A stretch of 37,306 nucleotides of DNA from Parcubacteria group bacterium GW2011_GWC1_45_14 (GTDB lineage: Bacteria > Patescibacteriota > Minisyncoccia > Moranbacterales > GWC2-37-73), in the NCBI GenBank assembly GCA_001001345.1, contig LCKI01000005.1, positions 1-37,306 of the forward strand. Direction: 5' to 3'. Shown piece after piece: positions 1-37,306 of this stretch. Position 1 is the stretch's first letter; each line of letters starts with the position of its first letter. The notes beneath the pieces were generated by a model, which was not told where the DNA came from, did no database searches, and was given only the letters and a program-made list of their open reading frames with translations. The translations under genes and the position numbers were made by a program.

Positions 1-689
1 ATTATGTGCCAGCCGAAATCGGATTCGACCAATTCCGCATACACCTCCCCGTCTTTCAAATTCTTTTCAAAAATAACCTCGTCGAATTCAACGACGAAAG
101 TTCCTTTTTGGACGAAGTCCAGATCCCCCCCGTTTTCACGTGAGCCCGGGTCCTGACTGAACTCCTTGGCCAGCTCTTCAAAATTTTCGCCTTTCTTGGC
201 GCGTTCCAAAACCTCCTGGGCTTTCGCCAAAGATTGCGCGTTCAGATTGTCGATCATCTTCTGTCCCTCGCTGTCAGGTCCGGCTTCCTCGCGGAACTCC
301 AAAATCGGGGTATCCTTGATCCTTTTCTTGGCTTCTTCTATATCTTTGATCCCCGGAAGTTCCACCACGATCCTGTTCTCGTCTCCGCTTTTAGCGGTCT
401 GCACCAAAGGCTCTCCGACTCCGAAAGCGTTGACGCGCCTTTCGATGACATCCTGAGCGGCCTGAAGAGCTTCATCCACCGTACCGGCATCCAAACCGGA
501 AATATCAGCCTTATATTCCAAATGTATCCCTCCTTGAAGGTCCAACCCCAAGTTTATCCGAAGACCGTTTAAGGCTTCGTAAACCGGAGGGATAAATTTC
601 ACCGCCTTGGGATAGGAAATCATTCCGGCCAACATGGCCAAGATGACAACCCCTGCAAATCTGATCCTTGTTTTTTTTATCTTGTTCAT
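1..689 (-). CDS. secD: Protein translocase subunit SecD, 5' part, truncated by window edge; contains a PpiC/parvulin-like segment
   Basis: Manual translation from CAT at 687-689: MNKIKKTRIRFAGVVILAML...GLRINLGLDLQGGIHLEYKAD...VIERRVNAFGVGEPLVQ...RIVVELPGIKD (SecD), then LERAKKGENFEELAKEFSQDPGSRENGGDLDFVQKGTFVVEFDEVIF (parvulin-like). Frame open to the window edge; missing from the ORF track. Confidence 0.9.
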   Translation of the reverse strand, partial: MNKIKKTRIRFAGVVILAMLAGMISYPKAVKFIPPVYEALNGLRINLGLDLQGGIHLEYKADISGLDAGTVDEALQAAQDVIERRVNAFGVGEPLVQTAKSGDENRIVVELPGIKDIEEAKKRIKDTPILEFREEAGPDSEGQKMIDNLNAQSLAKAQEVLERAKKGENFEELAKEFSQDPGSRENGGDLDFVQKGTFVVEFDEVIFEKNLKDGEVYAELVESDFGWHI

Positions 690-799
690 AATGCCCATTA
701 TAATGCAAAAAAAATCCGAGGGCAAGCCTCAAAATAACCATTCTCATTTGAGGTCTCCCCTGGATTGAGATTCTTGATTTATTAAAAAAGAAAGACGCA

Positions 800-1045
800 T
801 CAGATCAAAAGCTTGCTTACATGCTCAAGTCCTTTCTCCACCTCAGGCCAAGAAGTTTTCAAATTAGCCCTCACCTGCTCAAGATCTTCGTTTTCGGATA
901 AAAAACCATACCTCTTCTTATCCTCAATAAGGTCGTCGATGATCGCTTCATAATCAGCCAGGGTCTGGACTTTTTCTTCCCTGGCCCTATGTTTTATTTC
1001 CTCGAGAAGTTGGCTTGTTGAAAATTCTCCGCCTTGATATGTCAT
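800..1045 (-). CDS. Hypothetical protein, 81 aa
   Basis: Compact acidic/basic ORF in line with neighbouring minus-strand genes; no family recognised. Confidence 0.55.
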   Translation of the reverse strand: MTYQGGEFSTSQLLEEIKHRAREEKVQTLADYEAIIDDLIEDKKRYGFLSENEDLEQVRANLKTSWPEVEKGLEHVSKLLI

Positions 1046-1107
1046 ATGTTTGTATTAATTGTCTTGTCCCGACCGACATCGTTACAATTAATACATTTTC
1101 CATATGC

Positions 1108-1593
1108 CTATCTTTCTTGCTGACGGACGCTCTTTTCCAAAAAGGAACGCGCTTTCTTGAGGGTTCTTTTCGATCCCTCGTTCCCAAGCATCGAGATGGC
1201 TTTTTCAAATCCCGCCCAAACATACCCTTTGTTTTCGAAATCCAAAACCACTTCCGCTTTTTTCGTTTTAGCCAGATAATACACCGCTCTCTTGAATATG
1301 TTTACGCCTTTTCCCTTTTCCATCCTCTCTTTGTATTCGTTTCCCTTGGCCGTATAAAAAAACCTGTTAGTGGTCCTGAATCCTTCTTTTATTTCGACTT
1401 GGGTAATCCCGGTTTCTTCCCTGATTTCGCGCGCCAATGTTTCCTTTTCCGTCTCTCCCTCGTCGACATGTCCTTTGGGGAAATCCCATTGCCCGGAGCG
1501 GTATTTCAAAAGAAGGAATTTTTTCTCCCCTCCTTCTTCGCGAAAAATCACAGCCCCGACGGATTTTTCAAATGAAACTTTTCCGATTTTCAT
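1108..1593 (-). CDS. NUDIX hydrolase
   Basis: Nudix box GHVDEGETEKETLAREIREETGI. Confidence 0.9.
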   Translation of the reverse strand: MKIGKVSFEKSVGAVIFREEGGEKKFLLLKYRSGQWDFPKGHVDEGETEKETLAREIREETGITQVEIKEGFRTTNRFFYTAKGNEYKERMEKGKGVNIFKRAVYYLAKTKKAEVVLDFENKGYVWAGFEKAISMLGNEGSKRTLKKARSFLEKSVRQQER

Positions 1594-1647
1594 AATACTT
1601 TTACTTTATCTTTTTTCATTTTAACACCATAAACAATTTGAGGAAAA

Positions 1648-1677
1648 TTAAAATACCTATAGCAATAGGTATTTTAA
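1648..1677. terminator. Perfect A/T-rich hairpin between secA and the NUDIX gene
   Basis: TTAAAATACCTAT-AGCA-ATAGGTATTTTAA, 13-bp arms. Confidence 0.6.
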
Positions 1678-1698
1678 CATACGCGTCAGGATAAATTC

Positions 1699-4350
1699 CT
1701 ATTTACCATGACATTGTTTATATTTCTTTCCGGACCCGCAAGGGCATGGGTCGTTGCGGCCGACTTTCTGATCGTTGATGATCGGTTTTTGCGCCGTTCG
1801 TTTTTCAGAAGCGCCTTTGTCCGCCGAAGCTTCAGCGGAGGCGGAGAATTGCTCGATGTATTCCCCTCCGCTATACCGCACATTCTCCGGAATCTGCTGT
1901 ACTGGTTGTTGCTGCGGCTGAGCCGAAACCATGGAAACCTTGAAGATGGTCCTGACTATAGTGGTGCGGATGTTTTCCATCAGGTGCGAGAACAGGTTGA
2001 AAGCTTCCCTTTTATATTCGATGAGCGGATCTCTCTGGCCGTAACCGCGAAGCCCGATCCCCTGGCGAAGATAATCGATTTCGTCCAGATGGTTCATCCA
2101 AAGCGTGTCGATCGTCTGCAATATGATCGCCTTTTCGACATTCCTCATTGCGTCCTGCCCTATTTCCTGTTCTTTTTGCCCATAATAATGTTTCGCCCTG
2201 TCCACGATGAAATCAGTGATGGCCGTTTTCTTATCCACCTCAGTCTTCGACTTGTCATTCTGGATCTTTTTGAGTTCCGTTTCGTTTTCTTTCGTGAAAG
2301 GGAAAATGTCAGCGACATCCGTCCCGATTTTCTCGATGTCCCAAAGAAAATCCTCGTCCGTACAATATGCCGAAACGACCTGTTCGATCTCCTCCTTTAC
2401 ATATTCCATCATGTCATTCTTGGCGTCCTTCATTTCCAAGATTTCTTTCCTTTTTTTATATATGACTTCCCTTTGCTTGTTCATGATGTCGTCATACTCC
2501 AAGACATGTTTTCGAATATCAAAGTTATATCCTTCGATTTTCGATTGGGCGTTTTCAATTGTCTTGGAAATGATGGCGTTCTGAATAGGCTGGTCCTCAG
2601 GAAGTCCGAGTCTGTCCATCATGCCTTTGAGCTTGTCCCCTCCGAACCGCCTCATCAATTCGTCTTCCAAGGAAACATAGAATTGCGAAGCGCCTGGATC
2701 CCCTTGGCGACCTGCGCGTCCGCGAAGCTGGTTGTCGATACGCCTCGCCTCATGGCGCTCCGTACCGATAATGAAAAGTCCGCCGACTTCCCTCACTCCC
2801 TCGCCCAATTTGATGTCCGTTCCGCGACCTGCCATGTTTGTGGCGATAGTCACCGCCCCTTTCTGTCCGGCTTTCGAGATTATGGTAGCTTCCTTTTCAT
2901 GATGCTTGGCGTTAAGCACTTCGTGTTCGACTCCTTCCCGAGAGAGAAGGACGCTGAGATATTCCGATTTCTCAATAGCGATCGTACCGACCAAAACGGG
3001 CTGGCCGACCTTATTGATTTCCTTGATCTCCTTGACGATGGCATCAAACTTTCCCTTCTCTGTCTTATAGATAACATCCGCCAAGTCCTTTCTGATCAGA
3101 GTTTTGTTAGTGGGAATTTCAGTCACGTCCAATTTGTATACACGGAAAAACTCCTCCGCACTCGTCGAAGCGGTTCCCGTCATTCCGGAAAGCTTCTTAT
3201 ACATCCTGAAATAGTTCTGGAAGGTGATAGTGGCCAGAGTCCTGGATTCCTTCTGCACCTCCACTCCCTCCTTGGCCTCGATCGCCTGGTGCAATCCGTC
3301 GCTATACCTTCTTCCCTCCATCAACCTTCCAGTGAAATCGTCCACGATGATAACCTGCCCATCCTTCACGACGTAGTCGCGATCCAATTTGAAAATCGCA
3401 TGCGCTTTCAGCGATTGCTCCAAGTGATGCACGTAACTTATTTTTCCAACCTCATAAATATTTCCGATTCCCAACATTTCTTCCACCTTGGAAATTCCCT
3501 GTTCTGTCAGGGTCGCGGCCTTCATCTTCTCATCCACCTCATAATCCGTTCCTTCCTTGAGGCGCGGCACGATATGGGCGAACTGCTGATAGAGCTTGGT
3601 AGATTCGCTGTCCGGAGCGGAAATGATAAGCGGGGTCCTAGCCTCATCGATCAAAATAGAGTCGACCTCGTCGACGATCGCATAGTTCAATTCCTTCTGT
3701 GCCATTTGGGAAATATCCTGAACCATATTATCGCGAAGATAATCGAAACCAAATTCATTATTTGTTCCATAGGTGATATCCGCGGCGTAAGCATCCCTTC
3801 GGGAAACGGACGAAAGATTTTCCATCTCCACACTGACTTCGTTGGTGTCGATGATTTTCGGTTCATATGAAAAAGACGCCTGATTGACGATGCAGGAGGT
3901 TTTGAGTCCCAGAAAATTATAAACGGAACCCATCCAGTTGCAATCGCGTTTTGCCAAATAATCATTGACCGTGACGACATGGACCCCTTTTCCGGAAAGA
4001 GCGTTCAGGTATATCGGAAGAGTCGACGTCAAAGTCTTTCCTTCGCCCGTCTTCATTTCCGCGATTTTTCCCTGATGCAAAATTATTCCTCCCAGGAGCT
4101 GAACATCATAGTGTCTCTCTCCCATCACCCTCTTGGCGGCCTCACGCACCACCGCGAAAGCTTCCGGCAAAAGTGCGTCCAGAGTCTCCCCTTTGGAAAT
4201 CCTATCCCTGAATTCCTGTGTCTTGGCTTTTAACTCCTCATCGGAAAGCTTGACCACCCCCGCTTCGAGAGAGTTTATTTTTTCCACGATCGGCCGGAGT
4301 TTATTGATTTCCCTTTCGTTTGAACCGAAGATCTTGCTGAAAATACCCAT
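1699..4350 (-). CDS. secA: Preprotein translocase subunit SecA
   Basis: 883 aa; [41 protein letters not shown]-terminal SEC-C motif [21 protein letters not shown]. Confidence 0.98.
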
Positions 4351-4375
4351 AAATTTCTAAATATTCAACTTCCTT

Positions 4376-4455
4376 GTCATTCCCGCGGAAGCGGGTCTCG
4401 ATGCCCTTTGAGGGTAAATCCAGGGCCCTGGATTCCGGGTCAAGCCCGGAATGAC
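4376..4455. repeat. Palindromic intergenic repeat upstream of secA
   Basis: GTCATTCCCGCGGAAGCGGG...CCCTGGATTCCGGGTCAAGCCCGGAATGAC; nested inverted repeats with GTCATTCC/GGAATGAC ends. Confidence 0.8.
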
Positions 4456-4532
4456 AAAAATAAGAATTAATCCTTTTAATACGCCAAATAAGGCTTTTAC
4501 ATTCAAATCATACCACTAATACAGTTTACAAA

Positions 4533-4559
4533 CAAAAACCCCCTCCGTCAAAGAGGGGA
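4533..4559 (-). terminator. Rho-independent terminator
   Basis: Minus strand CCCCTCTTTGACGGAGGGGGTTTTTG. Confidence 0.75.
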
Positions 4560-4580
4560 TAATAGAAAAATAATCTAGGT

Positions 4581-5243
4581 TTATTTACCTAGAAATTTAA
4601 AAGACTTCAAAATTGTATTTCCCGTCTCAATATCAGCATTTCTTATAGTTATATCATAAGATGTGTTTCCTTTCAGCACTTTGTAATGAGTAACGTCATT
4701 ATATGTAAAATGATATGCTTTTTCTCCGGCAATAACAAATTCTTCATACTTTCTCCCGGAATCTTTTTGTTCTTTTATCCATTTATCAATTGTATCATTA
4801 GTGTTCAATTCTAGATCTGTAACATCCACCGCAAAGGTATAATAATAAAGTTTCTGTCCTTCTGGAGCTTTAACAAAAAGCATCGGTTCATCCCTGTCCG
4901 GTTCTCCTAAAAACACGCTCATATTTTCAGGATAATAAAACTCTACTCCATATTTCTCATTCTTATAATACTTTCGTGCTTCCACTCCAACACATGCCGC
5001 GAATTCGCAATTGGGACCCCCTCTTTCCACATAAGACCCGTCCGGGCAAAGCTTCGCTTCCATCGTGCACGCGACCTGTTCATCCGGTTTTTGTTGCTGG
5101 ATTTCTGAGGGCTGGTTGCCAGTGACCGATGACTGTTTCTTATTCGCGAACATATACCCGAACACTCCCGCGTTGACCGCTACGATGACGACGATGAGCG
5201 CGATAACCGCCACGTTACCTTTTTTGTTTTTCATTTTTTTCAT
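4581..5243 (-). CDS. Membrane-anchored exported protein, PsbP-like fold possible
   Basis: N-terminal TM (GNVAVIALIVVIVAVNAGVFGYMF), Cys-bearing segment CTMEAKLCPDGSYVERGGPNCEFAACV, then YGVEFYYPENM domain. Confidence 0.75.
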   Translation of the reverse strand: MKKMKNKKGNVAVIALIVVIVAVNAGVFGYMFANKKQSSVTGNQPSEIQQQKPDEQVACTMEAKLCPDGSYVERGGPNCEFAACVGVEARKYYKNEKYGVEFYYPENMSVFLGEPDRDEPMLFVKAPEGQKLYYYTFAVDVTDLELNTNDTIDKWIKEQKDSGRKYEEFVIAGEKAYHFTYNDVTHYKVLKGNTSYDITIRNADIETGNTILKSFKFLGK

Positions 5244-5320
5244 CTTTCTTTTTAAGAAAGAATTTTTTGATTAAATTATTTTTTATTACATTGAAATTAT
5301 ACCACGAAAGAAAGTTGAAG

Positions 5321-5329
5321 TTATCCACA
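5321..5329 (+). promoter_or_regulatory. DnaA-box-like motif TTATCCACA
   Basis: Perfect 9-mer about 78 bp upstream of the 4581-5243 gene. Confidence 0.45.
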
Positions 5330-5337
5330 CGCTATCT

Positions 5338-5373
5338 ATATGCTGATTTACGCATATGCATAAATCAGCATAT
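5338..5373. repeat. 36-bp near-perfect palindrome
   Basis: ATATGCTGATTTA-cgcatatgca-TAAATCAGCATAT, 13-bp perfect arms. Confidence 0.85.
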
Positions 5374-5414
5374 GCAAAAATCTTTCAATTCAGAACATAA
5401 GGTTTTTCTAAAAA

Positions 5415-5440
5415 CAAAAAAGCGGAAATCCGCCTTTTTG
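5415..5440. terminator. Bidirectional terminator hairpin
   Basis: caaaaaagcggaaatccgcctttttg. Confidence 0.7.
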
Positions 5441-5484
5441 TGCATTCGTATATTCGTAATTTATTCGTAATTCGTAGAGAAATC

Positions 5485-5859
5485 CTAAAACCTGGCGTTT
5501 TCGTCGATGACGACTTTTTTCTTAAGGGATCTGGCTCCGCGCTCGCGAAGCGTTCTGAATTTCTCCTTGGCGTCCACGGCTTGGGCCTGAAGCTGATCGA
5601 CAGTCAAATCAATGGATCCCTCGATGCTTTCCGTGGTTTCTTCGCCCCGGAAAAGATCCCTGGGAGTCTTGATCATGACCTCGACTCTGAATTTCCCTTT
5701 CTTGTCCATCTCGACTTCCACTTCAGTCTGGATCACTTTCCCAACAAACTTATCCAAAGTCTCAAGTCTTTTCAAAATATAATCTTTGGTCTCATCGTCA
5801 ATTCCCACACCCTTCGTCATGAATCTGACATTGTTGATGACTCCCGTGAGCATAACCAT
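5485..5859 (-). CDS. hpf: Ribosome hibernation-promoting factor HPF/RaiA (short form)
   Basis: KDYILKRLETLDKFVGKVIQTEVEVEMDKKGKFRVEVMIKTPRD...; typical short HPF length. Confidence 0.85.
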   Translation of the reverse strand: MVMLTGVINNVRFMTKGVGIDDETKDYILKRLETLDKFVGKVIQTEVEVEMDKKGKFRVEVMIKTPRDLFRGEETTESIEGSIDLTVDQLQAQAVDAKEKFRTLRERGARSLKKKVVIDENARF

Positions 5860-5930
5860 AGCTTTGTGTATTAAATTATTATTTTCTTATTCTAACATAT
5901 TCCGCGACCTATTTCATCCGTACTGACTTT

Positions 5931-6860
5931 TCAGAATCCCACATATTGCACTTCTTCCACCAGTTGGACTCCCAAATTGTCGCGCACCTGCTGTTTGAGA
6001 TAACTCACCAAAATAATGACATCCTCAGCTTTCGCTCCCCCGCCATTGACCAGGAAATTCGCGTGCTTCTCACTGACCATCGCGCCTCCGATTTTTTTCC
6101 CGCGCAGCCCCAATTGGTCGATGAGCCACCCTGCCGCGACTTTTCCTCCCCGGCTCGGCGCCCCGATATCCTGTTCGAATTTCTTCACCAACTCCGGATC
6201 CTCGACGACGGGATTCTGAAAGAATGATCCGGCACTGGGCATATCCTGCGGCTGTTTAGTCACCCTTTTATCCACGATATCATCCATTTCCACGAAGCTC
6301 TTCTCACGATTCCCCTCCTTAAATCTCATCTTGGCCGAAAGCACAATCAAGTTGCCGCTCTTTTTGAAAAAGCTGCTCCTATATCCGAATTCGCATCCTT
6401 CCTTGGAAAATTCCTCGATCACATTGTCTTCCATCCGCAACGCCCTCACGCTCTCGATGTTTGCGGACATGTCCCCCCAAAAAGCTCCGGCGTTTCCGCG
6501 CACCGCCCCTCCGAAAGTTCCCGGGATCCCGGCCGCCCATTCGAAACCGGAAAGATTATTCTGGGCAACGTCCTTAACGACGTCGAAAAGCACGGCCCCC
6601 GCTCCACATTCCAGAATTTCGCCTTCTATCTCCCATTGCTTGTTTTCCAATTTGATTACCAGACCGTCGAATCCCTTGTCGCTCACCAAGATATTACTTC
6701 CTCCTCCCAGCACGAAAATTGCCAATCCGTTTTCCTTGGCGTATTCCACGGCCGCTACAAGTTCGTCTTCATTTTTCGCACAAACGAAAAACTTTGCAGG
6801 TCCACCGACCTTGAAAGTGGTATATTCCGCTAAAGGCACGTTTTTTTGTATTTTTATCAT
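5931..6860 (-). CDS. murB: UDP-N-acetylenolpyruvoylglucosamine reductase
   Basis: VPLAEYTTFKVGGPAKFF, VLGGGSNILVSDKGFDG, GIPGTFGGAVRGNAGAF, SAGSFFQNP. Confidence 0.97.
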   Translation of the reverse strand: MIKIQKNVPLAEYTTFKVGGPAKFFVCAKNEDELVAAVEYAKENGLAIFVLGGGSNILVSDKGFDGLVIKLENKQWEIEGEILECGAGAVLFDVVKDVAQNNLSGFEWAAGIPGTFGGAVRGNAGAFWGDMSANIESVRALRMEDNVIEEFSKEGCEFGYRSSFFKKSGNLIVLSAKMRFKEGNREKSFVEMDDIVDKRVTKQPQDMPSAGSFFQNPVVEDPELVKKFEQDIGAPSRGGKVAAGWLIDQLGLRGKKIGGAMVSEKHANFLVNGGGAKAEDVIILVSYLKQQVRDNLGVQLVEEVQYVGF

Positions 6861-6995
6861 AAAAAGTTTCCGGTATTGTTTTATAGTATTACACCCTTAT
6901 GAGATATTTTATTGTCTAAGAAAACAGGGGAAATAAAAACTGATTTTTTATTTCCGAATTAAGTGACAACAATGAATCGCTTAGGCCGGTTCCTT

Positions 6996-8432
6996 TTATT
7001 TTTTCAACAACTTTTTGCCGATTTCCCAGACATTCCCGGCTCCGATCAGCACTACTACGTCTTCCTTGCCGATTTCTCCAGCCAGATATTCGGCAGCCTC
7101 ATCGATAGTCGGGATATGGTCGGCTTTTCCGGGAACATACCTGTTCATCAACTCAACCACGTCTTTCGAGGAAACTCCCCCTTCCTTTTCCCGGGCGCTG
7201 GCATAGATGTCCAATATGATCGCCTTATCGGCATCTTCGAAACTCTGCGCAAATTCATGAAGAAGAGCCTTGGTCCGCGAATATGTGTGCGGGTGGAATA
7301 CGGCCCAGATATTCTTATCCGGATATTTCTCACGAGCCCCGGCCAAAGTGACTTTTATCTCGTCCGGGTGATGTCCATAATCGTCTATCAAAATCGCTCC
7401 TTTATACTTACCCAAAAATTCGAATCTTCTGGAGGTCCCGTGGAAAGCGGCGAACGCCTCGCGCACCTTGTCCAAATCCGCTCCGACGCGATGGCAAACC
7501 GCGATGGCGGCCGTGGCGTTGAGCGCGTTATGCCTGCCGGAAAGTTTCAATTGGAATTTGCCTAGCGAAGTCTCTCCGAAGCGCACTTCGAAAGATTGCG
7601 ATATTTCTTCGGATATCTTTTCCTTATCGTCATGGATGGCCGATCGGTAATCCACCAACCTGTAATCATTATCTTCCCCGAAACCATAGGTCACAACAGT
7701 GCAATCGGCGCTCTTGGAAACCTCGATCGTGTCGGCGCTGTCTCCCCAAATAGCCAGAAATCCGCGCTTAGGAATTCTGGAAACGAACCTGCGGAAAACC
7801 TCGCGATAAGATTCGGCGTCCGGGAAAAAATCAGGATGGTCCCAATCGACGCTCGTCAAAACCACCGCCCATGGATCATAGAATCTGAGCTTGTTCTGAT
7901 ATTCATCAGCTTCAGCCACGAAATAATCCCCTTTGCCCGAAAGGACTCCGCTTTTCCAATCGATCACCTGGCTTCCTACCAGCGCGTTCGGATCCTTTCC
8001 GGCGGCCCGAAGAGCCTCGCCCAAAAGAGCCGTCGTGGTCGTCTTGCCGTGCGTCCCACAAACCGCGATTCCCAGTTTTTCCCTAAAGAGAAGTCCCAGA
8101 AGCTCCGGGTAACTGATAAGCGCCCCGCCCCTTTTCTCGACCTCTGCGACTTCCACGTTGTTTTCCTTGGTGTAGGCGGTCGAATGCACGAAAAGATCCA
8201 CGTAGTTCTGAACGTGTTTTTCGGAAAAATCCTCGAAGAAAGAAATGTGATTCCTTTCCAGCACTTCGTCCGTAAAAAACTTTTCCGCGGTATCTGACCC
8301 GGAAACCTTGATTCCGCGCCCTTTCAAAATCTCAGCCATAGCAGCCATGCCGGTGCCTTTGATGCCGATGAAATAGGCTTCTTTGATCTTGGAGAAATCC
8401 ATACTTTTCATGGGTTTGTTTTTAGATTTCAC
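6996..8432 (-). CDS. murC: UDP-N-acetylmuramate-L-alanine ligase (GTG start)
   Basis: FIGIKGTGMAAMAEILKGRG, VCGTHGKTTTTALLG, IDDYGHHPDEIKVTL. Confidence 0.96.
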   Translation of the reverse strand: MKSKNKPMKSMDFSKIKEAYFIGIKGTGMAAMAEILKGRGIKVSGSDTAEKFFTDEVLERNHISFFEDFSEKHVQNYVDLFVHSTAYTKENNVEVAEVEKRGGALISYPELLGLLFREKLGIAVCGTHGKTTTTALLGEALRAAGKDPNALVGSQVIDWKSGVLSGKGDYFVAEADEYQNKLRFYDPWAVVLTSVDWDHPDFFPDAESYREVFRRFVSRIPKRGFLAIWGDSADTIEVSKSADCTVVTYGFGEDNDYRLVDYRSAIHDDKEKISEEISQSFEVRFGETSLGKFQLKLSGRHNALNATAAIAVCHRVGADLDKVREAFAAFHGTSRRFEFLGKYKGAILIDDYGHHPDEIKVTLAGAREKYPDKNIWAVFHPHTYSRTKALLHEFAQSFEDADKAIILDIYASAREKEGGVSSKDVVELMNRYVPGKADHIPTIDEAAEYLAGEIGKEDVVVLIGAGNVWEIGKKLLKK

Positions 8433-9535
8433 TATATCATTTCAATGACCCCGTTGGCAATAACCTCGTCCGCGTTCGGGTGGTAGAAGGTCTTCATCTT
8501 CTCCGCCATAGAATTCGCAAGTTCTTTGTCGTCCAAAATCTTTTCAATTTTCTGAAGCAGAATATGCTCACCCAGATTGCTTTCCTCCAAAACCAAAGCT
8601 CCCCCGACCTGCGAAATGTCATGGGCGTTCATCCTCTGATGGTCATTAGCCGCCGTTCCCAGCGGAATAAGAATAGCGGGCTTGCCGTTCGCAGCTATTT
8701 CGGAAATGAAATTCGCTCCGGCCCTGCTCACAACCAAATCGCAGACAGCGAAAGCGTTTCGAAGTGTTTCGGTATCCAAAAACGGAATAGCCACATAACC
8801 TTCCCTTCCCGCTTTGATTCCATATTCAGCGGCTTCATGTACCACCCTTTCATAATTGTCAGCACCTGTCTGATGTATGACCTGCGCCCTTTGCAAAAGC
8901 CTAGGCAAAACCCTCACGATCGCCCCGTTTATGATTTGCGACCCTTGGCTTCCGCCCAGCACCAAGACGGTCGGCTTGGACTGCGTAAGAAAAAATTGCG
9001 CCCTGCCGGCTGCGGGATCTCCCCCGATGATATCCTCTCTCACCGGAGTGCCGATTACCGCGGTCTTTTTTTCAGGAAAATACTTTTTCGCGGAAGGATA
9101 TGATACGGCTATCCTTTTGGCGAATTTAGCTGAAATTTCATTGGCCAGGCCGGCAATCGCATCCGATTCATGGATAAGAACCGGGATCCGATATATCCAG
9201 GCGGCGATCACTATGGGCACGGAAGCGAACCCTCCCTTGGAAAAAACCGCATCCGGCATAAACCTGAGCAAAATCCAAAGCGACTGGACTATTCCGACGG
9301 GAATCCTGAAAGCGTCCGTGACGTTCTTAAGTGAAAAATATCTGCGCAGTTTTCCGCTTTTCACGTTTTTAACGGGGATACCCTCTTTCTCCATAGCTTC
9401 CCTTTCCATGGGCGCTCCTGATCCGATATAAAGAAATTCCGCTTCAGGTCCGAGTTTTTCTTTCAATTTCTTGGCCACTGCGATCAAAGGAAAAAGATGT
9501 CCTCCTGTGCCTCCTCCAGTCAATATGATTCTCAT
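8432..9535 (-). CDS. murG: UDP-GlcNAc:lipid II N-acetylglucosaminyltransferase
   Basis: MRIILTGGGTGGHLFPLIAVAKKL, VLGGSQGSQIIN, VSRAGANFISEIAANGKPAILIPLGTAANDHQ. Confidence 0.97.
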   Translation of the reverse strand: MRIILTGGGTGGHLFPLIAVAKKLKEKLGPEAEFLYIGSGAPMEREAMEKEGIPVKNVKSGKLRRYFSLKNVTDAFRIPVGIVQSLWILLRFMPDAVFSKGGFASVPIVIAAWIYRIPVLIHESDAIAGLANEISAKFAKRIAVSYPSAKKYFPEKKTAVIGTPVREDIIGGDPAAGRAQFFLTQSKPTVLVLGGSQGSQIINGAIVRVLPRLLQRAQVIHQTGADNYERVVHEAAEYGIKAGREGYVAIPFLDTETLRNAFAVCDLVVSRAGANFISEIAANGKPAILIPLGTAANDHQRMNAHDISQVGGALVLEESNLGEHILLQKIEKILDDKELANSMAEKMKTFYHPNADEVIANGVIEMI

Positions 9536-9544
9536 TGTGATAAT

Positions 9545-9666
9545 TCAAAAATCAAAAATCAAAAATCAAAATTTTGGAGTTCTCCGCCAGCGGGCGGATC
9601 ACGATTTCTTATGAAATATCGCGAAGCGATTCCTTAATTTTTCATTTTGAGATTTAAATTTTGCAT
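9545..9666. repeat. A-rich heptad-repeat intergenic element with internal hairpins
   Basis: (caaaaat)n, then TCCGCCAGCGGGCGGA hairpin, then atttttcattttgagatttaaattttgcattt. Confidence 0.6.
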
Positions 9667-10785
9667 TTAAGTTATTTTAGACTGCTTGGATATGTTCATC
9701 AAAACCCCTATAGCGAAAAGTAAAAACACCAGGGAAGTTCCTCCATAACTTACAAACGGCAAGGGGATTCCTGTCAAAGGGATGAGTGCCGTGTTTGCGG
9801 CGATGTTCACGAAAGCCTGGAGGATTATCCACATCGTAATCCCCACCGCGACCAGTCTGCCGAATTCATCCGGAGCGTTCTTGGCTATCTTGAACCCGCG
9901 GTAAGCCAAAGTCATGAAAAGTGAAATCAGAAGAACCGCACCTACCAATCCCAGCTCCTCCCCTATTATAGCAAAAATAGAGTCTCCGACTGGTTCCGGA
10001 AGATAATTGAATTTCTGGCGGCTGTGCCCCAATCCCAATCCAAAGAACCCTCCAGATCCGACTGCTAAGAGGGCTTGGTTGATCTGGTACCCGATTCCCT
10101 GCGGATCCGCCCCCTTGTCCATGAAGGCCAAAATCCTATCGAAGCGGTATGGTTCCAGCTTGACCGCCAAGAAAACCAACGCCGCGCCAAGCGAACCGAG
10201 AGCGAAAATATGGGAAATTTTGGCTCCAGAAACGAAATATACCGAAACAGCTATCATCACCAAAACTCCCAATGTTCCCATGTCGGGCTGTTTTAATATC
10301 AAAAAACTGGCCAAGCCGAGAATCCCCAAAAAGGGCACGAAGCCTTCATAAAAATCTTTGATGCGATGGGTTCCCTTGCTTTCCAACCATGCCGCCAAAT
10401 ACATTATCAGGGTGAATTTAGCCATCTCGGAAGGCTGGAAAGAGATCGGCCCCAAATTTATCCACCTGGTGGCCCCGTAAACCTTGATACCGATTCCCGG
10501 CACGAAAACCAAAAGCAGAAATATGATCGAAATCAGAAAAAGAGGAAAAGAAATTTTCTTCCAATAATGATAGTCTATCCTTTGCACGAAATATAAAACC
10601 AGGAGGCCCGGGATTACGCCGAACAAAAATTGGCGCTTAAAAAAATAATAAGCGTCACCGAACCTCGTCTCGGAATAGATGATGCCTGCAGAGGAAATCA
10701 TAATCAAACCGAAAACTATCAGCGCCAAAACTGAAAACAACAGGGGCTTGTCTATATCGCTCTTTAGCATGCTTGCTTTCCTCAT
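9667..10785 (-). CDS. ftsW: SEDS-family peptidoglycan glycosyltransferase FtsW/RodA type
   Basis: GATRWINLGPISFQPSEMAKF, GHSRQKFNYLPEPVGDSIFAIIGEELGLVGA, PLPFVSYGGTSL. Confidence 0.93.
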   Translation of the reverse strand: MRKASMLKSDIDKPLLFSVLALIVFGLIMISSAGIIYSETRFGDAYYFFKRQFLFGVIPGLLVLYFVQRIDYHYWKKISFPLFLISIIFLLLVFVPGIGIKVYGATRWINLGPISFQPSEMAKFTLIMYLAAWLESKGTHRIKDFYEGFVPFLGILGLASFLILKQPDMGTLGVLVMIAVSVYFVSGAKISHIFALGSLGAALVFLAVKLEPYRFDRILAFMDKGADPQGIGYQINQALLAVGSGGFFGLGLGHSRQKFNYLPEPVGDSIFAIIGEELGLVGAVLLISLFMTLAYRGFKIAKNAPDEFGRLVAVGITMWIILQAFVNIAANTALIPLTGIPLPFVSYGGTSLVFLLFAIGVLMNISKQSKIT

Positions 10786-10801
10786 TTATCGTTTGCCAGT
10801 C

Positions 10802-11521
10802 TTAATGTTTTTTTGATTTTTCTTTCCTCCACTTCTCGATCTCCGCATGATTTCCGCTGAGCAGAACTTTGGGCACTTCCCACCCTTGGAAATCTTCGGG
10901 CTTGGTATACTGCGGATATTCCAGATATCCTTCCTCGCTATGCGATTCGACGGTCGCGCTGTCGACATTCCCCAGGACTCCGGGAATAAGCCTTGCTACC
11001 GAATCGACCACGATCATCGCCGGAATTTCCCCTCCGGTCAAAACGTAATCTCCGATGGAAAGTTCCTCATCGACGATATTTTCCGCCACACGCTCATCCA
11101 CTCCCTCATATCTCCCGCAGACCATGATCAATCTGTCATACTCCGAAAGTCTTTTGGCGTCGGCCTGGGTGAACCTCTTTCCCTTGGCGGAAAAAAGAAT
11201 CGTCCTGGTTTTACCGCTGTCATTCCGGACTTGATCCGGAATCTCTTTTCCTGCTAGTTGAGATCCTGAATCAAGTTCAGGATGACATTCTTCCTTGATA
11301 TCCCACACAGCACGCCATATCGGTTCCACTTGCATCACCATGCCAGCCCCTCCCCCATACGGCGTGTCGTCGACGTTCCTGTGTTTGTTTGTGGAATAAT
11401 CGCGCAGGTTATGCGTCTGAATTTCGATAAAGCCGCCCTCCTTAGCGCGCTTGATTATCGACTCATTGAAATATGAATCGAAAATATCAGGGAAAATCGT
11501 GATTATGTCGAATTTTTTCAT
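10802..11521 (-). CDS. trmD: tRNA (guanine-N1)-methyltransferase with in-frame palindromic-repeat insertion
   Basis: MKKFDIITIFPDIFDSYFNESIIKRA, DDTPYGGGAGMVMQVEPI, MVCGRYEGVDERV, SIGDYVLTGGEIPAM; inserted CHPELDSGSQLAGKEIPDQVRNDS. Confidence 0.96.
   Translation of the reverse strand: MKKFDIITIFPDIFDSYFNESIIKRAKEGGFIEIQTHNLRDYSTNKHRNVDDTPYGGGAGMVMQVEPIWRAVWDIKEECHPELDSGSQLAGKEIPDQVRNDSGKTRTILFSAKGKRFTQADAKRLSEYDRLIMVCGRYEGVDERVAENIVDEELSIGDYVLTGGEIPAMIVVDSVARLIPGVLGNVDSATVESHSEEGYLEYPQYTKPEDFQGWEVPKVLLSGNHAEIEKWRKEKSKKH
11219..11286. repeat. Palindromic repeat inside the trmD coding sequence
   Basis: GTCATTCCGGACTTGATCCGGAATCTC ... GAGATCCTGAATCAAGTTCAGGATGAC, inverted arms in frame. Confidence 0.85.
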
Positions 11522-11662
11522 AAAAAATAATATGCTAATTTTGCGAATAACCGCAAATCCACTAATTGCGAATAATTCCTTAATATAAAGCTATTCTACC
11601 ATACGAAATGGAATAAAAAAAGCTGTCTTCAGTCACTAGGTTTGGCGTCTTCCAAAACACTG

Positions 11663-11712
11663 AACCGAACTTTTACTACCATTATTGGTAGAATAGTAGT
11701 AAAAGTTCGGTT
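11663..11712. repeat. Long perfect inverted repeat
   Basis: AACCGAACTTTTACTAC (11663-11679) / GTAGTAAAAGTTCGGTT (11696-11712). Confidence 0.9.
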
Positions 11713-11731
11713 TACCTTAAGGAAAGGAATA

Positions 11732-11763
11732 GAAAAAGCCGCCGGAAACATATCCCGGCGGCG
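11732..11763 (-). terminator. Rho-independent terminator
   Basis: Minus strand GCCGCCGGGATATGTTTCCGGCGGCTTTTTCT. Confidence 0.85.
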
Positions 11764-11808
11764 ACTGACTGAACAATTTCAAGTACTTAAAACTGAAAAG
11801 TGCCGATC

Positions 11809-12327
11809 CTATTCTTCCTCGAGTCCATAGAAATCTTGGACTTCGACGGAAAACGCTTCTGCTGATGAAACTTGGCCCAGATATTCGCGAGCTGATTCCT
11901 TGAACCGGTCAATCTCCTCCGCATTCAGGAATTCAATGAAACTTTCATGCATCTTGTCGAGCGCTTCCTTTGAAACGGAAGAGAAGGAAACGGAATGGCA
12001 GACAAAAAATCCTTCGCTGACGGAAGCTATAGTTGTAATATCCTTCTCTTCGATCCTAATTTCAATTATCCTGCCGTCCATCACGGCAAAAAAACGATCG
12101 GCCCAGATTTCGACATCGGTTACGCCCAAGATTTCCCCATGACCGCTCCAAAGGCTTTTGATGAATTCCGCGCTTGCGACATGCAAAAGGACCGCCCTCA
12201 CGTCTTCCGTGACTTCCGATACCCGTGGAAACTGCTCCGCCATCGAACGCACATCATATACGCGTTCAAACCTCTCTCTTTTACTCGCCAATCCCAATTC
12301 TTCGAAAAAATCCATCTCGTTTGACAT
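11809..12327 (-). CDS. Hypothetical protein
   Basis: Start MSNEMDFFEELG preceded by SD GGGAGGAT; the ORF track extends to 12408 through a TTG start. Confidence 0.65.
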   Translation of the reverse strand: MSNEMDFFEELGLASKRERFERVYDVRSMAEQFPRVSEVTEDVRAVLLHVASAEFIKSLWSGHGEILGVTDVEIWADRFFAVMDGRIIEIRIEEKDITTIASVSEGFFVCHSVSFSSVSKEALDKMHESFIEFLNAEEIDRFKESAREYLGQVSSAEAFSVEVQDFYGLEEE

Positions 12328-12463
12328 CCCATCCTCCCTTGAAAGAATTTCTTTGAATAACCCGGCGTTAATTATTCCCGCATTTTTATAGTCCTTATTT
12401 TTATTCAAATGTTAAAGATCTGTTTTGTGGTTTTTTATTCTAACAGTAAAACGCGAAAAACAC

Positions 12464-12488
12464 AAAAACCGCCTTGTGGCGGTTTTTG
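12464..12488 (-). terminator. Rho-independent terminator
   Basis: aaaaaccgccttgtggcggtttttg just past the KH-protein stop. Confidence 0.8.
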
Positions 12489-12510
12489 CTATAGAAAGTT
12501 TTGAGAAATC

Positions 12511-12843
12511 TTATATGTTCAGATCTCCAACGACATCATCAATGCTTCTTTCAGTCGGTTTGTCTTCCTTTCTTCCTCTGAGTGAACCTTCCGGTTCGTT
12601 GATCTTGAGGTTTACGCGGGCGTTGTTCCTTGCTCCGATAACTCGAAGGACGGTCCTGAGCGCCTTAGCTGTCTGACCTTCTCGGCCAATAACCATTCCC
12701 ATGTCGGCTGGATTTACATCCAATGTGATGAGAACTCCCATTTCATCGATTTTCCTCTCTACCTTGACGTCTTCAGGGTGGTCAACGAGAGCCTTTACGG
12801 TGTACTCGAGGAACTCCTGGTCTGTCGGTCTTACATCTGTCAT
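12511..12843 (-). CDS. khpA: KH-domain RNA-binding protein (KhpA-like)
   Basis: PADMGMVIGREGQTAKALRTVLRVIGARNNARVNLKINEPEG. Confidence 0.85.
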   Translation of the reverse strand: MTDVRPTDQEFLEYTVKALVDHPEDVKVERKIDEMGVLITLDVNPADMGMVIGREGQTAKALRTVLRVIGARNNARVNLKINEPEGSLRGRKEDKPTERSIDDVVGDLNI

Positions 12844-12965
12844 CTTAGTGTTTCTCTTAATGATTATTAGCTAGGAGGCTTGTTTAGGGGATTTTTCGCA
12901 AATCAGCCCACTCGTATCTCCTACTCTTAATTATAGTCCTATTTTATGTTTTTGTCAATCGGGTG

Positions 12966-14399
12966 TCAATTCCTCCTTTTTTGTATCAAAGCCCTGATGG
13001 TTTTTAGCGAAATGACGAAATCGAGCTTGAGCGACCAATTCTCGATATAGAAGACGTCAAGCTTGTATTCGTCCTCGAAATCCAAATCGGACCTTCCACT
13101 GACCTGCGCCATACCGCTGATGCCGGGCTTGATGGTCAGGAGCCTTCGATGGTATTCGTTATATTTCTCCACTTCCCTTTCCTGGTGCGGCCTGGGACCT
13201 ATCAGGCTCATCTCACCTTTCCAAACATTGAAAAGCTGAGGCAGTTCGTCGAGAGAATACCTTTCAATGAAAGCACCGACCCTGGTTTTCCTCGGATCGT
13301 TCTTGATCTTATACAAAGGACCTTTTCTGATGGAAAGTTCTTCGATCAGTTTTTTTTCATATTCCAATGCCCTTTTCCCTTCTCTAGTGTTCGGATCGGT
13401 GCAGAATTCCCATTTCATATAACGGAATTTGTAGACATAGAATTTCCTGCCGTTGCTGCCGATCCTTTCATTCCTATATATGATCGGTCCTCCCGGCTTC
13501 CTTTCAGAAAAAGATTCCCACTTAACCAAAAGCGCGATAAGAAGCATCAAGGGAGAAAAAACGATGATCAGGGCGGTCGAACCGACGAGATCATATATCC
13601 TTTTCAAGATCCTGCCCCATCCCTCCAGAGGGGTGTTTTTGATTTCGATTATCGGTTCGCCGTTGAAAATACCCGTCTCGAATCTCGCTGTCTGCAAAGT
13701 CGTCGGGATGAATTTGTAGGCGATGTTATTGATCGCGCAATAATCCACCAACTTCTCCTGCTCGTCGTCAGTCAACGTGGAATCGCAGATGATGATTTCA
13801 TCCACGCCCTTTCGCAGCCTGATTTCCTTGATGGCCCGGATGCTTCCAGTCCCGATGTGATCGACTATTTTATATCCCATGCCGGGATTGTTCTTGATTG
13901 ATTGGCTGATTTTTTCCATTTTCCCGTTGCTGCCGATCAGCAAAACCCTATATACTCCCAATCCCTTTTTGATCAGGAAATATTTCTGGATCTTTTGCAG
14001 GACATATCTTCCGAAAGTCACATAGGCGACCGCCAAGAGCCAACCCGAAAGGATTATAAAACGGGAAGAAAACCATTCCCTCTTAAGAAATATCGTAACG
14101 ATGATAACTACGAGCGCTATGGAAGTCGCGGTGAAGACTTTCAACGCTTCCCTCCAAAATCTTCTCGTCGTCTTGATGTTATACAATCCCTCGAGCGCAT
14201 AGACCGCGACGAAAAGAGGCATGATGGTCATCACCACCTGCATGTACATATGGAAAGGAAAGACGTAAAGCTTGGGCTTGAGCGCCAGGACCTCGGGGAT
14301 ATTGCGTATGGCGAAAGCGCTGATCGCGGCCAAAAAAATCATGGCGACATCCATCGGAACCTGCACCGCGCTGAAAATCAGTTCTGATTTTTTTTTCAT
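12966..14399 (-). CDS. Undecaprenyl-phosphate sugar phosphotransferase / polyprenyl glycosylphosphotransferase
   Basis: Multi-TM N-terminus; C-terminal bacterial sugar transferase: KRIYDLVGSTALIIVFSPLML, YSLDELPQLFNVWKGEMSLIGPRPHQEREVEKYNEYHRRLLTIKPGISGMAQVSGRSDLDFED. Confidence 0.92.
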   Translation of the reverse strand: MKKKSELIFSAVQVPMDVAMIFLAAISAFAIRNIPEVLALKPKLYVFPFHMYMQVVMTIMPLFVAVYALEGLYNIKTTRRFWREALKVFTATSIALVVIIVTIFLKREWFSSRFIILSGWLLAVAYVTFGRYVLQKIQKYFLIKKGLGVYRVLLIGSNGKMEKISQSIKNNPGMGYKIVDHIGTGSIRAIKEIRLRKGVDEIIICDSTLTDDEQEKLVDYCAINNIAYKFIPTTLQTARFETGIFNGEPIIEIKNTPLEGWGRILKRIYDLVGSTALIIVFSPLMLLIALLVKWESFSERKPGGPIIYRNERIGSNGRKFYVYKFRYMKWEFCTDPNTREGKRALEYEKKLIEELSIRKGPLYKIKNDPRKTRVGAFIERYSLDELPQLFNVWKGEMSLIGPRPHQEREVEKYNEYHRRLLTIKPGISGMAQVSGRSDLDFEDEYKLDVFYIENWSLKLDFVISLKTIRALIQKRRN

Positions 14400-14465
14400 A
14401 AAATACGAATAGGGACTGGATTAGTTCGGCTTCTTCTCCTTGGCGTTCGCGTCTTTGAGAACATT

Positions 14466-14822
14466 GTTTATCAAGGCAGATCTGTAAGCCGGATTCTGTC
14501 TTAGGCAACCATTTATCTAGATCCGACGTTGCCATCGGATTCAAGCGACACTTTCGATATTTCCTAGGGGAATATCGAACACGGTCTTGCATTCAGGTAA
14601 GGATTTAGCCGTTTCACTCCCCATGTCACCATGGAGACTCACCCTCCCTTGCGGAAGGGTGCCCGATCCTTTCGGATTCACAGGCGTCTCTGCTCGCACC
14701 TCTGGAATTGCTTCCGACGGGCGTTACCCGCTACCCTGCTCCTATTTTCATAGGAAATGTCCGGACTTTCCTCCCCGTTTTAGTTAAAAAACGCGACGAT
14801 TGCCCGATTTGCCTTGATAAAC
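14466..14822 (-). ncRNA. rnpB: RNase P RNA (bacterial type A-like)
   Basis: Minus strand GGGAGGAAAGTCCGGAC near 5' end and ACAGAATCCGGCTTACAG near 3' end; ends form an extended P1, GTTTATCAAGGCA/TGCCTTGATAAAC. Confidence 0.93.
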
Positions 14823-14915
14823 GATACTCTCAAAAATCTCTTTACCCATTATACCATAACCGCTATAGTATATATTATTTTTGGCTAATTGTCAATATTT
14901 TATACGCCTGGAAAG

Positions 14916-16775
14916 CTACTTTTCATTCCTGGAAAAATACCAGTCATACACCTCCTTAGTGACCGGGACGGAACTCGGATGCTCCTCGGAACTCCCCTCT
15001 ATTATGACGACCATGGCAATTTCCGGATTTTCATAGGGAGCGTAGGAAACGAACCAAGCATGGGTCTTGTCCTCATTGCCGAACTGGGCCGTTCCGGTCT
15101 TGCCGGCGACCTCAATAGGAAGCTCCTTGAGTTGTTGCGCTGTTCCCCCGGTGACTGTCTGCCTCATCCCTTCCCGCACCACTTTCATTATTTCCGAAGA
15201 TATATCCGTCCTATCCAAAACCTTCGGCTCCACATTGACGGTCTCCTTATCGCTCTTGCGGATCTGCGAGACGACGTGCGGTTGGAAAAGAGTTCCCCCG
15301 TTGGCGATTGCCGCGATGGAATTCACGATCTGAAGAGGGGTCGCCGTGACATAACCCTGCCCGATCGACGCATGGTAGTTATTTCCCACGTACCATTTTT
15401 CACCCAATTTATCCAATTTCCATTGTTCATCAGGAATGAATCCGTCGGACTCTCCAGGAATATCGATTTCTGAATATCTCCCGAATCCGAACATATCATA
15501 ATATTTCTTCATGCGGGTCATGCCCAACCCCTCGATATTTCCATATCCTCCGCCGATCGAATAGAAAAAGATGTCATTACTTTCAGCGATCGCGGTGCGG
15601 ACGTCGCTCGGACCGTGGACTTTCCAGTCGCGGAAAGAAAAACTTCCGATCCGAAGGATTCCGCCCAATCCGTCGATTATAGTGGAGGGTGTTATGACCC
15701 CTTCGGAGAGAGCTCCTGCCGCCAAAACCGGCTTGACCGTGGAACCCGGTGCGTATTCCCCCGAAATAGCCCTGTTGAAAAGCGGCTTATTCGGATTCTC
15801 AATCAAGCCCAAATATTGCTCCTGCGAAATCTTCTGGGAAAAAAGATTGTTGTCGTAACTCGGAAGCGTGACCAATGCCAAAACTTCCCCGTTTTTTGGA
15901 TTAAGCGCCACCGCGGCCGCAGTATCCACTTTCGACTTCTCGATGCTGGCCGAAAGGGAATCATACAGCTTTTTTTGCAATTCGGCGTCGATACTAAGAA
16001 TAAGATCGCTCCCCGGTTTGGGATTGATGATGCCGACTTCCCTTTTGACGTTTCCCATGGAATCGACTTCGACCTGGAAAGCGCCATGGACTCCGCGCAG
16101 ATGGTTTTCATAAGTTTTTTCCACTCCCTGTTTTCCGATATAGTCCGTACGCAAATAACCCGCGTTTTCCTCCAGCTCCTTTTTTTCGATCTTCCCTTCA
16201 TATCCAAGCACATGTGAAAATATCGTGGAGTCGACATAGTCCCGGACAGCGGTCTTTTCAATCCTGATGCCGGGAAACTCCTCCGCTTTTTCCAAGAAAA
16301 GGAGCATGTGGTCCTGTGAAATATTTTCCTTCACGAGAACAGGGTTCAGGGAATTGCCACCTGCCACGCTTATCTTAGCCAGGATTTCCCCTTCGTTCAT
16401 ATCGATCAAGCCGGAAAGTTTTCGCACCAGCCCATTCAACGCCTCCTCTTCTTTGGGAATGTCGGCCGGAACCGCGACGATATCAACACTGGGAACATTG
16501 TTGACCAGCAGGCTTCCGTGGCGATCAAAAATCCTTCCTCGCGGAGCCTTGATGGCGATCGAGCGGATACTGTTGCCCTTGGACACTTCCTGATAATAAG
16601 AACCTTTGATGATAGTCAGATAGGTGGCTCTGGCCGCCAACACGGACACGAAGAAAACCAGCACATACCAAAAAATATCGAACCATTTTTTTTCGAGCGG
16701 TCTTTCCATGTGCGCCGATTCCTTTTCTGTGGCGGTCAGCACATAATCTTCAATTTCCATGCCCCGATTCCCCAT
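14916..16775 (-). CDS. mrdA: Penicillin-binding protein 2
   Basis: PRGRIFDRHGSLLVNN, SGEYAPGSTVKPVLAAGAL, VAGKTGTAQF. Confidence 0.93.
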   Translation of the reverse strand: MGNRGMEIEDYVLTATEKESAHMERPLEKKWFDIFWYVLVFFVSVLAARATYLTIIKGSYYQEVSKGNSIRSIAIKAPRGRIFDRHGSLLVNNVPSVDIVAVPADIPKEEEALNGLVRKLSGLIDMNEGEILAKISVAGGNSLNPVLVKENISQDHMLLFLEKAEEFPGIRIEKTAVRDYVDSTIFSHVLGYEGKIEKKELEENAGYLRTDYIGKQGVEKTYENHLRGVHGAFQVEVDSMGNVKREVGIINPKPGSDLILSIDAELQKKLYDSLSASIEKSKVDTAAAVALNPKNGEVLALVTLPSYDNNLFSQKISQEQYLGLIENPNKPLFNRAISGEYAPGSTVKPVLAAGALSEGVITPSTIIDGLGGILRIGSFSFRDWKVHGPSDVRTAIAESNDIFFYSIGGGYGNIEGLGMTRMKKYYDMFGFGRYSEIDIPGESDGFIPDEQWKLDKLGEKWYVGNNYHASIGQGYVTATPLQIVNSIAAIANGGTLFQPHVVSQIRKSDKETVNVEPKVLDRTDISSEIMKVVREGMRQTVTGGTAQQLKELPIEVAGKTGTAQFGNEDKTHAWFVSYAPYENPEIAMVVIIEGSSEEHPSSVPVTKEVYDWYFSRNEK

Positions 16776-16795
16776 AAGAATTCCCGATTATCATT

Positions 16796-16881
16796 ACTTA
16801 CGCTTTTGATCGCAGCGAGAATGAGTGTTTCCCGCCGATGGCGGGATAGAGGCTCGCTCGAACAAGAATAAACGCGTAAGT
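16796..16881. repeat. Nested palindromic intergenic element
   Basis: ACTTACGC...GCGTAAGT ends, GCGAG/CTCGC, CCCGCC-GAT-GGCGGG core. Confidence 0.65.
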
Positions 16882-16897
16882 TCCGATCATATCAAAA

Positions 16898-17416
16898 TCA
16901 ATTTCTCTTCAAATAATAAAAGTTTCCTACCCAGTTCAACATGAAAAATAAAACGAAAAAAATCAACAGATTGCAGAAAGCCGCGAGGGAAAACATTCCG
17001 AGCGTCTGCCAGAAATTGGAAATGTCATTCGCAATCACACCGGTCCCGAATTCATGGGAAAGCAATATGGCGCGTGAGCAGATGGTAGCCGCGGAAACGA
17101 AAAACATCATCAACAATATCCCGGTACCTTTTATTTCCACCGAGAACCTTTTGGAAAAAAAACTGACACTGTAAGCCAGAAGAGCGAAGATGATCACGTG
17201 GAGACCGACGGCGGAAAAAGTCGCCAGGTCATAAAGCAGTCCTGCAAAAACAGCCCATTTCAAAAACGCGTCGAAGCCGTCGATCAGCGTCCAGGCCAAA
17301 ACCAGCATCAAGACGATATCCACCGGCCAATCGGACTTAAAAAAAAGTGGCACCGAACTGACCTGCAAAACTATCGCGAAGAAGATTATCAAAAAATATA
17401 TGAAAAATTTTTTCAT
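16898..17416 (-). CDS. mreD: Rod shape-determining protein MreD
   Basis: Small multi-TM protein between mreC and PBP2. Confidence 0.85.
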   Translation of the reverse strand: MKKFFIYFLIIFFAIVLQVSSVPLFFKSDWPVDIVLMLVLAWTLIDGFDAFLKWAVFAGLLYDLATFSAVGLHVIIFALLAYSVSFFSKRFSVEIKGTGILLMMFFVSAATICSRAILLSHEFGTGVIANDISNFWQTLGMFSLAAFCNLLIFFVLFFMLNWVGNFYYLKRN

Positions 17417-17417
17417 A

Positions 17418-18227
17418 TTACTTATTGGCTTTTATGACGAACACTGCTTCCAGCTTGGAAACGTCTACCGGAGAAGATATGGCCGCCTGCTGAAAAAGAT
17501 GATCGCTTGAAGGGCGCACCTGCTGGACCGTTCCCACCAAGAGACCCCTTGGGACATCGCTCCCAGCCCCGGTCGTCACAACTTCGTTTCCGATCGAAAC
17601 AGAATCAGTCTGAAGAATCGAGTCCGCGACTATCCCCAATCCGTATTCCCCTTTCACGATCCCTTTTGCTCCCGACTGGGACACGGCGATTCCGACGGCG
17701 CTTTTCGGATTGGAAAGGAGCATGACGCGAGACCTATTGGAAAAAACCTGCTGAACCTTCCCGATCAGGATTCCTTTGGAAACGACAACTGCCATGCCTT
17801 CGCGCACCCCATTGTCCGATCCCTTATTGATTTCAAGCCAATTGCCTGCGCCTTGGGAGTCTCCACTAATGACGAATGTCGCCTCCAAATCGAACTTGTC
17901 TCTGGGCAGCAACCCGACCTGCTCCCGCAGGAATGCGTTCTCTCTTTCCATATCGCGAAGTTTCGCATTTTCCGCCAAAAGTGCCTGATTTTCCCCGATG
18001 AATCTCCTGTTTTCATCCTTGAGCTCCCCTATGGAAACAAGAAAATCCCTCATGTCTCTGAACTTATATGAAACGGAGTAAGAGAATGTTTCGAAAGGAT
18101 AAGCTATTTGGGAAAAAACCGCCCTGAAGGGATTAAAAAAGCCTTGGGGATTAAAAAAAACGAGCAATCCGAATATCACTACGACCGCCAAAGTCTTGAA
18201 TAATTTTCGAGAAGAAAACTTTTTCAT
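17418..18227 (-). CDS. mreC: Rod shape-determining protein MreC
   Basis: TM + coiled coil + NWLEINKGSDNGVREGMAVVVSKGILIGKVQQVFSNRSRVMLLSNPKSAVGIAV. Confidence 0.94.
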   Translation of the reverse strand: MKKFSSRKLFKTLAVVVIFGLLVFFNPQGFFNPFRAVFSQIAYPFETFSYSVSYKFRDMRDFLVSIGELKDENRRFIGENQALLAENAKLRDMERENAFLREQVGLLPRDKFDLEATFVISGDSQGAGNWLEINKGSDNGVREGMAVVVSKGILIGKVQQVFSNRSRVMLLSNPKSAVGIAVSQSGAKGIVKGEYGLGIVADSILQTDSVSIGNEVVTTGAGSDVPRGLLVGTVQQVRPSSDHLFQQAAISSPVDVSKLEAVFVIKANK

Positions 18228-18298
18228 CGTTTTTGTTTTACTTTATGACACGGTAATATTTCCGGGCGGCGATTTTCAAACCAAAAAACTCTTGCCAC

Positions 18299-19384
18299 CT
18301 ACTTGTAACTTTTGTCCCCCTGGTCTTCGACAAGAACGTGGCTCAGAAGCTCGATGTCCTCCAGGACTATCCCCGCTCCGCGCACGACGGCAGTCAAAGG
18401 ATCTTCCATGAGCCTTACCGGGATTTCAGTCTGGTCCGCGATAAGCTTGTCCAAACCGCGTATCAAACTTCCTCCCCCGGCCAAAATGATTCCCCTCTGC
18501 ATGATATCGGAAAGAAGCTCCGGCGGAGTTTCCTCCACTACCGTTTTGATGTTATTTATAATGATCCTAATGGATCTGGAAAGCGCTTCGCGTACCTGCT
18601 CATCGGTCATGATGACTTCTTTAGGAAGACCGCTTACCAAATCCCTTCCGCGGATAGCATAAGTCAAAGCCTCTTCCTGCGGATAGGCGCTTCCGATCGC
18701 GATTTTGATATCCTCGGCGGTTTTTTCCCCGACCAGGAGATTGAATTCGTCGCGGCAATATCGGATGATATCCTCGTTCATCTCATCTCCAGCCACACGA
18801 AGACTTCGAGCAGCCACGATTCCTCCAAGGGAAATCACGGCGATTTCGGAAGTTCCTCCACCTATATCAACCACCATGTTTCCACGCGCTTCAATTACGG
18901 GGAGCCTCGCTCCGATAGCGGCTGCCATAGGCTCTTCGATCAAATACGCTTCGCGCGCACCGGCATTCATCGCCGCATCGATTACGGCCTTCTTCTCAAC
19001 CTCCGTTATCCCTGACGGGATCCCGATCAGCACCCTGGGCCGCGGCATCAAAGAGAACGATTCCTTATGGACCTTCTCGATGAAATAACGAAGCATCTGC
19101 TCAGTCACTTCGAAGTCGCTCACGACTCCGTCCACCAATGGTCTGGTCGCGACGATGTGACTAGGGGTTTTACCGACCATCCTCTTGGCTTCTTTTCCGA
19201 TGGCCAAAACCTGCCCGGTTCTTTTGTTAAGAGCGACGACCGAGGGCTCGTTGATCATGATGCCCTTGCCTTTGACATAAACCAGGGTGTTAGCGGTGCC
19301 GAGATCGATCCCGATGTCCTTGGAAAGATTGCCGAAAAGATTGCCGCTTATTTTCCTTGATAATTTCTTGAAAGTCCAGGTCAT
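18299..19384 (-). CDS. mreB: Rod shape-determining protein MreB
   Basis: [68 protein letters not shown]. Confidence 0.98.
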   Translation of the reverse strand: [361 protein letters not shown]

Positions 19385-19493
19385 ATTTTTTTATTTTGCA
19401 AACAAAAAGGCTTTTCCAAAAGCTCAGTTCGCCCCTTTCGTATAAGTTTAACGCTTCGTTAATCATACTTTGAATATCCTTTCATGTCAAAAC

Positions 19494-19519
19494 AAAAACC
19501 GCCCGACAAGGACGGTTTT
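19494..19519 (-). terminator. Rho-independent terminator
   Basis: Minus strand AAAACCGTCCTTGTCGGGCGGTTTTTG. Confidence 0.7.
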
Positions 19520-19539
19520 GAGCAAATCGGCAAACACGG

Positions 19540-19749
19540 TCATCTGTGCAATGAACGGTAACTCTCTTTAGGTCCGCTCCTGGTCTTTTTCGGCGGTTTC
19601 GTCGGCTTGTCGGCGCTTTCATGATTCCTGACGGAGAGCAGTTCTTCCTCCACACTCTCCGAAACATCATCAGAAAGAGGATCATACTCGTGCATCTGCT
19701 CCTTTCTCGGTTTCGAGTATTCGTGTTTTTGTGGTTTTTTTTTAGGCAT
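19540..19749 (-). CDS. Small charged hypothetical protein, 69 aa
   Basis: ORF upstream of the terminator; low-complexity charged composition. Confidence 0.45.
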   Translation of the reverse strand: MPKKKPQKHEYSKPRKEQMHEYDPLSDDVSESVEEELLSVRNHESADKPTKPPKKTRSGPKESYRSLHR

Positions 19750-19817
19750 AACAAAATATGTTAATCGTTATACCTATTTAATACAAATCCAAAACTTCCT
19801 TCTTGCAAGAAAGTTCC

Positions 19818-20657
19818 TTATTTTCTTTCTATGACAATCATCGCCTTCTTCGCACCTCTTTCATCAATCGGATCCGTATAATGGTTTCCGGTTGGATAAT
19901 CGCGGATCGCCCCAAACAGCACATTTTCTCCGTAGCGATAACCCTCTCCCCTTCTGGTTCCCGAATCATTGGTTATAAATTCCTTGCTTTCGCCGTCATA
20001 GCCGATGATCACGATCATATGCGTCACCGGACCCGGAGCCGTATAAAAAGGATTTCCAAGTTTTCGTCCGTTGGTCGGCACGATCACCAAATTGCCTTTC
20101 AAAATTTCAGTTTTGACATCTTCCAATTTCACATTTTCATCCACCCGCACTTTTTCATTGTCCGCGTATTCCTTCAGGATCCCAGCCGTATCGAAAGCCG
20201 AAGCATCGATATGTCCTCCTAAAATTTTTTCTTCCAAGATTGCTATGTCCCTTATTCCGCTCTCCATCCGCTCCTTCGTGAAATCCTTTTGTCCTTCAAG
20301 CCAACCTTTCGCCATCAAAATAGCGGCCTCCTCGCAGGCATCCTGAAAAAGCGGATCGTCCCAATTGGCAAACGGCGCCTGCAGCACGAACGGGACTTCC
20401 AGGACGATATCTTTCGGTAAGATAATTTCTTCAGGTGAAGGATTTTCCTGCGCGACTACCTCCTTCTTATCTTTGTCAATTTGTTTTTCCTCCTGAACGA
20501 TTTGCGCTTGTTGGACATTCTCCTGCGGCGCAGGCGCGGAATCCTCGACTTCTTTCTGCGGATAACTTTCACTGCGCCTCAACACGGCGAAAAGCGCCGC
20601 GACCACGACTGAAATCACGGCTATATTGAAAAATATTTTTGAAATCCTTTTTATCAT
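19818..20657 (-). CDS. Exported C39-like peptidase domain protein
   Basis: N-terminal TM; VLEVPFVLQAPFANWDDPLFQDACEEAAILMAKGW (Cys region), PVTHMIVIIGYDGESKEFITNDSGTRRGEGYRY (His region). Confidence 0.88.
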   Translation of the reverse strand: MIKRISKIFFNIAVISVVVAALFAVLRRSESYPQKEVEDSAPAPQENVQQAQIVQEEKQIDKDKKEVVAQENPSPEEIILPKDIVLEVPFVLQAPFANWDDPLFQDACEEAAILMAKGWLEGQKDFTKERMESGIRDIAILEEKILGGHIDASAFDTAGILKEYADNEKVRVDENVKLEDVKTEILKGNLVIVPTNGRKLGNPFYTAPGPVTHMIVIIGYDGESKEFITNDSGTRRGEGYRYGENVLFGAIRDYPTGNHYTDPIDERGAKKAMIVIERK

Positions 20658-20790
20658 CAGGGGTTCGTTTTATGTTTCTTATATTATACACCTTTCCTGT
20701 ATTACGAATATCTGTCTTTTTTCCTTACATATAAAAAAATCCCGGGTGACGCCTGTTTTCCGAGGGGTGTTTTGCTATTCTCCTGTTCTT

Positions 20791-20826
20791 AAAAAAAGGG
20801 GGCGCCGTGATAATTCAACGGCGCCC
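20791..20826 (-). terminator. Rho-independent terminator
   Basis: Minus strand GGGCGCCGTTGAATTATCACGGCGCCCCCTTTTTTT. Confidence 0.85.
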
Positions 20827-20844
20827 GTTTCTTCTGAGTCTAGG

Positions 20845-21039
20845 CTATTTGCCCATGACCCCTCCCACCATACCAGGAACATCCCGATGGATGGTAAAGA
20901 AAGCCATGTCGAGCGCATCGAGCTCTTTTCCGACCTCGGTGCAGATCTTTTTGGCGATGCCCGTTCCTTGGAACGGGGCGATTCCCATCAAAAGGGCCAT
21001 CAGCACCATCCCAACCAACGTTACTACCAAGTTTTTCAT
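20845..21039 (-). CDS. Small exported/membrane hypothetical protein
   Basis: MKNLVVTLVGMVLMALLMGIAPFQGTG... with SD ATGGAGGCTGAAA; the ORF track start at 21108 is probably too early. Confidence 0.6.
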   Translation of the reverse strand: MKNLVVTLVGMVLMALLMGIAPFQGTGIAKKICTEVGKELDALDMAFFTIHRDVPGMVGGVMGK

Positions 21040-21294
21040 TTTCAGCCTCCATCTAGGGGTTTGGGTTTCTGTTGCCAATATCAATCTTGCAACTACCCAT
21101 AATAGCATATTTTTACCGATTTGTCAATGGTAAAACGGCCCATATCCCGAAATGGCGCCGTTCAGCCTAGATTTGACCCTATTTACAAAAAGAATTTTTT
21201 ATGGCGAAAGTTGTATCAGTTATAACGAATTGGACGAAGGTTTTCATTTAAAGGTCTCCGTTCTTTCCCAAAATATCACGAAAGGAGGTGTGCC

Positions 21295-21549
21295 ATGTCA
21301 AAAACGGTCCTGATCATACAATCAGCGATCTGCCATGAAGACGAGATTATCGTAGAGTATCTTGCCAGCGACAGAAAATCCTATTTACTCACCATCCCCA
21401 TCGAGGTTTTCGGGCCGGACAAAACTTTCGACCGGAACGCCTTCATTTCCTGGAGTTCGAAATCGACCTCCCCTTTCAAGGGCGACTTCCGAAACATCGG
21501 CCTGATCATCTCCTTCGCCAATGAAATGGAATGCTTTTGGAATTGCTAG
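21295..21549 (+). CDS. Hypothetical protein, 84 aa
   Basis: Very strong SD GAAAGGAGGTGTGCCATG; followed by a terminator. Confidence 0.65.
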   Translation: MSKTVLIIQSAICHEDEIIVEYLASDRKSYLLTIPIEVFGPDKTFDRNAFISWSSKSTSPFKGDFRNIGLIISFANEMECFWNC

Positions 21550-21579
21550 ACCGCGACTCCGACCCTTATCGGAAAACAA

Positions 21580-21605
21580 AAAAGCCCGCAAAAAACGGGC
21601 TTTTT
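21580..21605. terminator. Bidirectional terminator between convergent genes
   Basis: aaaaaagcccgcaaaaaacgggcttttt. Confidence 0.85.
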
Positions 21606-21648
21606 ATCCGCATATCAATATGGAAATTCTTTTTTCCCGGACAAAAAC

Positions 21649-21954
21649 CTACGCCCTATGGACTTGGGACGATCTCCTGACGAATTCCAAGAACTCCAAG
21701 AGCAAATAGGAAACCAAAAGATATATGATAAGCGCGAAAAGGGTGTTGAACTCAAGAACGTATCGCCCTTCCAAAACCGGCGAAGAGAAAGCCCCTCGGA
21801 ACGGTTCCAGAAGCGGAGCAGTCGTGTCGTATATCCAGCGCACGAACGGAGCTCCCGCATTGGCCCCGAAAAGCTTAAGCAGCAGCCTTATTCCTAACAA
21901 AAACTCAACTATGCTGAAAACTATGTTTATTAGCGATTTAAGAAGTCCGAACAT
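21649..21954 (-). CDS. YggT family membrane protein
   Basis: Two TM segments; IEFLLGIRLLLKLFGANAGAPFVRWIYDTTAPLLEPFRGAF. Confidence 0.88.
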   Translation of the reverse strand: MFGLLKSLINIVFSIVEFLLGIRLLLKLFGANAGAPFVRWIYDTTAPLLEPFRGAFSSPVLEGRYVLEFNTLFALIIYLLVSYLLLEFLEFVRRSSQVHRA

Positions 21955-22029
21955 AAAATTTTGGATAATGGATTAAATCGTTCACTATTTATAATTACAA
22001 TCAAAGGAAATCCATATTCCGGATAATTT

Positions 22030-22058
22030 AAAAGGCGGGTCCGAAGACTCCGCCTTTA
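22030..22058. terminator. Terminator hairpin
   Basis: aaaggcgggtccgaagactccgccttt. Confidence 0.65.
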
Positions 22059-22064
22059 TTTCAT

Positions 22065-22334
22065 TTAGCGGTCATTGACCGCCGAAGAAATTTCCACATC
22101 CGGACGAATGGGAAAAACATGCCCATTTCCTCCGCTATTGGTCCCCCTTGAAAGAGGATCCGAATCCCCGAAAAGATTCTTGTACTCCTCCAGGACTCGC
22201 GCATGGTTTTCATGCCTAGCCTTGAGAACCTTTTCTTTTTCCCTCGCCTCCCTTCTTTCTCCAATACAACCGACAGTGATGCATCCTACTCCTCCGAAAA
22301 TTTGTTTCATTTTTGCATTTGAATCATTTTGCAT
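22065..22334 (-). CDS. Small hypothetical protein
   Basis: Start MQNDSNAKMKQIFGGVGC preceded by GGAAAGG; the ORF track extends to 22442. Confidence 0.5.
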   Translation of the reverse strand: MQNDSNAKMKQIFGGVGCITVGCIGERREAREKEKVLKARHENHARVLEEYKNLFGDSDPLSRGTNSGGNGHVFPIRPDVEISSAVNDR

Positions 22335-22508
22335 GTAAAACACCTTTCCTTTCTCCGCTGGGGTTATCAAACATTGGACCATAAAAAGAACCGACTGAGC
22401 CTCCTTTTGGCCGGATTCCGACCATGGGGACACAAAATACATATTAACTCAAATAAACGATCTTGTCAAGGATTAAAACCTCCACCTGAAAACCCTTGCC
22501 CGGACGAA

Positions 22509-22536
22509 CAAAAAACGCCCCTTGGGGCGTTTTTTG
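22509..22536. terminator. Terminator hairpin
   Basis: aaaaaacgccccttggggcgttttttg. Confidence 0.85.
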
Positions 22537-22548
22537 ACTTGTTCGATC

Positions 22549-23385
22549 TTATCCGAGAAGCCTTTTGTAGTTCGAGGCCCAATACAGAATCTGGTTAGCG
22601 TACCAGTCATATTGCCACGAAGTCGTTCCGGACAAATACATCTTAGCGGCGTTTCTCTCGGCATAATAGTTGTGATCCGTCACACCGCGGGTGTCTGCCA
22701 AAAGAAGTGCCATAGCGACCACACCGTCTTTGACGTTCCAAGGATCGGGATTTTCCTTGCCGACGATTTCACTGATCTTATCCTCGAAAAGGAGCCATGT
22801 ATCCGGCATGAACTGGGGAATACCCATCGCACCACCGGTTCCGGCATACCTGGAAGGGTTACAGGAGACCCTGACATCCTCATAGTCCCTGCCTATTTTC
22901 TCGGCTATACCCTTGATTTTCTCCCTTCTCTCAATGAAGGTGCTATAAGCCCTCTGACTAAGCTGACCGTTCTGGTAAGCCTTTTCGGCTCCCTCTTCGA
23001 CTTCCCTATAGGAACATGCTCCAGTGTTTCTTCCGAGGTCGGATTCAACCACGAGCATACCCATCAAAAAGTCCTTCCTGACGCCGGTCTTTTTGCTGGC
23101 GAATTCCACAGCCTCCTCTATCTGCTGGAGGTGGGGCTTGTTTTCATCCTCGTTCTTTTTCTCTTTTTTTCCGGACGATTTCTTGTTTTTGGTTTCGTCC
23201 TTGTTTTCCTGGGATTTTTCCTCAATCCCGTTATAGATTTCTATTTTCTTGGTCTTTTGCAGTTTCTCCTTAGCGGACTCTGCGATTTTCTTCAGCGGCG
23301 ACTCAAAGGCTTGAGCATTGGCGACCGAAGTTATTGAAGTTGCGACAAGTGCCATCAGCACGAATGCGATCTGCATTGCCCTCAC
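22549..23385 (-). CDS. Exported lytic transglycosylase (SLT/MltB-like fold)
   Basis: Signal peptide; KDFLMGMLVVESDLGRNTG, YAGTGGAMGIPQFMPDTWLLF, WNVKDGVVAMALLLADTRGV. Confidence 0.88.
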   Translation of the reverse strand: MRAMQIAFVLMALVATSITSVANAQAFESPLKKIAESAKEKLQKTKKIEIYNGIEEKSQENKDETKNKKSSGKKEKKNEDENKPHLQQIEEAVEFASKKTGVRKDFLMGMLVVESDLGRNTGACSYREVEEGAEKAYQNGQLSQRAYSTFIERREKIKGIAEKIGRDYEDVRVSCNPSRYAGTGGAMGIPQFMPDTWLLFEDKISEIVGKENPDPWNVKDGVVAMALLLADTRGVTDHNYYAERNAAKMYLSGTTSWQYDWYANQILYWASNYKRLLG

Positions 23386-23515
23386 TACGTTTTTTTTACA
23401 AATATGTTTTGTTTTAAATAATTAATTCTGACTGCTCTTTGTTGTCACCAAAGGCAATCGATTTAATTTTTTCGCCTGGCAGGGATCATCCGCTTTCGCA
23501 AAAATCATCCTGTCG

Positions 23516-23565
23516 GGGCAAACAAAAAAAGCGTTCCATACCGGAACCACTTTTTACTTTTGCCC
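23516..23565. other. Long leader hairpin upstream of the lytic transglycosylase gene
   Basis: GGGCAAA...AGCGTTCCataccGGAACCACT...TTTGCCC, nested stems. Confidence 0.5.
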
Positions 23566-23663
23566 AACTATTCTAGCGCAAACACCTCCGGATGTCAAGC
23601 ATTCAGGCCGGACAATCTTTGGCAAAAAGGCGTTTAGTGGCTTGGATAAGGCCGGGGTGGCAT

Positions 23664-23672
23664 GTGGATAAT
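23664..23672 (-). promoter_or_regulatory. DnaA-box-like motif TTATCCACA
   Basis: Plus strand TGTGGATAA, upstream of the 23823-24203 gene. Confidence 0.4.
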
Positions 23673-23822
23673 TTATGAAAAAAAGTTTTTTTCAGATTTC
23701 ATCCCGAGCATAAACCGAAATAAGCGTGATATAATGGGCGAAGGAATGAATCGGCCTGAAAAATGTATTAGTGTAACAAATCTCCAGATGGAAGGAAAAA
23801 TAATCATTGAAGAATAAAAAAA

Positions 23823-24203
23823 ATGGAAACTACTCCGAAATACATCCTCAAATTCGGTATAGGAATAACCTTTTTCGTGACTGGGTTCCTGATCCTGCTT
23901 AATCCCGAAGGCTGGGCATTGATGATCAAGCCTTGGGCATTGGAACTGCTCCCCGTTCCGGCCGTATCCGTGATGGTGACGACCGCCTATTTTGATATGC
24001 TCTTGGGGATATGGCTGATGATCGAATGGAAAAGTTGGATTTCCTATGCGCTAGCCAGTTTGCATCTCGCAATGGTCTTGGCGGTTTCCGGCATCGACGA
24101 AGTGACGTACCGCGACATCGGTCTGCTGGCCGCAACCCTCGCGCTCCTCATAAGCGGAAAGCTTCCCGCAAAGAAAAAACCTGAACCTTTCCCAACCGCC
24201 TGA
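23823..24203 (+). CDS. Small multi-pass membrane protein (DoxX-like)
   Basis: Four hydrophobic segments over 126 aa. Confidence 0.65.
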   Translation: METTPKYILKFGIGITFFVTGFLILLNPEGWALMIKPWALELLPVPAVSVMVTTAYFDMLLGIWLMIEWKSWISYALASLHLAMVLAVSGIDEVTYRDIGLLAATLALLISGKLPAKKKPEPFPTA

Positions 24204-24219
24204 GAGGCGGTTTTCTTTT
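24194..24219 (+). terminator. Rho-independent terminator
   Basis: AACCGCCTGAGAGGCGGTTTTCTTTT. Confidence 0.85.
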
Positions 24220-24253
24220 GAGGAGGAAAAATTTTGCAAATTCTGCTATGATA

Positions 24254-24400
24254 ATAAAAGGTATCACACCCCAAGGGCAGAGCCCTGGACCCTTTAGGCT
24301 CACGCAGCAGAGCTGCGAGGTATTAAACCTTTTGATATCTGCGCTTGCTCGAAAATGGAAATTAATTTCCATTTCGCTCGCTTCGCTTGATAATAAAAAA
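24254..24400 (+). repeat. Structured dispersed element, copy A
   Basis: AAAAGGT(24256-24262)/ACCTTTT(24327-24333) outer stem, inner hairpins AGGGC-AGA-GCCCT and CGCAGC-AGA-GCTGCG, then palindrome AATGGAAATTAATTTCCATT; inverse of 27333-27470. Confidence 0.85.
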
Positions 24401-24408
24401 GGAAACTT

Positions 24409-25554
24409 ATGGGATTTGAATCCGCCAATCCATACCACGTCGAAAAAAAATCCCTACAGGAACAAAACAAATCCTCAAGACCGTCGCAAGAAAAAGAAGT
24501 GTCCATGGACAGACGGGGTTTTTTGAAATTGGGCTTGGGCGCTCTGGCGGCTTTCGCCTTAGCCAAGGAACTAAAGATAGCTGAAAAATTAAGCGACGTG
24601 CTTGAAAAAGAAAACGGCGGCGCCACTGCTGACAAAACTGAACGAATCATCGAAACCGAAAGCCTAGAGGAAAATCCTCGAAAAAAAGAAATCAAGGAGG
24701 TCAGGATGGAAATCAATGGAGAAGTCGCATCTGTCCGGGAAATCCTGTCCTATAGCACGCCCGGCAAATTCGAATTCACCCAAGAGACCCATGAAAAAAT
24801 CAAGAATTATTGGAAAGACCAATACAACAAAGACGCCGGGCTCAGGAAAAGAATAGGCGGAGCGCTTGAAAGGATGGATCCATGGGAAGAAGAATTGAAA
24901 AAAATATTCCGTGAAAAAGGGCTTCCTGAAAAATTCGCCTATCTGGCGATTCCCGAATCATTTTTTGATCCGGATGCGGTTTCCGAAGCCAATGCGGTTG
25001 GCCCATACCAATTCACGGGAGGCACAGCCCTACTGTATAAATTAAAAATGGACGGAAAGACCGACGAACGGAAAGATCCGATAAAGAGCGGAAGAGCTGC
25101 GGCGGAATGCCTCAGGGATAATTACAACAGATGCAGGGATTTCAGGATAAGCCTTTCAGGATACAACGGAAAATATGCCTGGGATTATCTCAAAAATGCG
25201 TATGCCAATGGCAATGACATAGCCTTTAAATATCTCCTCAAACACCAAGCGAACTCCGCAAACTTTCTAAGGGAAAAAGCTAAGAACATTTGTAAAATCC
25301 ATAAAGTTAAAAAAGGCGACGGTCTGTTAAAAATAGCACGTGATTACAATCTGCCCATAAAAGAACTGTGCGCTTTTAACGGGATCACGGAAAAATCCGT
25401 TATACGCAAAGGTCAGAAAATAAAAATACCGATTCCGGAAAAACTGAAGAAGGAAAAGTACGAAGACGATATAATCTCCCTTAGAGAAAGCTTGGAATAT
25501 CCCGCGAAATGCGAAGCCTTTTTCGAAATCATAGAGAAAATCAAATCGGCTTAA
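24409..25554 (+). CDS. Lytic transglycosylase with C-terminal LysM; Tat-like N-terminus
   Basis: FAYLAIPESFFDPDAVSEANAVGPYQFTGGTA...SLSGYNGKYAWDYLKNA (SLT); HKVKKGDGLLKIARDYNLPIKELCAFNGITEKSVIRKGQKIKIP (LysM); MDRRGFLKLGLGALAAFA. Alternative start 24505. Confidence 0.88.
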   Translation: MGFESANPYHVEKKSLQEQNKSSRPSQEKEVSMDRRGFLKLGLGALAAFALAKELKIAEKLSDVLEKENGGATADKTERIIETESLEENPRKKEIKEVRMEINGEVASVREILSYSTPGKFEFTQETHEKIKNYWKDQYNKDAGLRKRIGGALERMDPWEEELKKIFREKGLPEKFAYLAIPESFFDPDAVSEANAVGPYQFTGGTALLYKLKMDGKTDERKDPIKSGRAAAECLRDNYNRCRDFRISLSGYNGKYAWDYLKNAYANGNDIAFKYLLKHQANSANFLREKAKNICKIHKVKKGDGLLKIARDYNLPIKELCAFNGITEKSVIRKGQKIKIPIPEKLKKEKYEDDIISLRESLEYPAKCEAFFEIIEKIKSA

Positions 25555-25560
25555 AAAACA

Positions 25561-25586
25561 AAAAACGCCCCGAAAGGCGGTTTTAT
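25561..25586. terminator. Terminator between convergent genes
   Basis: aaaaacgccccgaaaggcggtttta. Confidence 0.7.
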
Positions 25587-25598
25587 AATTCCGTTTTT

Positions 25599-26306
25599 CT
25601 ACAATCCCAGTTCCGACAAAAATGTTTTCAATTCTTCGCCCTTAATTTTCCTGTACTGCCCTACTTTGAGTCCGCCCATTTCGATATTCATGATCCGCGT
25701 CCGGCGAAGATCAGTCACGGCGTAGCCGAAAAATCCGCACATCCTTCTGATCTGCCTGTTCTTTCCTTCAGTGAGGATTATGGAAAAAACGTTAGTGCTC
25801 ATCTTGCTAACCTTGCATTCTTTCGTCCTCTGTCCGTCATCCAGAACCACTCCGGAAGCCATCTTCCTGACGAACCTGGCGTCGATCGGCTTGTCCACGC
25901 GCACCACGTATTCCTTTTCATGATCATGCTCCGGGGAAAGGAGTTTGCCAGTCACCCTGCCGTCATTGGTCAAAATAATGAGACCGTGCGAGTCCTTATC
26001 CAACCTTCCGACCGGGAAAACCTTCTTGGAGAAACTGATGACCTCATTGATCGAGATCTCTTCCCCTTGCGGGCTATGCGTGATCACGTCCTTGGGTTTA
26101 TTGAACGCCAAATAGACATGTCCCTCCTTCGGATCAGCCTTGGTAGTGACAGAGTCGTTCTCATTGACCTTGTCTCCCAATTTGGCAGGCTTTCCGTTGA
26201 TGAGGATTTTTCCTTCCTCAATCAGCTTGTCAGCCTCCCTCCTTGAGCAGATATTTTTATGCGCCAGATATTTGTTAATCCTGGCTGGATATTTGATTTC
26301 ATTCAT
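25599..26306 (-). CDS. rluB: 23S rRNA pseudouridine synthase, RluB/RsuA family
   Basis: RINKYLAHKNICSRREADKLIEEGKILINGK (S4), VGRLDKDSHGLIILTNDG, LTEGKNRQIRRMCGFFGYAV. Confidence 0.93.
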   Translation of the reverse strand: MNEIKYPARINKYLAHKNICSRREADKLIEEGKILINGKPAKLGDKVNENDSVTTKADPKEGHVYLAFNKPKDVITHSPQGEEISINEVISFSKKVFPVGRLDKDSHGLIILTNDGRVTGKLLSPEHDHEKEYVVRVDKPIDARFVRKMASGVVLDDGQRTKECKVSKMSTNVFSIILTEGKNRQIRRMCGFFGYAVTDLRRTRIMNIEMGGLKVGQYRKIKGEELKTFLSELGL

Positions 26307-26361
26307 AACAACCCATTATCACTTTAATTGGGCGAAGTGTCAAGCCTTATATCAAATCAGC

Positions 26362-27321
26362 CTAAAAAACCAAATTGAAGCCGTAACCGATCAGGATCAT
26401 GCCGAAAGCGACGACTCCGAAAAAAGCTAGGAGCAATGGCAATTTCATCACCTTCTTCAAGATGAGCGCCTCGGGCAAAGACAGGCCGACGGTGGCCATC
26501 ATGAAGGCCAAGGCCGTTCCGAGCGGGATTCCCTTGGCAACCAAAGACTCGATGATAGGAAGGACTCCACTGGCATTGGAATAAAGCGGAACCGCCAAGA
26601 TAACCGCCAAGGGCACCGCGAAGGGATTGGATTTGGTGATATATTTTTCAAAAAATCCTTCCGGGACATAGCCATGGATGACAGCTCCGAGACCCACGCC
26701 GATCAGGACATATAGCCCTATTTTTCTTATCAGCGAAAATGATTCTTTCGAAATGCTCTTAAGCACCTCCCAGGAAAAAGCTTTCGTTTCACGGGCGGAT
26801 TCCTGGATTTCCCTGCTCTCTATTTTCCAAATATAATCCTCCACATATTTTTCCAGACCGAGCTTTCCCAAAACCCATCCCCCGATCATTCCAACCAATA
26901 TCCCGGCCGCCACGTAGAGCAAAGTCACCTTCCAGCCGAAAAGTCCGATGAAAAGCGTCAGTGCGACCTCATTGATAAGCGGAGACGTGATGAGAAAGGC
27001 GAAAGTCACTCCCAGCGGTATGCCCGCCTTCACGAATCCTATGAAAAGAGGAATGGACGAGCAGGAACAAAACGGCGTGATCGCGCCGAAGACCGTCGCC
27101 AAAAAATAATCCGTTCCGAAAAGCTTTCGCTTCGCCAGAAAATCTTTCAGTTTTTCAATAGGCAGATAGTGACGCAAAAGGCTCATGAAAAACGTGATTG
27201 CGACCAAAAGAAGCATTATTTCAACCATGTCCTTGGAGAAGAAGGTCAGCACTTCCGCCGATTTTCCTCCTTTTTCCAATCCCAACGCCTCATACACCAA
27301 CCATTCGATTATCCTTTCCAT
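26362..27321 (-). CDS. Permease, YraQ/UPF0718 (ArsP-like) family
   Basis: FGAITPFCSCSSIPLFIGFVKAGIPLGVTFAFLITSPLINEVAL plus the second half-repeat VPLYSNASGVLPIIESLVAKGIPLGTALAFMMA. Confidence 0.9.
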   Translation of the reverse strand: MERIIEWLVYEALGLEKGGKSAEVLTFFSKDMVEIMLLLVAITFFMSLLRHYLPIEKLKDFLAKRKLFGTDYFLATVFGAITPFCSCSSIPLFIGFVKAGIPLGVTFAFLITSPLINEVALTLFIGLFGWKVTLLYVAAGILVGMIGGWVLGKLGLEKYVEDYIWKIESREIQESARETKAFSWEVLKSISKESFSLIRKIGLYVLIGVGLGAVIHGYVPEGFFEKYITKSNPFAVPLAVILAVPLYSNASGVLPIIESLVAKGIPLGTALAFMMATVGLSLPEALILKKVMKLPLLLAFFGVVAFGMILIGYGFNLVF

Positions 27322-27332
27322 TATTTTTACTT

Positions 27333-27470
27333 TTTATTATCAAACGAAGCGAGCGAAATGGAAATTAATTTCCATTTCCGAGCGAGTGCAGATAAAAAAT
27401 TGGTTAATACCTCGCGACTTGCCGCCCAGCCCGAAGGGTCCAGGGCTTGCCCTGGGGTAAATACCAATTT
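27333..27470 (-). repeat. Structured dispersed element, copy B
   Basis: Reverse complement matches 24254-24400; outer stem AAATTGGT (27397-27404) / ACCAATTT (27463-27470). Confidence 0.85.
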
Positions 27471-27482
27471 ATTTCTATGAAA

Positions 27483-27716
27483 TTATTTGGAAAGAAATTC
27501 CTTGATCTCCTCCGTTTCAAAAACCCTACCAGACATTTCCAATTTCCCATTGATGACAAGCCCCGGCATCTGCATCAGGCCATATCCCATCATTTCCGGG
27601 ATATCAGTTACCTTTTCTACTTCCGCTTCGATTTTCAACTCCTCGATCGCCTGCCTGACGTTGCGCTCAAGCTTCTGGCAGTTTGGGCAACCTATCCCTA
27701 ATATTTTAATGTTCAT
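27483..27716 (-). CDS. Thioredoxin-like small redox protein (CPNC active site)
   Basis: MNIKILGIGCPNCQKLERNVRQAIEEL...QMPGLVINGKLEMSGRV. Confidence 0.9.
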   Translation of the reverse strand: MNIKILGIGCPNCQKLERNVRQAIEELKIEAEVEKVTDIPEMMGYGLMQMPGLVINGKLEMSGRVFETEEIKEFLSK

Positions 27717-27730
27717 ACGTTTTTTATTTT

Positions 27731-28039
27731 TTAATTTATTATCTTTTTAAGGATTTTAGCGTATCTGCCGATGGCTTTTTCATTCCGGCCGTACCTGATG
27801 AAATTCCCCTCCCTCTCTTCTTCCAAGAGACCGAGTTTCTTCATCTGTCCCAGATGATGGGAAGCCAGTTTTTGCGAAATCCCGACGATCGGAAATATCT
27901 CGCAGACGCACTTCGGTCCTTTCCGGAGGATACAGAGTATTTTCAAGCGGTTTTTGTCGGCAAGCACCTTCAAAAACTCGTGCGCTTTTTCGAGTTCTTT
28001 TTCTTCATTGTCGTTTTTTGCGCAGCAGGCGAATTCCAT
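27731..28039 (-). CDS. arsR: ArsR/SmtB family transcriptional regulator
   Basis: FLKVLADKNRLKILCILRKGPKCVCEIFPIVGISQKLASHHLGQMKKLGLLEEEREGNFIRY. Confidence 0.93.
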   Translation of the reverse strand: MEFACCAKNDNEEKELEKAHEFLKVLADKNRLKILCILRKGPKCVCEIFPIVGISQKLASHHLGQMKKLGLLEEEREGNFIRYGRNEKAIGRYAKILKKIIN

Positions 28040-28050
28040 GACGAAAATCT

Positions 28051-28070
28051 ATACTAATTTATATTAGTAT
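28051..28070. promoter_or_regulatory. Probable ArsR operator
   Basis: Perfect inverted repeat ATACTAAT-TTAT-ATTAGTAT just upstream of arsR. Confidence 0.7.
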
Positions 28071-28104
28071 ATTATCAGCGTAAGGATTTCCTGTCAAACA
28101 AAAA

Positions 28105-28192
28105 AGAAGGGTCCTGACCGGATGCGAACTGTTCTGCAAAATCCCCAGGGGAGAAACTTTGCATGCAGCTCAAACGTCCGGCAGAACCCTAT
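28105..28192 (-). ncRNA. Candidate structured RNA / long hairpin with U tail
   Basis: Minus strand GGGTTCTGCCGGACG...CATCCGGTCAGGACCC + TTCTTTTTT; inner stem TGCAAA/TTTTGCA. Confidence 0.4.
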
Positions 28193-28232
28193 CAAAAAAA
28201 CAACGAGGCGATGCCCGAAAAAACTTGGCGCT

Positions 28233-28283
28233 GGGATGCGGAAAGGAAATCTATGAATCCCAATTGCAGCTTTTCCGCATCCC
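28233..28283. repeat. Long hairpin with 12-bp perfect arms
   Basis: GGGATGCGGAAA (28233-28244) / TTTCCGCATCCC (28272-28283). Confidence 0.85.
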
Positions 28284-28364
28284 CCGCTATCCGAAAAAGA
28301 ACCTAAAAAACCATTGATTAATTATTACCACTAAAAAGAATTTTTATTCCATCTTCAGACAAAA

Positions 28365-28398
28365 TTAAAAACCGTGGCTGATCGCGCACGGTTTTTAA
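28365..28398 (-). terminator. Rho-independent terminator
   Basis: Minus strand TTAAAAACCGTGCGCGATCAGCCACGGTTTTTAA. Confidence 0.8.
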
Positions 28399-28411
28399 TG
28401 GGAAAGCTATC

Positions 28412-28858
28412 TTAGTGCAAAGTTTTTTTATAAGCTTCCTTTTGAGCGATAAGCTCTGTATATCTCTTCCTCCTCTCCTCCGAAGGAGAAAAATTCCGTT
28501 CTTCCCTGTCCCTTTCAAACCCATAATCCGAAAGAAAGCGCTCCTCATCTTCGGACAAAGGTTTGACTACCCCTTCCAACGCCTCTATCTTTTCCTTAAG
28601 CCTCAGATATCTTCCCATAGGGCTGTCATATTCCCCGGCTTCCCATTCCGTTGGCGACATATACGCCTGCTTTTTCGTCAAATCGGCAAGCTCCGCTTTC
28701 AACGCCGCAAGCTCCGGGTTGGAAGATCGATCACGCTCGATACCTTCGACGACCTCCTTCCTATCCTCCGTATCAAACCCAGGCTCAATTTTCAGAGCCG
28801 CATTTCCGTCTTCAATGCCTCCAACAACAGGCACATTCTTAGGTTGTTCCATTGACAT
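28412..28858 (-). CDS. Hypothetical protein, 148 aa, charged/coiled coil
   Basis: ORF with terminator directly downstream. Confidence 0.6.
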   Translation of the reverse strand: MSMEQPKNVPVVGGIEDGNAALKIEPGFDTEDRKEVVEGIERDRSSNPELAALKAELADLTKKQAYMSPTEWEAGEYDSPMGRYLRLKEKIEALEGVVKPLSEDEERFLSDYGFERDREERNFSPSEERRKRYTELIAQKEAYKKTLH

Positions 28859-28906
28859 ACATTTTTTGTTAGTTGATAAGAAAATTTCAGATAGACTGAA
28901 AGAGGC

Positions 28907-29833
28907 TTATTGGACAAGCGGCGCCACAGGCTCCTCAACAGGCTCAGCTGGAGTTTCCGGTTGGTCGACGGCCGTGGTGACTTCAGTCTCAGGATTCTCC
29001 GTATTTTCAACGACCTCACTGCCCTCTACTACCGGAGCAGTTTCGGTTCCCTCTTCGGCAGCATCGGTCAAAACGGCCTCAACCTCTTCTTCCAATGCCT
29101 GCTCTTCGGTATCATCGACCGGTGCGCTCTCGTATCCGCTCATGAACTTGAACACCCAGCCCAAAAGACTAAATCCTCCTTCATTGGTTTCGATAACGGT
29201 TTTAATCCTTTCCCTTTCCTGCATAAGAGAGACCAATTGCTCATCAATGACGGCTTTCGTAGCTTCATCTAATGAGGCTTCCGACAACCCGGTCAACTTC
29301 CTGATTTCATTCCTGTTCTTGACCAAACTGCTTCGAAGCTGTCCGAGGTTTTTATAATCAGAACCTATCAGCAATTTCGTGAACTTATTTGTTTTTTCAA
29401 CTTCTTCGATCGCCACAGTCGTTTCCTCACTGGATTCCTCGGTTTCGACTGCAACCTCCTCAAGCGAAGTCACGACTTCCGATTCAGTAAGTGTTTGGGC
29501 GGAAATTTCGTTTTTCTTGCTAGCTGCAACCCTGACATCTTTTACCTTCTCACCTTCTGATACCTGGATCTTTTTTTCCTGGGCAACCATTTTCAAGTTA
29601 TTCGAAACTTCTCCAATATTCTGCTCAAATAATTGGGCGTTTGATTTTTGCTGAGTGGGTTTTTCGAAATTCTTAAGCTCCACCGTCTTACTACTGGAAA
29701 CCTTTACACTTTTTTCAGCCTTTGCCTGACTCGCCTTGTCATTGTCCTGCTTGGCGAAAGCGGAAGAAATGACCATGATCGAAATCGCGATCATAAACAT
29801 CGGGAACAAAATCTTGATGTTGCTTTTTTTCAT
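28907..29833 (-). CDS. Exported hypothetical protein with Glu/Val-rich tail
   Basis: Signal peptide MKKSNIKILFPMFMIAISIMVISSAFA; low-complexity acidic regions. Confidence 0.7.
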   Translation of the reverse strand: MKKSNIKILFPMFMIAISIMVISSAFAKQDNDKASQAKAEKSVKVSSSKTVELKNFEKPTQQKSNAQLFEQNIGEVSNNLKMVAQEKKIQVSEGEKVKDVRVAASKKNEISAQTLTESEVVTSLEEVAVETEESSEETTVAIEEVEKTNKFTKLLIGSDYKNLGQLRSSLVKNRNEIRKLTGLSEASLDEATKAVIDEQLVSLMQERERIKTVIETNEGGFSLLGWVFKFMSGYESAPVDDTEEQALEEEVEAVLTDAAEEGTETAPVVEGSEVVENTENPETEVTTAVDQPETPAEPVEEPVAPLVQ

Positions 29834-29907
29834 TTTTATTTTAATTAGATTATTAAACGAATGCCACCTATCTATTTTAATGCTTTATGGGATTTTATGT
29901 AACAAAG

Positions 29908-29916
29908 TTATCCACA
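29908..29916 (+). promoter_or_regulatory. DnaA-box-like motif TTATCCACA
   Basis: About 75 bp upstream of the 28907-29833 gene. Confidence 0.45.
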
Positions 29917-29941
29917 GCCCATCCCGCCTCCAAAAAAAGGA

Positions 29942-30967
29942 TCAATTCCCAAGAAGCAAATCATTGGTGAATTTATCGTTTAAAGCCGGGACCTGATTCC
30001 CATTGGTCATCTGCGAAACGAAGTTTTTCGAATACACCAAGGCTTCCTCAACCGCAACAGCGTAGTCCTTAAGGCCCAGCGCATTGTATCCGTCAGCCAA
30101 GCCCTCCCGCATGCCCCCGTTCACGAAATAATGGGTAAACATTCCCTCTCCAACCTGACCATCTTCCCCTCCGAGATAGTAGGTGTACGAATATTGGTTT
30201 TCCGCGCTGGAAAGAGCCAAAACCCTTCCTTCCATTTGCAGATCGTTCATACCTCCTGCCTTGCAAGTATCGAAAATGAAAACGGCCCTACTGGTCCGCA
30301 GACCGGAAAACCACGACCTCAGGTTTCCATCCCAAATCACCGTTCCGTCATAGAGCACGGCTCCCTCATCGATCGATTCCTTGTCGTCATCGATGTTCCC
30401 GGAGCTTGTCGCCGAATGTCCGCTGAAAAAGAAAACCACTTCGTCTCCAGGATTGGCCCTGGCGATGATATCGTCCACGGCCAGTTTTATATCGGATATT
30501 TTCGCGTCCGCGTCGCTGAAGCGGCTTATATTTGCCGGATCGTAACCGAATTCACTAATCAATGCCGACTCCATGCTCTTCGCATCCCCGTCTTCACATA
30601 AATTCGTCGGATAAGTATCCGCTGTTTTATTCGTGCAAAGATCATTCACTGTTCCGATGTAATTGCTAAGACCTATAACCACCGCATATTTTTGCGCACC
30701 CAGGGGCAGCGGCTGGCCCAAAACCCCGGTCGCGCCCGGAGCCGGAGCTTTTTTGCCTTGCCCGACAGAGCCTGTCGGCTTTCCCTTCAAGCCCTTCTCT
30801 CGTGAGCTCCTCTCTTCTTTTGAGAGAATAATCTTCTTTTCCAATCTCACTCCTTTCGCTTCCAAAATCCTCGCGATGTCTGTTTCATTTTTACTTTCCT
30901 TCGCAGCCACGCCTATGGCGACTGACAGGAAAACCGATGCGATGATCGGGACTACCATTTTCTTCAT
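29942..30967 (-). CDS. Secreted caspase-family (C14) peptidase
   Basis: Signal peptide MKKMVVPIIASVFLSVAIGVAA; AVVIGLSNY; DEVVFFFSGHSATS (His); AVFIFDTCKAGGMNDL (Cys). Confidence 0.9.
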   Translation of the reverse strand: MKKMVVPIIASVFLSVAIGVAAKESKNETDIARILEAKGVRLEKKIILSKEERSSREKGLKGKPTGSVGQGKKAPAPGATGVLGQPLPLGAQKYAVVIGLSNYIGTVNDLCTNKTADTYPTNLCEDGDAKSMESALISEFGYDPANISRFSDADAKISDIKLAVDDIIARANPGDEVVFFFSGHSATSSGNIDDDKESIDEGAVLYDGTVIWDGNLRSWFSGLRTSRAVFIFDTCKAGGMNDLQMEGRVLALSSAENQYSYTYYLGGEDGQVGEGMFTHYFVNGGMREGLADGYNALGLKDYAVAVEEALVYSKNFVSQMTNGNQVPALNDKFTNDLLLGN

Positions 30968-31053
30968 TTTTGTTTTTGTTATTTTATTATCGATTAAAAA
31001 GTTTCCTATTTATCCATATTATACTCCCGAATGGGTGAAAATACCCGCAAAAG

Positions 31054-31062
31054 TTATCCACA
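31054..31062 (+). promoter_or_regulatory. DnaA-box-like motif TTATCCACA
   Basis: About 87 bp upstream of the caspase-like gene. Confidence 0.45.
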
Positions 31063-31123
31063 ACAAAAAACACCCTTTTGAGTGCTTTCAGTGGAAGTCA
31101 AAACGACAAAATTAATCGCCGCC
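31063..31123 (-). repeat. 3'-trailer/terminator module R1 (short form)
   Basis: acaaaaaacacccttttgagtgctttcagtggaagtcaaaacgacaaaattaatcgccgcc, directly after the HAD gene stop. Confidence 0.8.
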
Positions 31124-31765
31124 TCAGTATGCCAATTCCTTCAATTTTTCTACCAAGTCGCGGGCATCGGAAATTTGAAATATCTCAAAACCAAGCCTGT
31201 CATAGGTTCCGCTCTTATCGATACGGTCATCTATGAGTAAAACATCCTTACGGGACAATTTTTTGCTACTCAAATAATCGTCGAAAAACGGTATGGAATC
31301 ATATCCGACATCGAATTTCAACACTTTCCTCTCGAAGGATACCAGAAAATCATCAAAATGGTCTTCCAGCCCCATCGCCGGCTTCGTGTGTTTCATGAAA
31401 GTATCCATATTGTCAGTAGCGATCACGCATTCGATTCCTTTGCTTCTAATCCTGCCTACCAACTCCAAGATTTCATCACTGACCAATTCCATACTCCTAC
31501 AGCTCTCCGCAAGATCCTCAAGGACCAAATCTTTCGGATATCCGAATTTTCCAGAAATAAGCTCAGCGACATATTCCTCTCCAAATTCCCCTTTCATCCA
31601 CCTATTAGCCAGAGATTTATTATCAATAAAAACGAAGTCCGTAATGTTTTTATGCCAACCATGCCTTTCATGTCCCGGGTCGGCCAATTGACTCCAAAAC
31701 AAAGAACCAGAAAGCGTTCCTTTCCAATCCAAAAATATCATCTCGTATCGTTTCTTATTCTTCAT
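31124..31765 (-). CDS. HAD-superfamily-like protein
   Basis: MIFLDWKGTLSG motif I-like, VIATDNMD, DVLLIDDRIDKSGTYDRLGFEIFQI motif IV-like. Confidence 0.75.
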   Translation of the reverse strand: MKNKKRYEMIFLDWKGTLSGSLFWSQLADPGHERHGWHKNITDFVFIDNKSLANRWMKGEFGEEYVAELISGKFGYPKDLVLEDLAESCRSMELVSDEILELVGRIRSKGIECVIATDNMDTFMKHTKPAMGLEDHFDDFLVSFERKVLKFDVGYDSIPFFDDYLSSKKLSRKDVLLIDDRIDKSGTYDRLGFEIFQISDARDLVEKLKELAY

Positions 31766-31789
31766 ATCCTAATTATAGCTAGTTTTCGG

Positions 31790-31956
31790 AAAACAAAAAA
31801 CACCCTTTCGAGTGCTTTCAGGCGGAAGTCAAGACGACAAAATTTACCCTGTTAAATAATTTGCAAAGCAAATTCCTGCAAAGCAGGATTTAACTGGGTG
31901 AATCGCCGCTTATTGCGATTAGCCCTTGAATGTTTTTTCTGAGACATTTGCTTACC
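31790..31956 (-). repeat. 3'-trailer/terminator module R2
   Basis: Shares over 100 nt with R3 (31813-31943 vs 34844-34990) and 'tctgagacatttgcttaccct' with the 16S trailer R4; ends in CACTCGAAAGGGTGTTTTTTG. Confidence 0.85.
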
Positions 31957-32277
31957 CTAAAACGTAAGGATTTTATCCGATTGTTCCACAATATCCATCA
32001 AATCCTGCATCGTGGATAAAGGGCAAACTTCCGAACCTTCCTTTTTTCTTGATTTGAGGCAAGTTCCGCAAGCGAACATTTTTCCGCCGTTATCCAGGAA
32101 TTTCCCTATCTCCTCCTTGACGTCATACTTTTCATCTTCAATTTCCTCGCATTCCACGCCTTTACCCAACAAGAACACTTTCACTTCGTGTTCTTTGTTT
32201 AACGAAAAATTCCCAAACCTGAAAACGTTCCAGACTGTTTCGGGTTCAGTCTGACTGATGATAATTCCTATCTTCAT
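31957..32277 (-). CDS. DsrE-family protein
   Basis: IGIIISQTEPETVWNVFRFGNFSL...EVKVFLLGKGVE...GGKMFACGTCLKSR. Confidence 0.82.
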   Translation of the reverse strand: MKIGIIISQTEPETVWNVFRFGNFSLNKEHEVKVFLLGKGVECEEIEDEKYDVKEEIGKFLDNGGKMFACGTCLKSRKKEGSEVCPLSTMQDLMDIVEQSDKILTF

Positions 32278-32298
32278 ATTAATTTTTGAATTTAATGT

Positions 32299-32580
32299 TT
32301 ATTTTTTCAAAACTGACATCTTCTCTTCGAATTCTTCCTTGGATATCTCTCCTTTGGCATAACGTTCTTTGAGAATCTCCAAAGCATTATCATTCTTATG
32401 CTCTCCGCGGTTATGACCGCAACAGCCGTGACCCCCAGCGCCACGCACCAAAGCGAAAACGCCCCAGATAATCAGTCCCCAAAAGAGAAGCATAAAAATC
32501 CAACCAAAACCGAACCCGAAACCACCGAAATAGTTTCCCATCATATTTTTTATTAAGTTAATGTTTATATCAATTTGCAC
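32299..32580 (-). CDS. Small membrane protein with SHOCT domain
   Basis: TM plus [28 protein letters not shown]. Confidence 0.85.
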
Positions 32581-32586
32581 TATACA

Positions 32587-33225
32587 CTAGCCCAAATCCT
32601 TTTTCATTTTTTCAAATTCATCCCTTGAAATTTCCCCTTTAACATAACGCTCTTTCAATATCCGCATCGCTGAGTCATCACCCCCTCTTCCTTTCATCGT
32701 ACCGCTCCTGCTATTCATAATCAACCGACGAGCCAGCATAACGACGCCCCAGATAATCAGAAGCCATAGCATTATGGTAAATATGAGACTCGTGATGAAA
32801 CTGAACCATCCGCCTCCGAAGTTCTGCATCATACCAACCATAGGCATAAATCCGACACCGCCTACTGGAAGTTGGGCGTTCAAATCGCATCCACTCTGTC
32901 TTTTACCCAATGCTATGTGCATCTGCTCTACGCCATCTTCACCCATCATCCGAACCATCATTTGGTCCATTGCCTCGTGGGAACTGCCTGTCCATTGTCC
33001 CATAAAATAATCTCCCAGCAGTTCATAATCCTCATCGGACAAGCTCTGGCAAGTGACCTGTCTTGCTTGAAGCTTCTGCCATATTTGGAAACCCTCTCGC
33101 TCCTCTTCGGCTGTTTGGGAATTTTGTTGCACAGAAAAACCACCCATTGGCATCATTTGTGCCGACGCAGAAAATGCCATAAAAGCAATAACGACAACAA
33201 TTGCAGGCAATAGTTTATTTTTCAT
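32587..33225 (-). CDS. Exported/membrane protein with SHOCT domain
   Basis: Signal MKNKLLPAIVVVIAFMAFSASAQ; TM; AMRILKERYVKGEISRDEFEKMKKDLG. The ORF track start at 33330 is probably upstream of the true start. Confidence 0.8.
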   Translation of the reverse strand: MKNKLLPAIVVVIAFMAFSASAQMMPMGGFSVQQNSQTAEEEREGFQIWQKLQARQVTCQSLSDEDYELLGDYFMGQWTGSSHEAMDQMMVRMMGEDGVEQMHIALGKRQSGCDLNAQLPVGGVGFMPMVGMMQNFGGGWFSFITSLIFTIMLWLLIIWGVVMLARRLIMNSRSGTMKGRGGDDSAMRILKERYVKGEISRDEFEKMKKDLG

Positions 33226-33265
33226 ATAAGTTATTACAAAATATCCAGACCATTCTTGCAATAAA

Positions 33266-33299
33266 GATCCCGCGCACTGCAAGCAGGCGCGGGATTTTC
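33266..33299. terminator. Terminator hairpin
   Basis: gatcccgcgcactgcaagcaggcgcgggatttt. Confidence 0.7.
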
Positions 33300-33386
33300 T
33301 AGGGCCAATAATCACAAGCGCTGCCGACATACCGGCATATAGACATACCCCTGTTTCTCATGAAAGTCTACAGCAGTGCGATTTTG

Positions 33387-33998
33387 CTAAAAACTGAAAA
33401 CTGAAATCAGCCAATTCAAGAAGCTTTTTTGGGTATCCACGACCGTACCCGCTTCATCAAGCGTAACCTGGGATTCAACTTCTACGGGTATTAGGAAGAA
33501 TAATTTTTCATCCTTTTTAACCAATGCGATGCTTCCTTCTCTGGAAACCACCTCCCCATAACCTTCCACATATCTTATTGATTCCTCTGAGATTTCTTGT
33601 GAAGCCTCTGATTGCTCTGAAACCTCTGAAATTTCTTGGGTTTTGACTGACTGCTCTGAAATTTCATCTGAAGATTTTTCCGAAAGCTCGGTCGTGCTTA
33701 ACCCTGTGCTTGTCCTCTTAACTGATGGGACGGAAGAAACGCTAGGCTCTGATTTTTCATCATCCTGGGACTGCTCATCCTCGGAATCCTCATCGTCATC
33801 TTGAGACCCTTCATCATCTTGGGATTCTTCATTATTCTGAGAACCTTCATTTGAACCCGAAGCCCCGCTGCCTTCTTCCGCTGAACTGACATTTGTTGTG
33901 ACGATTTCCTTTGTAAAAACGCTGGCAAACAGAAACAAAAACAGGACCCCGATGGAAGCCAAAAGCACTCTTTCCGTCTTGAACTTTTTGAAAGACAT
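33387..33998 (-). CDS. Membrane-anchored Ser/Asp/Glu-rich low-complexity protein
   Basis: TM then NEGSQNNEESQDDEGSQDDDEDSEDEQSQDDEKSE and EISEQSVKTQEISEVSEQSEASQEISEES. Confidence 0.7.
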   Translation of the reverse strand: MSFKKFKTERVLLASIGVLFLFLFASVFTKEIVTTNVSSAEEGSGASGSNEGSQNNEESQDDEGSQDDDEDSEDEQSQDDEKSEPSVSSVPSVKRTSTGLSTTELSEKSSDEISEQSVKTQEISEVSEQSEASQEISEESIRYVEGYGEVVSREGSIALVKKDEKLFFLIPVEVESQVTLDEAGTVVDTQKSFLNWLISVFSF

Positions 33999-34059
33999 AT
34001 TTTTTATTTTTCAATTAATTAGTAAAAAACTTAACTACATTATAGCATAAAAATGAAAA

Positions 34060-34785
34060 TCAAGAAATCTTATCGTTTCGGATGATGCAATGCTCTTTTA
34101 TATTGACATACCCCAAGATTCCAAGTGCCATCACTTCTGAAATCTCTTCGGTCAGTCTCATAAGATGCAGGACGACCTTGTTGCAATATTGCTCATAGCA
34201 AAACGTTATTCCAGAATTTTTTCCCACAAATCCATCCAGAAAATCTAAAAAAATCGCAAAGCCAAGAATAACCAAGGCTGTGATTATGGCTTTTTTATTT
34301 GCTTTCAGTGCATCTTTCCAAGTAAGCCAAACAAAAGCACCCAAAGAAAACGCGAGTAAGGGAAAGTATATGACAGTCCAGATATAGGAAGGGAAAAATG
34401 CCAAAGCAGAGGTATTATCGACAAAAAAACCGCTTACACGCTCGTGAAAATATGTAGCGTCGTCCATACTGAAAAAGAAAAAAATGATTGCGAGAAAATA
34501 CCAGATTTTTTGTTTATTTTGAAGATAGACGCTGAATGAAGAAAGTGCCACGAATAGCAAGGCTAGAGAACTTATCCAAGTCAGTGGAGTTTGCTCTCTA
34601 GTTGCCAAGAATATATCTCCAAAGACAGTTTTGGGATAGTAAAAATATGCCAACAAGTCAAGCAACAAAAGGACTATCACCAATAGGAAACCTATGCTGT
34701 ATATTCTTTTAATGAAAGTATCCGAAAAATACATATATCCAAATAAGTATATAAAAATTCTTAATTTAACTATAACATTTTTCAC
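34060..34785 (-). CDS. Multi-pass integral membrane protein, unknown function
   Basis: Several hydrophobic segments (GFLLVIVLLLLDLLAYFYY, IWYFLAIIFFFFSM, AIITALVILGFAIFLDFL). Confidence 0.75.
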   Translation of the reverse strand: MKNVIVKLRIFIYLFGYMYFSDTFIKRIYSIGFLLVIVLLLLDLLAYFYYPKTVFGDIFLATREQTPLTWISSLALLFVALSSFSVYLQNKQKIWYFLAIIFFFFSMDDATYFHERVSGFFVDNTSALAFFPSYIWTVIYFPLLAFSLGAFVWLTWKDALKANKKAIITALVILGFAIFLDFLDGFVGKNSGITFCYEQYCNKVVLHLMRLTEEISEVMALGILGYVNIKEHCIIRNDKIS

Positions 34786-34786
34786 A

Positions 34787-35095
34787 ACAAAAAAACACCC
34801 CCTGGCCGCGCCTGCGGCTTAACCGCGGGAGGCTTTCAAATGCTTTCAGGTGAAAGTCAAGACGACAAAATTTACCCTGTTGAATAATTTGCAAAGCAAA
34901 TTCCTGCAAAGCAGGATTTAACTGGGTGAATCGCCGCTTATTGCGATTCACCCCTGCGGAGTATAAAAGCCCTTGAATGTTTTTTCTGAGCTGATTTATG
35001 GACCGAAATCCATAAACCGACCGTTTAGATTCGTCCCATGTCCGAAGACACAGGAGTTCACCGTAACTCCCTAGAAAGGAAATTGAATTTCGTGG
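34787..35095 (-). repeat. 3'-trailer/terminator module R3
   Basis: Combines the 16S-trailer sequence (35019-35080) with the R2-like hairpin module and a U-tailed terminator. Confidence 0.85.
35019..35080. repeat. Direct repeat of the 16S 3'-flank, copy 1
   Basis: Last 47 nt (35034-35080) identical to 36557-36603: tcccatgtccgaagacacaggagttcaccgtaactccctagaaagga. Confidence 0.95.
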
Positions 35096-35143
35096 CACAC
35101 AACAAAGATAAAATTCCCTGAATATTTTAGACTCAGGGCTGAC

Positions 35144-36283
35144 CTAAGATATAACGATTTGTTTTTTCTCAAATTTCATAATCCTATACAATGGATATCC
35201 GCCAACCACGATAAAAGCCAGGACTGAAGCAAACATTATAATTGCTATTGAAGTTTTGTCTAATAAGAATCCGCTAACCGACATAAAAATCACAGCTCCT
35301 ACTCGTATAGTTAAACTTTTTAGAGAAAGGATACTGGAACGCATAGATTCTGTAATCGCTTCGTTCATATCTACAGTCAGTTTTGTTTCCAGATAGCCTC
35401 GCATAAAGTGGCTAATAAACATCCCAAAAAGAGCAACAGTAGGCAAAGTTATCCCAATCACCAAAACAGAACCGATTAAAACCAATGCCATCAAAACAAT
35501 ATTCAACCTTGAAAATTTTTCGTAAAACTTCACACCGCCAGCGATAAGTAATGTCGCAATTCCAATCAAAATTCCCCAAGAAGCGACATTTAATTCCAAT
35601 TCTAAAAATAAAGGATTATATAGCCACTTAAAGCTGAAGAAAAAGGCTCCTACAAGAGCAGAAACCATCATAATATTAAGCAGTTGCTTGCTTCTGAAAA
35701 GATACTTTATCCCTTCTTTTCCAAAACTGAAAATATTAGCTCCATCAGTTTTTCCCTTTGCTTTTATTTTGGTCGCTATAACAAGGATGGCTGCCCATAT
35801 TAGAAAGATAGCAGTTAAATATAATGGGATTCTAAGGTCAATCGCAGAAACAAATCCGCCGATTGAAACCGCTATGAACGTAATGATAATTCCGTATGTT
35901 TTTACCTGGGAAAAATCTTTTTTAAAATTATTTGATGCTGTATATAGAAGTGCGTTATCGCTTCCTGAAACCAGGGACCCGCCCAATGCCAGTAGAAATA
36001 AAGTTATGCCATAGAATAAAATTCCTCCTGAAAATGAAAGCAGGATATATGAAATAGCTAGAATTATATATCCCCAAAATACCGATAGTCTATGCGAATA
36101 ATAATCCCCGATAACCCCGGTTGGATACTCTAAGAGAACACTCATCACGTAATAAAATCCTATGAGTTGAAAAACATAAGCTGTGGGAATATCTCTGCTC
36201 GTCAAATACAAAACCATAGTTGCAACCCAAAAACGAGCAGAAAAAAATATATTGGCTAATTTTATTCTTGTTAAATCAGTCAT
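35144..36283 (-). CDS. MFS transporter
   Basis: ~11-12 TM; SVLLEYPTGVIGDYYSHRLSVFWGYIILAISYILLSFSGGILFYGITLFLLALGGSLVSGSDNALLYTA. Start at MTDLTRIK preferred to the track start at 36391. Confidence 0.88.
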   Translation of the reverse strand: MTDLTRIKLANIFFSARFWVATMVLYLTSRDIPTAYVFQLIGFYYVMSVLLEYPTGVIGDYYSHRLSVFWGYIILAISYILLSFSGGILFYGITLFLLALGGSLVSGSDNALLYTASNNFKKDFSQVKTYGIIITFIAVSIGGFVSAIDLRIPLYLTAIFLIWAAILVIATKIKAKGKTDGANIFSFGKEGIKYLFRSKQLLNIMMVSALVGAFFFSFKWLYNPLFLELELNVASWGILIGIATLLIAGGVKFYEKFSRLNIVLMALVLIGSVLVIGITLPTVALFGMFISHFMRGYLETKLTVDMNEAITESMRSSILSLKSLTIRVGAVIFMSVSGFLLDKTSIAIIMFASVLAFIVVGGYPLYRIMKFEKKQIVIS

Positions 36284-36375
36284 AGTTATATAATACCACG
36301 GAGCGGAGTAGTAGTAAAAAATGCGTATAAACTCTACCAAAAAATGAATCGTTTCTAGGGAGTGGAGCAATATAA

Positions 36376-36402
36376 CACAAAAAACACTCAATAAAGAGTG
36401 TT
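36376..36402 (-). terminator. Rho-independent terminator downstream of the 16S trailer
   Basis: Minus strand AACACTCTTTATTGAGTGTTTTTTGTG. Confidence 0.85.
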
Positions 36403-36597
36403 CCTTGACCTACAGCAAGATGATACTATCGGCTTTTGCAAGCTAATAATCACAAGCTATGGTGGTTAGTCCTTTGTGTTATCTGAGACATTTGCTTACC
36501 CTTAGGTAAACAAGTTACCCGTCGCTCGAGAGCGACAGGTCGACCGTATAGATGTATCCCATGTCCGAAGACACAGGAGTTCACCGTAACTCCCTAG
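36403..36597 (-). repeat. 16S rRNA 3' trailer, module R4
   Basis: Hairpins GGAGTTACGGTGAACTCC, TGTC-TTCG-GACA, GTCGCTCTCGAGCGAC; shares segments with R2 and R3. Confidence 0.8.

Positions 36598-36603
<6 letters not shown>
36542..36603. repeat. Direct repeat of the 16S 3'-flank, copy 2 (native)
   Basis: Overlaps the 16S 3' terminus; matches 35019-35080. Confidence 0.95.

Positions 36604-37306
<703 letters not shown>

Follow-up and report, generated by a model that had tools for sequence, protein, structure and literature searches.

The trmD gene of Parcubacteria group bacterium GW2011_GWC1_45_14 contains an in-frame insert made of two REP units in head-to-head orientation, and this insert is missing from the closest orthologues. 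We consider it highly probable (about 0.87) that a REP doublet inserted into the gene and survived with the reading frame kept, and that it is translated as a disordered loop of a functional TrmD. The gene lies in the 37,306-nt stretch of DNA analysed here (the window), which is part of contig C5; the draft genome comprises 888,454 bases in 32 contigs and is 97% complete. The features are listed in Table 1.

Table 1. Features of trmD and its insert, in window coordinates
Feature	Position	Strand	Basis
trmD, tRNA (guanosine(37)-N1)-methyltransferase, 239 aa	10802..11521	-	Profile scores and Foldseek
In-frame insert of 69 nt net (REP doublet core of 68 nt and one additional T)	11219..11287	-	Codon-level comparison with empty-site orthologues L089-L092
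REP unit 1, GTCATTCCGGACTTGATCCGGAATC	11219..11243	+	Exact match to family pattern; identical 25-mer at several further genomic positions
18-nt spacer separating both REP units	11244..11261	.	Sequence
REP unit 2, GTCATCCTGAACTTGATTCAGGATC, forming a head-to-head heterodimer with unit 1	11262..11286	-	Exact match to family pattern

The insert in trmD

The gene product scored above the cut-off of both TrmD profiles, with 280 bits for TIGR00088 (cut-off 195) and 298 bits for NF000648 (cut-off 220), and all of the invariant TrmD residues of the alignment are present. Translation, profile scores and alignment therefore bear out the preliminary description, according to which the frame stays open through the repeat and the downstream motifs are intact. 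The insert encodes 23 residues, C79 to D101 (CHPELDSGSQLAGKEIPDQVRND). The peptide reported previously was translated correctly, but it was drawn one residue too long, since its last serine (AGC) belongs to the flank of the host gene.

The nearest TrmD sequences from named genomes are those of four Candidatus Moranbacteria (Moraniibacteriota; L089-L092), which are 77–81% identical. These four closest orthologues lack the insert, and the difference is 69 nt at codon resolution: the codons GAA GAA (T + 68 nt) AGC GGT AAA ACC correspond to AAA/CAG-type codons, then GCC AAC TTG/TTA AAA ACC (ending in AAA TCA in L091), with the empty junction between GCC and AAC. The outcome named beforehand as refuting, a non-repetitive loop of the same length in all close homologues, did not arise, as these homologues lack the insert. 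The loop had been described as one that usually varies, and the loops extracted from relatives indeed span 12 to 91 residues. No target-site duplication is visible at trmD, as judged against empty sites from orthologues that are about 80% identical. The draft of the same-genus genome G001 yielded no trmD; among the extractable TrmD loops of the order, that of the source genome is the only one bearing a REP.

The arms of the inverted repeat (11219–11245 and 11260–11286) were originally reported correctly to the letter, but as a single palindrome. Each arm folds as its own 25-nt hairpin, and what looks like a single inverted repeat is thus composed of two REP units that face each other head to head and differ in their stems (TCCGGA and CCTGAA). 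The repeat exceeds chance: 0.00 matches to its 27-mer are expected in the window, and the folding energy of the insert strand is −29.8 kcal/mol, compared to −15.4 ± 2.8 kcal/mol in shuffled sequences (z = −5.1). An Rfam search of the region gave only matches below the gathering score, which we regard as chance. Upstream of trmD, at 11663–11712, there is a near-perfect inverted repeat (AACCGAACTTTTACTACCATT) with 21-nt arms that are 95% complementary and separated by 8 nt; it is unrelated to the REP family and may represent a terminator or some different element.

An AlphaFold model of TrmD, made from a 43-sequence alignment, had a mean pLDDT of 82, and the sole segment below 50 comprised residues 80–94. 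The elements flanking the insert, a helix (residues 65–77) and a strand (residues 105–116), are predicted normally, and a Foldseek search with the model matched solved TrmD structures (E = 6e-26, TM ≈ 0.78). The predicted TrmD fold is thus normal, with the disorder confined to the insert.

The REP family in the source genome and its relatives

The likeness of the repeat to intergenic sequences, pointed out in the preliminary description, reflects its membership in a family that is dispersed genome-wide. The 25-nt unit opens with GTCAT and closes with ATC; in between, two complementary half-stems of six bases enclose CTTG(A/T). About 42 such units were found in the source genome at ≤2 mismatches, compared to 0 for a reversed control pattern. 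The stem covaries: in a comparison of 22 distinct unit sequences, 97.7% of the stem cells are paired, with 31 two-sided changes, compared to 9.9 ± 2.7 in shuffles. The stem is 8 bp long, with outer A-U and U-A pairs that are invariant, partly through the search pattern, and the loop has 5 nt, chiefly CTTGA or CTTGT. Of 138 distinct contexts, 134 have a T before GTC and two have a C. In the 3-nt tail, in which the first C is fixed by the definition of the pattern, the commonest forms are TAC, TCG, TGC and CAG, and CCA is in the minority.

In seven related genomes, 46 of the 70 REP clusters are arranged head to head and one tail to tail. Order-wide, 72 of 131 genomes contain REP units, and exact units were present in 96 of the 380 genomes sampled across the phylum, with zero matches to the reversed control. 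The window itself contains a single intergenic unit (GTCATTCCGGGCTTGACCCGGAATC) on the minus strand at 4431–4455, between the open reading frames at 1699–4350 and 4581–5243. Near the end of the window, at 36869–37003, there are 28-nt inverted arms, 79% complementary and 79 nt apart.

In-frame copies in other genes

Other in-frame REPs occur in the tgt (TIGR00430, 475 bits) and elp3 (TIGR01211, 539 bits) genes of the source genome, with frames that are open through the repeat, and in a thymidylate-kinase-family gene that scored over the cut-off for PF02223 and below that of the NCBIfam model. In-frame gene copies thus account for four of about 27 REP places in this genome. In the seven relatives, nine of the 70 clusters are in frame inside recognisable genes, namely those for RNase HII (rnhB; two genes, three sites), an RlmN/Cfr-family protein (two sites), MurE, a GT4 glycosyltransferase, a B12/radical-SAM protein and a HypF-like protein. 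Bacterial genomes are mostly coding, and the low share of intragenic REPs therefore suggests that harmful insertions are strongly removed. Open frames through REPs at L002, L009, L279 and L326 are probably not coding and were dropped.

The core of the trmD doublet, at 68 nt, has a length of 2 modulo 3. The same holds for 11 of 12 doublets in long open frames, compared to 4 of 55 others (Fisher p = 1e-8, which is optimistic because related copies are counted, L222 and L223 being from one genus and the elp3 copy of the source genome being at the same site), and the direction of the effect is clear. These other doublets are mostly 85 nt long. A core of this residue class and one extra T, as found at the trmD junction, together preserve the frame exactly.

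Repeats in the loops of TrmD, Elp3 and Tgt

The same TrmD loop contains a doublet of another stem type in Candidatus Portnoybacteria L093, read in a different frame (LSFPRKRES...IPAQGRND), and a third REP combination (CHPGLDPGS...LDSRFRGND) in L101, which belongs to the Portnoybacteria clade like L093. In both, the REP core starts within 3 nt of that in the source genome, as counted by hand from the conserved EPI motif. A single origin of the three inserts was rejected, since a quick tree requires no fewer than two changes (AU p = 0.042). Two origins among the three carriers are supported, and the differing units and frames may hint at a third. There is thus some evidence that one TrmD loop has been used repeatedly. 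A 21-nt palindrome (CCTGCCTCGTCGGCAGACAGG) is present in the TrmD loop of G016 (L062) and absent from that of the same-genus genomes G012 and G018 (L064, L068). An apparent enrichment of perfect inverted repeats in the loop (11 loop genes versus 25 elsewhere, p = 4e-4) was not relied on, because the conserved helix contributes many of them as AT-rich hairpins and because related genes were counted apart. Long inserts were also observed in a second TrmD loop (near query residues 194–199, before LEYPQYTKPE) at loci L088, L372, L375, L386 and L397, which come from G020, G021, G030, G040 and G046.

The Elp3 loop that bears the REP in the source genome contains REP doublets in G011 and G013 as well, with another spacer; in other relatives, G001 among them, it is occupied by repeat-like sequences of a quite different kind. 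The Elp3 proteins of G011 and G013 (L222, L223) seemingly have two REP doublets each, after KAANDY and near residue 450. In Tgt, the REP adjoins an AATTTCC-type repeat, of which several relatives have multiple copies, the reversed control giving no matches; G001 has neither. The source-genome Tgt (L003, 1090–1680) has, in addition to its REP doublet, two more in-frame inserts that resemble repeats, SKSQFPISNEIQNSK and PNFEFRISNFESNSNDRISND.

A broader proposal would be that several unrelated families of short dispersed repeats have landed time and again in the variable loops of housekeeping enzymes in Patescibacteria (TrmD, Elp3, Tgt, RNase HII and RlmN), that these loops evolve in length and sequence mainly by turnover of translated repeats and not by point mutation, and that the CGTC-type REPs are spread by a non-Y1 enzyme. 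We put this forward tentatively, with the odds somewhat against it. The presence of differing repeats in the same loops of TrmD, Elp3 and Tgt makes the turnover of repeats worth testing.

Discussion

The most likely explanation is that the trmD insert represents selfish DNA that the enzyme tolerates because the surface loop is permissive. A non-autonomous CGTC-type REP doublet would have inserted, presumably by transposition, between the helix at residues 65–77 and the strand at 105–116. It would have survived since its total length preserves the frame and both REP units are open in that frame, and it would be translated as a disordered 23-residue extension, neutral or slightly harmful, of an enzyme that probably remains functional.

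We considered the possibility that the REP-encoded loop is useful, for example in contacts with tRNA or a partner, and has been kept by selection. The insert does sit in a tRNA-binding enzyme, three of the four REP-bearing genes in the source genome (trmD, tgt and elp3) modify tRNA, and the TrmD loop of Portnoybacteria holds REP doublets as well, of another type. However, what has been kept is consensus REP DNA and not a conserved protein sequence, the segment is predicted to be disordered, the closest relatives lack it, and their loops at that position vary freely; recruitment is thus quite unlikely. A role at the level of nucleic acid, in which the hairpin would adjust the translation or decay of the trmD mRNA and would be translated only incidentally, would agree with the strong predicted hairpin (−29.8 kcal/mol, z = −5.1) and with the activity on mRNA attributed to REPs elsewhere (PMC3733652). 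In trmD, however, the hairpin is located mid-gene, where ribosomes would unwind it, and 11 of 12 intragenic doublets have a frame-compatible length, as expected if selection acts on the protein, which makes such a role very unlikely.

Short repeats can produce misjoins, and in a 32-contig draft an assembly or binning artefact within trmD has to be considered. However, the doublet is merely 68 nt, shorter than usual sequencing reads, the frame and both flanks run on exactly as in the orthologues, and in-frame doublets recur in independent assemblies (elp3 in G011 and G013, TrmD in L093 and L101). A misjoin is hardly credible under these circumstances.

As for the mover of the tolerated doublet, a Y1 (RAYT-like) transposase is not supported. 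Y1_Tnp (PF01797) had no match in the 97% complete source draft, whereas five control genomes matched, and no association with REPs was found across 131 genomes of the order, where Y1 is present in 14 of 23 REP-rich genomes versus 59 of 108 others (Fisher p = 0.65). Nine REP-rich genomes are without Y1_Tnp, including G127 with 87 unit matches. A RAYT as the mover was set aside on these two grounds, the missing match here and the lack of association across the order.

Protein-coding palindromes of the REP and Rickettsia type were already known; what is new is their presence in Patescibacteria, organisms whose genomes are small and whose way of life is largely symbiotic, which resembles the situation first seen in Rickettsia. 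REPs of this kind are natural insertion maps, since they show which loops of essential enzymes can take up 20 or more residues of foreign origin. Furthermore, genome sets such as the phylum sample, with exact units in roughly a quarter of its members, make a search for the missing transposase of CGTC REPs practical.

Comparison with known systems

Two inverted hairpin units also make up one dispersed element in the REPIN/RAYT system (PMC3116915, PMC8266576). Those REPs carry a GTAG tag and are accompanied by a RAYT, whereas the tag here is TGTC and no Y1 transposase was found; the REPs of the source genome are thus not REPIN/RAYT. QMITE1 and QMITE2 of Coxiella burnetii are likewise short and palindromic and extend host proteins by additional amino acids, but they are longer MITEs with direct repeats and, in functional genes, are found at the 3' ends rather than in internal loops (PMC5896051).

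In their anatomy the units match the CGTC-tagged REPs, a superfamily described by Di Nocera et al. (2013; PMC3733652). As defined there, these REPs have a CGTC or TGTC tag, a stem of 8–9 bp with AT in the first two positions, a loop of 4–5 nt and an unpaired 3-nt tail, mostly CCA. They form head-to-head heterodimers, tail-to-tail pairs being rare, and some are intragenic, encoding 20–30 residues; no transposase was associated with them, and the mover was named as an open question in 2013. The REPs of the source genome agree in all features tested (tag, 8-bp stem with AT, 5-nt loop, head-to-head heterodimers, intragenic members and no association with Y1) except the tail, which conforms only loosely to CCA. 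They differ in their hosts, Patescibacteria not being among the five phyla listed by the survey (Proteobacteria, Chlorobi, Bacteroidetes, Spirochaetes and Thermotogae), and in their targets, since the available text mentions none of trmD, tgt and elp3 (PMC3733652). We found no report of CGTC-type REPs from the candidate phyla radiation in the open-licence literature.

Rickettsia palindromic elements (RPEs; Ogata 2000, 2002) are described in reviews as translated in frame inside conserved housekeeping genes (PMC2229807, PMC10969869), and a Gmk product carrying an RPE insert stayed active (PMC2229807). The frames that are open through the repeats in trmD, tgt, elp3 and the thymidylate-kinase-family gene are similar in this respect, while the RPEs first described are longer, 105–146 bp compared to 68 nt for the trmD doublet. 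The parallel with Rickettsia had been drawn from the trmD repeat by itself; the observation is confirmed, its interpretation is supported, and the parallel can now be made precise. Di Nocera et al. placed RPE-4 and RPE-6 of R. conorii among the CGTC-tagged REPs (PMC3733652), the superfamily that the anatomy of the units in the source genome matches, so that the relation to these two elements follows from a published assignment.
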